In this document: in pieces, positions 1 through 64,000 of the stretch | Numbering within the stretch: position 1 is the stretch's first letter | Layout of the letters: the number at the start of each line of letters is the position of its first letter | Source: Lactobacillus hominis DSM 23910 = CRBIP 24.179 | Lineage (GTDB): Bacteria; Bacillota; Bacilli; Lactobacillales; Lactobacillaceae | Direction of reading: 5' to 3' | Length of the DNA: 64,000 nucleotides | Assembly (NCBI RefSeq): GCF_000296835.1 | Contig: NZ_CAKE01000010.1 | Location: 62,001 to 126,000, forward strand | Position numbers and translations under genes: made by a program | The notes under the pieces: generated by a model | Database searches by the model: none | What the model saw: only the letters and a program-made list of their open reading frames with translations | Told to the model about the DNA's origin: nothing

Positions 1-1
1 A

Positions 2-235
2 AGAGTTAATAAAGGAAATGGATTGGTTGAATTAGGGCAAAAGATTGGTATTTCACCGAATGAAATGATGGCAATTGGAGATGAAAGAAATGATATTTCG
101 ATGTTTAAAGTCGTTGGAACTAGCGTAGTGATGGGCAACGGATCTGACGAAGCAAAGGAATATGCTGATTTTATTACAGCTTCTAATGACGAGGACGGAA
201 TTAAAGAGGCCTTTGAAAAGTATGTTTTAAGTTAA
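2..235 (+). CDS. Cof-type HAD-superfamily hydrolase, C-terminal part (runs off window start)
   Basis: The frame is open back to the first bases, so a TTG at 23 is not a real start and the gene begins before the window. The residues show the end of a Cof/YidA-type HAD phosphatase: an NKGNGL segment with the conserved Lys, then MAIGDERNDISMF (motif IV, the Mg-binding GDxxND) and a VVMGNGSDEAKEYADFIT segment typical of the family end. Such enzymes dephosphorylate sugar phosphates or flavin and nucleotide phosphates in the cytoplasm. The substrate cannot be told from this fragment. The family assignment is secure. Confidence 0.85.
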   Translation, partial: RVNKGNGLVELGQKIGISPNEMMAIGDERNDISMFKVVGTSVVMGNGSDEAKEYADFITASNDEDGIKEAFEKYVLS

Positions 236-339
236 TAATGTTGTCTTTATGCTTAAAAGTTATGGCAAACTATTAATGATGGGTATTTAACATAGCTTGT
301 AAAAATACTTAATATTGTCTATAGAACAGGCATTAATTA

Positions 340-954
340 AGGAGCAAGCGTAATGATCTTTCAGATGCTAAGCAGCGCAAGGAATTATTTAAAAAATTTC
401 CTGATATTGATATTTTGGTCAATAACATGGGTATTTTCAAGCCAATGAATTATTTTGATATTGATGAAGCTACTTGGCAAAAATTTATTGATGTAAATGT
501 CTACTCAGGCAATGCCTTAGCTAAGTTTTATTTATCAAAGATGCTCGATAAAGACTTTGGTCGAATTATTTTTATTGCTAGTGAAGAAGCGATTATGCCC
601 TCTGGTGAAATGCCGCAATATAGTTTAACTAAGACAATGAACTTATCAATTGCCAAGAGCTTGTCTAAATTAACTGCAGGCACTCATGTGACTGTGAATA
701 CAATCATGCCGGGATCAACTCTTACTGAAGGCGTTGAAGCAATGATTAATAATATGTATAAAGATTTTGATCTTCCAAAAAAAGAATGGGAAAGTGACTT
801 TATGAAGAATCACCGTCCACTTTCACAAATTCAAAGACTTATTCGCCCAGAAGAAATTGGCCGTTTTGTGACTTTTGTGGCTAGTCCATATGCATCTTCA
901 TTTTCAGGTGAGGCACTTAGACTTGATGGTGGGTTAGTGCCAACAATCTTTTAA
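340..954 (+). pseudogene. Short-chain dehydrogenase/reductase, 5'-truncated
   Basis: The reading frame continues upstream of the apparent TTG start at 415 as far as a stop near 334. The peptide there (DAKQRKELFKKFPDIDILV) is ordinary mid-SDR sequence without a start codon. The C-terminal two thirds are intact: the NNMG strand, the catalytic YSLTK (YxxxK), the PGS turn, and a normal SDR end with LDGGL. The N-terminal Rossmann glycine motif TGxxxGxG is missing, so NAD(P) binding should be lost. No ribosome-binding site precedes an in-frame start. I read it as a decapitated SDR gene, although translation from the TTG cannot be excluded. It ends at a strong terminator. Confidence 0.75.
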
Positions 955-975
955 TTTTGAAATTTAATAATGTAC

Positions 976-1019
976 AAAAATATGCGAACTATTAATGATG
1001 AACAGTTCGCATATTTTTT
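976..1019. terminator. Bidirectional rho-independent terminator
   Basis: A 15-bp perfect stem (AAAAATATGCGAACT at 976-990, complement at 1004-1018) has A and T runs on both sides. It separates the SDR remnant (+) from the DUF3021 gene (-) and can end both transcripts. Confidence 0.85.
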
Positions 1020-1431
1020 ATAATTTCTGATTTACTTTTTGAATTTGAGCTTTAACTTGATGGTAAATGCATAGCCAAATGATGACGTAACCAACTATGT
1101 AACAAATTGTAAAAACAATTAATGGTGTAAAACTCATCTCAACCCAATTGTTGAATAGATAAAAGAAAATATAATCTACATAAATTACTACTGCGTTGAT
1201 TAGGGTTGCAATGCCGAGTGATAGCTTCTCTACTTTAAAGATTGCACTGATGCCTCCGGCGATGAATGCAAGAAGCAAACTTGAGAGAATATTTTTATTG
1301 ATTTCTAGGACTGAAGTTGGATTGTAATGAATTGCAAAATAGTAAGCATAATAGAAAATGGTTAAAATCAGCGGTCCAAAACCAGCAGCAATTAGACCTC
1401 TTTTTGTAAAATTAAAAATAAACTCTTTCAT
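1018..1431 (-). CDS. DUF3021 family membrane protein
   Basis: This 137-residue protein has four hydrophobic segments (about residues 12-32, 45-62, 70-93 and 100-125), the size and topology of DUF3021 proteins. These are small inner-membrane proteins almost always encoded next to a LytTR-domain regulator, and they are thought to control that regulator's activity. Here it lies one base downstream of the LytTR gene on the same strand, so the two are cotranscribed. The start ATG at 1431 sits just after the upstream stop. The family call rests on topology, size and context. The molecular function of DUF3021 is not established. Confidence 0.8.
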   Translation of the reverse strand: MKEFIFNFTKRGLIAAGFGPLILTIFYYAYYFAIHYNPTSVLEINKNILSSLLLAFIAGGISAIFKVEKLSLGIATLINAVVIYVDYIFFYLFNNWVEMSFTPLIVFTICYIVGYVIIWLCIYHQVKAQIQKVNQKL

Positions 1432-1432
1432 T

Positions 1433-1870
1433 TTATTTCAGCTCCTTTCGGATCTTACTAAAGCAGCGTCTAGAAACGTAATCGCTGAGGCCGTTTTTCA
1501 TGATAATGTTTACACCAGCAGTTTTTGTTTCTTCGAAGCGATCGATGTATATTTTATTAACGATAGAAGATTTATTAATTCGCCAGAAATTATTTGGCAG
1601 TTCATTAGTTAATTGATAAATACGTTTGCGGAGATGGTATCTTTTATTATTTATGCAGATTGCAGTGATTTTATTATCAAGTATCGTGATCATAATAATA
1701 TCTTCTAGTTGCAAGATGATTAAGTCTTTGTCATCATAGCCAATGATTGAATTCGAGTTGCCATTAGTTAAAACAAATTTTTCTAAATTATCGGTAAAAA
1801 TACTTTTTTGATGAACTTGTGCTTCAACTATTTCGTTTTTGTGAGGATTAATTAGCAGTTTGAATTTCAT
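1433..1870 (-). CDS. LytTR-domain DNA-binding regulator
   Basis: A 145-residue protein. The N-terminal ~45 residues form a short uncharacterised segment. The rest is a LytTR domain: strands around IIGYDDKDLIILQLEDIIMI, then YHLRKRIYQL, FWRINKSSIVN and the terminal SRRCFSKIRKEL. There is no receiver domain, as is usual for the stand-alone LytTR/DUF3021 pairs of lactobacilli. It probably regulates its own two-gene operon. The start ATG at 1870 has AAAGGAG a few bases upstream. Cognate signal and targets are unknown. Confidence 0.88.
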   Translation of the reverse strand: MKFKLLINPHKNEIVEAQVHQKSIFTDNLEKFVLTNGNSNSIIGYDDKDLIILQLEDIIMITILDNKITAICINNKRYHLRKRIYQLTNELPNNFWRINKSSIVNKIYIDRFEETKTAGVNIIMKNGLSDYVSRRCFSKIRKELK

Positions 1871-1982
1871 TTTTAGCTCCTTTCAAGATTATTATATTTA
1901 AAGTTCATGATGATATCTTGCTTTTGTAGTTATCGGTAAATTTTTAAGATTAATCGGTTGGGAGTTTTGATTTTGACTAGAC

Positions 1983-2020
1983 AAAAAGATAGTGCATGTT
2001 AAGTTAATGCACTATCTTTT
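1983..2020 (-). terminator. Terminator of the LysR gene
   Basis: An inverted repeat AAAAGATAGTGCAT / ATGCACTATCTTTT (stem about 14 bp, 9-nt loop) lies just past the LysR stop on the minus strand. It is flanked by A and T runs and could also act on the plus strand. Confidence 0.75.
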
Positions 2021-2021
2021 C

Positions 2022-2891
2022 TTACTTCTGATCGTATTTGCTCCATTGGTCTTGCAATTTTTCAATTAAAGGCATGACACGATTTTTATTTTGCTTTAAA
2101 TAAACAGCGTAGAACTTTTGATGGGCTACTTCATCTGATAAAGGACGAACAGTTCGATTATTAGGCAAATTGGTGCCCCATTGAGAATCTAAGCTAGTTA
2201 AGTTAGTGGTGAAGAAAGGAAGCACTGAATATTGTAGAATTTCGCTATATTCAGTTGATTCATTTTGAAAAATAATCTTACTATCTGGAATTTCATCATG
2301 ATAGATCTTGGTCCAAAAGCCAATTGGAGACGGACTTAAAATAGTTTTGCCCTTAAGCTTCTTGAAGGACAATTCCTTATTTTCGTTTAATTTACATTCA
2401 GATGGAAGATTAACTGACATTGATTCTGTGCCTAGATAAGTTGAGGTAATATCACGATCTTCAATTGGAAAGTTAATTAAAACACAAGTTAATTGATGTT
2501 CACTTAGTAACTTTTCAAAATTATTTTCAACTAAATTATTCTTAATCTGAATATTTTTATCATGTAAAGATCGTAGGACAATTCCTGGTCCTGGGGCATT
2601 GAAGCCGACGACTAGGGTAGTCTGATCTTTATCAAATTGCTTAACTTTTTTAGTGAAGTCTAAATTGTCGTTGATTAATTTTTTTGCTTCACGTGTCGTA
2701 TATTTTCCAGTTTCGTTTAAATAAAGTTTATTAGGTTTACGAATAAAAAGCTTCACGCCAAGTTCTTCTTCGAGCTTTTTCATAGAATGTGTCACAGCAG
2801 GCTGGGTTAAACCAAGAACTTCTGCGGTTTTAGCGACGGTGCCATATTTAGCAAATGTGACTAATTCTTCCAGTAAGTAATTTTCAATCAT
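2022..2891 (-). CDS. LysR-family transcriptional regulator
   Basis: An LTTR with an N-terminal winged helix (FAKYGTVAKTAEVLGLTQPAVTHSMKKLE) and a periplasmic-binding-like effector domain. The frame extends six codons further to a TTG at 2909, but the ATG at 2891 has an AGGT-type ribosome-binding site about seven bases upstream, so I start there (289 residues). It diverges from the flavodoxin-like reductase/alcohol dehydrogenase operon at 3019, which it most likely controls in the usual LTTR fashion. The effector is unknown. Confidence 0.88.
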   Translation of the reverse strand: MIENYLLEELVTFAKYGTVAKTAEVLGLTQPAVTHSMKKLEEELGVKLFIRKPNKLYLNETGKYTTREAKKLINDNLDFTKKVKQFDKDQTTLVVGFNAPGPGIVLRSLHDKNIQIKNNLVENNFEKLLSEHQLTCVLINFPIEDRDITSTYLGTESMSVNLPSECKLNENKELSFKKLKGKTILSPSPIGFWTKIYHDEIPDSKIIFQNESTEYSEILQYSVLPFFTTNLTSLDSQWGTNLPNNRTVRPLSDEVAHQKFYAVYLKQNKNRVMPLIEKLQDQWSKYDQK

Positions 2892-3018
2892 ATTTCTACC
2901 TCGTGACAATAAATCTAATTTATCCTAGCATGAAAAAATATGAATTTTCAAGAGTATTTCTTCTTCGTATAATCATTTATGAAAATTGAAGTTAGAAATA
3001 GTGAAAGAAGAATGACTT

Positions 3019-3555
3019 ATGGCTAGAGTAGTAATTTTAACAGGAAGTCCTCACTTTGAGGGCGCCTCTCAAAAATTAGCAGACAATTTTGAAAAAGGAA
3101 TAAAGGAAGCTGGAAACGAAGTTTATCGCTATGATGCGGGTTTGCAAAGTGAAAGTCAGCCACATTTTTTACAACTTGAACACGCACCAGGGATGGAAGT
3201 TGGAATTCCAGATAATGATTTAGTAGAAAAAGAAGTAATCCCTAAATTATTAGAAGCTGACATTGTTGTTCTAGTATCATCACTTTATTATTTCGGCTTG
3301 AATGCTCAACTTAAAACTGTTATTGATCGATTCTATGACTATAATCATGAATTAAAAGATAAAAAGATGGTCTTCATGATGGCTGGTTATGGGGCTCAGG
3401 AAGATATGGATGCAGTAAAGTTACATATACATAAATTGAGTAATTATATGCGTTGGCAAATGATTGATGAAATTTATGCGGATGATTCGTGGAATGATCA
3501 AAAATTAGCAAAATTTACTCAAAAAGCTTATAAATTAGGTAGGAGTATTAAGTAG
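3019..3555 (+). CDS. NAD(P)H-dependent flavodoxin-fold oxidoreductase
   Basis: A 178-residue protein that begins with a flavodoxin-like strand and phosphate loop (VVILTGSPHFEGASQKLADNF), the FMN-phosphate site of NADPH-dependent FMN reductases and quinone reductases. VLVSSLYYFGLNAQLKTVIDR is the isoalloxazine-contacting segment of that family. It heads an operon with a zinc alcohol dehydrogenase 13 bp downstream and a broken DUF2255 gene, all opposite a LysR gene. The likely role is flavin or quinone reduction in response to the LysR inducer. The substrate is not predictable. Confidence 0.85.
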   Translation: MARVVILTGSPHFEGASQKLADNFEKGIKEAGNEVYRYDAGLQSESQPHFLQLEHAPGMEVGIPDNDLVEKEVIPKLLEADIVVLVSSLYYFGLNAQLKTVIDRFYDYNHELKDKKMVFMMAGYGAQEDMDAVKLHIHKLSNYMRWQMIDEIYADDSWNDQKLAKFTQKAYKLGRSIK

Positions 3556-3568
3556 GAGGATTAGATTA

Positions 3569-4609
3569 ATGAAATACGCTGAATTTGTTAAAGCGGGCGA
3601 AATGAAGATTGTTGATAAACCAATGCCCAAAATTGAAGAAGATGACGATGTTATCATTAAAGTTCTTCGGACTTGCGTTTGTGGTTCAGATTTGTGGGCA
3701 TACCGTGGTTTAGAAGAACAAGGTCATGAAAATGATGGTCACGAAATTATTGGTGTGATTGAAGAAGTAGGCAAAGATATTACTACTGTAAAGAAAGGCG
3801 ATTTCGTAATTGCACCATTTACTCATGGATGTGGGCATTGTCGCGCTTGTTTGGCCGGATTTGATGGTGTATGCATGAGTCATGGTTTAGGCGAAAATTT
3901 CTCGGTCGGCTATCAAGCAGAGTATGTTCGCTTTCAGCATGCACAATGGTCATTAGTTAAGATTCCTGGAAAACCTGAGGATTACAGCGAAGGGATGCTT
4001 AAGTCATTCTTAGCTTTAGCAGATGTAATGGCAACCGGATATCATGCAGCTAGAGTTGCAAATGTAAGACCAGGTGACAGTGTTATCGTTTTAGGTGATG
4101 GTGCTGTGGGATTATCTGCAATTATTGCTGCTAAGTTACGCGGAGCTAAACAAATCGTTTCTACTAGTCGGCATCCAGACCGGGAAAAGATAGCGCGTGA
4201 ATTTGGTGCGACCGATAATGTGGCGCAGCGTGATGAAGAAGGAATTCAAAACCTAATTAATATTACGCGTGGCGGTGCTGATGCAGTCTTAGAATGCGTT
4301 GGTAGTAAATTGTCAAATAAAGAAGCTATCCAGGTAGGTCGTCCTGGCGCGATTGTTGGCCGTGTTGGTTTACCACATGGAGCAGAATTGAACCCAGGTT
4401 TAATTTTTTATAAAAACATGAGCGTTGCTGGCGGACCTGCATCTGTGACAACTTATGATAAAGAAATTTTACTTAAGGCTGTCTTAGACGGCAAGATTAA
4501 TCCAGGTAAGGTTTTTACTAAGACATATGATTTAGATCAAATTAATGAAGCATACCAAGATATGGTTGATCGCAAGGTGATCAAGTCATATATCAAGGTT
4601 AGAGATTAA
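3569..4609 (+). CDS. Zinc-dependent medium-chain alcohol dehydrogenase
   Basis: An MDR-family protein of 346 residues. Catalytic-zinc ligands are visible in CVCGSDLW (Cys38) and GHENDGHEI (His/Glu around 58-59). The structural zinc lobe is complete (Cys88, Cys91, Cys94 and Cys102, spaced CxxCxxCx7C). The nucleotide fold has VIVLGDGAVGL at about 175. Related enzymes oxidise threonine, sorbitol or other alcohols with NAD(P). The start follows GGAGGATTAG ten bases upstream, within the operon. A C-terminal paralogous scrap lies at 31806-31928. Confidence 0.88.
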   Translation: MKYAEFVKAGEMKIVDKPMPKIEEDDDVIIKVLRTCVCGSDLWAYRGLEEQGHENDGHEIIGVIEEVGKDITTVKKGDFVIAPFTHGCGHCRACLAGFDGVCMSHGLGENFSVGYQAEYVRFQHAQWSLVKIPGKPEDYSEGMLKSFLALADVMATGYHAARVANVRPGDSVIVLGDGAVGLSAIIAAKLRGAKQIVSTSRHPDREKIAREFGATDNVAQRDEEGIQNLINITRGGADAVLECVGSKLSNKEAIQVGRPGAIVGRVGLPHGAELNPGLIFYKNMSVAGGPASVTTYDKEILLKAVLDGKINPGKVFTKTYDLDQINEAYQDMVDRKVIKSYIKVRD

Positions 4610-4619
4610 GGAGAATAAA

Positions 4620-4985
4620 ATGAATAATTGGACAAATGAAGAAATGATCAGGCTCAAACTTTACAAAATCGTCCTTATAATGATGATAAGATGACTTTTG
4701 AAGAAGACAATCCTGTCTGGGAAGTAACTGTTGATAATCAGGTATTTATTCGCGGCGCAAAAGGCGTTAAGGATACTAAATGGTATCAAGCTGGAGTTAA
4801 AAATGGCGGTCAAATTGAAGTTGCTGGTCAAAAGTTTGAAGTGGAATACCAAGCAGTTAATAACGTAGAAATAATTGAGGATGTTACCGAAGCTTTTAAT
4901 AAAAAAATATCATGATCAGTATCCAATTGACTTAATGGTGTCAAATCCAGTTGCAAAAGCAACAGTAGCTTTAGTAAGGAAGTAG
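4620..4985 (+). pseudogene. DUF2255 family protein, two frameshifts
   Basis: The ATG at 4620 follows AAGGAGAATAAA directly after the dehydrogenase and reads MNNWTNEEM, then hits a stop at 4692. The family sequence (NPVWEVTVDNQVFIRGAKG, KWYQAGVKNGG) continues in another frame from about 4640 to 4915. A second shift at a run of seven A's near 4902 changes NKKYHDQYP into a premature stop. The proper tail (DLMVSNPVAKATVALVRK) then runs to 4985. DUF2255 genes commonly sit beside flavin reductases and short-chain enzymes, and their function is unknown. Both shifts should be confirmed in the assembly, since one lies in a homopolymer. Confidence 0.78.
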
Positions 4986-4989
4986 CAAT

Positions 4990-5016
4990 AAAGATTCGCA
5001 AATTGCGAGTCTTTTT
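4990..5016 (+). terminator. Terminator of the reductase/dehydrogenase operon
   Basis: AAGATTCGCAA / TTGCGAGTCTT forms an 11-bp stem with one G-T pair, followed by TTTTTTC. Confidence 0.8.
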
Positions 5017-5093
5017 TCTTTGACTTTAGTTAGGTATAATTTTAAATAATAATAAAATTAAAATTTTTATAATAATTAAATAGGAGACAATAG

Positions 5094-6422
5094 ATGAAAA
5101 ATCAAGGAAAAGAAATTACGCCTGACTTACTAAAAAAATTTGAAAAGGACTTAAAAGCAGATAAAACCGCAGAAATTGTAGGTAGAACTATTGCTAAAAA
5201 TGGCTTTTTATCTAGCAGTGAAGATCAAGAAGCCAGCAAGCGCAATAATATGACTTTTTCAATTGAAGTTCCAACTGGGAAAGTCGGTAATCAAAGACAA
5301 AGTGGACGTTGTTGGTTATTTGCCGCATTAAATGTTTTGCGTCAAGAATTTGCTCAAAAGTATAATTTTAAAGATTTTGAACTTTCACAAAATTATAACT
5401 TTTTCTGGGATCGTTTGGGTCGTGCAAATTTGTTTTTACAAAGAATTGTGCGCACGGCTAATGAAGATTTAGAAGATAGACACGTGCAAGCATATCTTAG
5501 TTACGCTATGGACGATGGTGGTGAGTGGGACAATGCAGCTGCTATTATTGAAACCTATGGTGTTGTACCTAACTATGTAATGCCAGACACTTATAATACG
5601 AAAAACACTCATGAATTTGATGAAATTAATGCAAGTTTACAACGTAAATATGCTTTGGAATTGCGTGAAATGATCAGAGCAGGTAAGTCTGAAGCTGAAG
5701 TTGAAAATCGTCGTCAAGAAATGTTGAGCGATATTTATCGTTTGTGCGTGTTAGCTTTTGGTGAGCCACCTAAGCAATTTGACCTTGAATTTAAAGATGA
5801 TAAGGGTGAAGTTAAGCAATTTTTAGGTTTGAAGCCAAAAGAATTTTTAGATAATTACTTTGACACTGATTTAAATGAATTTGTTGAATTAGTTGATTAT
5901 CCTGATCATGAATATAACCATGTTTACTGGAATGAAATGCAAGATAATGTTGCCGGCAGCTATCAAACTGAATATGTGAATGTAGATTTTAAATATTTGC
6001 AACAAGCAATTATTGATCAGTTAAAAGATGGTCATATTGTGTGGTTCGGCTGTGATGTCGGTACTGATTCCGATGCGCGTACGCGTGGCTGGCTTGATGA
6101 TAAGCTTTATCGCCAGGCAGAATTAATTGGCCTAGATTATGAAATGGATAAAGGCCAGCGTTTAGCTACGCGTCAAGGTAGTGCAAGTCATTGTATGGCA
6201 ATTACTGGCGTTAATTTAGTCAATGGTAAGCCTGATCGCTGGAAAATTGAAAATTCTTGGGGCGAAAAAGTAGGTCAAGCTGGCTATATGACAATGACGC
6301 AATCTTGGTTTGAAAAGTATTGCTTCCAAGTTGTCGCAAATAAGAAGTACTTGCCTCAAGAAGTACGTGATGTACTTAAGACTAAGCCAATTAAAGTTGA
6401 GCCTTGGGATACTTTATTTTAA
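5094..6422 (+). CDS. C1-family cysteine peptidase, PepC/PepE/PepG type
   Basis: A 442-residue bleomycin-hydrolase-type peptidase. The catalytic residues are Cys73 in QSGRCWLFAALN, His366 in SHCMAITG and Asn387 in ENSWG. The active-site Gln (Gln69) is also present. These cytoplasmic hexameric enzymes degrade peptides imported during proteolytic growth. The protein ends ...KVEPWDTLF and lacks the few residues (ending ...GALA-like) with which true PepC aminopeptidases occupy their own active-site groove. Trimming that tail is known to turn PepC into an oligopeptidase, so this copy may be a PepE/PepG-type endopeptidase. The start follows TAGGAGA. Confidence 0.92.
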   Translation: MKNQGKEITPDLLKKFEKDLKADKTAEIVGRTIAKNGFLSSSEDQEASKRNNMTFSIEVPTGKVGNQRQSGRCWLFAALNVLRQEFAQKYNFKDFELSQNYNFFWDRLGRANLFLQRIVRTANEDLEDRHVQAYLSYAMDDGGEWDNAAAIIETYGVVPNYVMPDTYNTKNTHEFDEINASLQRKYALELREMIRAGKSEAEVENRRQEMLSDIYRLCVLAFGEPPKQFDLEFKDDKGEVKQFLGLKPKEFLDNYFDTDLNEFVELVDYPDHEYNHVYWNEMQDNVAGSYQTEYVNVDFKYLQQAIIDQLKDGHIVWFGCDVGTDSDARTRGWLDDKLYRQAELIGLDYEMDKGQRLATRQGSASHCMAITGVNLVNGKPDRWKIENSWGEKVGQAGYMTMTQSWFEKYCFQVVANKKYLPQEVRDVLKTKPIKVEPWDTLF

Positions 6423-6453
6423 TGGCAAAATAATTTTATAGAATCAAATAAAT

Positions 6454-6487
6454 AAAAAGCTGTTGATTTCAATATCAGCAGCTTTTT
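6454..6487. terminator. Bidirectional terminator between peptidase and LysR
   Basis: AAAAAGCTGTTGAT / ATCAGCAGCTTTTT forms a hairpin with A and T runs on either side. It serves the convergent peptidase (+) and LysR (-) genes. Confidence 0.85.
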
Positions 6488-6507
6488 GTTTATAAAATTT
6501 ATAATTC

Positions 6508-7392
6508 TTATTTTTCATGAAAATGACGAAGAATTTTGATTCCTTTTCTTTGATAAACATTTGGAATAAAACTTTTACGCATAGCAATTTGCATGTAGGC
6601 ATATAATTTCTGCCCATTTACTAAACGAATAATATGAACATTATCAGTGCTGCGAATACTACTCTCCATTGCTAAAGCAATTCCAACATTTCGTTCAACT
6701 AAATCAATCATCATTCTCATTGTGTCAGCAGTGTAAATGATTTTAGGACTAAATTGCCCAAGTTTTGCTTCTTGATCTAGGCATTCTCTAGTTAAATAAC
6801 CCTTTTTTCTTGCAATAAAACTTCTGTTTTTTAGTTCAAAAGCAGAAACAGCCTTCTTTTTGTTCCAAGGATCATCGAATCCAGTAATAATGACTAGTTC
6901 GGTTTTTTCAAGATTACGTATAAAGTAATCAGGATCATTTATTGGGACCATCCAAGAATAAATAGCCACATCAACATCACCATTGGTTAAACTGGAGAAA
7001 GCATCTGCCGATCTCTCTAGTCGAGTTTCAAGCATTGAGGAAATTCCTGCTTGAAAAAATTTTTGAATAATATCTGGGATATAGATACTACCAGCTTCTC
7101 CTGAAAAGGCCAGTCTGATTTTATCATCACTTGCATGCTTTACGTCATAAGAAATGCTTTCAATTTCCTTTAGTAGAAAATTAGCTTTCTTATAAAGTAA
7201 CTCCCCAGCTACAGTTAACTTTAGATTACTTTTTCGATTATTTTGAGTTATCAAAGGGTCATTAAATTCATTTGATAACCGTTTTATTGCCATTGAAATC
7301 GTGGGTTGAGTAACATCAAATTTATTTGCTGTCTCGGTATAGCTACCTGTTTTTACAAGAGTGCAAAAATATAAAAGATCTTTTTCGTTCAT
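6508..7392 (-). CDS. LysR-family regulator, divergent from flavoprotein 1
   Basis: A 294-residue LTTR. The N-terminal helix-turn-helix reads TGSYTETANKFDVTQPTISMA, followed by the linker helix and an effector domain. It is divergent from the FAD/FMN reductase at 7596 with about 200 bp between them, the standard arrangement for an LTTR and its target. A second LysR of similar length (9375-10250) faces the next flavoprotein, so the two units look like duplicated modules. In L. plantarum the hydroxycinnamate reductase genes are likewise opposite a LysR gene. The effector is unknown but is probably the substrate acid. Confidence 0.88.
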   Translation of the reverse strand: MNEKDLLYFCTLVKTGSYTETANKFDVTQPTISMAIKRLSNEFNDPLITQNNRKSNLKLTVAGELLYKKANFLLKEIESISYDVKHASDDKIRLAFSGEAGSIYIPDIIQKFFQAGISSMLETRLERSADAFSSLTNGDVDVAIYSWMVPINDPDYFIRNLEKTELVIITGFDDPWNKKKAVSAFELKNRSFIARKKGYLTRECLDQEAKLGQFSPKIIYTADTMRMMIDLVERNVGIALAMESSIRSTDNVHIIRLVNGQKLYAYMQIAMRKSFIPNVYQRKGIKILRHFHEK

Positions 7393-7531
7393 TATTAATC
7401 CATTAATTATAAAGTTAATTTATAAGTATATCTTTTTTAATTATAACTCTTTTTGAAATAATGTTGATGGATGTTGATATAAAAAGAATTATCTAGGTAA
7501 ATACTAAAAACAAGAATGCAAAAATTAATTA

Positions 7532-7579
7532 GATTTCAATTTATGAAAGCGATATATTTCATTTATGGAATATGAAATA
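7532..7579. promoter_or_regulatory. Candidate LysR-binding dyads upstream of flavoprotein 1
   Basis: Two dyads lie in the intergenic region: TTTCA-n-TGAAA within 7533-7547, and TATTTCAT / ATGAAATA at 7555-7562 and 7572-7579. Their spacing and position just upstream of the flavoprotein start fit LTTR sites. They are assigned from sequence symmetry only. Confidence 0.4.
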
Positions 7580-7595
7580 GAAAAGAGTGACAATT

Positions 7596-9374
7596 ATGAT
7601 TTACAATTCATCAATAAAATGGGATGCAGTTTATGATGTGATTGTAGTTGGATTTGGCGGAGCAGGAGCAAGTGCTGCTAGATTTGCTGCTGACAATGGT
7701 GCAAATGTCTTACTTTTGGATTCTGCCCCAGAAGGTAGCGAAGGAGGAAATACACGTTATTCTGGTGGGGCTTTCGCTTGGGGAAATAATTTTGAAAAAT
7801 TGCGGAATTATTACAGACAGACATATTATCCTTTCAATTATGATTCTAAAGATTTAGATACATTTGTTGAGAATGTTCTTAAAATGAAAGAATATTCAAA
7901 AAAATATTTTGGTATTGATGCTAAAGCAACTGGGCGTCGACCAAATGGAGAATATCCTGAATATAAAGATGCGGATGCTATGCAGTCACAAAGCATGACT
8001 CAAGGAATGTACAATGGTGGATTTTGGAAGTTATTAAGAAAAAAAGTATTTGAGCGTCTAGATAAAATAAATATTTGGTTTGAATCCCCAGCAATTCATC
8101 TAGTTCAAGATGCAAATAATAAAACTGTTTTAGGTGTTCAAGTAAAACGTAAAAATCAAATTAGAAATGTTGCTGCAAGAAACGGAATTGTTTTAAGTTG
8201 TGGTGGCTTTGAAAACAATCCTGAAATGGTACAAAATTTTTTAGGTCAAGGCTCTCTAGCTCCAATTGGGACTTTGTATAACCAAGGTAAAGGAATTGAT
8301 CTTGCAGTTGAAGTTGGTGCTCGTCTATGGCATATGTCGAATTATGATTCTCATGGATTATCGTTAAGACAAGATCAACCACATGAAAAGTTTGCTTATA
8401 TGATTAACTGGAAGAGCTTGTTTAATGGCAGTATTTTTATCGCTAGTGATGATGGTACACGTTATTTCCGTGAAGACGAAGAAGATAGACATGGATATAA
8501 ATATAACCATGGTAATTGGATTATGATTCCTAATCAAAATCACCCTCATATAGTGATGGATCAACGTCAGTATAATCAGCTAAAGAATGATCAATCAGCA
8601 AAAGCAGCTCAAATTAAGGAGTTGATTTCCTATGCTATCAAAGCAGATACGATTTCTGAACTTGCTGAAAAAATTAATGCACCTAAATTGAGTGAAGCAG
8701 TCGCTGATTTTAACTTCTTAACTGATGATGTAAAACGAGATATGTTCTTGAATCGGAAAATTGAAACAATGAGATCATTTAGTGAAGGTCCATATTATGC
8801 CATTCCAGTTCGACATAACATTTTACATACTCATGGTGGAGCAAAAAGAAATGAAAAATGCGAAGTAATTGATCTCGAAGGTAATCCAATTCCGCATTTG
8901 TATGAAGCTGGAGAATTAGGGGATATCTTCGCAACTAAATATATTGGGGCTAATAGTATTGCTGATTTGTTAATTTCTGGAAAAATATCAGGAGAAAATG
9001 CAGCATTGCCAAAACCAAAAACTGTAGAACTTGATGCTGTTACAGGTGCTTCTAAAGTTCCTGAATTAAAATCAGATGCACGCACAGAGATCACTAACTT
9101 TACCGCTGAAGAAAATCAAGGAATTGGTATGAGTGAAAATGGAATTAGTGATACTGCATTAGTTGTTCGCGTTACTAAAGATGGTAACAAGATAAGCAAC
9201 GTTGAAGTTTTACAAGAAAAAGAATCACCTTCTATAGGTGGAAAAGCAATTCCTAAGCTAGTAAAAGAAGTTTTATGTAAACAATCTGCAGATGTTGATG
9301 CCATATCTGGAGCTACAACAACTAGTTCTGCATTTAAAGATGCAGTTGCGCAAGCAATTTCTAATATTAAGTAA
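7596..9374 (+). CDS. Soluble FAD-dependent reductase with C-terminal FMN-bind domain (flavoprotein 1)
   Basis: Domain 1 (about residues 12-465) is the fumarate/urocanate reductase FAD fold: VIVVGFGGAGASAARFA dinucleotide loop, EGGNTRYSGG, a DRHG segment aligning with the proton-donor Arg region, and HTHGG near the end. Domain 2 (about 490-592) is an FMN-bind domain ending in DAISGATTTS, the motif on which ApbE attaches FMN covalently to Thr. There is no signal peptide, so it is cytoplasmic. A second motif-like DAVTGAS (residues 480-486) lies in the linker. I start at the ATG at 7596, which has AAGAGTG upstream, rather than the GTG at 7587. It probably reduces an alkene acid; the substrate is unknown. 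Confidence 0.88.
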   Translation: MIYNSSIKWDAVYDVIVVGFGGAGASAARFAADNGANVLLLDSAPEGSEGGNTRYSGGAFAWGNNFEKLRNYYRQTYYPFNYDSKDLDTFVENVLKMKEYSKKYFGIDAKATGRRPNGEYPEYKDADAMQSQSMTQGMYNGGFWKLLRKKVFERLDKINIWFESPAIHLVQDANNKTVLGVQVKRKNQIRNVAARNGIVLSCGGFENNPEMVQNFLGQGSLAPIGTLYNQGKGIDLAVEVGARLWHMSNYDSHGLSLRQDQPHEKFAYMINWKSLFNGSIFIASDDGTRYFREDEEDRHGYKYNHGNWIMIPNQNHPHIVMDQRQYNQLKNDQSAKAAQIKELISYAIKADTISELAEKINAPKLSEAVADFNFLTDDVKRDMFLNRKIETMRSFSEGPYYAIPVRHNILHTHGGAKRNEKCEVIDLEGNPIPHLYEAGELGDIFATKYIGANSIADLLISGKISGENAALPKPKTVELDAVTGASKVPELKSDARTEITNFTAEENQGIGMSENGISDTALVVRVTKDGNKISNVEVLQEKESPSIGGKAIPKLVKEVLCKQSADVDAISGATTTSSAFKDAVAQAISNIK

Positions 9375-10250
9375 TTATTTATTCAATAAAATATCAAGAC
9401 ATCTTTGTTGGATCCTATTGGGAATAAAATCATCACGGATTCCAAGGCTTGAGTAGCAATAAACCCGCTGACTAGGAAGTAATGGAACGGCAGTTACATT
9501 CGGGAGATTATTGACGGCAACATTCATCAAATATCCTACTCCCATACCACTACTAATTAATTTGGCGGTAGCATCTATGCTATCGACAATTAATTTCTTT
9601 TTAGGTTTAAAACCTGTTTTAGACATTATTCTATCAAGAGCTATTCTTGATAAAAAACGCTGATGCCTCATAATTAAGGGAATATTTTGAATTTGAAAAA
9701 GATCAATTTCTGACTTTTTTGCAAGCTCACTATTACTAGGAACAATTAATTCATATTGATATTTAGCAAAATCGGTAATCTTGATACCAGGCATTTTTTC
9801 GTCACCAAGACGAGAAAATACAATTGCGTCATATCGTCCATCTCTAAGATGTTGTTCTAATGAATGAGAATTATCCTGGTGTGTTTCAATAAAAGCCAAT
9901 AAATGACCTTGATTTAATTGAGTAATGACCGAAGGAAGCCAAGATCTTCCTGCTAATTCAGAATAACCTACTCTGAAATTGTTTTGATTAGCACGGTTTG
10001 CTTCAATTAAAATTGATTTTTCAATTTGCAGAATTTTTTTACTTTGACGATATGTAACTATACCAGCAGGAGTGATTACTAATTGCGCGCGACTGTTAGA
10101 TTGTTTAACCAGTTTAGTGCCAATTTCTTTCTCTAATCTTTTAATCATAGCACTAATTGCAGGTTGAGTTACTTGAAAGTATTTAGCAGTTGAAATATAG
10201 CTTTTGGTTTCAACTAGTTTCTTAAAGTATTTAAGATCTTTTATTTCCAT
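9375..10250 (-). CDS. LysR-family regulator, divergent from flavoprotein 2
   Basis: A 291-residue LTTR whose N-terminal helix-turn-helix (SYISTAKYFQVTQPAISAM) is followed by the usual effector domain. Its stop abuts the flavoprotein 1 stop on the opposite strand. It faces flavoprotein 2 across about 310 bp that contain a 17-bp direct repeat and a cre-like site. It most likely activates flavoprotein 2 and the transporter. It and the LysR at 6508 appear homologous by eye, consistent with duplication of a LysR-reductase module. Confidence 0.88.
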   Translation of the reverse strand: MEIKDLKYFKKLVETKSYISTAKYFQVTQPAISAMIKRLEKEIGTKLVKQSNSRAQLVITPAGIVTYRQSKKILQIEKSILIEANRANQNNFRVGYSELAGRSWLPSVITQLNQGHLLAFIETHQDNSHSLEQHLRDGRYDAIVFSRLGDEKMPGIKITDFAKYQYELIVPSNSELAKKSEIDLFQIQNIPLIMRHQRFLSRIALDRIMSKTGFKPKKKLIVDSIDATAKLISSGMGVGYLMNVAVNNLPNVTAVPLLPSQRVYCYSSLGIRDDFIPNRIQQRCLDILLNK

Positions 10251-10335
10251 AATGTTTTCCTGTTTTTAATAAGTGTGTAAATATAATTCTATTTAATACT
10301 AACTTATTATTTATTGTAAAAACAAGAAAAAGCAT

Positions 10336-10352
10336 AAATACAATTTATTGAT
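10336..10352. repeat. 17-bp direct repeat, copy 1 (LysR side)
   Basis: AAATACAATTTATTGAT occurs here and again identically at 10523-10539. One copy is near the LysR promoter and the other just upstream of flavoprotein 2. The placement suggests regulator binding sites in the otherwise empty 313-bp divergent region. Confidence 0.6.
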
Positions 10353-10417
10353 AGATTACTAATTTATATTGATTAAATTGATCATTTGTTTTTTGAAGAA
10401 TTTAAAATCTACTATCA

Positions 10418-10487
10418 CAAGCCCAATCCCTTAATGCGTAAGTAATTGATAATTGCTTGTGAACAAGCGCTTACATTTTTGGGCTTG
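10418..10487. promoter_or_regulatory. Long-loop inverted repeat with cre-like site
   Basis: CAAGCCCAA at 10418-10426 pairs exactly with TTGGGCTTG at 10479-10487. Inside lies AACAAGCGCTTACA (10462-10475), which matches the CcpA cre consensus at its central CG and its right half. Together they suggest carbon-catabolite control plus a second regulator. The cre match is imperfect at its left end. Confidence 0.45.
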
Positions 10488-10522
10488 CATAATCAGAATT
10501 GAGATGATATTTATATTCCAGA

Positions 10523-10539
10523 AAATACAATTTATTGAT
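10523..10539. repeat. 17-bp direct repeat, copy 2 (flavoprotein side)
   Basis: Identical to 10336-10352. It lies about 25 bp before the ribosome-binding site of flavoprotein 2, where an LTTR activation site would be expected. Confidence 0.6.
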
Positions 10540-10563
10540 TTAGTCTAATGAGGAAGATTAAAA

Positions 10564-12375
10564 ATGAACGCAGAGAAGAATTTTAAATGGAATGGAAATT
10601 ATGATGTCATAGTATTAGGCTTTGGTGGAGCAGGCGGAACTGCCGCGCGTTTTGCAAGTGATAATGGAGCAAATGTGTTATTAGTAGATGCAGCCCCATA
10701 TGGACATGAGGGTGGTAATACGCGTTATTCTGCTCAGCATGTGGCGATGGCGCATGATAAAGAAAAAATTACAGAATATTACCGTGAACTTGCTGAACCA
10801 TATGATTTCTCAGACAAAACAATGAATACTTATTTAAATGGCTTTGTTGATATGCCAGATTATTTTGAAAAATATTTGGATACAGAACCATTTATTTGGT
10901 CCAAGGATTATCAACCGGGAGACCATTTAGCAAATAAGTCTCATCTTTGTGAATATCCTGAGTTTAATGGGTCAGACACATTTGATTTTGCATTAGTTCA
11001 TAATCGTGATTTTGATGCAGGATTATGGAAAGTGATTAGAAAAAATGTTTTAGACAGAAAAGATAATATTGACGTTTGGTTAAATTCTCGAGCTCTAAAA
11101 CTGATTCAAAATGAAGATACAAAACAAGTGATTGGGGCAGTTGTTGACCGCAATCATAAGAAATATTACATTCATGCTGATAGAGGAGTTGTTTTAGCAA
11201 CTGGTGGTTTTGAAAATAATGCGCAAATGCAACAAGATTATCTTCATGTAACTAAATTAACGCCATTAGGTACTCTCTATAATCGTGGCGATGGTATTAA
11301 TATGGCTCAAGAAGTCGGTGCAAAGATGTGGCATATGAGCAATTATGAATCATTAGGAATTGTGCCCAGCTATGTGATTGCTGAAGAGGATAATCAGCGT
11401 GGACGTCAAATTAGCGGCTGGAAGAATGTTAAATCGGGTTCTATTTTTGCAGTTGCTGATGATGGTACTCGCTTTATGAAAGAAGATGCTAAGTTTCGTC
11501 ACGGTCATATTTATGATCATGGAGATTATCTTTTACCACACGCTTTCGATAACGCATGGTTAGTTTTTGATCAAAAACAATATCAAAAATTTGTTGAAGA
11601 AAAGAAGCAAGGAAAACTTAAGTATGTTAATTTCTTTGAGAAAGTAATTTCAGCTGACAATGCCGAAGAACTTGCAGAAAAGATGCATATACCTGCAAAC
11701 AATTTACTGAATACTATTAGTGAATTTAATGAATTTGCCAAGAAGGGAAAAGATATTAAATTTGATCGTGCAGCAGACTCAATGATGCCATTAGATCATG
11801 GAAAATTATATGCAATTAAATTGTCACCAGCAGTTTTGAATACTCAAGGTGGCCCAGAACATGACGAAAAAGCTCGCATTCTTAATGTGGAATCTAAGCC
11901 AATTTCACATTTATATAGTGCTGGCGAACTCGGAGGAATGTGTGTTAATAGATATCAAGGTGGTGGTAATTTAGCTGAATGTTTAATTTTTGGAAAGATC
12001 GCTGGAGAAAATGTTTCTCAAGAAGATCCTACTGATCCAGTTGAAATTGATAATCCTATTCCAAAGATTAATGATTTAGCTGATGGAGAAAGGATGGACA
12101 ATATTGAAGTAGGACCAGATCAATATATCGCATCCACTGAAGCGGGAATTGGTGGCAAAATTGTTGTTCGAGTTACTTATAAAGATAGAACTATTAAAAA
12201 AGTTGAAGTTTTAGAGAATCATGAAACTGAAGGAATTGGTGCAGTAGCAGTTAAAGAACTACCACAAAAAATTGTACAAGCCAATTCCACAAATATTGAT
12301 GCAGTTTCAGGAGCATCAACTACAACTAGAGCCGTTGAAGAAGCGGTAAATAAAGCGATTAAGAAAACAAAATAA
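10564..12375 (+). CDS. Soluble FAD-dependent reductase with C-terminal FMN-bind domain (flavoprotein 2)
   Basis: A 603-residue paralog of flavoprotein 1 with the same order of parts: FAD loop VIVLGFGGAGGTAARFA, EGGNTRYSA, a KFRHGH segment corresponding to the catalytic Arg region of fumarate-reductase-like enzymes, NTQGG, then an FMN-bind domain (about 500-603) with DAVSGASTTT for covalent FMN. No secretion signal is present. By-eye alignment puts Gln where Shewanella fumarate reductase has its second substrate-binding Arg (the NRLGGN segment), so fumarate is not assured. It sits 25 bp upstream of a DASS-type carboxylate transporter, pointing to an imported organic acid as acceptor. The start has GAGGAAGATTAAAA upstream. 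Confidence 0.88.
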   Translation: MNAEKNFKWNGNYDVIVLGFGGAGGTAARFASDNGANVLLVDAAPYGHEGGNTRYSAQHVAMAHDKEKITEYYRELAEPYDFSDKTMNTYLNGFVDMPDYFEKYLDTEPFIWSKDYQPGDHLANKSHLCEYPEFNGSDTFDFALVHNRDFDAGLWKVIRKNVLDRKDNIDVWLNSRALKLIQNEDTKQVIGAVVDRNHKKYYIHADRGVVLATGGFENNAQMQQDYLHVTKLTPLGTLYNRGDGINMAQEVGAKMWHMSNYESLGIVPSYVIAEEDNQRGRQISGWKNVKSGSIFAVADDGTRFMKEDAKFRHGHIYDHGDYLLPHAFDNAWLVFDQKQYQKFVEEKKQGKLKYVNFFEKVISADNAEELAEKMHIPANNLLNTISEFNEFAKKGKDIKFDRAADSMMPLDHGKLYAIKLSPAVLNTQGGPEHDEKARILNVESKPISHLYSAGELGGMCVNRYQGGGNLAECLIFGKIAGENVSQEDPTDPVEIDNPIPKINDLADGERMDNIEVGPDQYIASTEAGIGGKIVVRVTYKDRTIKKVEVLENHETEGIGAVAVKELPQKIVQANSTNIDAVSGASTTTRAVEEAVNKAIKKTK

Positions 12376-12400
12376 AATTCGATTTATAGGGAGTAGAAAA

Positions 12401-13816
12401 ATGCTAGATAAATTTGAATGGAAAAAATGGATTCTACCATTAGCCTTGGGAATTATTCTTTGGCTATTGACTCCGTTAAAGCCAGCAGACATCAGTGTTG
12501 CAGCATGGCATTTATTTGCAATTTTTATTGCAACAATTATTGCGTGTGTTACTAAGCCTTTACCTATGATGGCTACAACGTTAATTGCAATTATTGTTGC
12601 TACTTTAACTGGAATTTTTAAGATGAAGGAAGTTTGTGCTGGCTTTGGTAATTCAACAGCATGGATGGTTGCAATGTGTATGTTCATGGCAGCTGGATTT
12701 ATTAAATCTGGTTTAGGTAGAAGAATAGCTTATATAGTTGTAAAAACTTTTGGTAAAAAGACCTTGGGCTTAGCCTACGCTTTGTCAATGGTTGAAACTA
12801 TTCTTGCGATCGGAATTCCAAGTAATAATGCACGTGTAAATGGTATTATGTATCCAATCATTGATAGCCTTTCCAGAGAAATGGGTTCAGATCCTAAGAA
12901 AGGCACTCAAAAAAAACTGGGCTCTTTCTTAGTATTCAATGAATATGAAATTAATATTGTAACATCAACAATGTTTCTGACAGGGCTTGCAGGAAATATG
13001 GTTGCCTTAGGCTTAGCCAAAACGCAAGGTGTGACTGTCTCTTGGATGCAGTGGTTTCTAGCGGCTATAGTTCCGGGTGCTATTTCATTGCTATTGGTTC
13101 CTTTTATTTTATATAAGATATATCCACCTCAAGTTAAGGAAACTCCTAATGCTCATGATTGGGCAGAAAAGAACCTTGAAAAAATGGGTAAAATGACAGC
13201 TGCTGAAAAGATTATGTCATTTGTATTTATTTTAGCTATTGTTCTTTGGTTAGTTGGTTCGCATATTGGAATTGATGCAACAGAAGTAAGTTTTATTGCA
13301 GTGGGACTTTTATTGCTAACAGGCGTAATTAACACTAAGGATTTATTAAAAGAAAGTTTTGCTTGGAATATCTTAACTTGGCTCTCTATCATTATGCTAA
13401 TGTCTCAAAAGTTAATGACCTTGGGATTCTTCCCATGGTTCTCAAAGACTTTAGGTTCAATGCTTCATGGAGTTAACTGGATCTGGGTATTAGTAATTTT
13501 ATGGTTAGTTTACTTCTACTTACACTATTTGTTTCCGAGCGTGTCTACGCAAATTTCAGCTTTATATGCTGGTTTCTTGTCAATTGCCTTAGGGGTAGGG
13601 ATGCCACCAATTATGGCTGCTATGATGTTGGCCTTTGATGGTTCACTATATTTGTCAACTTCAACTTATTCTGCTGGGCCTGCTGCTTTACTATCAACAA
13701 CCGGCTATGTATCTAATAAGGATTGGTGGATATTAAGTGCAGTTATTGGTGTAGTTCTAAATGTAATCTGGCTTGGTGGCGGATTGCTTTGGACTAAGAT
13801 TATTGGATATTGGTAG
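12401..13816 (+). CDS. DASS-family di/tricarboxylate transporter (CitT/TtdT-like)
   Basis: A 471-residue membrane protein with about 12 hydrophobic segments. Family features include the hairpin IPSNNARVNGIMYPII (the SNxxR/T motif) and a second half with PSVSTQISALYAGF and ample small residues in the re-entrant loops. DASS proteins move di- and tricarboxylates by sodium symport or by anion exchange such as fumarate/succinate or citrate/succinate. It is cotranscribed with flavoprotein 2, so the reductase substrate is probably what it imports, and the reduced product may be exported in return. Its order after the reductase and the terminator at 13839 close the operon. Confidence 0.87.
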   Translation: MLDKFEWKKWILPLALGIILWLLTPLKPADISVAAWHLFAIFIATIIACVTKPLPMMATTLIAIIVATLTGIFKMKEVCAGFGNSTAWMVAMCMFMAAGFIKSGLGRRIAYIVVKTFGKKTLGLAYALSMVETILAIGIPSNNARVNGIMYPIIDSLSREMGSDPKKGTQKKLGSFLVFNEYEINIVTSTMFLTGLAGNMVALGLAKTQGVTVSWMQWFLAAIVPGAISLLLVPFILYKIYPPQVKETPNAHDWAEKNLEKMGKMTAAEKIMSFVFILAIVLWLVGSHIGIDATEVSFIAVGLLLLTGVINTKDLLKESFAWNILTWLSIIMLMSQKLMTLGFFPWFSKTLGSMLHGVNWIWVLVILWLVYFYLHYLFPSVSTQISALYAGFLSIALGVGMPPIMAAMMLAFDGSLYLSTSTYSAGPAALLSTTGYVSNKDWWILSAVIGVVLNVIWLGGGLLWTKIIGYW

Positions 13817-13838
13817 AAAGAAGATTAGCAATTGAAAA

Positions 13839-13888
13839 AGCTTGTTAATCAATGTTTGTAAAAATAGCATTGATTGACAAGCTTTTTT
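13839..13888. terminator. Bidirectional terminator
   Basis: AAAAAGCTTGTTAATCAATG pairs with CATTGATTGACAAGC followed by TTTTTTT. The stem is about 20 bp with one mismatch and lies between the convergent transporter and prtM genes. Confidence 0.88.
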
Positions 13889-13895
13889 TGTTTAT

Positions 13896-14810
13896 TTACT
13901 TAGTGATTTTATTAGCTGAATTTGTTTTACCCTTATATTGATCAAGAGCTGATTTAAGGTCTTTATCTTTAATTTCAACCTTTTGATCTTTTAAAACTTG
14001 GCTAATTACATTCTGCATGATAGTAGAGTTATTGGCCCATTTATCATAAAGCTCTTGTGTAAGAGCTTTTTTGTTTGCAGAAAAACTACCTTTGGCAGGA
14101 TGTTTAATCATTTTTATGATTTCGTATCCAGTTGTAACTTGAACAGGTTGAGAAGTGTACTCACCGTCTTTAAGTTTGTAAGCTGCTTTTTTAAAGGCGG
14201 TATCATACTTTTTGTCAGTCATGTTAAAAGGTGCAAGCTTACCGCCTTTTGTACTAGTGGTATTATCAACAGAATACTCATTAGCCAATGAATCAAAGCT
14301 TGCGCCAGCGTCTAATTTAGAAACCACTTCGTTAGCAGTTTCAGCTTTAGTGGTTAAGATATGCTGGACAGTAATTTTTGGTTGGTAGTTTTTCCATTCT
14401 GCTTTTAATTGTGCTTGCGTAGGCTTCATTTGAGCTTTTAAAGCAGCTTTGCTTAGATAATTTATCTCTATTAATTGCTTAAATGATTTACGAGTATAAT
14501 TATTATTTTCTAAAAAAGCATTAAATTGAACTCCGTATTGATTTTTATAAGCGTCATAAGTTTTATTTATTTCAGCTTGATTAACTTTATTACCATAAGC
14601 TTCTTTTAGAGCATCATAAATTAGCATGTTGGCGAGGACTGTCTTACTAGCTGGATTTTGCTTTAATTCATTATAAAAATCTTGTTGAGTAATTTTTTTA
14701 TTATTTCCATATTGAGCAACTTCGGAATTATTAGAACATCCACTTACCCCAACGCCTAGTAAGCTAATACTTATTAGCGCTAGGACACTTAATTTATACT
14801 TCTTTTTCAT
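13896..14810 (-). CDS. prtM: PrtM/PrsA-type lipoprotein foldase (parvulin)
   Basis: A 304-residue lipoprotein precursor. The N-terminus is basic then hydrophobic, ending in a lipobox-like GVGVSGC, so Cys25 should be lipidated and anchored outside the membrane. The centre (about 146-237) is a parvulin domain: [38 protein letters not shown]. PrsA-type foldases help exported proteins fold. It is divergent from the giant subtilisin-like proteinase, exactly the lactococcal prtM-prtP arrangement in which PrtM is required for proteinase maturation. It could be named prsA if it serves other clients. Confidence 0.9.
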
Positions 14811-14993
14811 TAAAAACCTCCAAAAGCAAAAATTAAATTAATATTAGACTATGTATTATTTTAATAATTTACCAGCTATTAATAAAAAATACAAATATTT
14901 TAATATTTATATAATTATAACTTTTTATTAATTGTTAGCTTAATACCAGTTTTTATCTCTTGAAAAATATTTTTACACATTTTAAAAAATATA

Positions 14994-15021
14994 TTGTAAA
15001 AAATAATAATATCAGTATAAT
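14994..15021 (+). promoter_or_regulatory. Probable proteinase promoter
   Basis: TTGTAA (14994) and TATAAT (15016) are 16 bp apart in the 309-bp prtM-prtP intergenic region. The rest of that region is very AT-rich and holds no gene. The ribosome-binding site AAGGAGG lies just before the proteinase start, overlapped by an out-of-frame ATG at 15116. Confidence 0.6.
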
Positions 15022-15119
15022 GTTTAATTAAAATTAATAAAAACTTTATGTTAATTTTAATTAATCGATTAAGTAACGTTCCTTTCAACAATTTTTTATT
15101 CTACTAAGGAGGTTTATGA

Positions 15120-18100
15120 ATGAAAAAGAAGAGTAAAAAATATGCTAGTCTCTTGCTAAGTGTAGCAGTTCTAGCAAGTGCGCAAGTTTTTCCAAGTTTA
15201 GAACAGCAGGTTAAAGCGACCATTGATAGCCAAACGAAAAATTCTGCGTCAACTGCTAAAAATGCGCTTAGTCACACAACAACTGGGTTGACTTCAAAAG
15301 CGATTGAAGCGCAATTAGCTGCAAATGGGGTTAAGTTTGAAAAATTGACTCCACAGGAACAAAAGGATGTCTATGTAGAAGTTATTGTCCAATTATCTGC
15401 AGCTCCTGCATCAGAAAATGGCTCAATTAATCCTGAAACTGCTAGTACAGCTGAAATCGAACAGGCTACTAATCGGGTAATTGCCGCTCAAAATAGTATT
15501 AAAAACCAAGTTCAAGCTATTACTAATCAAGCAATTGGAAAAAGTTATGGTTATGTAGTAAATGGTTTCTCAACTAAGGTTAAAGTTAAAGATATTCAGA
15601 AACTTAGAGCCTTACCAGGAGTAAAGTCAGTTACTTTAGCTAAAGTTTACTTTGCGACGGATGCTTCTGCTGATAATATGGCAAATGTTTCAACTGTTTG
15701 GTCGAATTATCAATATAAGGGTCAAGGAACCGTTGTTTCAATTATCGATACTGGAATTGATCCTAACCATAAAGATTTGAGACTTAGCGATGAATCGAAA
15801 GTTAAATTAACAGCAAAAGATATTGATGCATTTACCGAAAATAGTGGTTATGGTCGTTACTTTACTAGTAAAGTTCCATTTGGTCATAATTATTCAGATA
15901 ACAACGATATCATTACTGATGACGGCAAAGAACAGCATGGAATGCACGTTGCAGGAATAGTTGCTGCTAATGGTACTGGAAAAGATCCTGCTAATTCTGT
16001 TGTTGGTGTTGCTCCAGAAGCACAATTGCTTGCAATGAAGGCATTTTCTAATTCAGATAGTTCTTCAACTACAGACTCAACTAGTGTTATTGGGGCAATC
16101 GATGACTCAGCAAAATTGGGAGCAGACGTTTTAAACATGTCATTAGGTTCTGTTTCTGGTCAACAAACTGAAGATGATCCAGAAATAGCTGCTGTTGAAA
16201 AAGCAGTTAAAAGTGGAACATCTGCTGTTATTTCTGCTGGTAACTCCGGAACTTCCACTTCTGATCAAGATGGTACTAACAAAGATTACTATGGGAATCC
16301 TGATATGGAAACTATCGGAAGTCCCGGTACAAGTAGAAGTGCAACTACTGTTGCGTCGGCTGAAAATACTAACGTCACTACAGATGGAATTACCATTTCT
16401 GCAGCAGGAAAAACGATCGCAGGTCCTGTAGTAACTCAACTTTCAGGTGGAACTGATTTATCAGCGTTTGATAATAAAGAATTTTATTTGGTTAAAGACA
16501 AAGATGGTAAGTTAGGAGTAGGTACCCCAGATCAATACAGTAGTGATGTTAAGGGAAAAATTGCCGTTGTCGCTCGTGGAGAGATTGCTTTTACACAAAA
16601 GCAGGCTAATGCTCAAGCAGCAGGTGCTGCTGGCTTAATTATTGTAAATAATGCTGGTGGCAATACACCATTAACTTCAGTAGCATATACTGATGGTTTT
16701 CCAACTGCGGGATTGTCAACTGAAGCTGGTAATAAATTAGTAGAATATATTGAAGCTCATCCAGATCAAGCACTTCAAGTAAGTATTGTTGTTCAACCAT
16801 TAACAAACGTTGCTCGCGAAAAAGATTTAATGTCCGACTTTACCTCATATGGTCCAGCATCAAACTTAGCATTTAAGCCAGATATTACAGCTCCTGGAGG
16901 AAATATTTGGTCACTTCAAAATAATAATAGCTATGTAAATATGTCAGGAACTTCCATGGCTTCGCCATTTATTGCAGGTTCTCAAGCGTTGTTAGTTCAA
17001 GCAATGAATGATAAGACTAATAAGTTCTATGGTCTTTATCAAAAGATGTCCAATACCGAAAGAACTGCTTTCATTAAGAATCTTGAGATGAATACAGCAG
17101 CTATTGTGCCTGATGTGTCGCATGATTCAGTAATTGAATCTCCACGTCGTCAAGGTGCTGGATTGGTAGATGTAGAAGCTGCAATTCAAGCATTACAACA
17201 TAATCCTTCTACTGTTTCCGGAGAAAATGATTATCCTGGCGTTGAATTAAAAGATTTTAATGACAAGAAACATCAATTTACTTTGAAATTTACTAATCGA
17301 ACTAATAAAGCATTGACTTATTCTTTATTAGAAGATGGTAAGTTTGCTGATGTTTATACCTCTGCAAATGATGCATCAGCTACCTTATATGAAAAGAAAA
17401 TTGAAGGTGCATCTGTTGAAGCAAATGGTAAGATTGTTGTTGCGCCAAATTCAACTAAGCAAGTAAGTTTCACTTTGAATTTGCCAGATAACTTTGCCTT
17501 AAATCAATATGTTGAAGGCTTCTTAACTTTCAAAGGATCAGATGATTCACAATTACGTATTCCATATATGGGATTTTATGGTGATTGGTCGCAACCAGAA
17601 ATTTTTGATAAATTAAATGGTTTAACTTTTGATCCTGTAAATAAAAATCTAGGAACGATCGTAAGTGCGGGTAATGCGTCTGGTTCTCAAGGATATGCTG
17701 GTTTATATCGCGATGATTCTGGTAAATTACGTGTTAATGAAAAAGCAATTGCGTTTTCTACTGATCCCAAGGCTTCAATCACATGGCTTAAGCCACAATA
17801 TTTCTTATTTAGAAATGCAAATAATGTTCAAGCAAAAATCTTGGATAAAGATGGTCATGTAATTAATACTTTGGCTACTTTAAATAATGTCACTAAATCT
17901 TATTGGTCGCCAAGTGCCCAAAGATATCATAGATTTTCATATGCTCCATCATGGGATGGTACTTATTTCAATCAACAAACTAATAAAACCGAGACAGTTG
18001 CTGACGGAAATTACGTTTACCGTATTGAAGGTACAGTTGATGGAACTAAGAAAACTCAGCATTATGATATTAATATGGTTGTTGATAGCACTAAACCAGA

Positions 18101-21100
18101 TGTTAGAAAAGCAAGACTTGTTTCTCATAAAGATAAACAAGGCAAGCGTCAATACTTCATGGCTGTTGAAGCTAAAGATGATCTTTCAGGATTAGATGGT
18201 GCAGCAAATACAGCTGTAAATGACGTTATTGCAAACAGTGTAACCTATAAGAAAACTGGGGAAACCAAAGACGGCTTTTCTAAATTAGAAATTCCATTAA
18301 AACAAGCACAAGTGGCAAAACTTGCCCCAGGTAAAAATAGTATTGCAGTTGCACTGTTTGACAATGCTACAAATGCAGGAACTACGTCAGCCTATAGTCA
18401 AAAGCCAGGTTCAGCTGAATATAGCTTGGTATTTGCAAATGGTGGTTTCCCAGTAAAAATTACTTCTCTTTCTAAGAATTATGATGCAGTTGATGGAGTT
18501 TATGAGCTTGTTGGCAATTATCCAGATCAACCATATGCCACTTACACTGATAGCCAAGGTAAAGAACATGAGCTAAAAGTTGAATACGATCAAGCAGATG
18601 GTACATTTAGAGCTTTATTACCAGTAGAGGAAGCAGATTATACAACGACTGTTAAATTCTATACTGATTCTGAACATGAAACATTAATCACCACTAAAAA
18701 GGCAAGAGTGAGTGTTCTTCCAGCTAAAGTTGAAAGTTTAAGTGTTGACGGTGAGCAAACTTATTCTGCAGATAGCGAAAAAGAACCAAAATTAGCTCAA
18801 AGTTCTGAAGATAAGGTTACACTTTCAGGTAAGGTTAGCGATGACACCGCTTCTGTGACAGTTACAGCAGGTGGCAAATCCAATAAGGCTACTTTAAATG
18901 CGGATCATACATTTTCAGTAGATGTACCTGTTTCATTTGGTGAAAATAATATTAGTGTAACTGTTGCTGATAGCGATGGTAATAAATCTTCAGTAAAACA
19001 AGTTGTTAAATCAAGCAATCGCGGAAAAACCGAAGTGGCATCATCAGATGTAACGTTCAATGATGGTGTAAAGTTTGGTACGATGTCAGTAAATGACCAA
19101 ACACCAAATTATGATGCTAAAACAGGTGTCTTGACTTTAACTGGTAAGGTTAAGCGTCCAACTACAACATTAATAATTGGCGGTAAAGACGTTCGCGTTA
19201 AATCAGATGGTTCATTTACTGTTAAACTTGATCTAGGAAAACATGGTTCTAAAGTATTCCCAGTCATAATTGGCGATACAACCGTTTCACAAGTTGTTCA
19301 AGAAAGATTGACTTTCTATGTTGACGCAAATAGTCCTACTTTAACCTTAGATGCAGAAAAACTTGAAGATGGCACTTACAAGCCAATTTACACTACAAAA
19401 GATAAATATACTATTAGTGGTGAATTTACTGATGATTATGCATACTATAGTTTAAAAGTGAATGGAAACAATATTGCATCTTCATACGCAGATGTTGACT
19501 ACAATTCTAGTAAGCCATACAAGAAACATTTTGAACATGAAGTGGAGTTAAAAGAAGGTAAGAATACTTTTAATGTTGAAGGTAGCGATGATAATGATAA
19601 TTCAACAGGTGTTCAAACTTTAGTAGTTTACTACAAGAAAGCTCAAGAATTGCCAGCTCCAGCAGTTACTGCTACAACAAGTTCAGATAATAGATCTGTC
19701 AGTTTAAATGCAACAACTGATCAAGAAGATGCTCATGTAGTATATAGTCTTGATGGTAAGACTTACCAAGACCTTGATCAAAAGGGCTTAACTGTTACTA
19801 AAAATGGTAATGTTTACTTCAAAGCTGTTGATAAATATGGCAATGAATCTAAGCCTGTTTCTTATGATGTAACTCAGATCAAGGAAAACGCTTCTGATAG
19901 CAAGGAGCTTGCTCAAGCAAGAAGAGAATTAAGAGCTAAGTTAGACGAAGCACGTCAATTAGGAACATCTGGTAAGTATACCCATGAATCTGCACAAAAT
20001 TTAGCTCAAGCTCGTCAAAAAGCAGCCCAAGTTTTACGTAATAAAGATGCTAAACTTGCTGAGCTTCAAGAAGCACTTCAAGAATTGACTAAAGCAGTTC
20101 AAGATTTGAAAGAAAAACAACCTGTTCAACCAGTTGATCAAAATAAACAAAAAGTTGAACAAGCTAAGCAAGAGCTAAGAAAACATGCTCAAAAGTTAAG
20201 TGAACTTGATTTAACTAAATATACTCCTGAATCTACTCAAAAACTGAGTGATGCAATTAAGGCAGTAAATGCAGTGCTAGATAATGCAAATGCCAGTTTA
20301 ACTGATGTACAAGCAGCTGAAAAACAATTAACCCAAGCTGAACAAGCTTTGGTTGAAAAAGCAACTGTTGATCCTAACTTAGTTGCTGCAAAGACTAATT
20401 TGAAAAACAAGATTGCAGAAGCTGAAAAACTTGATTTAACTAAATATACTGAAGGTTCACAAAAAGTATTTAAGAGTGTGCTTGAATTAGCTAAGACAAT
20501 TTTAGCAAATGATAATACTAACTTGGATGCAGTTCAAAAAGTTACTGATTCTTTAGATGCAGCTAAGAAAGGATTAACTGAAAAATCAGGTACCGGAGTT
20601 ACTCCGCAGCAAGATCCTAAATTAATCAAAGCAAAGGCTGATCTAAAAGCAGCAGTAGAAGATGCCCAAAAACTTGATTTAAGTAAGTATACTGCTGAAT
20701 CCAAAGCGGCATTCTTGAAGGCTGCTAAAGCAGCTGATGAAATTTTGGTAAATGAAAAGGCTCAGTTAGCTGATTTAGAAAACGCAAAATCTGTGCTTTT
20801 AGCGGCCAAAGTTGGATTAAGTGAAAAGGTAGTTCAACCTGTCTTACCACCAGTACATATTGATACTCCTGAATCTAATTCTGAAAATAAAAAAACAAGT
20901 TCTTCAGCCTCAGTAACGTCTTCAAATAGCCATACTTCTCAAGCAAATAATACTGCTAAGGAAACTTTGGTGAATGCAAAAGGTTATGTACCAGTTCTTC
21001 ACAATAATCCAAAATGGAAGGTTGCCTTAAGAGATCAAAATGGTCATCTGACTGGTAAATACATTGCAACTAATACTAGTTGGAAGATATTTGCTAAGAA

Positions 21101-21407
21101 AGAAATTAATGGAAAATTATACTATCGTTTAGGTAGCCAAGCGCAATGGGTGCCAGCAGATTACATTCAGTTAGCACAAGATGCGAAGGGTAAGAAGCTT
21201 AATGCAGTAGCTTATGTACCAGTTCTTCATCATAATAAGAATTACAAAGTTGCACTTTGGAATTCAAAAGGCAAATTAACTGGCTATATTAAAACTAATT
21301 CTTACTGGAAGGTTTTCGAAGAAAAGAAAATCAATGGTCGCTTAATGTATAGGATTGGTAATGATAATCAATGGGTACCAGCTCAATACGCTAAGCTAAA
21401 AAGATAG
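15120..21407 (+). CDS. prtP: Cell-envelope subtilisin-like proteinase (lactocepin type) with FIVAR repeats and SLAP anchor
   Basis: A secreted 2095-residue S8 proteinase that degrades milk or host proteins outside the cell. In order: a signal peptide (1 to ~33) and propeptide with VNGFSTKVK; a catalytic domain with Asp210 (IIDTGID), His273 (QHGMHVAG), Asn375 (SAGNSG) and Ser612 (SGTSMASP), with a PA insert around 430-560; A/Fn3-like and B beta-rich regions (about 700-1590); four helical FIVAR-like repeats (about 1600-1905); a Ser/Asn linker; and two SLAP repeats, each beginning YVPVLH (about 1955-2095). It lacks an LPxTG sorting signal, so it is held by the S-layer-associated domain. The foldase gene lies opposite. 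Confidence 0.93.
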   Translation: MKKKSKKYASLLLSVAVLASAQVFPSLEQQVKATIDSQTKNSASTAKNALSHTTTGLTSKAIEAQLAANGVKFEKLTPQEQKDVYVEVIVQLSAAPASENGSINPETASTAEIEQATNRVIAAQNSIKNQVQAITNQAIGKSYGYVVNGFSTKVKVKDIQKLRALPGVKSVTLAKVYFATDASADNMANVSTVWSNYQYKGQGTVVSIIDTGIDPNHKDLRLSDESKVKLTAKDIDAFTENSGYGRYFTSKVPFGHNYSDNNDIITDDGKEQHGMHVAGIVAANGTGKDPANSVVGVAPEAQLLAMKAFSNSDSSSTTDSTSVIGAIDDSAKLGADVLNMSLGSVSGQQTEDDPEIAAVEKAVKSGTSAVISAGNSGTSTSDQDGTNKDYYGNPDMETIGSPGTSRSATTVASAENTNVTTDGITISAAGKTIAGPVVTQLSGGTDLSAFDNKEFYLVKDKDGKLGVGTPDQYSSDVKGKIAVVARGEIAFTQKQANAQAAGAAGLIIVNNAGGNTPLTSVAYTDGFPTAGLSTEAGNKLVEYIEAHPDQALQVSIVVQPLTNVAREKDLMSDFTSYGPASNLAFKPDITAPGGNIWSLQNNNSYVNMSGTSMASPFIAGSQALLVQAMNDKTNKFYGLYQKMSNTERTAFIKNLEMNTAAIVPDVSHDSVIESPRRQGAGLVDVEAAIQALQHNPSTVSGENDYPGVELKDFNDKKHQFTLKFTNRTNKALTYSLLEDGKFADVYTSANDASATLYEKKIEGASVEANGKIVVAPNSTKQVSFTLNLPDNFALNQYVEGFLTFKGSDDSQLRIPYMGFYGDWSQPEIFDKLNGLTFDPVNKNLGTIVSAGNASGSQGYAGLYRDDSGKLRVNEKAIAFSTDPKASITWLKPQYFLFRNANNVQAKILDKDGHVINTLATLNNVTKSYWSPSAQRYHRFSYAPSWDGTYFNQQTNKTETVADGNYVYRIEGTVDGTKKTQHYDINMVVDSTKPDVRKARLVSHKDKQGKRQYFMAVEAKDDLSGLDGAANTAVNDVIANSVTYKKTGETKDGFSKLEIPLKQAQVAKLAPGKNSIAVALFDNATNAGTTSAYSQKPGSAEYSLVFANGGFPVKITSLSKNYDAVDGVYELVGNYPDQPYATYTDSQGKEHELKVEYDQADGTFRALLPVEEADYTTTVKFYTDSEHETLITTKKARVSVLPAKVESLSVDGEQTYSADSEKEPKLAQSSEDKVTLSGKVSDDTASVTVTAGGKSNKATLNADHTFSVDVPVSFGENNISVTVADSDGNKSSVKQVVKSSNRGKTEVASSDVTFNDGVKFGTMSVNDQTPNYDAKTGVLTLTGKVKRPTTTLIIGGKDVRVKSDGSFTVKLDLGKHGSKVFPVIIGDTTVSQVVQERLTFYVDANSPTLTLDAEKLEDGTYKPIYTTKDKYTISGEFTDDYAYYSLKVNGNNIASSYADVDYNSSKPYKKHFEHEVELKEGKNTFNVEGSDDNDNSTGVQTLVVYYKKAQELPAPAVTATTSSDNRSVSLNATTDQEDAHVVYSLDGKTYQDLDQKGLTVTKNGNVYFKAVDKYGNESKPVSYDVTQIKENASDSKELAQARRELRAKLDEARQLGTSGKYTHESAQNLAQARQKAAQVLRNKDAKLAELQEALQELTKAVQDLKEKQPVQPVDQNKQKVEQAKQELRKHAQKLSELDLTKYTPESTQKLSDAIKAVNAVLDNANASLTDVQAAEKQLTQAEQALVEKATVDPNLVAAKTNLKNKIAEAEKLDLTKYTEGSQKVFKSVLELAKTILANDNTNLDAVQKVTDSLDAAKKGLTEKSGTGVTPQQDPKLIKAKADLKAAVEDAQKLDLSKYTAESKAAFLKAAKAADEILVNEKAQLADLENAKSVLLAAKVGLSEKVVQPVLPPVHIDTPESNSENKKTSSSASVTSSNSHTSQANNTAKETLVNAKGYVPVLHNNPKWKVALRDQNGHLTGKYIATNTSWKIFAKKEINGKLYYRLGSQAQWVPADYIQLAQDAKGKKLNAVAYVPVLHHNKNYKVALWNSKGKLTGYIKTNSYWKVFEEKKINGRLMYRIGNDNQWVPAQYAKLKR

Positions 21408-21408
21408 C

Positions 21409-21443
21409 AAAAAAAGATGTTGAAATTTTCAACATCTTTTTTT
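21409..21443. terminator. Bidirectional terminator between proteinase and ppc
   Basis: AAAAAAAGATGTTGAAA pairs with TTTCAACATCTTTTTTT around a tiny loop. It is flanked by both stops. Confidence 0.88.
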
Positions 21444-21449
21444 CGTGTT

Positions 21450-24188
21450 CTAACCTGAATTACGCAAGCCAGAAGCCACGCCGTTAATAGTAATTGGAAT
21501 AATGCTTTCGAATACTCCTTGAAGTTCATCTTGACGATTTCGTTTGATCATTTCTATTTGAATATAATTCAAAATATTGAAGTATGGCATCCGATAATCC
21601 AGGCTTTGTTTTAATGATGGGGAATCAGCTAATAATTCATCATGATTCTCAATTTGCAAGATGACCTTCTTAGTTAATTTCCATTCTTGATAAATAGGTT
21701 CAAAGACTTGTTTAGATTCCTCATCTTCACAAAGTTCAGCATATTGTCTGGCAATTTCCATATTTGACTTAGATAAAACCATATCAACATTTGACATTAA
21801 AGCATGGAAGAATGGCCAGCCTTGATACATTCTTTGTAACTCTTTTAAGTTCTTGGGATCCGCATCAATGAAGTGTTTAAAGGCTGAGCCTACACCAAAC
21901 CAGCCAGGGAACATTATTCTACTTTGTGACCAAGAAAATACCCATGGGATGGCTCTTAAACTTGAAAAGTCAGTTAATTTCTTTCTTGAAGCAGGACGTG
22001 AGCCGATATTTAAATTGGAAATTTCTTTAATTGGTGTTGCTTGGAAGAAGTAGTTAAGAAATGCTGGAGTTTCAAAAACAAGTTTGCGATAAACTTTATT
22101 GCTGTCAGCTACAATTTCATCCATTGAGGAACGAAATTCTGAGATGTCATCTTCACTAACAGCTTGTTTTGACACCATACGGTCAATTGCAGCTGAAGCA
22201 AGCATTTCTAGGTTGTAGTAGGCAGTATCTTTATTACCATATTTATTTTGGATAATTTCGCCTTGCTCAGTCATCCGGATCCGATCATTGATTGATTTAA
22301 ATGGTTGAGCGGTAATTGCTTGATATGAGGGACCACCACCACGACCGACAGTTCCGCCACGTCCATGCATAAAGGTGATTTTGACGCCGAGTTTTTCGCC
22401 GATAGCTGTTAAATCTTTTTGGGCTTTGTAAAGATTCCAGTTCGATGCCAAATAGCCACCATCTTTATTAGAGTCAGAGTAACCAAGCATGATTTCTTGA
22501 TAGTTGTTTTGAGAAGCGAGCCACGTTTTAACAATATCAAAGTTTAAATACTGACTCATAATTTTGCGTGCATTTTGTAGATCTTCTACAGTTTCAAATA
22601 GCGGCACAACTTGCACGCTAGCACTTTGATTATCAAGTAGATCATATTCTTTTAACATGATTGCTTGCTCAAGCATGTCAGAGACACTTTCTGTGTGAGA
22701 AATAATGTGTTGCTTGATAACATTATCGCCCAAGCGATCTTTTAGCTGCCGTGCAGTTTTGTAGATCTTTAATTCTTTTTGTAATAATTCTGATTTTGGC
22801 TGGTTATTAGAATGAAGATTACGTGGATCATTATTTAATTCGTTTAACAAAAGATCAATCTTGTCTTTTTCGCTTAAGTCGCTATAATTATCGCAGATTC
22901 CAGCACTCTTAAGTAATTCAGCTACACAAGCTTCGTTTACGCTTGAATCTTGACGCAAGTCAATTGTTGCTAAATAAAAGCCAAAGACATCAATTGCATC
23001 AAGCACTTCAGTAAAGTAAGTTTTGACAATAGCTTGATTATGGTCTTCTTGTAAGGAATTTTTGATAGTTTCAAGATCTCCCTTAAAATCTTGCGGACTA
23101 GAATAAGCAGGAATTTGTTCAATATTTTCTAAGTCATGCTCTTTTAAGAAATTATTTTTATCTATTACGCCTAGAAGTTCTTTTTCAGTGTGAGCCAAGC
23201 GACTTTCAATGAAGTAAAAGGCACGACGATATGGTTCATTAACTCTAAATGGCGAATTGTCATTAGAATACTTTGAAAGTTCTTCGACTTGAGCAGAAGG
23301 TTCCATGTAAGAAGTCGATAAAGAAATTGCTCGATAGAGCGTCTTTAACTGTTTGAAATAATATTCAAAAATCACTTGACTTTGCAAAGTTGCACTCAAT
23401 CTCAAAGTATCAGCTGTTACAAATGGGTTTCCATCTCGATCGCCACCAATCCACATTCCCATGGTAATTGGAGTCGCAAAAGTTAAGTCTAAGTTGTGCT
23501 GCTTAGCTAATTGTTTATATCTAGCAGTAAATTTGGTGATGGCTGGAATTAATGCTTTAGGATAATAAGTTAAAACGTTGGTAATTTCGTTATCAACTTT
23601 TAATTTATGACCACGGATAATATCTGTTTGCATCAAAATTTCAATGTTAGCGCGCAATTGCTGGCTCCACTGTTTTTGATTAATGGTGCCGTTTTTAACT
23701 TCACGATAAGAACGCAAAAGATGGTGGATACGATTAGTGATTTCAAGAACTGTTTTTCTTTGAATCTGGGTAGGATGAGCGGTTAAAACAGGCACTACAT
23801 TTACATGTTCTAGAATTTTTTTGGCGTTGTCTTTTTGAGCTACAAGATCGATTGTATCATCTAATTTTCCGAGATAATCTTTATCAGTATTATTGAATAA
23901 ATTCACTTTGCTGGCTAATTCAACATCTTCTGATATGTTAATTAAAAGAGGCAAAGTTGCAAAATAACGTGCTACGACGATCATTTCTTGATTATCTAAA
24001 GCAGCAATTTGCTTTTTTAATTGATCATAATCTTTTTTAGCCGAAATCTTGATAAGATTTTGAATTTTATCAAATTCGTTTTCACCAATTAATTGAGAAG
24101 TTGACTCATTAAGTAAATTAGTCAGAATCTTAACTTCTTCGGCGACAACAGCTTTATCGCTGCTATTTTCTAGTTTTGTAAAAGTCAT
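21450..24188 (-). CDS. ppc: Phosphoenolpyruvate carboxylase
   Basis: A 912-residue protein, full length for the bacterial enzyme. It converts PEP and bicarbonate to oxaloacetate. Key signatures are [12 protein letters not shown] with catalytic His138, [46 protein letters not shown] (the mobile glycine loop) and a C-terminus ending [11 protein letters not shown] as in the family. In lactobacilli without a full TCA cycle it supplies oxaloacetate for aspartate and, by reduction, malate and fumarate. It is monocistronic between two terminated neighbours. The start ATG has GAAAGGAAATCTATC upstream. Confidence 0.97.
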
Positions 24189-24335
24189 GATAGATTTCCT
24201 TTCATATTAGTTATGAATAACATACCATGAAATAAGTAAAAAAGGATACAAGAAAGATATTAAAAAATGCAGAATTTTTAGTTTTGTTATAATAAAATAT
24301 AGCTTGCTGAATAAACTCAAAGATTGGATTAATAA

Positions 24336-25076
24336 ATGATATATCAAACTTTCGCACAATTATATGATCAATTATTTGATTCAGATATGTATAAAAAATG
24401 GGAAAAATTCACTTTAGCTAATATTAAACAGAAAGATTGTAATTTGCTTGATTTGGCCGGTGGTAGTGGACGACTAGCTGTTTTATTAGCAAAAGATGGA
24501 ATCAATGTCACAGTGGCAGACTTTTCCGATGAAATGCTCAGTTTGGCTAATCAACATAGCGTTGAAAACAATGTTTCCATGCAGTTAATTGAAACTGATA
24601 TGCGAGATTTGAGTGGCCTTGAAAAGTATGATGTGATTACGTGCTATGCAGATTCACTTTGTTATTTAGATAATGAAAATGATTTGCTTCAGGTATTTTC
24701 AGAAGTCGCTAATCATTTAGAGGAGGACGGTATCTTTCTTTTTGACGTAATTACTCCGTATCAGACTGATGATGTGTATCCGGGTTTTATGTATAACTAT
24801 CAAGATGATGACCATGAGAGAGCCTTTATGTGGCAAAGTTATGCAGATGATGATGTTGCGCATGGAGTAATTCACGACCTGACTTTCTTTAATAGAATAG
24901 AAGATGGAAAGTACAATCGTTTGTCTGAAATTCATTATGAAAAAGCTTACGAATTGCCAGTTATTAAATCATTACTAACGCAAGCGGGTTTTACTTCAAT
25001 TAAAGTGGGGTCTGATTTTAGCTTAGAGATGAAAGACAAAAATGCCACTCGTTGGTTTTTTAAGTGTCAAAAATAA
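24336..25076 (+). CDS. Class I SAM-dependent methyltransferase
   Basis: A 246-residue methyltransferase of the SAM Rossmann fold. Motif I is LLDLAGGSGRLAVLLA, the acidic residue after strand 2 is in VTVADFSDEML, and motif post-II is ETDMRDL. The C-terminal half carries the FDVITPYQ and LLTQAGFTSIKVG segments of the DUF/YodH-like cytosolic methyltransferases. The substrate is unknown. It is a single gene divergent from ppc and ended by a hairpin. Ribosome-binding sequence before the ATG is weak. Confidence 0.82.
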   Translation: MIYQTFAQLYDQLFDSDMYKKWEKFTLANIKQKDCNLLDLAGGSGRLAVLLAKDGINVTVADFSDEMLSLANQHSVENNVSMQLIETDMRDLSGLEKYDVITCYADSLCYLDNENDLLQVFSEVANHLEEDGIFLFDVITPYQTDDVYPGFMYNYQDDDHERAFMWQSYADDDVAHGVIHDLTFFNRIEDGKYNRLSEIHYEKAYELPVIKSLLTQAGFTSIKVGSDFSLEMKDKNATRWFFKCQK

Positions 25077-25078
25077 TT

Positions 25079-25121
25079 AAAAAATGTCGATAGATTCATA
25101 TAGTGGTCTATCGACATTTTT
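25079..25121 (+). terminator. Terminator of the methyltransferase gene
   Basis: AAAAATGTCGATAGA pairs with TCTATCGACATTTTT around a 12-nt loop. Confidence 0.87.
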
Positions 25122-25128
25122 GATATTT

Positions 25129-25255
25129 TTAGAATTCAAATTTTCTCATAAAAATAGGAGTGGTACGATGATCAAGATAACCTACGCTTTGTGGCGTGAT
25201 TTCTAGTATTTTTAAATCTTTTTTGCAGCTTCGATATTATCTGCATAAATTTCAA
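25129..25255 (-). pseudogene. C-terminal remnant of an unidentified gene (relative of the 63.6-kb remnant)
   Basis: On the minus strand the sequence reads FEIYADNIEAAKK, then after a one-base deletion in an A run DLKILEITPQSVGYLDH...TPIFMRKFEF and a stop at 25129. Nearly the same tail (EIYVDDVEAAKKDLGVLEI, PIFMRKFEF) occurs on the minus strand at 63595-63720. I do not recognise the family. Only about 40 residues remain here, and it overlaps the WYL remnant on the plus strand, so the intergenic region and both gene starts have been deleted. Confidence 0.65.
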
Positions 25256-25591
25256 AAAGTTGAAATATCTATTAATCAAGATAGTTTAATTAATAGAAAA
25301 GAGTTAGTAACTAGTTTTAAGCAATATGAAACAGAATATTATCAAATTTCATATCGTTGTATTTTGACAAAAGAAGGCGAACAAAAAATCCAGTATAATT
25401 CTTATCCAAGAATGAATATTATTCATGATAAAGGAAAAATTTATTTGGATGGCAAATATAATAGAGGAGAACTGCATTATTTGGTAAATTATTTAATTTC
25501 ATTGGGTAGTAATGTAAAAATTATTTATCCTGATGAATTAAAAGAAAGCTATCTTAACCAGTTAAAAGAGATAGTGCAGCAGTATGATTAG
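25196..25591 (+). pseudogene. C-terminal part of a YafY/WYL-type regulator
   Basis: The last ~80 residues resemble the WYL/WCX end of YafY-type regulators: a beta-rich stretch (YPRMNIIHDKGKIYLDGKYN), then ELHYLVNYLISLGSNVKI and YPDELKESYLNQLKEIV. The N-terminal helix-turn-helix and most of the WYL domain are missing. The first codons of the frame are antisense to the remnant at 25129 and are not real coding sequence. At 63.6-64.0 kb the same opposite-strand neighbour stands beside an intact YafY start, so this looks like a deletion-collapsed version of that locus. Confidence 0.6.
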
Positions 25592-25660
25592 TTGTTCATA
25601 GTATAGAAAATTTGCTAAAGCAGAATATTGCGAACATAATATATTGCGGAGGCGATGAAC

Positions 25661-25804
25661 ATGAAAAATGAATATTGTCACAATGGAATGAAATGTCAGA
25701 AAGGCTGTCCTTGCGCTGGAAAAGATGGTATTTGTCATTGCAAAATGGTGAATAACAAGGAATGCGCGTGCAAGAGCCATTGCAAGGAACAAGATAAGAA
25801 CTAG
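25661..25804 (+). CDS. Small cysteine-rich metallothionein-like protein (47 aa)
   Basis: A 47-residue ORF begins at the ATG at 25661, placed eight bases after a perfect GGAGG (25648-25652). The ATG at 25655 is too close to that site. It has nine cysteines (6, 12, 16, 18, 25, 27, 35, 37, 41), three CxC pairs (CPC, CHC, CAC) and three histidines, with many Lys and no hydrophobic segment or signal. This composition is that of a cytosolic metal-thiolate protein, and cyanobacterial SmtA also has nine Cys and three His. A terminator follows at once. It probably sequesters Zn, Cu or Cd. No metalloregulator is adjacent. A ferredoxin fold seems unlikely, as there is no CxxCxxC spacing. Confidence 0.72.
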   Translation: MKNEYCHNGMKCQKGCPCAGKDGICHCKMVNNKECACKSHCKEQDKN

Positions 25805-25854
25805 AAAAAGACACTAGTAGATTTTTGCAAGAAATGAATCTATTAGTGCCTTTT
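25805..25854. terminator. Bidirectional terminator
   Basis: AAAAAGACACTAGTAGATT pairs with AATCTATTAGTGCCTTTTT with one mismatch. It lies between the convergent cysteine-rich and TMEM175 genes. Confidence 0.82.
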
Positions 25855-25857
25855 TGG

Positions 25858-26541
25858 CTACATTATTTTAGTACGTTTGACTGGAAATAGGAATGAAATA
25901 ACTGGAATAACTAGATATAATATCATTGCTAATTTAGCATTAAACAATGATAAGACAATTAGTATAATATTCAAGAATAAAGTTATGAACATTTTTCTAA
26001 TGAAAGATCGACTTATAATAATGTTCATTATTTGCGAATATTTAGCTGTTTTTCTAGCTCTAAAGTATTGAATTAAATATTCTAAAATTTTAGCAATTAA
26101 AAATACAATGCCAAAGTTTGCTACAGCAAAAGTAGAAGTTTCTGCCATAATCCATTTTGTCATAACTGGTAAAAGCGACAAGTCAGCTAAGAAGAAGAAA
26201 TCTAAGATGGCAATTGCTCTTGAAGGCTTAAAAATATAGTATGCAAAAGACAAATGCAAGTCATACCAAAAGTCTGCTACGATAAAGAATGTAATTAAGA
26301 ATACAATGATACTATTGATAAATTGTTGGTAATGAACTTCATGAAGTGCAGGCTGAATTTCTAAAACAATAATTGTAATGATGATAGCCATTACACCGTC
26401 ATTAAAAGCTTGCAAGTGTTCACGCAGACTTTCAGGTTCATTTTTTTGAGCTTCTCTTAGTTCTCTTTTAACCTTGTTTAATTTTTCTTTTTCTTGATCT
26501 GAAAATTGATCGAAATTATGTTTTCTAGGATTTCTTGACAT
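25858..26541 (-). CDS. TMEM175-family potassium channel protein
   Basis: A 227-residue membrane protein. After a charged N-terminus (about 1-40) the first helix carries LQAFNDGVMAIIITIIVLEI, the hallmark RxxxFSDGV-type pore segment of TMEM175 K+ channels (here with Asn for Ser). Five further hydrophobic helices follow, giving the six-helix bacterial subunit that assembles as a tetramer. The N-terminal segment is unusually rich in Lys and Glu (KEKLNKVKRELREAQK) and likely helical. It is monocistronic with its own start at 26541. Family assignment is strong; the physiological role in lactobacilli is not known. Confidence 0.87.
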   Translation of the reverse strand: MSRNPRKHNFDQFSDQEKEKLNKVKRELREAQKNEPESLREHLQAFNDGVMAIIITIIVLEIQPALHEVHYQQFINSIIVFLITFFIVADFWYDLHLSFAYYIFKPSRAIAILDFFFLADLSLLPVMTKWIMAETSTFAVANFGIVFLIAKILEYLIQYFRARKTAKYSQIMNIIISRSFIRKMFITLFLNIILIVLSLFNAKLAMILYLVIPVISFLFPVKRTKIM

Positions 26542-26758
26542 GAGTTACTTCTCTAATAAATATAGTTGTTTCAATAATTATAGCAAAATTTTATCTGCGT
26601 CTATTATTACTAGACCACTCATCACTAATGAGATAATAATTACACTAAAAGTAAAGTACTAAGATGAAATATTATAGACAAGTTAGACATTTTCTTGCAA
26701 GATTTTTATTAAAGGCGCATATTTTAGTTATAGATTATGAATGATTGAGGGTAGTCGA

Positions 26759-27358
26759 ATGCTAAAAAATATTATCTTTGATTTTGGCAACGTAATTATG
26801 AATTATAATCCTGATGAAATTTTGAATCATTATGAGTTAAGTCGCCAAGAACATAACTTATTAAGAAAGGCTATTTTTGAATCAAAAGAATGGTCAGAAA
26901 TTGATGCAGGCAAGATTGATGAAAAACAAGCTACAAAAATTTTTGTTAGTCGGGTTCCAGATAATTTAAAAAATAAAGTTAACCAGATTATGGCTACTTG
27001 GCCAGAAAATGTAGATTTTTATGAACCAGTTTTTAATTATATTGAGCATTTGCGCAAAGATGACTATAAGATTTATGGATTATCAAATACGGGGATGGAA
27101 TTTGCCAATTTTGTAAAAGATTCTGAGATGGGCAATTATTTTGATGGTTACGTATTTTCTGCCCAAGAAAGGTTAATGAAGCCAGATTCAAGAATCTATG
27201 AGAAGCTGCTTAATCGCTATTCTTTAAAAGCTGAAGAAAGTTTATTTATTGATGACTTGAAAGCAAATACTGAAGCCGCAAAGAAATTAGGAATGCAGAC
27301 ATTTACTTTTAAAATCGATAAGTTAGACGAATTACAAGACTATATTGCTAGTCATTAA
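26759..27358 (+). CDS. HAD-IA family hydrolase
   Basis: A HAD phosphatase of about 200 residues. Motif I is IIFDFGNVIM (nucleophile Asp then GNV, typical of the YihX/epoxide-hydrolase-N-terminal subgroup), motif II YGLSNT, motif III Lys in LMKPDSRIY, and motif IV LFIDDLKANTEAAKKLGM. These enzymes dephosphorylate small metabolites such as glucose-1-phosphate. I take the ATG at 26759, with GAGGGTAG upstream, rather than the ATG at 26741. A NUDIX gene follows 30 bp downstream and is probably cotranscribed. Confidence 0.88.
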   Translation: MLKNIIFDFGNVIMNYNPDEILNHYELSRQEHNLLRKAIFESKEWSEIDAGKIDEKQATKIFVSRVPDNLKNKVNQIMATWPENVDFYEPVFNYIEHLRKDDYKIYGLSNTGMEFANFVKDSEMGNYFDGYVFSAQERLMKPDSRIYEKLLNRYSLKAEESLFIDDLKANTEAAKKLGMQTFTFKIDKLDELQDYIASH

Positions 27359-27388
27359 TTTAGCTATAAAATTTTAGGTGATTAAAGA

Positions 27389-28012
27389 ATGAAGACAAAT
27401 GATCAAATTGCAAATTGGGCAATGGACTTACAAAGTTTGGCTCAAGCGGGATTGCATTATGGACATGATGTATTTGATCGCGAACGTTATGAAGAAATTC
27501 GCAAAATTGCGGGTGAGATGATGGAAGCTAAGACTGGCCTTCCTAAAGAGCAAATTAAAACACTATTTTTAGGTGATGAAGGCTACCAAACGCCTAAAAT
27601 TGATACTCGAGCTGCAATTTTTAAGGATAATAAAATTTTATTGGTCAGAGAAAAAAAGACACAGGAGTGGTCATTGCCTGGTGGCTGGAATGATTATGAT
27701 CAAACCACTGCTAAAAATTGTGTTAAAGAAGCTCGTGAAGAAGCGGGAAGAATAGTAGAACCGATTAAGATTATTGCAGTGCAAGATCGGAATCATCATA
27801 ATAAGCCTGTTATTGCAACTAATATTACGAAAATATTTTATTTATGTAAGGAAATTAGTGGAAAGTTTACGCCAAATGATGAAACGGATGCATGTGATTA
27901 TTTTAATTTAGATAATTTACCTAAACTTTCACTTGGACGAAATACTAAAGAACAAATTGTAATGTGTTTTGATGCAAATAATGATCCTGACTGGGATACT
28001 AAATTTGAATAA
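27389..28012 (+). CDS. NUDIX hydrolase with N-terminal NUDIX-associated domain
   Basis: A 207-residue protein. The first ~60 residues (WAMDLQSLAQAGLHYG, DRERYEEIRKIAGEMM) match the helical NUDIX_N domain that precedes the NUDIX fold in Firmicute ADP-ribose/CDP-choline type hydrolases. The NUDIX box reads GGWNDYDQTTAKNCVKEAREEAG: the first box glutamate is Gln, while the catalytic REEAG core is intact. The substrate is probably a nucleoside diphosphate linked to another moiety. It lies 30 bp after the HAD gene, so the two likely form a small metabolite house-cleaning operon. Confidence 0.87.
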   Translation: MKTNDQIANWAMDLQSLAQAGLHYGHDVFDRERYEEIRKIAGEMMEAKTGLPKEQIKTLFLGDEGYQTPKIDTRAAIFKDNKILLVREKKTQEWSLPGGWNDYDQTTAKNCVKEAREEAGRIVEPIKIIAVQDRNHHNKPVIATNITKIFYLCKEISGKFTPNDETDACDYFNLDNLPKLSLGRNTKEQIVMCFDANNDPDWDTKFE

Positions 28013-28015
28013 AAT

Positions 28016-28056
28016 TAGTAAAGTAGCTCCAATATTTTTGATTTGGGGCTATTTTC
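28016..28056 (+). terminator. Terminator of the HAD-NUDIX operon
   Basis: TAGCTCCAA pairs with TTGGGGCTA and a T-rich tail follows. The stem is imperfect. Confidence 0.6.
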
Positions 28057-28079
28057 GTAGAATTTTAAGGTTATATTGA

Positions 28080-28978
28080 ATGAATCAAATTATATATTTT
28101 ATTTCAGTTGTTAAAAACAATAACTTTGCTAAACCGGCTGAGGAATGCCATATTTCGCAGCCTGCGATTTCTCAACAGATTAAGGACCTAGAGAATAGTT
28201 TAGGTGTTAGAATAGTTTAGGTGTTAAATTGCTAGATAGAAAAGGGCGTACCTTTCAGGTAACAGCAGCAGGTCAATATTTTTACCAGCATGGTCAAGAC
28301 TTGCTGACTAGTTATAATGAATTAATTGCTCAAACAAAAGAAATAGCTGAAAAAGAGCAAAGTAATTATGTTTTGAGGTTAGGCTACTTAAGAGATTTTG
28401 GAACTAATGAATTTTTACAGGCTGTAGCTGACTTTTCAAAAAAGTATCCCGAAGTGAAAGTTAGAATTCACTCTAGTAATCATGAAGAGCTTCTTCAATT
28501 ATTGCGGGATGATAAAATTGACCTGAGTTTCAGCGATTTAAGACGTGCGCCATCAAATAAATATGTCAACGAGTATCTAACTAAGTCTAATTTTGAAGTT
28601 GTAATAAATAAACGTTTAATTGGTAGTAGAAAGAAAATAACCAGTCACGAATTAGCAGAATTTCCTTGCATTTTAATTGTTGGAAATAGTGAAAAAGACA
28701 ACGAACTTGAATATTGTCGTACAGTGTTTGAAATTGAAAGTAACTTTAAGCTGGTTGGCACTTATGACGAGGCGCTTGTGCAGACAATTGCAGGTGAAGG
28801 ATATTTTTTGACTAATGAAGGAACTAGAAAGGGCATTACTAATGATGAATTAAAAAAATTAGACTTGATGAATGGCAAGCAGCAAATAATTCAGCAATAT
28901 TATACTTTTTGGAAGATAGATAATTCTGGATTTTATATTGAAGAGTTTGCTGATATCTTGAAGAAGCAATTTAGGTGA
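28080..28978 (+). pseudogene. LysR-family regulator disrupted by a 17-bp tandem duplication
   Basis: From the ATG at 28080 the frame gives a normal LTTR helix-turn-helix (NNFAKPAEECHISQPAISQQ, IKDLENSLGV) and then stops. The same gene resumes in another frame with LGVKLLDRKGRTF and a complete effector domain to 28978. The break coincides exactly with two tandem copies of a 17-base unit at 28193-28226. Removing one copy restores ENSLGVKLLDRKG, the standard LTTR sequence. The gene is therefore inactive here, but by a change that slippage or recombination could reverse. It precedes the response-regulator gene by 13 bp, so it may belong to that operon. Confidence 0.88.
28193..28226 (+). repeat. 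Perfect 17-bp tandem duplication inside the LysR gene
   Basis: The unit GAATAGTTTAGGTGTTA is present twice in direct succession (28193-28209 and 28210-28226). Because 17 is not a multiple of three, the duplication shifts the frame and introduces a stop. Confidence 0.95.
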
Positions 28979-28991
28979 TTGAGGAATTAAG

Positions 28992-29687
28992 ATGAAAGAT
29001 GTAAAAATTCTGCTAGTCGAAGATGAGGAAAGTCTAGCTAGTTTTATTCAACCTGAGCTTGAGTTAGAAGGCTATGATGTAGTTTGGGCTCAAAATGGTA
29101 AAGAGGGACTGGAACTTTTTAAAAAGGAAAAGCCCACTTTAATTCTTCTTGATTGGATGCTGCCGATTTACGATGGGATCACCGTATTAAGAAGAATTAG
29201 AAAAGTTAGTGATATACCTATAATAATGCTGACTGCTCGCAATCAAGCTTCAGATATCAGTAATGCCTTAGATCAAGGTTTAGATGATTATATGACTAAG
29301 CCTTTTGAAATAGAGGAACTTTTTGCTCGAATTAGAGTAATTCTGAGAAGGTTAGAGCGTGAGAAAAAGCAAACAGTTAGTTCTAATTTAGAATTTAGTT
29401 CTTTAAAAATTGACTTACTTTCTCATAAATTTTGGTGTGACGGAAAAGAGATCTATTTAACTCCAAAAGAATATGCATTGATGTGTGAATTAATGAATGA
29501 TCCTGAAAAAGTTAAAAGCAGGGATGAGTTGCTAGATATTGTTTGGGGCTATGATTTTGTAGGACAAACTAATACAGTTGATGTCTATGTCAGAGCCTTG
29601 CGAACTAAATTAGGAAAACAGCGTAACTTAATTAAAACTATACGTGGCTATGGCTACTGTTTGAGAAAGTCGGCTGATAATGAATAA
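28992..29687 (+). CDS. OmpR-family response regulator
   Basis: A 231-residue regulator. The receiver domain has acidic residues EDEE, phospho-acceptor Asp54 in LILLDWMLP, Thr in MLTARN and Lys in MTKPFE. The C-terminal winged helix of the PhoB/OmpR type ends in TVDVYVRALRTKLG and TIRGYGYCL. It overlaps the sensor kinase gene by 8 bp, so the pair forms a two-component system resembling ArlRS or CsrRS-type systems of Firmicutes. The broken LysR lies 13 bp upstream. A PepSY-domain gene downstream is a plausible target. Confidence 0.92.
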   Translation: MKDVKILLVEDEESLASFIQPELELEGYDVVWAQNGKEGLELFKKEKPTLILLDWMLPIYDGITVLRRIRKVSDIPIIMLTARNQASDISNALDQGLDDYMTKPFEIEELFARIRVILRRLEREKKQTVSSNLEFSSLKIDLLSHKFWCDGKEIYLTPKEYALMCELMNDPEKVKSRDELLDIVWGYDFVGQTNTVDVYVRALRTKLGKQRNLIKTIRGYGYCLRKSADNE

Positions 29688-31029
29688 AAAAATTAAAACC
29701 ACTTCGCAGCAATTGACTCGTCTTTTTTTAAGCTTATTTATTGTTATACTTTTATTAGTAAACTTAGCTTTTGCTGGAGTTTCGATAACTTTTATTTATA
29801 ATAATGCACATCAGCAGGCAGAAGAAGTTATTGATACAGTTAGTGATAATATTAGCGATCATGATGAGCATAAAAATAAAAAAGAGTGGAAATTATTTCT
29901 TAATGCATATCTTGCTAGACAAAGTAATGACGCTATTGCTTTGAAGACTCCTAAGGGAAAGACTGTTTATTCTGAAGATGGTGAAGAATTATTTGAAAAA
30001 GTAAAGGATAGAAGAAATTTTAATCACGTTATTTTTCTAAATAATAGTGTTTATTACTTACAGAATGAATATGCAGACGATTATAAAGTCTCAGTACTGT
30101 TAAACGTTAATGATCTTTTTACTTTAATTACCCATTTATTATTGGCAATTATTGTGTTAAATTTATTCGCTATAATTTGTTCAATTCCACTAATTAAGCG
30201 TTTTTCAAGAAAGTGGAGTCAGCCTTTAGAGAAAATAGATCGAGGTATTGCAGCAATTGAGCAACAAACAACAGCTGAAAAGAAGGTTTTTGTTCCTAAA
30301 CAGCCAGTAGAAATTCGTCATGTAGCTCAATCACTTAATGAGCTATTAGAATATCAAAATAAGGCAATTCAGCGCGAGCAGCAATTTGTCACTGATGCCT
30401 CTCATGAACTAAAAACTCCACTCGCAGCAATTCGTGGTCACATAAACTTAATTAAAAGGCGAGGAGAGGATCATCCAGAAATTATTGCTAAATCACTCAA
30501 ATATATTGATTCCGAATCGAGCCGAATGGAAGTTTTGGTTAATGAACTTTTAGAGTTAGGGCGCGCCCAGAAACAACATCAATCGATTGAACCAGTTGAT
30601 CTAGTTTCGATAGTTCAAAAAGAAAGTGAAATAGTTGAGCAAGAATATAATTGTCGGATATCAGTTTTAAGTCCCAAGAAAGTTTTCTATCCAATTGAAA
30701 TCAAAGATTTTCGATTAGTTATTCATAATTTGTTAGATAATGCAGCTAAATATTCTCAGATGGAAGGCCAAGTAATTGTTAAATTACAAAAAGATCATAA
30801 ATATTTGACCTTATTAGTGAAAGATTATGGAATTGGTATTAAAAAAGAAAATTATGAAAAGATATTTGATCGTTTTTATCGAGAGGATCAAGCTCACTCA
30901 AGTAAGATTAAAGGTACTGGCATCGGGCTAGCAATTGTAAAAGAAATAATTGAAAAATATCATGGAAAAATTAGAGTTATTCCTAATATGACTAAAGAAA
31001 CCATTTTTGAAGTCAGACTACCGCTTTAA
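29680..31029 (+). CDS. Sensor histidine kinase (ArlS-like)
   Basis: A 449-residue membrane kinase. Transmembrane helix 1 spans about residues 17-40, followed by an extracytoplasmic sensor of about 110 residues; helix 2 spans about 148-170, followed by a HAMP-like linker. The dimerisation domain carries phospho-acceptor His242 in DASHELKTPLAAIRGH. The ATPase domain has N-box LLDNAAKYS, G1 VKDYGIGI, F-box and G2 GTGIGLAIV. It phosphorylates the regulator encoded immediately upstream. The sensed signal is unknown. Translational overlap suggests strict coupling. Confidence 0.92.
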   Translation: MNKKIKTTSQQLTRLFLSLFIVILLLVNLAFAGVSITFIYNNAHQQAEEVIDTVSDNISDHDEHKNKKEWKLFLNAYLARQSNDAIALKTPKGKTVYSEDGEELFEKVKDRRNFNHVIFLNNSVYYLQNEYADDYKVSVLLNVNDLFTLITHLLLAIIVLNLFAIICSIPLIKRFSRKWSQPLEKIDRGIAAIEQQTTAEKKVFVPKQPVEIRHVAQSLNELLEYQNKAIQREQQFVTDASHELKTPLAAIRGHINLIKRRGEDHPEIIAKSLKYIDSESSRMEVLVNELLELGRAQKQHQSIEPVDLVSIVQKESEIVEQEYNCRISVLSPKKVFYPIEIKDFRLVIHNLLDNAAKYSQMEGQVIVKLQKDHKYLTLLVKDYGIGIKKENYEKIFDRFYREDQAHSSKIKGTGIGLAIVKEIIEKYHGKIRVIPNMTKETIFEVRLPL

Positions 31030-31158
31030 ATAGAAAATAAAAAAATTTTCATTTAATTTATATCTAGTCTTGGTCTTTAAACACTCATTTTTTCGTAAAC
31101 TAAATATACAAAGTTAAGCAATAAGAAAAATATTTAAAGAAAAAGTGAGGAATTTATC

Positions 31159-31809
31159 ATGAAGACAAACATTAAGAAATTATCTTTAGGAGCAGCAGTT
31201 TTAGGTTTAGCATTTGGTGGAACTAGTCTTACTTTGATTAATCAAGCACACGCATCGACTGGAACAGAAACTACTAAACAAGCCAACACTTCTGGCACTA
31301 TTAATCTTTCTCAAAATGATGCAATTAATAAATTCAATGAAAAATTTGGCTCAAACTCAATTAAGGAGATTGAACTAAAGCATAAGAAAAATAGTTATGT
31401 TTATGAAATAGAAGGCTTTGATTCTGAAAAAGAATATAAAATTAAGATTGATGCAAATACTGGTAAGATTTTAAAGGTTAAGTCAGAAAAACTTGATGCT
31501 GATGATAAAGAAGAAGCTTTAGATATCACGGGTTTAATAAATAGAAGCGAGGCAACCAAGATTGCTCAAAGTAAAAGCTCAGGTCAAGCAGTGAAGTGGT
31601 CTTTAGAAATGGATGATAAACAACCAGTTTGGGAAGTTAAATTAAAAGATGGCGATAAAGACACTGAAGTTAAGATCGATGCTAAAACCCAAAAAGTTCT
31701 AAAGACTAAGACAGATGATGATAAACATGATAAGAAACATGACAATAAAAAGGCTCAATCTGACAAAAAAGATAAGAGTCAAGATCATGATGACAAGATG
31801 TATTATTAA
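31159..31809 (+). CDS. Secreted PepSY-domain protein
   Basis: A 216-residue precursor. The signal peptide is KKLSLGAAVLGLAFGG with an AHA cleavage site near residue 32. Two PepSY repeats follow: DAINKFNEKFG...YKIKIDANTGKILKVKSE and RSEATKIAQSKSS...EVKIDAKTQKVLKTKTD. The tail is very rich in Lys, Asp and His (HDKKHDNKKAQSDKKD) and ends abruptly. PepSY modules are often encoded next to two-component systems and are thought to modulate proteases or bind the envelope. The gene's 3' end overlaps a scrap of a zinc alcohol dehydrogenase, so its last residues may be a rearrangement junction. Confidence 0.83.
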   Translation: MKTNIKKLSLGAAVLGLAFGGTSLTLINQAHASTGTETTKQANTSGTINLSQNDAINKFNEKFGSNSIKEIELKHKKNSYVYEIEGFDSEKEYKIKIDANTGKILKVKSEKLDADDKEEALDITGLINRSEATKIAQSKSSGQAVKWSLEMDDKQPVWEVKLKDGDKDTEVKIDAKTQKVLKTKTDDDKHDKKHDNKKAQSDKKDKSQDHDDKMYY

Positions 31810-31928
31810 AGGCAGTTCTTGCTGGCAAGATTAATCCAGGAAAAGTCCTTACTAAGAGTTTTGACTTAGATCATATTCAAGAAGCTTATGAAGCAATCAA
31901 GTCATTGATTATTGTTAATGAAGAGTAA
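31806..31928 (+). pseudogene. C-terminal scrap of a zinc alcohol dehydrogenase
   Basis: The frame reads LKAVLAGKINPGKVLTKSFD...IQEAYEAIKSLIIVNEE and stops. This corresponds closely to the last 40 residues of the intact dehydrogenase ending at 4609 (LKAVLDGKINPGKVFTKTYD). No start, no cofactor domain and no zinc site remain. It overlaps the PepSY stop by four bases, showing that the two genes were joined by a deletion. Confidence 0.85.
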
Positions 31929-31943
31929 TTTTTAAATAGAATC

Positions 31944-31973
31944 AAAAAAAAGACAGCGCAGGCTGTCTTTTTT
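31944..31973 (+). terminator. Rho-independent terminator
   Basis: AAAAAAGACAGC pairs with GCTGTCTTTTTT around a short loop. Confidence 0.87.
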
Positions 31974-32089
31974 GCATGTTAGGTATAATTTTTAACCACT
32001 TAGCTAAGTTTTATTGAAAATTATCTCTCTGATAGTAAAATTAAATTAAAATAAGATTAATGAACGAATAATAAAAGAGGTATATAAAA

Positions 32090-32836
32090 ATGTTTTTCAG
32101 TAAAAATGAAGAAGATAAAGCTAAGTTAGTTAATGAAGTTTTAAGCAAAGACAGTTTTGATAAGTTAAATATTGAATTGATTGATATTGATCTTAAGGTT
32201 GAATCTGGTAATAGCTTTGAAATTCATTATCGTGGTCCTTTGGATGAAAAGCCAAGCGTAGAATTTAAGAATGATGGTCTTGAGGTTAAAGAACCAAAGG
32301 TAGATCGTAAACATGGTAAATTTTGGAAAAAAGGTTTTATTGAAGTAAATTTAGTTAGTCATAATGACAGTGGTAACTTGGTTGTTACGGTTCCAGATGG
32401 TCATCATTTAAGTGAAGTAAAAACTACTACAGTAAGTGGTGATACAGATATTAAGAATTTGATTGTTGATTCTTTAGCTGTTTTTGTAGCAAATGGCGAT
32501 ATAAATTTGAATAAAGGTCAATATGATGAAGTAAAATTAACTACAACTTCAGGAGACATTGATCTTAAAAAAGTAGCAGTAAGACAAGGAAAAGTGAAAC
32601 TAACAAGCGGTGACTCTAAAATAGAAGATAGTACGGTTTTTGATGAACTTAAAGTTTCAACAACTTCAGGAGATAATTTAGTTAAAGACGTAAAAGTTGC
32701 TCAGTATCGACTGAGTACTTTAAGTGGAGATAATTCACTCTTTGGGAAAAATGGATCAACTGAAAAAGTAAATAGTGCCAATGGTGAAGGCACTATTATT
32801 TTAAGTACCTTATCGGGAGATAATACGGTCAAGTAA
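32090..32836 (+). CDS. DUF4097 family beta-helix protein
   Basis: A 248-residue protein with a short N-terminal helical part (KAKLVNEVLSKDSFDKLN) followed by a repeating beta-solenoid: SGDTDI, NGDINL, SGDIDL, SGDSKI, SGDNLV, SGDNSL, SGDNTV at roughly 20-residue spacing. This is the DUF4097/DUF4098 adhesin-like fold, often encoded near envelope-stress genes such as LiaG and PspC systems. No signal peptide is visible, so it is probably cytoplasmic or membrane-associated. It is monocistronic with AGAGG before the ATG and a terminator at 32879. Confidence 0.85.
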   Translation: MFFSKNEEDKAKLVNEVLSKDSFDKLNIELIDIDLKVESGNSFEIHYRGPLDEKPSVEFKNDGLEVKEPKVDRKHGKFWKKGFIEVNLVSHNDSGNLVVTVPDGHHLSEVKTTTVSGDTDIKNLIVDSLAVFVANGDINLNKGQYDEVKLTTTSGDIDLKKVAVRQGKVKLTSGDSKIEDSTVFDELKVSTTSGDNLVKDVKVAQYRLSTLSGDNSLFGKNGSTEKVNSANGEGTIILSTLSGDNTVK

Positions 32837-32878
32837 CTTAGTTGAACAGAAACAAGGTTGATTATAAAAGTAGAATAT

Positions 32879-32914
32879 GAAAAAATGCCATAATTTAAAA
32901 AATGGCGTTTTTTT
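32879..32914 (+). terminator. Terminator of the DUF4097 gene
   Basis: AAAAAATGCCAT pairs with ATGGCGTTTTTTT with one G-T pair around a 10-nt loop. Confidence 0.8.
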
Positions 32915-32927
32915 AATTATGAAGTAA

Positions 32928-33332
32928 GATATTAGCGATAAAATTTTAAAAAAGTGTATTTTTAAATTGGGAGATTTGGTTGATTGGGCAAATAATAATA
33001 AAGACAAAATCCATCCAGTAAAATATGCTGCGGATTTACATTTTAAATTTGTGTCAATTCATCCATTCAGAGATGGTAATGGTAGGACGGCTAGATTATT
33101 AATGAATTTAGCATTAACGGAAGCGGGATATCCAGTAGTGAACGTGTTTCCAGACGAAGAATCTAGAAATAAATACATGGATGTTTTAGCAAAGAGTAGA
33201 CGAAAGAATGACCCTGAAATTTTTGAGAATTTAATTGGGGAATATACGGAAAAAGCGTTAAAGAATCGTATAAAAATACTTGAATTAAACGAGCATAATA
33301 TCGAACAAGCAAGAAAAGAAACAAATTTATAA
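32928..33332 (+). pseudogene. Fic-domain protein, N-terminally truncated
   Basis: The frame is open from a stop at 32925 and contains only the second half of a Fic/DOC protein. The core motif HPFRDGNGRTAR is complete, followed by the helix LLMNLALTEAGYPVV and a C-terminal helical segment. No ATG or ribosome-binding site precedes it; the only start is a TTG at 32967. Fic enzymes transfer AMP from ATP to protein hydroxyls. Here the N-terminal helices that carry the flap and the inhibitory glutamate motif are gone. Residual expression of an unrestrained Fic core is conceivable but not supported. Confidence 0.75.
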
Positions 33333-33339
33333 AAAAATA

Positions 33340-33367
33340 TTGACATCTGTGATATTTATATTAAAAT
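33340..33367 (+). promoter_or_regulatory. Promoter of the first T-box transcript
   Basis: TTGACA (33340) and TAAAAT (33362) are 16 bp apart. They precede the T-box leader by about 20 bp. Confidence 0.7.
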
Positions 33368-33384
33368 TGTTTTTAACAAATTTA

Positions 33385-33667
33385 ATTAATCTGAAAACAA
33401 AGAGAAAGAAGAGTAGCTTAATCTTTATTTGCAGCGAGTCTCGTTAGGTGTGAGGAGATAATTTCTAAGATTAAATGAAAATCACTTTCGAGTTCTAATT
33501 CTAAATTTTTTAGTAAGAGTTAGTGGGAGCACCCATTATAGTGCCTGCGTATCGTCAAGTAATTGACTGCACGTGAAAGGTATTGCTAGTAATAGCAATA
33601 TAAATAAAGGGTGGTACCACGCTCAAAGCGTCCTTCAACTATTTATTTAGTTGAGGGACTTTTTTGT
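33385..33667 (+). ncRNA. T-box riboswitch upstream of brnQ (copy 1)
   Basis: This leader RNA has the conserved T-box sequence GGGTGGTACCACG (33609-33621). It is followed by the terminator GCGTCCTTCAACT / AGTTGAGGGACTTTTTT, which overlaps the competing antiterminator. A Stem I region with an AGTA element (near 33410), a GGTGTGAGGAG loop and a Stem II/III area precede it. The 3' side of Stem I contains GAAAATCAC, so the specifier may be AUC (Ile), which fits a branched-chain amino acid transporter. Uncharged tRNA would stabilise antitermination and switch the transporter on. Confidence 0.9.
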
Positions 33668-33695
33668 TATCAGAGATAGTTTTGGAGGAAAAAAT

Positions 33696-35069
33696 ATGAC
33701 CGATTATACATCGAAAAAACTCACATGGAAAAATTACCTAGTTGTTGCATCCTTGCTATTTGGCCTATTTTTTGGAGCCGGTAACTTAATTTTCCCACTT
33801 CATTTGGGACAACTTGCTGGGGCAAACTGGGGCACCGCGGCTCTTGGATTTTTGATTACTGGTGTTTTGCTTCCATTACTTTCTGTATTAGCTGTTGCAA
33901 TTACACATGCAGATGGGGTTTATGACATCGGAAAACCATTAGGTGCAGGTTTTGCTGTAGTATTTATGGTTTTAATCCATGCTACAATTGGTCCTTTATT
34001 TGGTACACCAAGAACAGCAACTGTTTCGTTCACAGTAGGAATTGCGCCATTTGTTCCTAAGAGTATGCAAGGACCTGCATTATTAATTTTTTCTGCTTTG
34101 TTCTTTTTAGCAGCTTTTGGCTTTTCTTACCATCAAAACAATATTTTATCTAATGTTGGTAAAGTCTTAAATCCATTATTTTTATCTTTATTATTCTTGG
34201 TATTCGTTGTAGCATTTGCTCGTCCTTTAGGAAATCCTCAAACCGCTGCAGTAACAGCTGCTTACAAGCACGGTGCTTTAGTTAACGGATTCTTAGAAGG
34301 ATATAACACAATGGATGCCTTGGCTGGTTTAGCCTTTGGTGTTACTGTAGTTACAGCCGTTCGTGGAATGGGACAAAAAGATGCTAAAAGCGTATCAAAA
34401 GTTGTTGCTAAATCAGGATTTCTGGCAGTTTTAGCCATTGGATTTATCTACTTATTGTTAATCTTAATGGGAGCAATGTCACTCGGACGTTTTGCAGTTT
34501 CTGATAATGGTGGGGTTGCATTTAATCAAATCGTTAACGTTTATGGCGGAGTATTTGGACAAGCATTACTAGCATTTTTATTAACTGTTACTTGTTTGAC
34601 TACTGCAGTTGGTTTAGTTGCTGCTTTTGCTCAAGACTTCCATAAGCATTTCCCACAAGTTAGCTACCATGCTTGGTTAGCTCTTAGCTGCTTGGCCTCA
34701 TTTTTAGCTGCTAACTTTGGTTTAGATACAATCATTGCTTGGTCAACTCCAATGTTAATGTTCCTATATCCTTTATCAATGGTGTTAATTTTATTATCTG
34801 TCTGCTCACCATTGTTTAAGACGGACGGCGTTGTTTACTTCTTTGTAATCCTATTTACAGTTGTTCCAGCATTAGGAGATATGGTAGTAGCATTTCCAAG
34901 CGTTGTAAGTCAAAGTTCATTTGGTTTGACAGTAGCTTCTGTAAGAAATCATTTACCTTTGGCTAACATGGGACTTTCATGGCTTGTACCAGCTTTAGTT
35001 GGTTTAGCAATTGGATTAGTTGTTCATTTTGTTAAAAATAAGAAAGTAGCTTCTGCATTAGAAGATTAA
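33696..35069 (+). CDS. brnQ: Branched-chain amino acid:cation symporter BrnQ (copy 1)
   Basis: A LIVCS-family carrier of 457 residues with about 12 transmembrane helices. The family signature FGLFFGAGNLIFPLHLGQLAG is at the first helix and TPRTATVSF follows in helix 3. These transporters import Leu, Ile and Val with sodium or protons. The ATG at 33696 has GGAGG eight bases upstream; an earlier in-frame start at 33651 lies inside the leader terminator and is rejected. Expression is gated by the upstream T-box. A clear paralog with its own T-box is at 39885. Confidence 0.95.
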   Translation: MTDYTSKKLTWKNYLVVASLLFGLFFGAGNLIFPLHLGQLAGANWGTAALGFLITGVLLPLLSVLAVAITHADGVYDIGKPLGAGFAVVFMVLIHATIGPLFGTPRTATVSFTVGIAPFVPKSMQGPALLIFSALFFLAAFGFSYHQNNILSNVGKVLNPLFLSLLFLVFVVAFARPLGNPQTAAVTAAYKHGALVNGFLEGYNTMDALAGLAFGVTVVTAVRGMGQKDAKSVSKVVAKSGFLAVLAIGFIYLLLILMGAMSLGRFAVSDNGGVAFNQIVNVYGGVFGQALLAFLLTVTCLTTAVGLVAAFAQDFHKHFPQVSYHAWLALSCLASFLAANFGLDTIIAWSTPMLMFLYPLSMVLILLSVCSPLFKTDGVVYFFVILFTVVPALGDMVVAFPSVVSQSSFGLTVASVRNHLPLANMGLSWLVPALVGLAIGLVVHFVKNKKVASALED

Positions 35070-35071
35070 AG

Positions 35072-35108
35072 GAAAACTCTGCTAATTGATTTTGGCAGAG
35101 TTTTTTCT
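35072..35108 (+). terminator. Terminator of brnQ copy 1
   Basis: AAACTCTGC pairs with GCAGAGTTT followed by TTTC. Confidence 0.82.
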
Positions 35109-35153
35109 TTGTAAAAAAATAACGATTTAGTGCTTCTATAGTAGGACTTAAAA

Positions 35154-35631
35154 ATGATTAGTAAAAGTTTTCTTGATCTGTTTTTATTGATCATAAGAAA
35201 GCTAATAACCCCAATGACAACATCTGCACAACAAGCCTTGCATCAAGACCTAATTACTTTATTAAATACTAAGAAAATAAATCAAGTTTCTATTAAAGAG
35301 CTAACGCAAACATCAAACGTTGCACGAAGTACTTTCTACGCATATTACGATAATATAGACAATTTATTAGAAGAAGTAGAAGATACTTTTATAGAGAATC
35401 TGAATACGCTTGATCAGGGTATCACAGATCCGGCTGCAAATAACTTTACGTATTTTTATGAAGTGTTAAGTTATGTTGAAAAAATAGCAATCTGCTGTCA
35501 GCCTTATTAATTAAAGATTACGATTATCGTTTAGTTGAAAAATGGAAGACTGCAATTAAGGCTAATTTGTATCGGCTTTTTAAATTAGCTGATCCTAATA
35601 TTAAAGCTGAACTTTTATTTGAAATAACAGC
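35154..35631 (+). pseudogene. TetR-family regulator, frameshifted and fused to a metallo-hydrolase fragment
   Basis: The DNA-binding part is intact: LHQDLITLLNTKKINQVSIK, then the helix-turn-helix ELTQTSNVARSTFYAYYDN. At about 35490 the frame shifts (ATAGCAATCTGC) into a stop, while the TetR C-terminus continues in another frame (LLSALLIKDYDYRLVEKWK, YRLFKLADPN) up to about 35630. There it passes without a break into a metallo-beta-lactamase sequence. The true start is uncertain (ATG 35154 or 35214; neither has a good ribosome-binding site). Confidence 0.78.
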
Positions 35632-36079
35632 AAGCGAGCAACTAGCTAAATTAGGAATTAAGCCAAGTGATATTGACTACGTTATCATTTCACACCTTGA
35701 CTGCGATCATGCCAATGGGTTACGGCAAATTTAAAGATGCCAAGAATATTATGGTAGCGCGGTCAGAATATGAGTACGCTCAGAAGCATCCTTATATTCG
35801 TTTTAAGAAAAAATGGTGGGATGGTATGGACTTTACTTCATTAATATTCCGGGACACACTGCTGGACTAATTGCTACTAAGATCACTAATAGTGATGGCA
35901 AATATTTCCTTTATTATGGGGATGGCTATGGTGAAAAATCTTGGAAAGATATGGTAACATCTGGCATTTCAATGGATAAAAGTGCTCAAAAGAAGTCACT
36001 CGAGTGGATTAGAGAAGAAAGTTTAGATCCAAATTGTGTGAGATCATTAGCTTGTCACGGGATTGAAAAAAAGCCCTGA
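35632..36079 (+). pseudogene. Metallo-beta-lactamase-fold hydrolase, truncated with two frameshifts
   Basis: Three pieces in different frames make up one gene: LAKLGIKPSDIDYVIISHLDCDHANGL (motif HxxCDH, the zinc site with Cys in place of the usual first Ala-type residue), KDAKNIMVARSEYEYAQKHP, and YFINIPGHTAGLIATKI with FLYYGDGYG. An extra A near 35731 and a second shift near 35830 break it. The N-terminus is replaced by TetR sequence. The arrangement resembles AHL-lactonase-like enzymes, but the gene is dead. Confidence 0.8.
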
Positions 36080-36156
36080 ATTGTTTGAATTTTAATTAGT
36101 AAATTCTATTTAAATAAGTCCTTATGCACATCATTAAAATTCATCCCTTTATACAT

Positions 36157-36392
36157 ATCAGGGGTGCTATTTTTGATGGCCTATCAGGTGGTCAAAGACA
36201 GAAGATCGTTTTAGCTAGAGAAAAAATTCATGATAGTGATATTATTTTGATTGACGAAGGAACTAGTGCTATTGATCAAAAAGCAACAATGAATATCTTG
36301 GAAAAGTTGCTGGAAAGCAACAATTTGCTCATAATTTTAATGAGAATATGCGACAGTTGTTTGATAGGGAAATTTATTTAAGTAAAAATTAG
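36157..36392 (+). pseudogene. ABC transporter ATPase, C-terminal remnant
   Basis: The fragment starts just before the ABC signature LSGGQRQKIVLAREKI and includes Walker B ILIDEGTSAID. Then it shifts frame near 36310 and continues as QFAHNFNENMRQLFDREIYL to a stop at 36392. No Walker A remains. A related C-terminal scrap (IAHNFNEGMHILFDREIHL) is at 63370-63486, so both derive from the same type of exporter. Confidence 0.85.
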
Positions 36393-36442
36393 CACTTGTT
36401 TTCAAAATCATTTTTTTATAAAATACAATAAATTAAAAATCT

Positions 36443-36502
36443 AAACCACTTAGGTGGTTTCATCAAAGAGAGTCTTTTGGTTTTCCAAGGGGCTCTCTTT
36501 TG
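36443..36502 (+). promoter_or_regulatory. Leader hairpins upstream of the DHA2 exporter
   Basis: A promoter-like TTGTTT...TAAAAT (36396-36425) precedes a palindrome AAACCACTTAGGTGGTTT (36443-36460). A terminator-like hairpin AAAGAGAG ... CTCTCTTT with a T-rich end lies about 20 bp before the gene. This looks like a transcription-attenuation leader rather than a plain 5' UTR. Confidence 0.55.
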
Positions 36503-36521
36503 TTTTGTAGAAAGGGATTAA

Positions 36522-37889
36522 ATGAAAAATCAAAAAAATATTGTTGCTATTATTTCGGTTACATGTATTTCATTTTTAGGAATTATGACAGAGACTAGTT
36601 TAAACGTCGCTTTTCCCAGATTAATGAATGAGTTTAAAGTGCCATTGAATATAATTCAATGGTTGACTACTGCCTATCTCTTATTTATTGCAATTCTGAT
36701 GATGTGTTCTTCCTACTTTAGCAAAGCTTTTTCGGCTCGTGAGATCTTTATCAGCTCTGCAACACTTTTTATCTTAGGTTCTATAGTTTCACTTTTAGCA
36801 CCAAACTTTTTTATCTTACTTATAGGAAGATTGTTATCTTCATTTGGTGCAGGCTTATGTAGTCCACTTATGTTTAATTTAATTGTTGAATTAATGCCTC
36901 AGGACAAGTGGGGTTTTTATTTGGGACTATCAGGCTTAGTACTTTCCTTAGCACCAGCTTTAGGGCCGGCATACGGAGGATTAATGGTTGAATACTTTTC
37001 CTGGCGAGAAATATTCTTGTTTACAGGAATTTTTGCTTTGCTTATTATGCTGACAGGAATAAACACCGTAGAGAAGTATTATCCTAAAGAAAAAATTAAA
37101 TTCGCTTGGCTATCATTTTTGAGCTTATCAGCAATTTTGATCTTACTAAATTTATTCTTAAATCAATTATCAATTAATTTAGCTGTATTATTACTAATTT
37201 CTATTTTTATATTTCTAATTATTTATAAAAAAGATCGTAATAGACTATTTGATTTTCGAATTTTTAAAATTAGATCTTTCTCATTAGCTTTTATTTCATA
37301 TCTTTTGTTGCAAATGATGACAATTGGAATTGAGTTTTTATTGCCTAATTATATGCAATTAGTTAATCATTTGAGTCCTCTGAATAGTGCGTTGATTTTA
37401 TTGCCGAGATCAATTATTGCCTCCTTATTAAATCCAATATTTGGAAGGATGTATGATGATTGGAACGCAAAAATACCTTTGTATGCTGGGATCGTATTTA
37501 TATTAATTTCATGTATTTTGTTTAGTGTTTTCGCTGACGGTATGACTATGGCTCTAGGTACTATATTTTTCATTGTTTTCATGTTAGGCCGACAAATGGC
37601 ATTTAATAATACTTTAGCTGAGGCAATGGGGTATCAAAAGAAGGAGTTTAGAACTGATGCAACCGCAGTACTTCAAACAGGACAACAATATGCTGGATCA
37701 ATTGGGACAATTCTTTTATCCTTAATTATTTCGCTTGTTCAAAGTAATCAATCAAATTCTCATTTAGCTATTGCCCAAGGGAGCCGAATAGATTTCATGA
37801 TTTTAGGATTAATTAGTGCCTGCGTGATTATTTGTTACTTTTTTATGTTTAAGTTAAAAAATAAAAAACTGCTATCTACAGAATTGTAG
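36522..37889 (+). CDS. DHA2-type MFS multidrug exporter
   Basis: A 455-residue major facilitator with about 13-14 hydrophobic segments. The start region has the DHA2 signature NVAFPRLMNEF and QWLTTAYLL; motif C-like GPAYGGLMVEYFSWREIF is at helix 5. It is closest in style to LmrB/EmrB/LieA-type drug exporters. The start follows AGAAAGGGATTAA. A hairpin leader upstream suggests drug-responsive attenuation. It is convergent with tpx. Confidence 0.88.
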   Translation: MKNQKNIVAIISVTCISFLGIMTETSLNVAFPRLMNEFKVPLNIIQWLTTAYLLFIAILMMCSSYFSKAFSAREIFISSATLFILGSIVSLLAPNFFILLIGRLLSSFGAGLCSPLMFNLIVELMPQDKWGFYLGLSGLVLSLAPALGPAYGGLMVEYFSWREIFLFTGIFALLIMLTGINTVEKYYPKEKIKFAWLSFLSLSAILILLNLFLNQLSINLAVLLLISIFIFLIIYKKDRNRLFDFRIFKIRSFSLAFISYLLLQMMTIGIEFLLPNYMQLVNHLSPLNSALILLPRSIIASLLNPIFGRMYDDWNAKIPLYAGIVFILISCILFSVFADGMTMALGTIFFIVFMLGRQMAFNNTLAEAMGYQKKEFRTDATAVLQTGQQYAGSIGTILLSLIISLVQSNQSNSHLAIAQGSRIDFMILGLISACVIICYFFMFKLKNKKLLSTEL

Positions 37890-37894
37890 GTAGC
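37861..37894 (-). terminator. Terminator of tpx (minus strand)
   Basis: CTGCTATCTACA pairs with TGTAGGTAGCAG. On the minus strand it is followed by TTTTTTAT. It overlaps the end of the exporter gene. Confidence 0.75.
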
Positions 37895-37914
37895 AGATAA
37901 ATTAAACTTTTAAT

Positions 37915-38409
37915 TTATACTAATTTCTTTAGTTCTTCTAACGCAGCTTCATAATTTGGCTCGTTGGTAATTTCATCAACAATTTCACGATATAGAATCT
38001 TACCATTTGGATTAAGAATCCAAACTGAGCGTGCTAGAATTCCTGATGCTGGGATTAACAAGCCGGTCGCTTTTCCAAAAGATAAGTTTTTGTCAGACAG
38101 CAATTGCATATTTTTAACATCTTCAGCTGCACACCAATTTTGTTGATCTTGGATAGTGTTAGTCGAAATAGTTAAAAAATTAACATTTGGAAATTGATCC
38201 ATTTTCTTATTAAAAGTTTTAGTTTGAATGCTGCAGACAGGCGTGTTGATATCTGGTACAACACTGATTAAACTTACTTCCCCTAATAGATCATTTTTAG
38301 TAACTTCTTGCTTATCTTTATTTAAAACTGTAAAGTTTGGCATATTATCACCAACCTTAGGTGGGATGCCAATTAATTTAACTTCTTTTCCTTTAAAAGT
38401 AACTTTCAT
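37915..38409 (-). CDS. tpx: Thiol peroxidase (atypical 2-Cys peroxiredoxin)
   Basis: A 164-residue peroxiredoxin of the Tpx subfamily. The peroxidatic site is DINTPVCS (Cys59) with the preceding Pro/Thr. The resolving Cys93 lies in the NWCAAEDVKN segment, the Tpx-specific position. It reduces hydrogen peroxide and alkyl peroxides using thioredoxin, valuable to a catalase-negative organism that makes peroxide. The start ATG at 38409 has AAGGAGGAATTTC upstream. Monocistronic. Confidence 0.95.
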   Translation of the reverse strand: MKVTFKGKEVKLIGIPPKVGDNMPNFTVLNKDKQEVTKNDLLGEVSLISVVPDINTPVCSIQTKTFNKKMDQFPNVNFLTISTNTIQDQQNWCAAEDVKNMQLLSDKNLSFGKATGLLIPASGILARSVWILNPNGKILYREIVDEITNEPNYEAALEELKKLV

Positions 38410-38566
38410 GAAATTCCTCCTTTTATTATCTTTTAACTTAAATATAGCAAACTCAGTTCAGTAACTTAAATATTTAGCTTACAGATATTAATTTTTTAGA
38501 ATTTAAAATTTTACTTTTGAATTTAACCACTTATTTAAATAGTGAATTCGAAAAGGAAGACTTTTT

Positions 38567-38725
38567 ATGTTAATTGGAACTTTTAGCTTATTCTCAATAA
38601 TGATGATGTTAAATAATTGGTCTATCAATATTTGGACATTGCTTATTTTTATTCTTTCATACGTTGTTATTTGGATAACAATCAAGTTAACACAAGATCG
38701 CCAAATTAGGAAACGTAATAGCTAG
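38567..38725 (+). CDS. Small single-pass membrane protein (52 aa)
   Basis: A short ORF begins at the ATG at 38567, seven bases after AAGGAAG. It encodes 52 residues: a Met/Leu-rich start, a hydrophobic stretch NIWTLLIFILSYVVIWITIK, and a basic tail (QDRQIRKRNS), which places the C-terminus in the cytoplasm. No homolog is recognised. The good ribosome-binding site and clean membrane topology argue that it is expressed. Confidence 0.6.
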   Translation: MLIGTFSLFSIMMMLNNWSINIWTLLIFILSYVVIWITIKLTQDRQIRKRNS

Positions 38726-38833
38726 TTAATAATCCTCATTCGTTTTATGCATAGCTGACTATTACCAATAAATATTTTTTATAATAGTTATCTTGATTTA
38801 AAATAAAAGCAAAGTTAGAAATGAGGTAATAGC

Positions 38834-39247
38834 ATGGCAAAAAATGAAGAGGAAGTAAAAAATAGTGTTTTTGGATTCGGTGATTCTAACGAAGCTTTTG
38901 CTAAGTTTTTTAAGGGTACAAGTTACCTCAAACCTTTAGCAGAAAGCAAAGATGCAAAAACTGCTGTTCACAATGTTAGCTTTGAACCAGGTTGTCGTAA
39001 CAATTGGCATAAACATACTGTTCCTCAAATCTTAATTGCTGTGGCTGGTGAAGGCTGGTATCAAGAAGAAGGCAAAGCTCCACAAAAGATGCTTCCAGGC
39101 GATGTAGTAATTGTAAATCATAATACTAAGCATTGGCATGGAGCTACTAAAGATTCATGGTTTGCTCATGTTGCTGTGATGGTAGGCGATAGTAAGAATA
39201 CATGGCTTGAACCTGTTTCTGATGAAGAATATGATAAATTAGACTGA
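38834..39247 (+). CDS. Cupin-domain protein
   Basis: A 137-residue single-domain cupin. Motif 1 is CRNNWHKHTVPQ (two metal-binding His) with GEGWYQEEG. Motif 2 is LPGDVVIVNHNTKHWHGA with the remaining His. Cupins of this size beside oxidoreductases are often annotated as carboxymuconolactone-decarboxylase-associated or quercetin-type proteins; the substrate is unknown. The start is preceded by AATGAGGTAATAGC. A strong terminator follows. Confidence 0.88.
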   Translation: MAKNEEEVKNSVFGFGDSNEAFAKFFKGTSYLKPLAESKDAKTAVHNVSFEPGCRNNWHKHTVPQILIAVAGEGWYQEEGKAPQKMLPGDVVIVNHNTKHWHGATKDSWFAHVAVMVGDSKNTWLEPVSDEEYDKLD

Positions 39248-39285
39248 TTAATCGGAAAATTCAATATGTAAATTATAATTAAACC

Positions 39286-39351
39286 GAAAAATTCCTCTTA
39301 AAGAAGACGAAACTTTACATGTCTATCTTTAAGAGGAATTTTTATTTTTGA
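39286..39351 (+). terminator. Terminator of the cupin gene
   Basis: AAAAATTCCTCTTAAAGA pairs with TCTTTAAGAGGAATTTTT around a ~29-nt loop. The following ~170 bp up to the next promoter hold no recognisable gene. Confidence 0.8.
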
Positions 39352-39520
39352 AAGTATTGTTTAACTAATGAAAAATTATTACTGCCAGCTGTTATTAGAT
39401 CAATAGTTGTTTGTGCTGATAAGTGTGATTTAAATTTACTTACAAATATAAATCTAATCATATGGAGCCAATTTATATTGGATTGAAAAAGAATAAAATT
39501 AAAAATACGTTAGAATAATA

Positions 39521-39842
39521 TTGACTTTATTTAATTTATTATGTAATATACTTACTAAATAAACGGTATGAATAACCACTAAGAATAGGAAATTATCTTT
39601 ATCTTTATCTAGTCAGCGAACCCAATTTAGTGTGAGTGGGGATAGGAAAGTAAAGTGAAAGTAGCCTAGGAGTGCCTGAAGTGAAAGTAATTGTAGCTTT
39701 AGGCGGGTGCGCCCGTTATAGCGTCAACGTATCTAGTTAACTATGTACGGGGTAAGGGAATAATAGTAATATTATTCTAAAATAAGGTGGTAACACGCGT
39801 GATAACGTCCTTATGAGCTTTATGCTTATAAGGACGTTTTTT
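39521..39842 (+). ncRNA. Promoter and T-box riboswitch upstream of brnQ (copy 2)
   Basis: A promoter TTGACT / TAATAT (39521, 39544) leads into a T-box leader. It carries AAGGTGGTAACACG (39784-39797) and a terminator ACGTCCTTAT / ATAAGGACGT followed by TTTTTTG (39805-39842). Stem I with a GTGTGAGTGGGG loop lies near 39620-39660. The specifier could not be assigned with confidence. This is the second independent T-box for a branched-chain amino acid carrier in the window. Confidence 0.9.
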
Positions 39843-39884
39843 GTACCTAGCATTAATATAATTTTTATCGAGAGGAATATTAAA

Positions 39885-41252
39885 ATGAAGACAAAAAAAG
39901 CGAGTATTAGACAGTCAATGATTATCGCATCACTTATTTTCGGAATGTTATTTGGAGCGGGAAATCTTATTTTTCCAGTTCATTTAGGTCAATTAGCAGG
40001 TAGCAATTGGCTTATAGCGAGTAGTGGCTTTCTTGTTTCTGGAGTTTTGCTGCCATTAATGGCACTATTGGCAATTAGTATTACTAGGTCAAATGGAATC
40101 TATGATCTTGCATTGCCGAATGGTCGTTACTATGCACTTATCTTTTTAATCCTTGTCCACGCTACTTTAGGACCATTATTCGCAACTCCGCGGACAGCCA
40201 CTGTTCCCTATGAAATCGGAATTGCACCATATTTATCTAGGTCAACTAATACTTTGGGGTTATTAATCTATTCAGCAATTTTCTTTAGTTTGGTTTATCT
40301 TTTTTCAAATCATGAAGGTAAGATTACTACTTTAATTGGTAAAGTCTTAAATCCTTTGTTTTTGTTATTGTTGTTTCTGATCTTTTTGTTAGCATTTATA
40401 CATCCATTGGGTTCTGGAAATACTGCTACTGTAACTGCATCATATGCAAGGCATGCTTTTTCCAATGGCTTTTTACAAGGTTATAATACAATGGACGGGT
40501 TAGCAGCATTAGCATTTGGAATTACTATTATTACAGCAATTAAAGAACTAGGTATTAAAAAGACAAGACAGGTTTCAATTGAAACAGCCAAAAGTGGTTT
40601 TCTAGGAATTGCAGGAGTTGCTATCATATACTTGGCTTTAATTTGGTTGGGTGCGACTAGTTTGCATCAATTTAAATTAGCAGCAAATGGTGGGATTACT
40701 CTTGCTCAGATTTCACACCATTACTTAGGAACTGCTGGAGATGCGATTTTAGCAACTTTAGCAACCATTACTTGTATGACTTCAGCAATGGGATTAGTAA
40801 TTGCATTTTCACAAGATTTCCATCGTCGTTTTCCTAAAATTTCATATCGAACATTTTTGCGAATTAATTGTGGTCTTTCATTCCTATTTGCGAATTTGGG
40901 TCTTGATCAAATTATTGCATGGTCAACACCAATTTTAATGTTTCTTTATCCACTAGCAATCACATTGATTATTTTAGGATTACTTTCACCAATATTTAAG
41001 CATGACCGACTTGTTTATCAGATTACAACTACACTGACTCTAATTCCTGCATTCTTTGACATGTTGAATGCATTACCGGCTAACTTACACGACAGCCAAT
41101 TATTGCAGACATTACTTGGGTTTGCTCAACAATATTTTCCATTTTTTAGTTTGGGCTTTGGATGGTTAACTTTTGGTATTGCGGGCTTAATCCTTGGATT
41201 GATTTGTCATGTATTAAAAGTAAGAAAACGTCTGGGACTAATTAGCGAATAG
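39885..41252 (+). CDS. brnQ: Branched-chain amino acid:cation symporter BrnQ (copy 2)
   Basis: A LIVCS carrier of about 455 residues with the family start SLIFGMLFGAGNLIFPVHLG and TPRTATVPYEIGIAPYL; roughly 12 transmembrane helices. It is a paralog of the protein at 33696, clearly similar along its whole length but diverged. I start at the ATG at 39885 with GAGAGGAATATTAAA upstream; the in-frame start at 39813 lies in the T-box terminator. Separate T-boxes imply that the two copies may respond to different amino acids. Confidence 0.94.
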   Translation: MKTKKASIRQSMIIASLIFGMLFGAGNLIFPVHLGQLAGSNWLIASSGFLVSGVLLPLMALLAISITRSNGIYDLALPNGRYYALIFLILVHATLGPLFATPRTATVPYEIGIAPYLSRSTNTLGLLIYSAIFFSLVYLFSNHEGKITTLIGKVLNPLFLLLLFLIFLLAFIHPLGSGNTATVTASYARHAFSNGFLQGYNTMDGLAALAFGITIITAIKELGIKKTRQVSIETAKSGFLGIAGVAIIYLALIWLGATSLHQFKLAANGGITLAQISHHYLGTAGDAILATLATITCMTSAMGLVIAFSQDFHRRFPKISYRTFLRINCGLSFLFANLGLDQIIAWSTPILMFLYPLAITLIILGLLSPIFKHDRLVYQITTTLTLIPAFFDMLNALPANLHDSQLLQTLLGFAQQYFPFFSLGFGWLTFGIAGLILGLICHVLKVRKRLGLISE

Positions 41253-41436
41253 TGTGCCCTATAATCAACTACAAAGTTTACAGTATTGTGTAAAAAAGGT
41301 AATACAATTATTTGAGCTATTGCAGATGGTGACCTTGGTATTGATTATCTGTTTAGATCAATTTAGTGTAATCTCTTTTCATTTAAGCTTAGAATATGAA
41401 GTGAAAGTATTGCTTTGATCAAAGGAGATATCTAAT

Positions 41437-42414
41437 ATGTGTACATCAATTTTATACAGTCCTAAAGACCACTATTTTGGCAGAAATCTTGATTATGAAA
41501 TTGCTTATGGTCAAAAAGTGGTTATTACACCAAGAAATTATGAATTCGAGTTTACCGATTTACCAGCTGAAAAATCACATTATGCAATGATTGGTGTAGC
41601 CGCTGTAGCAGATAACACTCCGTTATATTGCGACGCAATTAATGAAAAAGGATTGGGAGTTGCTGGTTTAAGCTTTGCTGGACAAGGGAAGTACTTTCCA
41701 AATGCAGCAGATAAAAAGAATATTGCTTCATTTGAATTTATTTCATATTTATTAGCTACTTATGAAACTGTTGATCAAGTAAAAGAAAGCCTAACTAATG
41801 CAAATATTTCTAATGTGAGTTTTGCTAAAAATACCCCAGCTTCAGAACTTCACTGGCTAGTAGGAGATAAAACTGGTAAGAGTATTGTTGTTGAGTCAGA
41901 TGAAAAAGGCCTGCATGTTTATGACAATCCTGTCAATGCTCTGACTAACGCACCTTTATTCCCAGAGCAGTTAACTAATTTGGCAAACTATGCTTCGGTT
42001 GTTCCAGGCGAACCTGATAATAATTTTTTACCTGGTGTTAATCTTAAGTTATATAGTCGCAGTTTAGGTACGCATCACTTACCAGGCGGGATGGATTCAG
42101 AATCACGTTTTGTTAAGGTATGTTTTGCCTTGAATCACGCACCAAAAGATAGTAATGAGGTAGAAAATGTTACCAATTTCTTCCATATTTTAGAGTCTGT
42201 TGAACAAGCAAAAGGGATGGATCAAGTTGGTCCTAATAGTTTTGAATATACGATGTATACTAGCTGTATGAATCTGGAAAAAGGAATTTTGTACTTTAAT
42301 TGCTATGATGACAGTAGAATTAGTGCTGTTGATATGAACAAAGAAGATTTGGATTCATCAGACTTAGTTGTATATGATTTGTTTAAGAAACAAGATATTA
42401 ATTTTGTAAATTAA
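41437..42414 (+). CDS. bsh: Conjugated bile salt hydrolase (choloylglycine hydrolase, Ntn family)
   Basis: A 325-residue Ntn hydrolase. Removing Met1 exposes nucleophile Cys2 (MCTSI). Other catalytic positions are Arg16 and Asp19 (FGRNLDYE), Asn171 (ALTNAP) and Arg224 (ESRF). The usual oxyanion Asn (GLNF, Asn82 of the clostridial enzyme) is Ser79 here (AGLSFAG), which could lower activity or shift substrate preference. It deconjugates glycine or taurine bile acids, or possibly penicillin-like amides. The start has AAAGGAGATATCTAAT upstream. A truncated MDR gene follows its stop with no gap. Confidence 0.93.
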   Translation: MCTSILYSPKDHYFGRNLDYEIAYGQKVVITPRNYEFEFTDLPAEKSHYAMIGVAAVADNTPLYCDAINEKGLGVAGLSFAGQGKYFPNAADKKNIASFEFISYLLATYETVDQVKESLTNANISNVSFAKNTPASELHWLVGDKTGKSIVVESDEKGLHVYDNPVNALTNAPLFPEQLTNLANYASVVPGEPDNNFLPGVNLKLYSRSLGTHHLPGGMDSESRFVKVCFALNHAPKDSNEVENVTNFFHILESVEQAKGMDQVGPNSFEYTMYTSCMNLEKGILYFNCYDDSRISAVDMNKEDLDSSDLVVYDLFKKQDINFVN

Positions 42415-43038
42415 AAGAAGAATATAAAAAAAGCAACTTTAGCTGCAATTCCAGAGACATACTATACAGCCTATGGTTCTTTACTTAATTTAAAGATCAA
42501 TGAAAAAGATTCAATTTTAGTTCGTGGTGGTACAAGCGGAGTTGGGATTGCTTTTCTTAAATTGTTAAAAGCACGTTATCCTAATATTTTTGTTTCTGGT
42601 ACTTCGCGTAATTTAGCTAAAGAAAAACAAATGAAAGATGTGGGTTATGACGAAGTTATAGTTGATGAAAAAGGGCAACTGAAAACCAATAAAAAATTTA
42701 CTAAAATTTTAGAGTTAATCGGTCCTAAAACTGTAAAGGATAGTTTTAAACATACTCAAGAAGGTGGAATTGTTTGTTCTACTGGTCAATTAGGTAATCA
42801 ATGGTACTTAGAGGATTTTGATCCAATTATAGATATTGCTCCTAATAGTTATTTAACGAGTTTTTATTCAGATAATGTCGATAATTTAAAAATTAACCAA
42901 ATGCTGGAATATATTGAAAAATATCATGTTGATTGTAAACCTGAAAAAGTATTTGATTTGAAACACACCGCTGATGCTCATCGTTACTTAGAAAGCAAAC
43001 ATAGTTTTGGCAAAGTTGTAGTAGTGGAGGATAATTAA
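42415..43038 (+). pseudogene. MDR/quinone-oxidoreductase-type dehydrogenase, N-terminal half missing
   Basis: The frame begins right after the bsh stop codon, in the same frame, without a start codon. It contains only the cofactor-binding half of a zinc-independent MDR: AAIPETYYTAYGSLLNLKIN, ILVRGGTSGVGIAFL, a beta-alpha core, and the end GKVVVVED. The GroES-like catalytic half is absent. A deletion has fused it to the end of bsh. An internal ATG near 42562 would give a 158-residue piece without the nucleotide loop. Confidence 0.82.
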
Positions 43039-43039
43039 A

Positions 43040-43906
43040 ATGAAAATAGCAGTTACTGGTGCAACTGGACATTTAGGAAGTTTAGTCGTTAAAAATTTAA
43101 GTGAAAGAATCGCTAAAGAAGATATTATCGCTTTAGTTCATAATAAAGCACATGCTAAAAATCTAATTGATGCGGGTTATGAAATTAGAGAAATTGATTT
43201 TCAAAATGTTGCAACTTTAAATAGTGCTTTGAAAAAAGTTGATACTTTAATTTATGTAGCAAGTAAGACTTATTCTGTTTTTGACCGCGTAAGAGAATTA
43301 GAAAATGTTTTGTCGGCAATGAAAGAAAACCATGTTGCTAATTTAGTGGCTATGAGTTTTATTGCAGATCAAGAAGATAATCCGTTTGTGATGTCGCCAT
43401 TTTATGGTTATTTACCAAGACGTCTTGCTGGAACAAAATTGAATTACGCAATTGCTAAAAATAGTTTGTATGCTGATCCATTAGTACCGTATTTGCCAGA
43501 ATTAATTGAAAGAAAAGGTCTGATCTATCCAATTGGCAACCAAGAGTTGAGCTTTATTAGCTTGGAAGATTCGGCCGAAGCAATGGCAATGATGGCACTA
43601 AAGCCAGAAATTCTACATAGTAGAAAGTCATATTTGTTAACTCAAGCTCGTTCTTACACGATGTCTGAATTAGGTAGGATTATGACTAAAGTTACTGACC
43701 ATGAAATTGGCTATCATCCAGTTAGTGTAGAAGAATTTGGTAAGATCTATGCTGCTGAAGGCGACGGTCAAGAACTTGCTTCAATGTATGCTGGCGGAGC
43801 AATGGGATATTTGCATGGCTTAAGTGATGATTTTGCTCATATTACTGAACATGAACCAGAAAGTATGGAACATTTCTTAGCTAGAAATTATCATCAAAAT
43901 CAATAA
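43040..43906 (+). CDS. NmrA-like NAD(P)-binding oxidoreductase
   Basis: A 288-residue atypical SDR. The N-terminal loop TGATGHLGSLVV is the NmrA/quinone-reductase-2 type. The middle has TLIYVASKTYSVFDR and LVAMSFIADQED, and the C-terminal part is helical. Proteins of this group sense NADP redox state or reduce quinones. It lies 1 bp after the MDR remnant with AGTGGAGGATAATTAAA upstream, so it was probably in one operon with the intact ancestor of that gene. Confidence 0.85.
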   Translation: MKIAVTGATGHLGSLVVKNLSERIAKEDIIALVHNKAHAKNLIDAGYEIREIDFQNVATLNSALKKVDTLIYVASKTYSVFDRVRELENVLSAMKENHVANLVAMSFIADQEDNPFVMSPFYGYLPRRLAGTKLNYAIAKNSLYADPLVPYLPELIERKGLIYPIGNQELSFISLEDSAEAMAMMALKPEILHSRKSYLLTQARSYTMSELGRIMTKVTDHEIGYHPVSVEEFGKIYAAEGDGQELASMYAGGAMGYLHGLSDDFAHITEHEPESMEHFLARNYHQNQ

Positions 43907-43910
43907 GAAA

Positions 43911-43975
43911 TCGCGCTCATAATTAAATAATCGATATCAAATGTGCTAAAATGATATCGATTATTTTTTTATGAG
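43911..43975. repeat. Palindromic direct repeat, copy A (before fic)
   Basis: Contains arms CTCATAATTAAATAATCGATATCA (43916-43939) and TGATATCGATTATTTTTTTATGAG (43952-43975), separated by ATGTGCTAAAAT. The loop holds an extended -10-like TGnTAAAAT. A near-identical element stands after the gene at 45051-45117 in the same orientation. Confidence 0.85.
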
Positions 43976-43994
43976 TTAAATAGAGGTGAGAAAA

Positions 43995-45047
43995 ATGAAA
44001 AAATTTGATTATCATACTTTAAATAATCTTGAAATTACCTTTTCTATGCTTACAAAAATGAATACGATTTATGAATTAAGGGGTCAAACTAATAGTTATA
44101 AAACTGATTATCGTGAAGAATTAGATCGTCTTGTAGAAGTAGCAAAAATTCAAAGTACTGATGCATCAAATCGAATTGAGGGAATATATACGGTTAATTC
44201 CCGACTTAAACAAATTATGGCACATAAAACTATGCCTAGAAATAGAAATGAAGAAGAGATTTCTGGATATCGAGATGTATTAAAGTTAATTCATGAGCAA
44301 TATCATTATATGTCGATAGTACCAAATACTATTTTAGCAATGCATAAAGAAATGTTTTCATATAATAAAAATGCAACTTGGGGTGGAAAATTTAAGTCAA
44401 CAGACAATGAAATTATTACAGAATATGCTGATGGACATAAAGAAGTTCGATTTAATCCGCCTTCTGCTTTATTGACGCCAGATCTAATCAATGATCTATG
44501 TGGTCAATATAATGAAGCATTTAAATTAGGAAAAATCCCTCCGATTTTATTATGCGGAGCATTTATTTTTGATTTTGTATCAATTCACCCGGTTAATGAC
44601 GGTAATGGACGTATGTCTAGATTACTGATGTTGCTTACAATGTATCAGGCTGGCTTTGATGTTGGGAAATATATTAGTATTGAAAAAATCATCGAAAATA
44701 CTAAAGATGAATATTATCGTACCCTAAAGGAAAGTTCTATAGAGTGGGAAGATAACAAAAATAGCTATGCGCCATTTTTAAATTATTTCTTGGAAGTTGT
44801 AATTAAAGCATATAATTCTTTGAATGATCGATTAGGTATAGTTGCTCATCAAAAACTATCTGCCTCAGAGTTAATTTTACGAGTAATGCAAGAAAAGATT
44901 AAGCCTTTATCAAGAACTGAGTTAGTAGCCCTTATTCCTCAATATAGTGATATATCTATTAGAAGAGCATTAAGTGAATTAAGAGAGCAAGAAAAGATTA
45001 AATTAATTGGGAGAGGACCGGCTAGTAAATATACTCTGAATTATTAA
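43995..45047 (+). CDS. Class II Fic protein with C-terminal winged helix
   Basis: A 350-residue Fic enzyme that should AMPylate or otherwise modify a target protein. The N-terminal Fic_N region holds the inhibitory helix with S58-N-R-I-E62-G63, matching [ST]xxxE[GN]. The active-site motif is HPVNDGNGRMSR (His198; Val where Phe is usual). The last ~65 residues (RVMQEKIKPLSRTELVALI, SDISIRRALSELREQEKI) form a winged helix-turn-helix. The ATG at 43995 has AGAGGTG upstream. It is bracketed by two palindromic repeats (43911, 45051), suggesting autoregulation or movement as a cassette. Confidence 0.9.
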   Translation: MKKFDYHTLNNLEITFSMLTKMNTIYELRGQTNSYKTDYREELDRLVEVAKIQSTDASNRIEGIYTVNSRLKQIMAHKTMPRNRNEEEISGYRDVLKLIHEQYHYMSIVPNTILAMHKEMFSYNKNATWGGKFKSTDNEIITEYADGHKEVRFNPPSALLTPDLINDLCGQYNEAFKLGKIPPILLCGAFIFDFVSIHPVNDGNGRMSRLLMLLTMYQAGFDVGKYISIEKIIENTKDEYYRTLKESSIEWEDNKNSYAPFLNYFLEVVIKAYNSLNDRLGIVAHQKLSASELILRVMQEKIKPLSRTELVALIPQYSDISIRRALSELREQEKIKLIGRGPASKYTLNY

Positions 45048-45050
45048 AAG

Positions 45051-45117
45051 TCGCGCTCATAATTAAAATAATCGATATCAAATTCGCTAAAATGATATCG
45101 ATTATTTTTAATTGAGC
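45051..45117. repeat. Palindromic direct repeat, copy B (after fic)
   Basis: Same element as 43911-43975: arms ending AATAATCGATATCA and starting TGATATCGATTATTTTT around ATTCGCTAAAA. The two differ at only a few positions over about 58 bp. It lies between the convergent fic and gusA genes. Confidence 0.85.
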
Positions 45118-45142
45118 ACGATTATTTGTAAAAACTAAAATA

Positions 45143-46939
45143 TTAATTTAGTTGTTGCCATCTCTTTTTCAAGGTAAAATCAATATCTTTAGGTTCACGA
45201 TCGCGAGTAAAAATTCCTTTATCGTTACCACCAACGCGCATGATTCCTTCACTCGTCTTAAAGTCAGCAAAGTTCCAAACTAATTCGCCACAAATAAATG
45301 GATATTTCTTAAATATATCAAAATACATCTGATAATATTCATTTTGATATTCTTGGCTCCACATTTCATCTGGAAGGCGATGAGAAGAAGATAATGTATC
45401 AGCGCCAAACTCAGTAAAGACAAATGGTTTATTCAGCTTTAAGTTTTGCCAGCCGTCTAGTTCATCTTCTAGCATCTTTTTAGCATTAACGATTTCTGGC
45501 CCACCAGCAACGTACCAACCATAGTAACGGTTTAAGCAGACAAAATCACAAAGTGGATGAAGTTTATCGACTTTTGGACCGCTACCCATAACTAAAGTTC
45601 CAGTATAAGGACGATTTTGTGGATCTAATTTTCTCGCAAAGGCAAAAATATCTTTGAAATAGTCATAGGATTCCTGAGTAGTTGATTCTGGTTCATTGAA
45701 TAAGCTCCAAGCAATCACTGAAGGGTGACGTTGATCACGATCAATCATTTCCTTTATTTCTTGTTCATGGACCTTTTTTAATTCAGGTACAGTTTTTGAA
45801 GCAAAAAAGTGCGATTGATTAGAATTAGTAACATTAAGAAAGTTAGTTACTGAGCGATTAAGACCAACGGCAGGAACCTCATCAATAATCAAAAAGCCAT
45901 ATTTATCAGCATATTGATACCATTCTTCGGCGTAAGGATAATGACTGCTTCTAAAACAATTAGCTCCAATCCATTTCATGCATTCATAGTCGCGTTTGAT
46001 AATACTTTCGTTAACTGCTTTGCCTAAAACAGTAAAGTCTTCGTGCTTGCCAAAACCTTTTAAATAAATTGGCTGATTATTTAGCAAGATTTTGTCATTG
46101 ACAATTTTAATAGTACGGATGCCGATTCTATCAGCATATTCATCAACGACTTTATCATCTTGAATCATTTCAATCTTTATTTTATATAAATAAGGATCGT
46201 CTAGACTCCAAAGGTGCGGATTTTTAATTGTTAAATTACCAGTATTTTTAGAAGTAACACGTGCTACTTCTTTTTGATTATTGAAAAGTGTTACTTTAAA
46301 CTCGGCATCATTATTTGCTTCAATGTTGTAGATAATTGTTGCCTCATTATTTATTAATTGATAATTTAGTTTGAAATTAGTGATTTGACTTTGAGGGAGT
46401 GCCAAGAGCCAGACATTGCGCATAATGCCGGAATAATTGAAGAAGTCAAAATAAGGTTGAGCAAGTTTTTGACCGTTATCTAAGATTTCTTCGGTGCCGC
46501 AAGGAATAGCTTTTTCAGATAATTCGTTATTGACTAAAACGGTTACACGATTAGTTTGATCGTAATTAATATAATTTGAAATTTTTACTTGAAATGGTAA
46601 AAAACCACCTTCATGTTGACCGACTTCATTTCCATTAATAAATACTTTCGCGCGGTGAGTAACTGAACCAAAGCGGATATAAAGTTCTTTCTTCTTTAGA
46701 AATGAAGGAATAAAGAAGTCTTTTTGATACCAAAAATCTCCAGTATAGTATTTACGGTCTCGCTTAGTAGTCAATTCCGCAAATGTGCCAGGTACAGGCA
46801 TTTCTTCAGAATTAGGTAACTCTTTATTCCATCCCTCGTCAAGACCAACAGAGTTAGGATCAGTTTCAAATTGCCAAGTGCCATTCATTAAAGTGTTAAA
46901 CCGATATTTATTTTGAATTGGATATAGTGCAGATTCCAT
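45143..46939 (-). CDS. gusA: Beta-glucuronidase (GH2)
   Basis: A 598-residue GH2 enzyme with sugar-binding, Ig-like and TIM-barrel domains. The acid/base Glu is in WSLFNEPES and the nucleophile Glu in FTEFGADT. SSHYPYAEEWY and the end segment GNDKGIFTRDREPKD carry the N-x-K motif that recognises the glucuronate carboxylate, so this is a glucuronidase rather than a galactosidase. It hydrolyses glucuronides in the gut and releases drugs and steroids. No signal peptide. No sugar transporter is adjacent. The start at 46939 has GAAAGGAAAATC upstream. Confidence 0.95.
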   Translation of the reverse strand: MESALYPIQNKYRFNTLMNGTWQFETDPNSVGLDEGWNKELPNSEEMPVPGTFAELTTKRDRKYYTGDFWYQKDFFIPSFLKKKELYIRFGSVTHRAKVFINGNEVGQHEGGFLPFQVKISNYINYDQTNRVTVLVNNELSEKAIPCGTEEILDNGQKLAQPYFDFFNYSGIMRNVWLLALPQSQITNFKLNYQLINNEATIIYNIEANNDAEFKVTLFNNQKEVARVTSKNTGNLTIKNPHLWSLDDPYLYKIKIEMIQDDKVVDEYADRIGIRTIKIVNDKILLNNQPIYLKGFGKHEDFTVLGKAVNESIIKRDYECMKWIGANCFRSSHYPYAEEWYQYADKYGFLIIDEVPAVGLNRSVTNFLNVTNSNQSHFFASKTVPELKKVHEQEIKEMIDRDQRHPSVIAWSLFNEPESTTQESYDYFKDIFAFARKLDPQNRPYTGTLVMGSGPKVDKLHPLCDFVCLNRYYGWYVAGGPEIVNAKKMLEDELDGWQNLKLNKPFVFTEFGADTLSSSHRLPDEMWSQEYQNEYYQMYFDIFKKYPFICGELVWNFADFKTSEGIMRVGGNDKGIFTRDREPKDIDFTLKKRWQQLN

Positions 46940-47035
46940 AGATGATTTTCCTTTCTAGTAAATTTTTTCTTTCATCTATATTTTACGCTTAGGGAGAGTA
47001 AATAGATTTGAAAATGGTTTAATAAAGTAAATCCC

Positions 47036-47066
47036 TTGACTGTAACCTTGCGTTACAGTTTATTTT
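47036..47066 (+). promoter_or_regulatory. MerR-type promoter/operator
   Basis: TTGACT (47036-47041) and TATTTT (47061-47066) are separated by 19 bp, and the spacer is a dyad CTGTAAC-n5-GTTACAG. Over-long 19-bp spacers with an internal dyad are diagnostic of MerR-family promoters. The gene behind it is only a tail fragment. Confidence 0.78.
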
Positions 47067-47091
47067 ATTTATAAAGAATAATTAAGAGAAT

Positions 47092-47247
47092 GAAGGAATT
47101 GAAAAAGGTTTAACAGCAATTAGAAAATATGCCAAAGAAAATAATTTTAAAATTGGCAATGACTTGTGGCAGTTCAATATTGGCTTAAATATTGAAAAAC
47201 TTAGTTTAACAAAAAATGGTATTTTAGCATATAAAATTTTAAAATAA
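47092..47247 (+). pseudogene. C-terminal remnant of a MerR-type/effector-binding regulator
   Basis: The frame reads EGIEKGLTAIRKYAKENNF...DLWQFNIGLNIEKLSLTKN and ends KILK at 47247. It lacks any DNA-binding domain and has no start. Standing directly behind a MerR-type promoter, it is best read as the end of the autoregulated MerR gene after an internal deletion. I cannot name the original family member. Confidence 0.6.
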
Positions 47248-47280
47248 AGAAGAAATTGAAGCTTTAGAGAGGAGTTTAAT

Positions 47281-49782
47281 TTGGAATTACCAACTCAAAT
47301 AGAAATTAAAGGTGCAAGAGTCCATAATTTAAAAAATATTGATGTAAATATTCCACTTCATAAATTTGTTGCTATTTCAGGCTTGTCTGGATCAGGTAAG
47401 TCTTCTTTAGCAATGGGAATTCTTTATGAAGAGGGCTCAAGAAGATATTTAGATGCACTTTCTACATATATGCGTCGGAGAATTAAGCAAGGCTCGCAAG
47501 TTGACGTGACATCTGTAAAGCATATTCCGTCTGCTTTGGCTTTGCGCCAGCGGCCAAGTATTCCAAATGAACGAGCAACTGTTGGGACAACAACTGAGAC
47601 ATTTAATGTTTTGCGTTTGATTTTTTCAAGATTAGGTTCGCCAGTTTGTCCTAACGGTCACCGCGTAGCTCCAAGTTTAGATATTGCAGAAGCAATGTCT
47701 AAGTCAGGAGAAGCAATGGGACGAATTACTTGTCCAACATGTGGTGTTAAGTTTTATGTACCAAGTGCTGAAGATTTTGCTTTTAATTCTGATGGAGCTT
47801 GTCAAGAATGTGGCGGAACTGGTAAAGTTCGACAGCTTGATGATAGTAAACTAATTGCTGATCCTAATTTATCAATTGAAGATGGAGCAGTTGCTTCATG
47901 GAGCTTGCCGGGCAGAAACTTTATGCCAAGCATAGCTCAACATGCGGGTGTCAGAATTGATATTCCTTATAAGGATTTAACAGACAAAGAAAAGGACTTT
48001 GTTTTAAATGGTCCTGAGAAAAAATACAAGATGGACTTTTTGTCTGGAACAGGTCGGGTATTTCACGATTTTAATGCCTTGTATGAAAATGCCCACCAGG
48101 CAGTTTTGCGCTCAGCTAAAAGCAGTAAAAGTGAACGGGCACAAAAGAGAATTGCAGAATTTTTCACTTATTCAACTTGTCCGGTTTGTCATGGTACGCG
48201 TCTTCGTCCAGAACTTTTGAAGCAATTAGTTAATGGTAAAAATATTTATCAAGTTCAGCAAATGCAATTAGGTGACCTACCTAAGTGGAGTAAAGAGGTT
48301 TTTGATAGATTGCCTAAGAATATGCATAAAATGGCTAATTCTTTGATCAATGAATTTTTGAATAATTTACAACCGTTACTTGATTTAGGACTAGATTATT
48401 TAACTATGGAGCGAGCTGGTAATACTTTATCAACTGGTGAATTGCAAAGAATCCAATTAGCTAGAACACTACGTACAGAAACAACTGGCGTTTTATATGT
48501 CTTAGATGAACCATCGATTGGCTTGCACCCAGCTAACGTTGATGGCTTAATCAAGGTTTTACGTAAATTGGTTGATCAAGGTAATTCTTTAGTAGTTGTT
48601 GATCACAATGTTGATATTATTAAGGCAGCTGATGAAATTATCGAAATTGGTCCAGGTTCAGGTGAACAAGGTGGTCAAATTTTAGATCAAGGCAGTCCTG
48701 AAGAAATTAAGAAAGATAAGCAGTCATTAATTGCACCATATTTAAATGGGAAAGCACAGTTAATGGCTCGAAAAGTAAGCGAACAAATTAACTCAGAGCA
48801 AATCAACTTTGAAGTGAAAAATTACTTCAATCTAAGGGATGTCAAAGCGGGTATTCCATTAAATCAATTAACTAGTGTGACAGGTTTTTCTGGAGCCGGA
48901 AAGACTAGTTTAATTCTTGATTCATTAGTGCCTGCAATTAAAGCTAAGAGTAAAAAAGAAGCGTTGCCAAAACAAATCAAAAATTTTGATTGTCCAATCA
49001 ATAATGTGGTTAGCGTGGATGCTTCTCCAATTGGTAAAAGTACCCGTTCAACAGTTGCAACTTATAGTTCAATTATGGATAATTTGCGTAAACTTTTTGC
49101 TCGCCAAGATTTAGCTAAAGAAAAGCATTATACGCCAAGTTACTTTTCTTACAATAATAAAGAGGGCGCTTGTCCAACTTGTGGCGGAACAGGAATTGTC
49201 ACTTTAGATATTCAATTCTTGCCTGATATGCAGCAGACTTGTCCAACTTGTCATGGCGACCGCTATAATCCTGAAATTCAAAAAATAAAGTGGCATGATA
49301 TGTCAATTGTGGATGTTTTAAATCTTGATATTAACGAAGCGATTCCTGTGTTTAAGCATGTGCCAAAAATTGAACGTGATTTACAGTTGCTTAAAGAAGT
49401 AGGTTTAGATTACCTGCACTTAGGTGAAAGTACGCCAACTTTATCTGGTGGAGAAGCACAGCGTTTAAAATTAGTGACTCACTTAAGTCATAAGCAAGAC
49501 GATACTTTATTTGTCTTTGATGAACCAACAATTGGTCTGCATCCCTTGGATGTAAAAGTATTGGTTGAAGTTATGCAAAAATTGCTTAATCAAGGTGCTA
49601 CAATTATCACAATTACGCACGATTTGAACTTAATAGTCAATGCAGATTACATGCTAGATTTAGGACCTCGTGGTGGTGAAAACGGTGGTCGTATTGTAGC
49701 GCAAGGACGACCACTAGAATTAATTAAAGATCCGCAGAGTTTAACTGTAGAGTATTTAGCTGATTATTTGAAATCAGAATAA
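47281..49782 (+). CDS. UvrA-like ABC ATPase (UvrA2 type)
   Basis: An 833-residue paralog of excinuclease UvrA. It has two ABC cassettes: Walker A GLSGSGKSSLA and GFSGAGKTSL, signatures LSTGELQRIQLAR and LSGGEAQRLKL, and Walker B VLDEPSIGLHP and VFDEPTIGLHP. Cys pairs CPTC, CQECGGTG, CPVCHG and CPTCGGTG are zinc fingers. It is about 100 residues shorter than housekeeping UvrA, as in UvrA2/DrrC-type proteins linked to drug or DNA-damage resistance. The start is a TTG at 47281 with GAGGAGTTTAAT. The preceding MerR remnant suggests that it was once drug-inducible. Confidence 0.88.
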   Translation: MELPTQIEIKGARVHNLKNIDVNIPLHKFVAISGLSGSGKSSLAMGILYEEGSRRYLDALSTYMRRRIKQGSQVDVTSVKHIPSALALRQRPSIPNERATVGTTTETFNVLRLIFSRLGSPVCPNGHRVAPSLDIAEAMSKSGEAMGRITCPTCGVKFYVPSAEDFAFNSDGACQECGGTGKVRQLDDSKLIADPNLSIEDGAVASWSLPGRNFMPSIAQHAGVRIDIPYKDLTDKEKDFVLNGPEKKYKMDFLSGTGRVFHDFNALYENAHQAVLRSAKSSKSERAQKRIAEFFTYSTCPVCHGTRLRPELLKQLVNGKNIYQVQQMQLGDLPKWSKEVFDRLPKNMHKMANSLINEFLNNLQPLLDLGLDYLTMERAGNTLSTGELQRIQLARTLRTETTGVLYVLDEPSIGLHPANVDGLIKVLRKLVDQGNSLVVVDHNVDIIKAADEIIEIGPGSGEQGGQILDQGSPEEIKKDKQSLIAPYLNGKAQLMARKVSEQINSEQINFEVKNYFNLRDVKAGIPLNQLTSVTGFSGAGKTSLILDSLVPAIKAKSKKEALPKQIKNFDCPINNVVSVDASPIGKSTRSTVATYSSIMDNLRKLFARQDLAKEKHYTPSYFSYNNKEGACPTCGGTGIVTLDIQFLPDMQQTCPTCHGDRYNPEIQKIKWHDMSIVDVLNLDINEAIPVFKHVPKIERDLQLLKEVGLDYLHLGESTPTLSGGEAQRLKLVTHLSHKQDDTLFVFDEPTIGLHPLDVKVLVEVMQKLLNQGATIITITHDLNLIVNADYMLDLGPRGGENGGRIVAQGRPLELIKDPQSLTVEYLADYLKSE

Positions 49783-49870
49783 CAATTAGTTTAATTAACA
49801 AGAAATATTTTTTCAGAAGAAGCGTGTTTTCGGGCATGCGTCTTTTCTTTTATTGAGGTATATTTTATAA

Positions 49871-49882
49871 TTAGATATCTAA
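49871..49882. promoter_or_regulatory. Probable MarR operator before the marR gene
   Basis: TTAGATATCTAA is a perfect palindrome about 35 bp before the MarR start. It shares its core with sites at 50374-50388 and 50413-50428 ahead of the ABC gene. Confidence 0.65.
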
Positions 49883-49916
49883 CAGTATAAAACCTAATTA
49901 ACTGAAAAGAGGCTAG

Positions 49917-50354
49917 ATGATGGCAGATAAAGTAGAAAAATTTAGTGAGGTAATGGATCAATTTCGTTCGTACATTGCTTTTTCTAAGAGATTTTATGGG
50001 GATGAAATCAAATTAAGCAATGTAACCCCACAACAAGGACGAACATTAATGTACATTCAAGCAAATCCGGGAATAATTCAGCGTGAACTGGCAGATAATT
50101 TTCATTTGCGTAACGCCAGTGTAACTAATATGTTAAAAAATCTGGAGCGCGATGGTTATATTGAGCGTAAACAGGATGAAAAATCTGCTCGAATTAAAAG
50201 AATTTATATTACAGATTTAGGTAAGCAACAAGTAGTTGAGATAGAAAAAAAGTTTGACGCAATTCTTAAAAAACTGTCGGAGCGAGTGGATGAGGGCCTG
50301 ATAGACCAACTCCTCCCACTACTTAAAGAACTTAACAAAGAAGTTAGGAAATAA
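49917..50354 (+). CDS. MarR-family regulator
   Basis: A 145-residue MarR repressor: the helix-turn-helix GIIQRELADNFHLRNASVTNML and wing LERDGYIERKQDEKSARIKRIYIT. Adjacent ATGs at 49917 and 49920 are both possible; AAAGAGG is better spaced for the second. It precedes the ABC exporter by 94 bp. Matching palindromes before both genes indicate that it represses itself and the exporter until a ligand binds. Confidence 0.92.
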   Translation: MMADKVEKFSEVMDQFRSYIAFSKRFYGDEIKLSNVTPQQGRTLMYIQANPGIIQRELADNFHLRNASVTNMLKNLERDGYIERKQDEKSARIKRIYITDLGKQQVVEIEKKFDAILKKLSERVDEGLIDQLLPLLKELNKEVRK

Positions 50355-50367
50355 TTTAATTAGCCAC

Positions 50368-50428
50368 TTGACAGTTAGATGTCTACATGTTTTAATATAA
50401 TTCGTTATTAAGAGTTAGGTATCTAACT
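50368..50428 (+). promoter_or_regulatory. ABC-exporter promoter with two MarR operators
   Basis: TTGACA (50368) and TTTAAT (50391) are 17 bp apart. The spacer contains AGTTAGATGTCTACA, and AGTTAGGTATCTAACT (50413-50428) follows the -10, a perfect palindrome apart from one base. Both match the site before marR. Repression would block RNA polymerase directly. Confidence 0.75.
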
Positions 50429-50448
50429 ATTAAGGGGGGGTATACATT

Positions 50449-52215
50449 ATGGGTGGAGGAAGACCAGGACTTGGTGGTCCACGTATTGAAAAAGGACAAA
50501 ATAAATTTAGTTTTAAAGATTTTTTTAAATTGATTAATCGAGTACATCCAAGATATTGGCAATTAATTCTGGGTGTATTATTAGGGTTAATTGGAACAAT
50601 CGCTAATCTGATAGTTCCACAGTTGGCTCAGCGTTTGATTAACAACTTTAAGAATCTAAGTCCTACCATAATTGTTGTAACAATTGTAGTATTTATCGGT
50701 GGCTTACTCATCAGTTCACTATCAGGATTAATTTTAGGAATCTTTGGAGAAGATGTAGTTGCTAAATTACGAAAAAATTTATGGCAGAAATTATTACATA
50801 TGCCTGTTTCATATTTCGATAATACAAAAACAGGAGAAGTTAGTTCACGCTTAGTTAATGATACTTCCCAAGTTAAGGAATTATTAGCAACTACTTTACC
50901 AAACTCGATGACTTCAATTTTACAATTTGTTGGTGCTTTGTTTATTATGCTATCAATGGACTGGCAAATGACTTTGATCATGTTTATTGCCATTCCAGTC
51001 ATCGTTTTGGCATTGCTCCCTATAATGCAGCAATCTAGAAAGATTGGTAGAAAAAGACAAGATGAATTGGCGAACTTCTCAAGTGACGCAACTAGCGTTT
51101 TAAGTGAAATTCGTTTGGTTAAGTCGTCTAATGGAGAAGTCGCTGAATTAAATAATGGTAAAAAGCAAATTGATAGTCTTTACAATGTGGGCACAAAAGA
51201 AGCTTTAATTAATGCGTTAACTTCACCAGTTACCAACATGTTAATGACATTAATGTTTCTAGGAATTTTGGGTTACGGTGCTATCCGCGTAATGAGTGGT
51301 TCTTTAACAATGGGTGCTTTAATTTCATTCTTAATGTACGTATTCCAAATTATGAGTCCAGTAATGATTATCAGTCAATTCTTTAATCAATTATCTAAGA
51401 CAAGTGGTTCAACTGAACGTATTCAAGAGATTCTTGATAAAAAAGAAGAATTCGTTGCAGATAAAAGAGAAGTCGATGTTGCTAATAAGCCATTAAGACT
51501 TGAACATGTAAGTTTCTCTTATGAAAAAGACAAGCCAATTTTGCATGATGTGAATATTGAAGCACAACCGAATAAAGTTATTGCCTTTGCAGGCCCATCA
51601 GGCGGTGGTAAATCAACAATTTTCTCATTGATCGAGCGTTTCTATCAACCTACTTCAGGAAAAATAGTAATTGGTGATGAAAATATTGATGATATCGATT
51701 TAACTAATTGGCGTAAACAAATCGGTCTTGTCGGTCAAAATTCAGCAGTAATGCCAGGAACGATTCGTGAAAACTTAGTTTATGGCTTAGAACATGAAGT
51801 GACTGACGATGAATTATGGCGCGTATTAAAGATGGCCTATGCTGATAAGTTTGTCAAAGAATCAGAAGACGGTTTAGATACACAAATCGGTGAACGAGGA
51901 GTAAAACTTTCTGGTGGTCAAAGACAAAGAATTGCTATTGCTCGCGCGTTCTTACGTGATCCTAAGATTTTGATGCTTGATGAAGCAACTGCTAGTCTTG
52001 ACTCTGAATCTGAAGCAATGGTTCAAAAAGCTTTAACTAGCTTAATGAAGAATAGAAAGACTTTAGTAATTGCACACCGTTTAAGTACAATTGTTGATGC
52101 AGATAGAATTTACTTCATTGATCATGGTACAGTTTCTGGTTCTGGTACACACGAAGAATTAGTTAAGTCAACACCACTTTACGCAGAATACGTTCATAAT
52201 CAATTTAAAAAATAA
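50449..52215 (+). CDS. ABC multidrug exporter half-transporter
   Basis: A 588-residue fused permease-ATPase that should work as a homodimer or with a partner. A Gly-rich start (MGGGRPGLGGP) precedes six membrane helices (about 40-330). The ATPase domain has Walker A GPSGGGKSTIFSL, Q-loop VGQNSAVMPG, signature LSGGQRQRIAIARAFL and Walker B ILMLDEATASLD with H-loop AHRLST. It is of the LmrA/BmrA family. A run of seven G's (AAGGGGGGG) serves as the ribosome-binding region. It is regulated by the upstream MarR. Confidence 0.94.
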   Translation: MGGGRPGLGGPRIEKGQNKFSFKDFFKLINRVHPRYWQLILGVLLGLIGTIANLIVPQLAQRLINNFKNLSPTIIVVTIVVFIGGLLISSLSGLILGIFGEDVVAKLRKNLWQKLLHMPVSYFDNTKTGEVSSRLVNDTSQVKELLATTLPNSMTSILQFVGALFIMLSMDWQMTLIMFIAIPVIVLALLPIMQQSRKIGRKRQDELANFSSDATSVLSEIRLVKSSNGEVAELNNGKKQIDSLYNVGTKEALINALTSPVTNMLMTLMFLGILGYGAIRVMSGSLTMGALISFLMYVFQIMSPVMIISQFFNQLSKTSGSTERIQEILDKKEEFVADKREVDVANKPLRLEHVSFSYEKDKPILHDVNIEAQPNKVIAFAGPSGGGKSTIFSLIERFYQPTSGKIVIGDENIDDIDLTNWRKQIGLVGQNSAVMPGTIRENLVYGLEHEVTDDELWRVLKMAYADKFVKESEDGLDTQIGERGVKLSGGQRQRIAIARAFLRDPKILMLDEATASLDSESEAMVQKALTSLMKNRKTLVIAHRLSTIVDADRIYFIDHGTVSGSGTHEELVKSTPLYAEYVHNQFKK

Positions 52216-52239
52216 TATGTATAGAAAGAAGCTGATCTT

Positions 52240-52338
52240 ATGATGAATCAAATCATTGGAATTATAGCTTTATTAACAATTTTAATGCTTTCATTGATTG
52301 GTAAACCAAAAGAAAAAGTGGTTGCAAAAAGGAAATAA
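52240..52338 (+). CDS. 32-residue membrane peptide
   Basis: A short ORF in the tail of the ABC operon (ATG at 52240 or 52243). It encodes one hydrophobic helix (IIGIIALLTILMLSLIG) followed by a basic end (KPKEKVVAKRK). AAAGAAG lies about ten bases upstream. Small single-helix partners are known for some exporters; that role here is inference. Confidence 0.5.
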   Translation: MMNQIIGIIALLTILMLSLIGKPKEKVVAKRK

Positions 52339-52342
52339 AAAT

Positions 52343-52586
52343 ATGGATAAGCAAAAAAGACGTTAGAGAAAATCTATTACTAGCAATTTTACAAGTTCTC
52401 GGTTTTAGAGATACTTTTGAAATCGATTCAAAAACGACTATCAGGATCACTATTCTTAGAACTGGCGTTGCGATCGTGTTCAATTTGATTTTGATTGCTT
52501 TATCTTTTGTAAGTCCATATTTATCAATGATTTTATATCTAGGATTTCCAATCGTTAATTTTATTGTTTCAATGGGATCCAAGTGA
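52343..52586 (+). pseudogene. Small membrane protein, frameshifted in an A run
   Basis: ATGGATAAGCAAAAAA begins an ORF that stops after seven codons. If the A run were one base shorter, it would read MDKQKDVRENLLLAILQVLG... with two membrane helices (IVFNLILIALSFVS, MILYLGFPIVNFIVS) to the stop at 52586, about 80 residues. It lies five bases after the peptide above. Poly-A length is a common sequencing error, so confirm before calling it dead. No family is recognised. Confidence 0.55.
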
Positions 52587-52601
52587 TAATGAAAAATAAA
52601 T

Positions 52602-52635
52602 TTAAGGAGTTGCTTGAAAAAGCAGCTCTTTTTTG
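52602..52635 (+). terminator. Terminator of the MarR/ABC operon
   Basis: GAGTTGCTT pairs with AAGCAGCTC around GAAA, followed by TTTTTT. Confidence 0.82.
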
Positions 52636-52667
52636 TGTATAAGTTAAAAAATGGATGAAATTGGGTA

Positions 52668-52731
52668 AAAGTTTAACTATAGTTAAACTTTCGAGATAAA
52701 TGGGGCATAATTTAACTTACAGTTAAACTTT
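52668..52731. promoter_or_regulatory. Paired operator: perfect 24-bp palindrome plus second dyad
   Basis: A 24-bp perfect palindrome (52668-52691, half-site AAAGTTTAACTA) is followed at 52711-52731 by TTTAACT-TAC-AGTTAAA and a -10-like CATAAT between them. A half-site AGTTAAA also lies beside the TetR start near 53620. It probably binds the TetR protein encoded at 53021. Confidence 0.7.
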
Positions 52732-52820
52732 TGATATTCGAATGTTTAATAGAAATAAATAATCATTTTTAGTATATGATTGATTATAGAAATAAACTGA
52801 AAAAACAAATCGAGGTAACT

Positions 52821-53024
52821 ATGAAGCAATTAACATTAAATAATGGCGTTAAGATTCCAATTTTTGGCTTTGGAACTTATGAAATTAGTCCAGATCAAAC
52901 AAAGCAAGCAGTATTATCAGCTTTTGAAGACGGGTATCGCTTAATTGACACGGCGCAATATTATCAAAAGGTAATCATCAGTCCTAAAAATTTGAATAGT
53001 TGTAATTTTCCTTTTTTTAGTTAA
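52821..53024 (+). pseudogene. Aldo/keto reductase, only N-terminal ~50 residues
   Basis: From the ATG at 52821 (GAGGTAACT upstream) the protein reads MKQLTLNNGVKIPIFGFGTY, then YRLIDTAQYYQ, the start of an AKR with the conserved Asp/Tyr region. After about residue 50 homology stops and a few unrelated codons lead to a stop next to the TetR terminus. The remaining ~220 residues are deleted. Its operator-rich promoter has been retained. Confidence 0.82.
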
Positions 53025-53593
53025 CTTAATTTTGTTAATTCTCCGTTTCGCATTTTAAAGAAAAAAGTAGCCATTTCTTTGGCTGAATAGTTGGGGTGGA
53101 TAGTCCAAAAACGAATAATTCCAATTAATGCAGAAATGCTGTAATAAGAAAATAGTTCTTGTAAATCATTATTTGCTTGTAAATGCATCAATGAATGTGA
53201 CAATCCTTCCATTTCTAATAAATGGTCCATTAACTTGGTTGAGAAACTTAGGTCACCATGACTGGAAATCAGAATACGAATTGTTGCTAAGTTGTCTTTG
53301 AAGACCTGTAAAAAATTAGTTAGATATTCAATACCATTATCAGATTTTAATGCTAGTTGATCGAGCATTTTCTGATGTGGTTTTTTTAGTGCCGTAAAAA
53401 GTCTAGCTTCAATCTGCTCAATAATTGCCCATTTATCGTTGAAATGGCGATAAATAGTAACACGATTAATATTTGCCATGTCAGCTAATTCATTCATCGT
53501 AATTTTATTTAAATCACGTGAATCCATTAATTTTAATAGCGCAGATTCTATTATTTGATCAGTTTTTTTGCTTTTCTTATGATATTTATTCAA
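53021..53593 (-). CDS. TetR-family regulator
   Basis: A TetR repressor of about 190 residues. The N-terminal helix-turn-helix is ITMNELADMANINRVTIYRHF, followed by a helical ligand domain. I prefer the TTG at 53593, nine bases after GGAGTG; an ATG at 53608 is nearer the -10 TATAAT and lacks a ribosome-binding site. It is divergent from a hydrolase operon and faces the AKR remnant, and the AGTTTAACT palindromes on either side are likely its binding sites. Confidence 0.87.
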   Translation of the reverse strand: MNKYHKKSKKTDQIIESALLKLMDSRDLNKITMNELADMANINRVTIYRHFNDKWAIIEQIEARLFTALKKPHQKMLDQLALKSDNGIEYLTNFLQVFKDNLATIRILISSHGDLSFSTKLMDHLLEMEGLSHSLMHLQANNDLQELFSYYSISALIGIIRFWTIHPNYSAKEMATFFFKMRNGELTKLS

Positions 53594-53682
53594 AATGCAA
53601 CACTCCATCTCATTTTGTAGTTAAATTATAGTCCTTTTTTCTCTAAGATTAAATCAACAATTAAGAAGAGAGGTAATAACCC

Positions 53683-54849
53683 ATGACAGAAATCTTTAAA
53701 AAACATTGGTCAGAATATAAATATAGTAAAAACATGTTACAAGATGCATTAATCAAGCATGTGATGGATTTAATGCCATATCGCATGAGCGATGAAGGTG
53801 AAGTCTTAGAAATCATTATGAATATTAAAGAAAGTGATGAACAAAGCTGGATTAATGCCTGGAGTAATATGGCAGCAAACTTACAGAACCGTGCGCATAA
53901 GTTTGAAAAAGCCGGCAAACTAATTAGTGCTGGTAGTAGTTATCTGCGGGCTTCTACTTATTGGCGTGTATCCCTAATGTATTTTGGTGATTGGCAGGAC
54001 CCTAGAATGCAAGAATTTTCTCAAAGAAGTAAAGACTGTTATGACCGTGCGTTAGAGTTAAATGGTTATCCTGGTGAAGCAATAAGAATTCCTTATGAAA
54101 ATACTTATTTACCAGGGCATTTTTATCGCTCACCATATGCTAAAAATAAAAAGACACCATTATTAATCGTAATTCCAGGACGTGATACCTGGGCCGATGA
54201 TACGATTTGGGTTACTGATGCTGCAATTAAGCGCGGGATTCATGCCTTAACTTTTGATGGTCCTGGACAGGGGATGGCCTTAAGACTGCAAGACTTAAAG
54301 TTTAGACCTGACTTTGAGAATGTTTTAGGACCAGTTATTGATTTTGCCCAAAAACAAGAAGAAGTTGATTCAAAACAAATTGGTGCGATGGGCATGAGCT
54401 TTGGTGGCTTTTTAGTAGCTCGTGGTGCAGCTTTTGATGATCGGTTAAAGTTTATAATTTCTGATCCTGGTAATATGAATTGGGGTGGTATGATTGCTGG
54501 ACGCTTAGAAAAAGCACTTAAGATGCCAGCAATGATTCGACCTAATATGATTGACTTTGTTTTAAAGGACTATGAATGGAAGCATGGAGCAACTGATAAG
54601 ACTATAATTAATGAATTACAAAAATTTGATAATACAAAAATTGTACCAAATATTAAAACTAAAACCTTAGTTTTAGATGGTTCCGCAGAGGTTACCTATG
54701 GAGCAGCGAAAAAGTTTTATGATGCTTTAACATGTCCTAAGGATTATTTACTGTTTGATGAAAATTCAACTGCTCAGCAACATACGCAAATGGGCGGCTA
54801 TGCAACTGGAACGGAATATATTATGAATTGGATTGAAGATAATTTTTAG
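53683..54849 (+). CDS. Alpha/beta-hydrolase (FrsA/DUF1100-like esterase)
   Basis: A 388-residue protein. The N-terminal ~140 residues are helical (a cap, with WSNMAANLQNRAHKFEKAG), followed by an alpha/beta hydrolase core: VIPGRDTWADD, DGPGQGMAL, nucleophile Ser239 in GMSFGGF, an acid in LVLDGSAEV and a likely His in QQHTQMGG. The layout matches FrsA-like or 2,6-dihydropseudooxynicotine-type esterases. It is probably repressed by the divergent TetR and cotranscribed with the NAD(P)-binding gene 20 bp downstream. The substrate is unknown. Confidence 0.83.
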   Translation: MTEIFKKHWSEYKYSKNMLQDALIKHVMDLMPYRMSDEGEVLEIIMNIKESDEQSWINAWSNMAANLQNRAHKFEKAGKLISAGSSYLRASTYWRVSLMYFGDWQDPRMQEFSQRSKDCYDRALELNGYPGEAIRIPYENTYLPGHFYRSPYAKNKKTPLLIVIPGRDTWADDTIWVTDAAIKRGIHALTFDGPGQGMALRLQDLKFRPDFENVLGPVIDFAQKQEEVDSKQIGAMGMSFGGFLVARGAAFDDRLKFIISDPGNMNWGGMIAGRLEKALKMPAMIRPNMIDFVLKDYEWKHGATDKTIINELQKFDNTKIVPNIKTKTLVLDGSAEVTYGAAKKFYDALTCPKDYLLFDENSTAQQHTQMGGYATGTEYIMNWIEDNF

Positions 54850-54869
54850 TTAATGGAAAGGAGAAGCTA

Positions 54870-55517
54870 ATGAAACTTTTCTTAATTGGTGCAACAGGTA
54901 GAACAGGATCTGAAATAGTTAAACAAGCTTTAACACGTAATGATGAATTTGTTGCTTACGTTCGAAATCCGTCAAAGTTAAATATAAATGATCCTAAGCT
55001 AACAGTAATTAAAGGACAACTTGATGATGTTGCAAAAATGGCTTCTGAAATGAAGGGATGTGACGCTGTATTAGTAACATTAGGTAATCCAATTTCTAAC
55101 AGTAGTGGTAAATTATTTAGTTTTGCAATACCTGATATTATTAAGGCAATGGATCAAGCAAAAATCAAACGATTAATTAGTCTTTCTGCATTAGGTGTTG
55201 GTACAACTTTAGCCAATACCAGTTATCCTTACCGCATGGGAGCTAAAGGATTTTTGAAAGGTAATTTTACTGATCATGAAGCAGGTGAAAGTCAACTTAA
55301 AGATTCTGATTTAAACTGGACTACCATTCATCCTGGTCCATTATTTAACGGAAAAAAGACTAGAGATCCTTTAGTTAGGGATGCTGATTCGGGATATAAG
55401 ATGCCAGGTGCACCTCGAACTTATCGTAGTGATGTAGCGCAGGTGATGTTAAGAATTATCAAGGATCGTAAAACCTTTGGTAAACAGTTAATCATGTGTT
55501 CAAAGCAAGATAAATAG
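54870..55517 (+). CDS. NAD(P)-binding SDR-like protein
   Basis: A 215-residue atypical SDR: the loop IGATGRTGSEIVKQAL, then VIKGQLDDVAKMASEMKGCDAV, ISLSALGVG and WTTIHPGPL. This is the NAD(P)H-binding DUF2867/biliverdin-reductase-B-like group, which reduces flavins or small carbonyl compounds. It follows the hydrolase by 20 bp with GGAAAGGAGAAGCTA upstream, so it shares that operon and its TetR control. Confidence 0.87.
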   Translation: MKLFLIGATGRTGSEIVKQALTRNDEFVAYVRNPSKLNINDPKLTVIKGQLDDVAKMASEMKGCDAVLVTLGNPISNSSGKLFSFAIPDIIKAMDQAKIKRLISLSALGVGTTLANTSYPYRMGAKGFLKGNFTDHEAGESQLKDSDLNWTTIHPGPLFNGKKTRDPLVRDADSGYKMPGAPRTYRSDVAQVMLRIIKDRKTFGKQLIMCSKQDK

Positions 55518-55639
55518 CCCTCTTTAATACCTATTAGTATGTTTTTTTATTTTAGAGGGCGAAAAATCCACTTTTGATTAAATGAAAATAAGGCTTTGCG
55601 CTAAAAACTTATCGCATATTTTTTTGTTTTATGATACTA

Positions 55640-55744
55640 TACTTAATAACATAGCGAAAAAAATAGTGATTAAGTTTACTACGCGTATACCTTGGAAAAC
55701 TCCAAGCAGTTATGTTCTCAAATTTAACTGTAAGGAGTTTTTTT
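55640..55744 (+). promoter_or_regulatory. Attenuator leader with RBS-sequestering terminator before the MFS gene
   Basis: A -10-like TATACT (near 55640) starts a leader with two mutually exclusive hairpins: CTTGGAAAACTCCAAG (55691-55706), and AACTCC-n3-CAGTTA (55698-55712) pairing with TAACTG-n3-GGAGTT (55725-55739) followed by seven T's. The second hairpin is a terminator whose 3' arm contains the ribosome-binding site of the MFS gene. Inducer-controlled switching, as for antibiotic-resistance leaders, is inferred. Confidence 0.7.
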
Positions 55745-56977
55745 ATGCACAAAAATACATATTATTCATGGGTTAATAATTTTTATCGATTGTTTATTGG
55801 CCAAGGTTTAGCCACTATTATTTCAGAAACTGTCAATTATAGTTTACTTTTTTATCTTACCTCAATTTCGAAATCAGCCACTATTTTATCTATTTCTGAA
55901 ATAATTTCTTTATTACCAATCGCATTATTTGCTCCCTTCGCTGGCGTAATGGCAGATAGAGTTAGTAAGAAAAAGAAACTTATTTTTTCTGATACAATCA
56001 GCCTTATTGTTACTCTTTTACTATTTTTGCAGGCAATCAATAGCCACAATAATCTAACGATTGATCTAATTCTGATTTCAAATTTACTTAGATCAACTAC
56101 TATTAGTATTCAGAATCCGACTATTCAATCTGCTGTACCTGAACTTGTACCTGATGATAAGCTTTTAAAAATAAATGGGCAATATAGTTCGCTTCAAGCA
56201 CTTAATCAATTCTTTCCGCCGATTTTAGGTGGAATATTATATGGATTGCTGTCAGTAGACTATATTCTTTTACTATCAGGGCTTGCAAACGTAATAGGTA
56301 TTTGTGCCGTAATAATTACATGCTTTCCGAGGAATGAAGTTAATAATGCAAATCAACGAGGCTTTCACCTTCTGTTCGAATTAAAACAAGGTCTTCATAG
56401 TATTATTCAAGTTACTGGCCTGAATAGGGTGATTATTTACAAGGCTTTTTCCGTAGCTATTATTGTGCCATCAACTGCTTTATATCCACTTATGACTAGT
56501 GAACATTTTCATGGATCTTTAAAATTTGATGCGCCGTTAGTGGAAGTTTCAATTGCATTAGGTATGGCATTAAGTGGTCTGTGTATGGGAAATTTAAATA
56601 ATTTATCACATCGACTTACACCTGCAGGTATTGGAGTGCTAGGAATCGGATTAAGTTTGTTTATTTCTGGTATACTTCCCGGCAATCATTATGGTTTTAT
56701 AATCTTTATTATTATTAATTTTATTGCTGGGTTATGTATTCCTTGGATTGATGCACATGTTCAAACATTGCTTCAAGATAAGATTGAACATAAAAACTTA
56801 GGAAAGGTAATTAGTTTTTATTTAATGATGATCGGATTGGCCGGACCTGCGGGTCTAAGTTTAAGTAGTGTGATAAGTAAATTTATGTCTACTGCTGAGA
56901 TTTTTATTGGATCAGGAATACTACTTATTTTGATGCTTTTAGTTGCTTTATTTGATAGGAAGCTTAGAAGTATTTAA
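55745..56977 (+). CDS. MFS exporter (macrolide-efflux/Mef-like)
   Basis: A 410-residue major facilitator with about 12 hydrophobic helices. The motif-A-like loop FAGVMADRVSKKKKLI lies between helices 2 and 3. The organisation and length fit the DHA3 (Mef/EnrB) group, which exports macrolides and related drugs. I start at ATG 55745 with AAGGAG eight bases upstream; the earlier in-frame start at 55712 lies inside the attenuator. The leader hairpins give it unusually tight expression control. Confidence 0.87.
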   Translation: MHKNTYYSWVNNFYRLFIGQGLATIISETVNYSLLFYLTSISKSATILSISEIISLLPIALFAPFAGVMADRVSKKKKLIFSDTISLIVTLLLFLQAINSHNNLTIDLILISNLLRSTTISIQNPTIQSAVPELVPDDKLLKINGQYSSLQALNQFFPPILGGILYGLLSVDYILLLSGLANVIGICAVIITCFPRNEVNNANQRGFHLLFELKQGLHSIIQVTGLNRVIIYKAFSVAIIVPSTALYPLMTSEHFHGSLKFDAPLVEVSIALGMALSGLCMGNLNNLSHRLTPAGIGVLGIGLSLFISGILPGNHYGFIIFIIINFIAGLCIPWIDAHVQTLLQDKIEHKNLGKVISFYLMMIGLAGPAGLSLSSVISKFMSTAEIFIGSGILLILMLLVALFDRKLRSI

Positions 56978-57104
56978 GCTAGTTGAATATATGAATTTAA
57001 CTAACTACATAATTTATTTCTCTTCTAGATATGGAAACTTACTTACATTCATTGTCTTTTTACTTTTATTCAGAGATTAGGAGTAACCAAATAATCAAAT
57101 TAGA

Positions 57105-57151
57105 AAAAGCGAGCAATGCATTTTAAAATTGAAAATCATTGCTCGCTTTTA
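57105..57151 (+). terminator. Terminator of the MFS gene
   Basis: AAAAAGCGAGCAATG pairs with CATTGCTCGCTTTT around an 18-nt loop. Confidence 0.87.
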
Positions 57152-57187
57152 TAAACTAGAAACTTTTTTAGATACTTTTAGGTATAG

Positions 57188-57309
57188 CTATTTCTTGAAA
57201 TTTTGATATCCGGCTTCGGTAAATTTATTTAATAATTTTACATCATGAGACCATTTCTGATCTTTAACAAAATGATGGGCACGGTTAACTGCAAATGAAC
57301 CATGAATAA
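57188..57309 (-). pseudogene. C-terminal remnant of an unidentified gene
   Basis: On the minus strand a frame reads YIIHGSFAVNRAHHFVKDQ...WSHDVKLLNKFTEAGYQNFKK and stops at 57188. It has no start codon and ends where the TauE remnant begins on the other strand. The composition is that of a cytosolic enzyme tail, but I do not recognise the family. Confidence 0.5.
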
Positions 57310-57693
57310 TATAAAGGAAAATATTGTTTTAGCTTTCTTTGTAGGTTTATTTTTAGGAGCCATTTCAATCTTTCTGGCTATTGGTGGTGGACCACTTAAT
57401 GTATCTCTATTCGTAATAATTTTTCACTTCACAATGAAGCAATCGTCGGTTTATTCAATTGCAACGATCTTTTTCTCACAAATTACCAAAATCATTTCGA
57501 TTGTTGCTAGTGCACAATATCAGATGTTTGATATGAAAATGATTCCTATGTTGATCATTCTTCAATTATTGGCGGTTATATTGGTACAGTTTGGAACTAG
57601 AAAATTTCATCAGCAAAATTGGAAAGTCTTTATACAGTTTTCATGATTGCTATTACAGCAATTACTGGATTTAATGTAATTCATTTTATATAA
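57302..57693 (+). pseudogene. TauE/SafE-type sulfite/sulfonate exporter, C-terminal half
   Basis: The frame begins with an ATG at 57302 but contains only the second repeat of a TauE protein (LAIGGGPLNVSLFVIIF, YSIATIFFSQITKI). It loses frame near 57625 (FIQFS stop) and resumes as SLYTVFMIAITAITGFNVI to 57693. TauE proteins need both four-helix repeats, so this is non-functional. Confidence 0.8.
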
Positions 57694-57694
57694 A

Positions 57695-57717
57695 AAAGCA
57701 GGTAATAAACCTGCTTC
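57695..57717. terminator. Terminator between two remnants
   Basis: AAGCAGGT pairs with ACCTGCTT around AATAA, preceded by an A run. Confidence 0.65.
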
Positions 57718-57764
57718 AATTAACTATCTATTTTTGTGGCTCTTTACAAAACGCGTAACAGTAA

Positions 57765-58142
57765 TTATTCAGCTGTTGCAGCGAATATCAGAGCAAAGAT
57801 GAAGGCAATATGTAAACCGGACATAAATAATTGATTTTGTCCTACTGGATAAGTGGTGATATTTTTACCGGCTTTAAAGCTCATTGAGCTATAAAAGGAT
57901 AATGGTTGATAGACTTTCCCGAAATTACGAGCTAAGGAATTAACACTACCAGCAATCCCTAAGAATTGCTGGTCAACGGAAGACATAATAACTGAATTGT
58001 TTGGCGATTGGAAGAGTCCCATTCTGACTCCGTAAAATAAGGAAGTAACTACGAAGAGCCAAAGTGGTGAATTTAAGTTAAAGGAAGTCATAAAGGTAAA
58101 AATCGCAATTGCAATTAAAGCAGCAATTCGTTTGTTTTTCAT
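57765..58142 (-). pseudogene. MFS exporter, C-terminal third only
   Basis: A 125-residue minus-strand fragment: GVRMGLFQSPNNSVIMSSV, LGIAGSVNSLARNFG and SFKAGKNI are the ninth-to-fourteenth helix region of DHA2 drug exporters. The earlier helices are missing and about 30 residues near KVYQPLSFYSS look distorted. It begins with an internal Met, so its apparent start is fortuitous. Confidence 0.8.
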
Positions 58143-58319
58143 GAAATTATCTCTTTCCTACTTTTTACAAGTTACAGATGAATGGTAATATTTACGTTTA
58201 CAGATGTCAATATTAATTTGATTTTTGTCCATTAGTTTTGAGCAAAATATGATGGATATTAAATAATAAGTGTTACCATTAAAACTGTAAAGAAGAAACT
58301 ATTGTGTTAGGAGGATTTT

Positions 58320-59684
58320 ATGGATAAACGTAAAATTGTAATTGTTGGTGCTTCACATGGTGGTCATGAATCAGCAATTGAGCTGTTAGATAAATATAAT
58401 GATGTAGATGTAACTGTTTACGAAGCTGGCGACTTTATTTCATTTATGTCCTGTGGGATGCAGTTGTACTTAGAAAATAAAGTTACAGCAGAAGATGACG
58501 TTAGAAACTTTGCCCCAGAAGATGTTGAAAAGAAGGGCGGTCATGTTTATGCCAACCATGAAGTAACTGCTATTCATCCTGAAAATAAGACTGTTACAGT
58601 TAAGGACTTAACTAATAATTCTGAAGAAGAAGTCCAATATGATAGGTTGATTCTTTCTTCAGGCGTAACTCCTAAAGTTTTACCTGTGCCAGGTAATGAT
58701 CTCAAGAATATCTATTTGATGCGTGGACGTGACTGGGCTTCTAAGTTGATGAGTGCTGTTAACGATCCAGCAATTAAAAATGTTGCTATTGTTGGTGCTG
58801 GTTATATCGGTACCGAAGCTAGCGAAGTATTTGCTAAAGCTGGCAAGCATGTTACTTTAATGGATATGATTGATCGCCCATTAGGAACCTATCTTAATTC
58901 TGAATTACTCGATGTTTTGGAACCTACCTTTAAGAAAAGTATGGACTTGAAGATGGGTGTCAAAATTGAAGGCTTTAATGGTAATGGAAAAGTTGAAAGT
59001 GTTAAAACTGATCAAGGTGATGTCCCAGCTGATCTAGTTGTTGTTTCAGCAGGTGTAATGCCTAACACTGACTGGCTAAAGGGCGTAGTTGATTTAGATC
59101 AAAGAGGATGGATTAAGACTGATCCATATTTGAGAACTAATGTAAAAGATGTTTACGCCATTGGGGATGCAATTCTGCCGCTTTCGATTCCAGCTGGTAA
59201 GCCAATGCCAATTGCCTTAGCCACTACTACTAGAAGAGAAGCTCAATATGTGGTTGATCATATCTTCGAGGATAAGCCAGACCGTGCCTTCAAAGGTGTT
59301 ATCGGTGCCTCAGCACTAAGTGTATTTGACTATCATTTTGCTACAGCTGGATTAAACCAATTCTCAGCTGCTAGAAATAAGATTGATTATCAAACTAGTT
59401 TCTATGAAGATAACATGCGTCCAGCTTATGTTCCAGAAGCAGATAATCCTAAGGTATATGTCAGCTTAACCTTTAATCCATACACTCACCAAATCTTAGG
59501 TGGTGCAGTACTTTCCAAGTATGATATTACTGCTCAAGGCAATGTTTTAGCTTTAGCAATTAGTCATAAGATGCGTTTGGAAGACTTGGCTGAACAAGAC
59601 TTCTTCTTCCAACCAGGATTTGATCGTCAATGGAGTTTGCTTAACTTAGCTGCACAACATGCCTTAGGTATGGCAAGATTCTAA
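58320..59684 (+). CDS. nox: FAD-dependent NADH oxidase (water-forming, Nox2-like)
   Basis: A 454-residue pyridine-nucleotide disulfide oxidoreductase of the CoA-disulfide-reductase/NADH-oxidase branch. It has FAD motif IVIVGASHGGHE, single redox Cys45 in SFMSCGMQLYL (the sulfenic-acid type), NAD motif VAIVGAGYIGTE, FAD motif DVYAIGDAI and a C-terminal dimer domain. It oxidises NADH with O2 to water, regenerating NAD+ in a catalase-free lactic bacterium. An NAD(P)H peroxidase is the alternative; both share the Cys. GGAGG precedes the ATG. Monocistronic. Confidence 0.92.
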   Translation: MDKRKIVIVGASHGGHESAIELLDKYNDVDVTVYEAGDFISFMSCGMQLYLENKVTAEDDVRNFAPEDVEKKGGHVYANHEVTAIHPENKTVTVKDLTNNSEEEVQYDRLILSSGVTPKVLPVPGNDLKNIYLMRGRDWASKLMSAVNDPAIKNVAIVGAGYIGTEASEVFAKAGKHVTLMDMIDRPLGTYLNSELLDVLEPTFKKSMDLKMGVKIEGFNGNGKVESVKTDQGDVPADLVVVSAGVMPNTDWLKGVVDLDQRGWIKTDPYLRTNVKDVYAIGDAILPLSIPAGKPMPIALATTTRREAQYVVDHIFEDKPDRAFKGVIGASALSVFDYHFATAGLNQFSAARNKIDYQTSFYEDNMRPAYVPEADNPKVYVSLTFNPYTHQILGGAVLSKYDITAQGNVLALAISHKMRLEDLAEQDFFFQPGFDRQWSLLNLAAQHALGMARF

Positions 59685-59713
59685 TTTAGTCATTAATAAA
59701 GATAAGTTATCAA

Positions 59714-59757
59714 GAAAAACTAGTCATGTTTTTACAACATGGCTAGTTTTTTTGTTG
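59714..59757. terminator. Bidirectional terminator between nox and ribH
   Basis: AAAAACTAGTCATG pairs with CATGGCTAGTTTTTTT around a T/A-rich loop. Confidence 0.85.
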
Positions 59758-59790
59758 GATTTAGTTGTGTTTGGATAAAATAGTTAGTAA

Positions 59791-60252
59791 TTACAATTGC
59801 TCATTGAGGGAGATCATTTCAAGTAAACTTTGGGCAGTAGAAGAGCCTTCGTTACCTGCTTTTAAGCCCGCCCTTTGCAAAGCTTGTTCAATATTTTCTG
59901 TAGTTAAAATACCAAAAGTGACTGGAATTTTAGCTTGTAAATTCATCTGCATAATCGCATTAGTTACGTTTTGAATAATCATGGCATAATGATCAGTTTC
60001 TCCCTTGATTACTGCACCGAGAGTCATAATTCCAGCATATTTATCAGATTTAATTAGTTTTTGAGCAGTGAAGCCTATTTCAAATGCCCCTGGTACCCAG
60101 ATGACATCAATTTCATCGTCTTGGATTCCGAATTGATGAAGTGTTTCTTTAGCACCGCGAACCAAATTTTTAGTAACAATTTCATTAAATTTAGCTACGA
60201 CAATCGCGATTTTTCCATGAGTATTAGTGAAGTTTCCAGTATATTCAGTCAT
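59791..60252 (-). CDS. ribH: 6,7-dimethyl-8-ribityllumazine synthase
   Basis: A 153-residue lumazine synthase. [26 protein letters not shown] and [14 protein letters not shown] (with the active-site His) are diagnostic. It condenses 5-amino-6-ribitylaminouracil with dihydroxybutanone phosphate to make lumazine, usually as an icosahedral shell. It is the last gene of the rib operon, with its ATG overlapping the ribBA stop (TAATGA), so translation is coupled. Confidence 0.96.
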
Positions 60253-61439
60253 TATTCAGCCTCCTTGAGTTCTAATAAATGATGAAATCTCTTTTTCTTA
60301 GTTTGTAGGTAAAAACGATCAACATCATTAGGTGCAATTTCTAATGGAATACGTTTATTAATCTTAATACCGTAATCGTTTAATTGGTCAATTTTATCAG
60401 GATTATTAGTTAGCAAATTGATTTCTTTGATCTTCAATTCTTTGAAAATTGTAGCGGCAACATCATAATTACGCTCATCAGGTGCAAAGCCTAACATCTG
60501 ATTTGCCTCGTAGGTGTCATGGCCTTGGTCTTGTAAGGCGTAAGCACGCAACTTGTTAGTTAAACCGATGCCACGACCTTCCTGATTGAGATAGATGATC
60601 AGGCCAGAGCCATTCTTTTCGATTTCTTTCATAGCAGTATGAAGTTGCGCACCACAATCACAACGTTTAGAACCAAAGGTATCACCAGTTAAACATTTAG
60701 AATGTACACGCGTTAATACCGGTTTGGAAGAATCGATTTTTCCTTTAATCAAAGCTACATTGCCGTGACCATAACTTTTAATCTTAAAGTGACCATATTT
60801 AGTTGGGAGATTTACAAAGTCTGAGCGACTACTCGCTTGACTATTAATGTATTCTTGTAGTTCCGCAATTGTTAAGAATGGAAGGTGATATTCCTTAGCA
60901 ATTTCTCTTAATTGAGGACGGCGTGCCATGTGTCCATCACTCTTCATTACTTCACAAATATAAGCTACTTCTGGTTCACCAGCTAAGTGGGCTAGTGCAA
61001 TTGAGGCTTCAGTGTGACCATTTCTATGCTTAATTTGATCATCCTTGGCAACAAGTGGGAAACAGTGACCAGGTCTAAAGAAATCTTCTGGTTTACTGTT
61101 AGGATCGGCGATTGCTTTAATTGTTGCAGCTCGATCATAGGCAGAAATACCTGTAGTGGTCGTCTTATAATCAACACTGATGGTAAAAGCCGTACCATAT
61201 GGATCGGTATTATCTTGTTCCATTTGGTGCAAATTTAATCGTTGAGCAATTTCCTTACTTACAGGTGTACAGAGCAAACCACGGGCATGTTTGGTCATAA
61301 AGTTGACATTTTCTGGAGTAACTTTTGAGCCTAATCCAATCATGTCTCCTTCAGATTCACGGTCTTCATCGTCAGCCACGATTACTAAACCACCGTTTTT
61401 CATCCATTTGATTGCGTTTTGAATTTTTTTGACATCCAT
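60252..61439 (-). CDS. ribBA: Bifunctional DHBP synthase / GTP cyclohydrolase II
   Basis: A 395-residue fusion. The N-terminal half is DHBP synthase ([27 protein letters not shown]). The C-terminal half is GTP cyclohydrolase II with zinc ligands [21 protein letters not shown] and [20 protein letters not shown]. The two activities start both branches of riboflavin synthesis, from ribulose-5-phosphate and [11 protein letters not shown] has Cys where most have Ile/Val; otherwise complete. Placed between ribE and ribH in the standard Firmicute order. Confidence 0.97.
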
Positions 61440-61440
61440 T

Positions 61441-62037
61441 TTAATTTCTCTTTTCTAAGTTCTTGGCAACATATTTACCTAAAATATCTGTTTCAATATT
61501 AATTTCTGAACCAACTTTTAATTGAGCTAAATTGGTTTCATCCTGTGTATGGGGAATTAAGCCTACGGAAAAGGTATTGTCTTTAGTATCCATCACAGTT
61601 AAGGATACGCCGTTAATAGCAATGCTACCTTGTGGCACAATTTGCTTTTCTAAGCGATCAGGGAAGCTAAACCAAATTTCGATTGCATTTTCGTTTTGTC
61701 TAATTTCTTTTACCGTGGCAACGTCGTCAACATGGCCAGTTACAATATGTCCTTCTAATCGCTGACCAACTTGTAATGATCTTTCAACATTTAACTGCGC
61801 TCCAACATTCAAATCTTTAAATGCTGTTTTTTGATAAGTTTGCGGCATCATGGTGACTGTGAAAGTATTAGAAGTGAAGCTTTCAGCGGTTAGGCAAGTA
61901 CCATTAATTGCAATAGAATCGCCAATTTTTAAATCCTTGATAAAATCGGGAGCACATCTAACAATTAACGTAATAGTTTCTTTATCTTTATCAATTTGGG
62001 CAATTTTTGCATCCCCACGTACTAAACCACTAAACAT
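61441..62037 (-). CDS. ribE: Riboflavin synthase alpha subunit
   Basis: A 198-residue two-barrel protein (MFSGLVRGDAKI and a second half with LEGHIVTGHVDDV). It carries the N- and C-terminal lumazine-binding repeats of riboflavin synthase, which dismutates two lumazines into riboflavin. I begin at ATG 62037, seven bases after AGGTGA, rather than the TTG at 62052. This start overlaps the ribD stop by eight bases, so translation is coupled. Confidence 0.95.
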   Translation of the reverse strand: MFSGLVRGDAKIAQIDKDKETITLIVRCAPDFIKDLKIGDSIAINGTCLTAESFTSNTFTVTMMPQTYQKTAFKDLNVGAQLNVERSLQVGQRLEGHIVTGHVDDVATVKEIRQNENAIEIWFSFPDRLEKQIVPQGSIAINGVSLTVMDTKDNTFSVGLIPHTQDETNLAQLKVGSEINIETDILGKYVAKNLEKRN

Positions 62038-63088
62038 CAATTTCACCTGCAATTCTTAAATTACCTGATAGCTGTTCAAATTTTACATTTTTGAGCATTA
62101 TTTTATAGCTTGGCAGAATACCAGCAGTTCCAGCTTTACCTAAAAAATGAGGACTTAAGTACTCAATTAGTTCATTAGCTAACTCACCATTCATAAAAGC
62201 ATTAGCTAATGTCGGACCACCTTCAACATAGACAGATTGAATACCTTCTTCAGTTAAGGTTTGAATAATCTCAGAAAGTTGATCTGTTTTCATTAACCAA
62301 ACTTTGACTTGCTCATTGGTTAAGCTGTTTTGGAGTTCAGCATTTCGGGTAAATATCCAAGTTGGAGCTTGTCCATCAGTTAACAGCTTTAGATTTCTGT
62401 GTTGCAGTAGCCGTCCACGACGATCAATAACTATCCTAATTGGCGGATAATCAGTTGAAATAGTCGTTAACAAGCTAGGATTATCAACTATGGCTGTATT
62501 AGAACCAACTAAAATTGCTTGATAATTTGCTCGTTCTCGGTGCACCCGATCGTAAACAGATTGATTAGTGATTGCTGTGCGAGTATTTACCTGATCGTTA
62601 ACTCGATAATCAAGACTGACTGCCTGCTTAACGGTAATCCAAGGTTGGTTCTTTTGATAAAAATAAGTATAAAACCTATTAAGTTCTTCAGCTGCATGAG
62701 CTAAAACACCAGTTGTAACTGCAATTCCGTTTGCTTTTAATTTAGCAATTCCTTTACCAGTTACCAATTTGTGTGGGTCAACCTGGGCAATAACAACGCG
62801 ATTGATCTTACTCTGCACAATCAAGTCAGAACAGGGAGGTTGTTTGCCATAATGATTGCAAGGTTCAAGTGTGACATAAAGAGTTGAATTAAATAATTGT
62901 TCTGGGGTTAATTTAGAAATGGCATCACGTTCAGCATGGCTTTTACCATAGTGAATATGATGACCAGTAGCTAGTACTTGATCGTTTTTGACAATCACAG
63001 CACCAACCAAAGGATTCTTCCAAGTTTGGAAGCGTCCTTTTTTAGCTTCTTGTAAAGCTAAATTCATATAATATTGGTCTTTTTCCAT
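62030..63088 (-). CDS. ribD: Bifunctional diaminohydroxyphosphoribosylaminopyrimidine deaminase / reductase
   Basis: A 352-residue protein with an N-terminal zinc deaminase (SHAERDAIS, PCNHYGKQPPCSDLI) and a C-terminal NADPH reductase (from about residue 150, VEGGPTLANAFM). It performs the second and third steps of riboflavin synthesis. It is the first gene of the rib operon, with AGGAAGTGATTTAA before the ATG. Transcription is governed by the FMN riboswitch 110 bp upstream. Confidence 0.97.
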   Translation of the reverse strand: MEKDQYYMNLALQEAKKGRFQTWKNPLVGAVIVKNDQVLATGHHIHYGKSHAERDAISKLTPEQLFNSTLYVTLEPCNHYGKQPPCSDLIVQSKINRVVIAQVDPHKLVTGKGIAKLKANGIAVTTGVLAHAAEELNRFYTYFYQKNQPWITVKQAVSLDYRVNDQVNTRTAITNQSVYDRVHRERANYQAILVGSNTAIVDNPSLLTTISTDYPPIRIVIDRRGRLLQHRNLKLLTDGQAPTWIFTRNAELQNSLTNEQVKVWLMKTDQLSEIIQTLTEEGIQSVYVEGGPTLANAFMNGELANELIEYLSPHFLGKAGTAGILPSYKIMLKNVKFEQLSGNLRIAGEIDV

Positions 63089-63109
63089 TTAAATCACTTC
63101 CTAACAGAA

Positions 63110-63143
63110 CAAAAAAGAACCTCGAAGCTAAACTTCGAGGTTC
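63110..63143 (-). terminator. Riboswitch-controlled terminator of the rib operon
   Basis: Read on the minus strand: GAACCTCGAAG, loop TTTAG, CTTCGAGGTTC, then TTTTTTG. The arm CTTCGAGG recurs at the 5' edge of the FMN aptamer, giving the alternative pairing needed for an anti-terminator. Confidence 0.85.
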
Positions 63144-63199
63144 AGAAATAGTATGCAAGTTAAAAAATAATTCAAGTACGCAAATAAGCGTAGATTAAA

Positions 63200-63315
63200 A
63201 TTATCCTTCTTCCATCTAGACTATAACTATCGGTACCATTAAGGGTTCAACCGTTTGCGCGGGTTGCGGACTTTACCGCCGGTCGGGAATTTCACCCTGC
63301 CTCGAAGAACATTTA
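63200..63315 (-). ncRNA. FMN riboswitch (RFN element)
   Basis: The conserved aptamer segments are visible on the minus strand: GAGGCAGGGTGAAATTCCC, GACCGGCGGTAAAGTCCGC, AACCCGCGCAAACGGTT and the closing GTCTAGATGGAAGAAGG. FMN binding should stabilise the downstream terminator at 63110-63143 and switch off ribD-ribE-ribBA-ribH. Confidence 0.96.
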
Positions 63316-63369
63316 TTTAATTCTCATTCAGCATAAAGCTGTTTTTCTTTTTTGTCAAATGATATTTAT

Positions 63370-63486
63370 ATGGCTCTTTTAAAGAATTTACTGAAAAGTA
63401 AAGCAACGATTGTTTTTATTGCACATAACTTCAATGAAGGGATGCATATATTATTTGATCGTGAAATCCATTTGGTAAAAGAATAA
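63370..63486 (+). pseudogene. ABC transporter ATPase, C-terminal tail
   Basis: Thirty-eight residues remain: ALLKNLLKSKATIVFIAHNF, then NEGMHILFDREIHLVKE. The H-loop His (AHNF) is kept but the Walker and signature motifs are gone. It matches the tail of the remnant at 36157-36392. It directly follows the FMN riboswitch region on the opposite strand, so the rib operon or its flank was joined here by deletion. Confidence 0.8.
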
Positions 63487-63488
63487 AC

Positions 63489-63540
63489 GAAACATCACAA
63501 ATTTCAGTGGATTGATACTGGAGTCTGTGATGTTTCTTTA
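63489..63540 (+). terminator. Terminator behind the ABC remnant
   Basis: GAAACATCACA pairs with TGTGATGTTTC over a ~26-nt loop, followed by TTTA. Confidence 0.7.
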
Positions 63541-63594
63541 TGTATAAAATTTGAAATTAATTATTGATTTTGATTATTCTTATCAATTTAACTG

Positions 63595-63820
63595 CTAAAA
63601 CTCAAACTTTCTCATAAAGATTGGGTGAGTTTGGTGGTCTAGGTAACCAGCGATTTTAGGCGTGATTTCTAAAACACCTAAATCTTTTTTTGCTGCCTCA
63701 ACATCGTCAACGTAAATTTCATTTAAATGAGAATTTTTGATTGCTGGTTTGTTTAGTTAAAATATCTACCATAGTATGACCTTTAGTATGATCTTCCTTG
63801 TCCTGAACGCCTATCAGCAT
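63595..63820 (-). pseudogene. Short frameshifted gene of unknown family, divergent from a YafY regulator
   Basis: From an ATG at 63820 the frame reads MLIGVQDKEDHTKGHTMVDI...KFSFK and stops. The following codons continue in a shifted frame as HLNEIYVDDVEAAKKDLGVL...PIFMRKFEF to the stop at 63595. The tail is nearly repeated at 25129-25255. The reconstructed protein would have about 75 residues, so it may itself be an internally deleted version of a longer one. Family unknown. Its partner on the plus strand is the YafY gene. Confidence 0.55.
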
Positions 63821-63869
63821 TATTATAAAATAGAAGATTGACATTTTTGACAGAAAAGCTTGCACAACT

Positions 63870-64000
63870 ATGAAAAAATCTGAACGACTTAATCAAGAAC
63901 TACTATACTTAACCGATAAAAAGATCTTTCATTTAAAAGAACTAGAAGAAAAATTTGCAATTTCTGAGCGAACAGCTTTGCGAGATATTACCGATCTAGA
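63870..64000 (+). CDS. YafY/WYL-type regulator, N-terminal part (runs off window end)
   Basis: The last 131 bases encode MKKSERLNQELLYLTDKKIF, then HLKELEEKFAISERTALRDI, the helix-turn-helix start of a DeoR/YafY-type regulator, which normally continues with a WYL sensor domain. No strong ribosome-binding site is visible upstream. It is divergent from the decayed gene at 63595. The WYL C-terminus at 25196 may come from a second copy of this locus. Confidence 0.85.
   Translation, partial: MKKSERLNQELLYLTDKKIFHLKELEEKFAISERTALRDITDL

Follow-up and report, generated by a model that had tools for sequence, protein, structure and literature searches.

Several described systems resemble one part or another of the locus analysed here. 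The urocanate reductase UrdA (6t85) and the flavocytochrome c3 fumarate reductases FccA and Ifc3 have the FAD_binding_2 fold; in FccA, Arg402 serves as the proton donor, and Arg544 and His504 bind the second carboxylate of the substrate. Homofermentative lactobacilli are usually drawn with few NADH outlets besides lactate. According to the parts of PMC10295242 available to us, HcrAB of L. plantarum is a flavin-dependent reductase under LysR control, driven by NADH via a COG0431 domain, with hcrR downstream of hcrB. The DASS transporters form a di/tricarboxylate family whose exchangers typically trade succinate for other dicarboxylates, and one of them, LaINDY of Lactobacillus acidophilus, carries succinate and 2-oxoglutarate (PMC7553777, in its accessible sections). 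L. johnsonii has in FRedA/B a heterodimeric FMN reductase that is specific for NADH and known as a producer of H2O2, and the accessible portion of the report leaves its physiological function open (PMC4500961). The parts of these systems can be recognised in the present locus, but we found no literature description of its combination of two enzymes with an exchanger.

The locus comprises five genes at 6508-13816 of the window, by which we mean the whole stretch of 64,000 nucleotides that was analysed. The genes and the sites discussed below are as follows.

6508-7392, minus strand: LysR1, LysR-type regulator, divergent from P1 (Pfam HTH_1 and LysR_substrate)
7409-7423, plus strand: putative LysR box ATAAA-N5-TTTAT in the LysR1-P1 gap (motif match)
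7587-9374, plus strand: P1, 595 aa, FAD_binding_2 reductase with C-terminal FMN_bind (Pfam)
8487-8495, plus strand: Arg301-His-Gly of P1, likely equivalent of the FccA catalytic Arg402
8826-8840, plus strand: His414-Thr-His-Gly-Gly of P1, FccA His504 column kept (alignment)
8937-8948, plus strand: Lys451-Tyr452 of P1, Tyr in the FccA Arg544 column (KY-I; alignment)
9297-9320, plus strand: DAISGATT of P1, flavinylation motif, FMN predicted on Thr577 (motif match)
9375-10250, minus strand: LysR2, LysR-type regulator, divergent from P2 (Pfam)
10334-10348, plus strand: putative LysR box ATAAA-N5-TTTAT in the LysR2-P2 gap (motif match)
10564-12375, plus strand: P2, 603 aa, FAD_binding_2 reductase with C-terminal FMN_bind (Pfam)
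11497-11505, plus strand: Arg312-His-Gly of P2, likely catalytic Arg
11839-11853, plus strand: Asn426-Thr-Gln-Gly-Gly of P2, Asn in the FccA His504 column (alignment)
11950-11961, plus strand: Arg463-Tyr464-Gln of P2, Tyr in the FccA Arg544 column (RY-Q; alignment)
12298-12321, plus strand: DAVSGAST of P2, flavinylation motif, FMN predicted on Ser585 (motif match)
12401-13816, plus strand: DASS exchanger, 471 aa (Pfam PF00939, TIGR00785)
12815-12835, plus strand: IPSNNAR of DASS, LaINDY Asn156 and Arg159 kept, Ser157 replaced by Asn (alignment)
13520-13552, plus strand: LHYLFPSVSTQ of DASS, LaINDY His392 kept; Ala396 replaced by Pro, Gly398 by Val, Thr399 by Ser and His401 by Gln (alignment)

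All five genes lie where the original prediction had placed them and carry, by Pfam, the domains it had assigned. P2 and DASS are 25 bp apart, and P1 more probably starts at the ATG at 7596 than at 7587, since several of its relatives begin near MIYNSS. We favour, with a probability of roughly 0.6, the reading that the locus encodes a regulated anaerobic electron-sink module, in which DASS would exchange a precursor for its product and P1 and P2 would act as covalent-FMN ene-reductases.

Both enzymes score well above the Pfam cut-offs (FAD_binding_2 105.8 bits and FMN_bind 55 for P1; 132.6 and 61.4 for P2), and neither has an evident signal peptide (by eye in the case of P1). They are paralogues without a recent duplication, judging from their identity of 38% and from a tree in which the proteins linked to DASS fall into two separate clades. 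The AlphaFold models (pLDDT 81.8 and pTM 0.78 for P1; 87.5 and 0.87 for P2) have as their top PDB matches by Foldseek E-value urocanate reductase 6t86 for P1 and UrdA and flavocytochrome c3 for P2, and ketosteroid dehydrogenases reach TM-scores about as high as those of UrdA with either model. The sequence D-x-x-S-G-A-[ST] within an FMN_bind domain is a flavinylation motif. It occurs in both proteins and ApbE is encoded in the same genome, the combination expected of FMN_bind proteins flavinylated by ApbE, from which we infer that P1 and P2 may each carry covalent FMN.

P1 and P2 share their fold with UrdA, FccA and Ifc3 and probably keep the catalytic Arg, but differ from these enzymes in having FMN_bind at the C terminus, Tyr in the Arg544 column and, in P2, Asn in the His504 column. 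The candidate catalytic motif RHG is invariant in A1 and A2, although it lies one residue off the FccA Arg402 column in the alignment with FccA and falls into a gap in the profile alignment; one unlinked relative (L044_7950) has REG where P1 and P2 carry RHG. The FccA Glu378 and Arg381 columns are not kept in either enzyme, nor are the carboxylate-binding Arg and the HHTMGG motif of UrdA found in them. The original prediction, based on alignment by eye, had the substrate Arg replaced by Tyr or Gln: the Arg544 column is indeed Tyr in both enzymes, and the Gln proved to be the next residue in P2. That P1 and P2 fall outside the groups of fumarate and urocanate reductases is supported by the changed site residues and by the TIGR01813 model (flavocytochrome c/soluble fumarate reductase), for which P1 (157.8 bits) and P2 (192.8 bits) both fall below the curated cut-off of 285.45 bits, a cut-off that is passed by L065 of the same genome (352.4 bits) and by the HcrB-type protein L127 (352). 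Given the changed residues, neither plain fumarate nor urocanate is likely to be the substrate.

An opposite direction of catalysis, in which P1 and P2 would be KstD- or TcuA-like dehydrogenases oxidising an imported saturated acid, has to be considered because the NCBIfam model on which P1 scores highest is that of TcuA, tricarballylate dehydrogenase (160.6 bits), and because Tyr in place of Arg resembles the ketosteroid dehydrogenases; KstD carries Tyr at the position matching that of P1 and P2. We regard this as very improbable. The TcuA score is far below the cut-off of 369, the predicted covalent FMN and the FMN-reductase domain described below suggest that electrons flow from NADH to the substrate, and fermentative lactobacilli, as is generally known, benefit by reducing unsaturated acids of this kind.

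DASS belongs to its family by both models applied (PF00939, 420.8 bits; TIGR00785, 348.1 bits against a cut-off of 198.6), and its nearest solved structure is LaINDY 6wtw (E 1.2e-136; 46% identity over 470 columns). The roles of the LaINDY exchanger residues and the 18 positions closest to succinate were taken from the accessible sections of PMC7553777. Arg159 and His392, the exchanger hallmarks that stand in place of Na+ sites, are present in 40 of 40 relatives of DASS, supporting the export of product that the original prediction had proposed, and the Glu146 column holds Glu or Asp in all 40. The DASS-E residue His401, near the Na2 position, is His in LaINDY and in the exchangers DiT1 and DiT2.1 of plants but Gln in 39 of the 40 relatives. 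DASS shares with LaINDY the family, these two hallmarks and 11 of the 18 succinate-near positions, at which most relatives keep the LaINDY residue, and differs at the remaining 7. Five of the latter are changed in 39 of 40 relatives each (Ala210 to Leu, Pro212 to Gly, Ala396 to Pro, Gly398 to Val or Ile, Asn442 to Ala); Pro212 and Asn442 are also variable in DiT1 and DiT2.1. Taken together, the altered sites of transporter and enzymes suggest a different substrate class, a reading that the 11 unchanged positions and the variation in DiT1 and DiT2.1 keep tentative.

These observations bear directly on plain fumarate reduction, in which fumarate or malate would be exchanged for succinate and P1 and P2 would reduce fumarate at a rearranged carboxylate site. 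Much about the locus would suit such a role: DASS exchangers trade succinate, and LaINDY itself carries it as well as 2-oxoglutarate (PMC7553777, accessible sections); the fold and top PDB matches of P1 and P2 are those of fumarate and urocanate reductases; P1 retains the His504 column; and 11 of the 18 succinate-near positions are unchanged in DASS. It is nevertheless quite unlikely in view of the Tyr in the Arg544 column of both enzymes, the Asn in the His504 column of P2, the low TIGR01813 scores and the 7 changed succinate-near positions, and the genome already encodes a flavocytochrome-c-type protein with a canonical site, L065.

We show here that LysR, P1, P2 and DASS form a conserved unit. 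A P1 and/or P2 relative is present in 34 of 38 Lactobacillaceae DASS loci: both in 13, P1 only in 5, P2 only in 15, and in one only relatives of 40-44% identity. Among the 75 Lactobacillus genomes sampled, DASS occurs in 36; with presence defined as at least 64% identity for DASS and at least 58% for P1, 32 genomes have both, 36 have neither, 4 have DASS without P1 and 3 have P1 without DASS (Fisher p 1.9e-13). The original prediction had assigned the transporter to the second module only, a view that does not hold, as DASS is linked to P1 and P2 alike; the P1 and P2 proteins linked to it fall into separate clades, so two enzyme lineages share one exchanger. It had also set each reductase opposite its own LysR gene, which is true of the window, although the same order recurs in only 2 of the 13 two-enzyme loci (L069, L073). 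Nine of the 13 instead read LysR1-P1-P2-DASS without LysR2, and two LysR2-P2-LysR1-DASS-P1. One locus (L106) is a remnant, in which LysR2 is broken into pieces and DASS is reduced to its final 83 residues.

P1 and P2 could also have unrelated substrates, with a transporter that serves only one of them and a clustering that reflects a regulon of convenience. Their sites do differ (LHTHGG in P1, LNTQGG in P2), and the two regulators are distinct, LysR2 having 30% identity to LysR1. We consider this unlikely, though worth keeping in mind, since at different loci DASS accompanies either P1 or P2 without the other, and one transporter family is common to two separate reductase clades.

At E <= 1e-40 the subfamily is found in 57 of 251 Lactobacillaceae genomes, and a class-wide profile search of 348 genomes at E <= 1e-90, a set that includes few close kin, returned among the candidates listed, at most three of them per genome, the window's own genome only. 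The subfamily is likely, though not certain, to be restricted to Lactobacillaceae. Honey-bee species carrying DASS include L. helsingborgensis and L. kullabergensis; for bee-gut species, the accessible part of PMC8456714 describes the use of citrate and malate and makes no mention of fumarate, succinate or a reductase.

The original prediction, import and reduction of an unsaturated acid with export of the product, had pointed to LysR-controlled hcrB of L. plantarum as a parallel. A module of cytoplasmic FMN_bind reductases and a transporter is supported, as is the export of product, while a close link to HcrB is not, since the HcrB-type protein L127 differs from P1 and P2 in both domain order (FMN_red-FMN_bind-FAD, against FAD-FMN_bind) and active site (canonical HHTMGG/GNR). 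L127 may itself be an HcrB paralogue instead of HcrB, given that its LysR gene is upstream and divergent whereas hcrR lies downstream of hcrB. What P1 and P2 share with HcrAB is a LysR gene beside a flavin-dependent reductase; unlike HcrAB, they are linked to a DASS exchanger. Reduction of aromatic acrylates or hydroxycinnamates in the manner of HcrB or Par1, with a transporter that moves phenolic acids or their dicarboxylic esters, would draw on the LysR control known from hcr (PMC10295242, parts available), on the Tyr in the Arg544 column and on the TM-scores of ketosteroid dehydrogenases. In addition, P2-like proteins are found in F. milii and F. siliginis, both listed as par1-positive in the accessible part of PMC12715276. 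Yet DASS is a di/tricarboxylate family (PMC7553777, accessible sections) and the HcrB-type L127 departs from P1 and P2 in its domain order and its canonical site, so we hold this explanation to be improbable.

The reading that we prefer, an electron-sink module, calls for an electron donor, and neither P1 nor P2 contains an FMN_red (COG0431) domain by Pfam. Such a domain is fused to P2 orthologues in 2 of 2 tested long forms, and that of one orthologue is 47-48% identical to two free FMN_red proteins, which are encoded by adjacent genes near apbE on contig C12 of the genome. Because of this fusion and the apbE neighbour, the C12 pair is likely to be the donor to P1 and P2. It resembles L. johnsonii FRedA/FRedB in being encoded by two adjacent FMN_red genes, a likeness of gene arrangement rather than of compared sequences. 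The top ApbE and FRedB matches lie at most 5 kb apart in 70 of the 72 Lactobacillus genomes holding both, and in F. milii (L128) apbE adjoins P2-DASS. The presence of FRed (73/75 genomes) and ApbE (72/75) does not track that of P1 and P2, as both are nearly universal in the genus; two of 60 good-quality genomes (G265 and G292) have ApbE and FRed with no FMN_bind domain found, and the FRedB-like copy in G292 carries an internal stop. The second ApbE of the genome (L066) has, by eye, a lipobox-like N terminus, which leaves that of C12 as the cytosolic one. One P2 from Lactiplantibacillus (L098) does not have the additional length seen in the fused forms. An FMN_red gene within the window itself (3019-3555) is an unlikely donor, the fused-domain query having missed it at E <= 1e-3 while matching the C12 pair; no relatives of it were found in the 38 DASS loci, whose 8-kb flanks are too short for the spacing seen in the window.

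In the module as we propose it, DASS would import an alpha,beta-unsaturated di- or tricarboxylate-like acid and trade out the saturated product, the C=C bond being reduced in the cytoplasm by P1 and/or P2. Electrons would pass from NADH to a FRedA/B-type NADH:FMN reductase encoded elsewhere, then to the covalent FMN and on to FAD, from which the substrate would receive them as hydride; the conserved Arg of RHG would be the likely proton donor. The covalent FMN would be attached by the cytosolic ApbE, likewise encoded elsewhere beside the FMN reductase genes, and LysR1 and LysR2 would sense the acid or acids and act via the same type of ATAAA-N5-TTTAT box. The computed support consists of gene content, conserved linkage, exchanger residues, site changes, the FMN-reductase domain fused to P2 and the clustering of FRed with ApbE; the direction of the reaction, the NADH donor, flavinylation and regulation are steps that we infer. 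More tentatively, and with rather less than even odds in our estimate, the locus may be a Lactobacillaceae-specific sink for an acid new to this fold (for example aconitate-, mesaconate- or itaconate-like), and the FRedA/B-type enzyme a shared NADH donor to interchangeable cytosolic covalent-FMN reductases, with H2O2 arising as an aerobic side reaction. The module would provide an NADH outlet linking growth yield to acids of the gut or of plants, and would give a physiological role to an FMN reductase pair of the type known until now for producing H2O2.

In many loci a LysR1 relative adjoins P1 or DASS. The box motif occurs in 20 of 23 LysR1-P1/DASS regions examined (two of which, L040 and L102, come from one genome) and in 8 of 8 LysR2-P2 regions; 11 of 15 P2-DASS regions lack it, and further copies in the window lie at 2909 and 38768. 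Neither promoter-like sites (32, against 37.1 in shuffles) nor terminator-like sites (5, against 3.9) are in excess. The strict cre consensus, which would point to CcpA control of P2, has 0 matches in the window, with 1.15 expected by chance. A cre-like stretch, AAGCGCTTACA, lies upstream of P2 at 10465-10475, and 5 of the 8 upstream regions that were aligned have it in similar form (the window, L069, L. gigeriorum, L. colini and L. equicursoris).

The conserved unit joins an exchanger to members of two reductase lineages, singly or together; 6508-13816 holds both. Gene calls and Pfam matches in this 1.93-Mb Lactobacillus hominis genome bear out the gene and domain content first read from the sequence: two FAD_binding_2 plus FMN_bind reductases (P1, P2), their divergent regulators LysR1 and LysR2, and, after the 25-bp gap originally noted behind P2, a DASS transporter; the end of LysR2 coincides with that of P1. 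P1 and P2 are 38% identical. In each, GFGGAG for FAD binding lies some 20 residues into the protein, and the FMN_bind domain at the C terminus contains the motif D-A-[IV]-S-G-A-[ST]-T; no signal peptide could be seen by eye in either. The original prediction, which paired import of an unsaturated acid with its reduction, is right in outline, but it assigned the transporter to the second module alone, whereas the exchanger accompanies either or both lineages.

Used as query against species genomes, the transporter was found at 38 loci, and at 34 of these the retrieved sequence includes a relative of P1 and/or P2. Thirteen loci have both, 5 have P1 alone, 15 have P2 alone (including L085, partial at a contig end, and L091 and L097, where P2 lies in two frames), and one (L090) has only 40-44% relatives. 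The other four are L084 and L105, cut by contig ends, L103, with the 52% DASS of F. siliginis, and L106. The last, from L. delbrueckii DSM 20074, is what remains of a LysR2-P2-DASS unit: LysR2 is broken in two, and of DASS just the final 83 residues are left. Gene order varies considerably. LysR1-P1-LysR2-P2-DASS is found in the window, L069 and L073, LysR1-P1-P2-DASS in nine loci, including those of bee species and L. acetotolerans, and LysR2-P2-LysR1-DASS-P1 in L. xujianguonis and L076; LysR1-P1-DASS, LysR1-DASS-P1, P1-DASS-LysR1 and LysR2-P2-DASS also occur. In most Lactiplantibacillus loci P2 is divergent from DASS, with a LysR1-like gene (35-37%) behind it. In Furfurilactobacillus milii FUA3430 (L091/L128) a stop codon interrupts the P2 orthologue, and the neighbouring DASS and adjacent apbE are full-length frames. 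The L. plantarum plasmid pRI113_3 (L039), typed mobilizable, carries a P2-like reductase (46%) with its LysR; any P2 match was found in 407 plasmid records, 38 of them from Lactiplantibacillus.

A survey of 75 genomes of the genus, with thresholds of at least 64% identity for the transporter and at least 58% for P1, found the transporter in 36, P1 in 35, both in 32 and neither in 36 (Fisher p 1.9e-13, a value that ignores phylogeny); this transporter count leaves out DASS proteins at 44-51% identity, which are common in the genus. DASS occurs without P1 in G262, G266 and G281, each with an adjoining reductase 40-42% identical to P1, and in G309, a genome 66% complete. The converse, P1 but no DASS, is seen in G284, where the gene contains a stop, in G286 and in G287 (69% complete).

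In a quick tree of 73 reductase rows, each labelled as DASS-linked or not, 15 of the 18 rows of the P1 clade are linked. Among the other three, L114 and L118 are short stretches whose genomes show DASS in longer loci, and L052 comes from G038, another contig of which holds P2-DASS. The linked P2 proteins fall in one clade of 28 rows, 25 of them labelled; the remainder are L014, a short stretch, and L020 and L021, with no DASS in 15-18 kb. L075_12380 and L090 bear the label outside both clades. The label changes 9 times on the tree versus 23.8 times in shuffles, none of 500 being as low. Between the P1 and P2 clades sit unlinked relatives. Two reductase lineages are thus served by one transporter.

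The solved protein nearest to the transporter is the L. acidophilus exchanger LaINDY (46% identity), with which 40 DASS relatives, near-copies included, were aligned (LaINDY numbering, chain index minus 3). Arg159 and His392, described as Na+ surrogates marking exchangers (PMC7553777), are conserved in 40/40, and position 146 is Glu or Asp in all. In published simulations, 18 LaINDY residues were consistently the nearest to succinate (154-159, 208-212, 396-399 and 442-444; PMC7553777); most relatives keep the LaINDY residue at 11 of them and differ at seven (157, 210, 212, 396, 398, 399 and 442). His401 is Gln in 39 of the 40, whereas the plant exchangers DiT1 and DiT2.1 match LaINDY in the His401 and Ala396 columns; at 212 and 442 they too differ from it. 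By its residues the DASS protein is therefore an exchanger, and its substrate may not be the one that LaINDY carries.

The reductase active site was aligned over 92 rows, comprising 89 family members (of 107, near-identical ones removed) and three PDB segments. The by-eye reading that the substrate Arg of fumarate reductase is replaced in P1 and P2 holds, as the column of Arg544 of the fumarate reductase FccA is Tyr in both and in the rest of their subfamily. In the His504 column P1 retains His and P2 has Asn; the Met506 column becomes His or Gln, and those of Glu378 and Arg381 are not conserved. An Arg-His-Gly triplet, invariant in two smaller alignments, is probably the equivalent of Arg402, but it lies one residue off that column in MAFFT and faces a gap in the profile alignment; L044_7950, outside the smaller alignments, has REG instead. 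AlphaFold models were good for P2 (pLDDT 87.5, pTM 0.87) and fair for P1 (81.8, 0.78). The top Foldseek match of both by E-value is urocanate reductase, and TM-scores are similar for ketosteroid dehydrogenase 7p18 (0.60-0.61) and urocanate reductase 6t86 (0.57-0.62). No NCBIfam model among the best 25 for each protein exceeded its cut-off. We class the module as a variation on the covalent-FMN ene-reductases already known, for which an unsaturated acid is the presumed substrate and reduction the presumed direction; open-access full text (PMC) yielded, among the matches listed, no description of an exchanger-reductase module. The genome's third reductase (L065:7300-9183, contig C15) has an N-terminal FMN_bind domain and a canonical fumarate-reductase-like site, scores over the TIGR01813 cut-off and stands beside a divergent LysR-like gene.

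Four copies of the box ATAAA-N5-TTTAT lie in the window, where 0.84 would be expected; one shuffle in 100 yielded as many. Two of the copies are in the divergent LysR1/P1 and LysR2/P2 promoter regions. Across 46 divergent regions, among which at least L040/L102, L051/L098, L053/L099 and L054/L101 sample one genome twice, it is present in 8/8 LysR2-P2, 20/23 LysR1-P1/DASS and 4/15 P2-DASS regions. A third copy lies at another LysR gene:

2022-2909, minus strand, third LysR gene, opposite the flavodoxin-fold oxidoreductase
2909-2923, third ATAAA-N5-TTTAT copy, before the oxidoreductase at 3019 and opposite the third LysR
3019-3555, flavodoxin-fold NAD(P)H oxidoreductase
3569-4609, zinc alcohol dehydrogenase-family gene

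Because of this copy, the box may be a general one for LysR proteins of this kind.

As to electron supply, two long P2 orthologues, both Pfam-tested, carry an N-terminal FMN_red domain; others of 784-802 residues match in length, and L098 has no extra length. The fused L. plantarum domain shares 47-48% identity with a pair of FMN_red proteins from neighbouring genes on contig C12 of the window's genome, in a cluster FMN_red-FMN_red-phosphatase-apbE (L064:9293-12262; the phosphatase is of the tyrosine-phosphatase family) whose ApbE has no evident signal peptide. By its two-gene arrangement and family, this pair is the putative orthologue of FRedA/B of L. johnsonii, the pair of this type that has been characterised. 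FRedA/B is an NADH-only FMN reductase heterodimer making H2O2, whose physiological function its authors left open in a main text that makes no mention of ApbE (PMC4500961). The C12 ApbE is matched in 72 and the FMN_red protein in 73 of the 75 genomes, and since the best matches lie at most 5 kb apart in 70 of the 72 holding both, this clustering suggests that the H2O2-forming type of FMN reductase feeds flavinylated proteins. An FMN_bind domain was found in 70 of the 75. In G265 and G292, both of which encode ApbE and the FMN reductase, a search for the FMN_bind domain found none, which counts against a strict tie to FMN_bind proteins.

A further locus of the genome (L066:6891-11123, contig C35) encodes another ApbE, whose N terminus is lipoprotein-like. 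Beside it are genes for a lipoprotein-like protein of 308 residues, matched twice by FMN_bind, and, by eye, for a 632-residue FAD protein, so that the whole resembles a locus for flavin-based extracellular electron transfer. In one search G274:C16 and G270:C6 showed 1211-residue frames matched twice by FMN_bind, a possible fusion of two reductases; another search gave 605 residues there. A short FMN_bind remnant at G000:C36:121123-121206, in a 46-residue open frame, is perhaps a decayed reductase gene.
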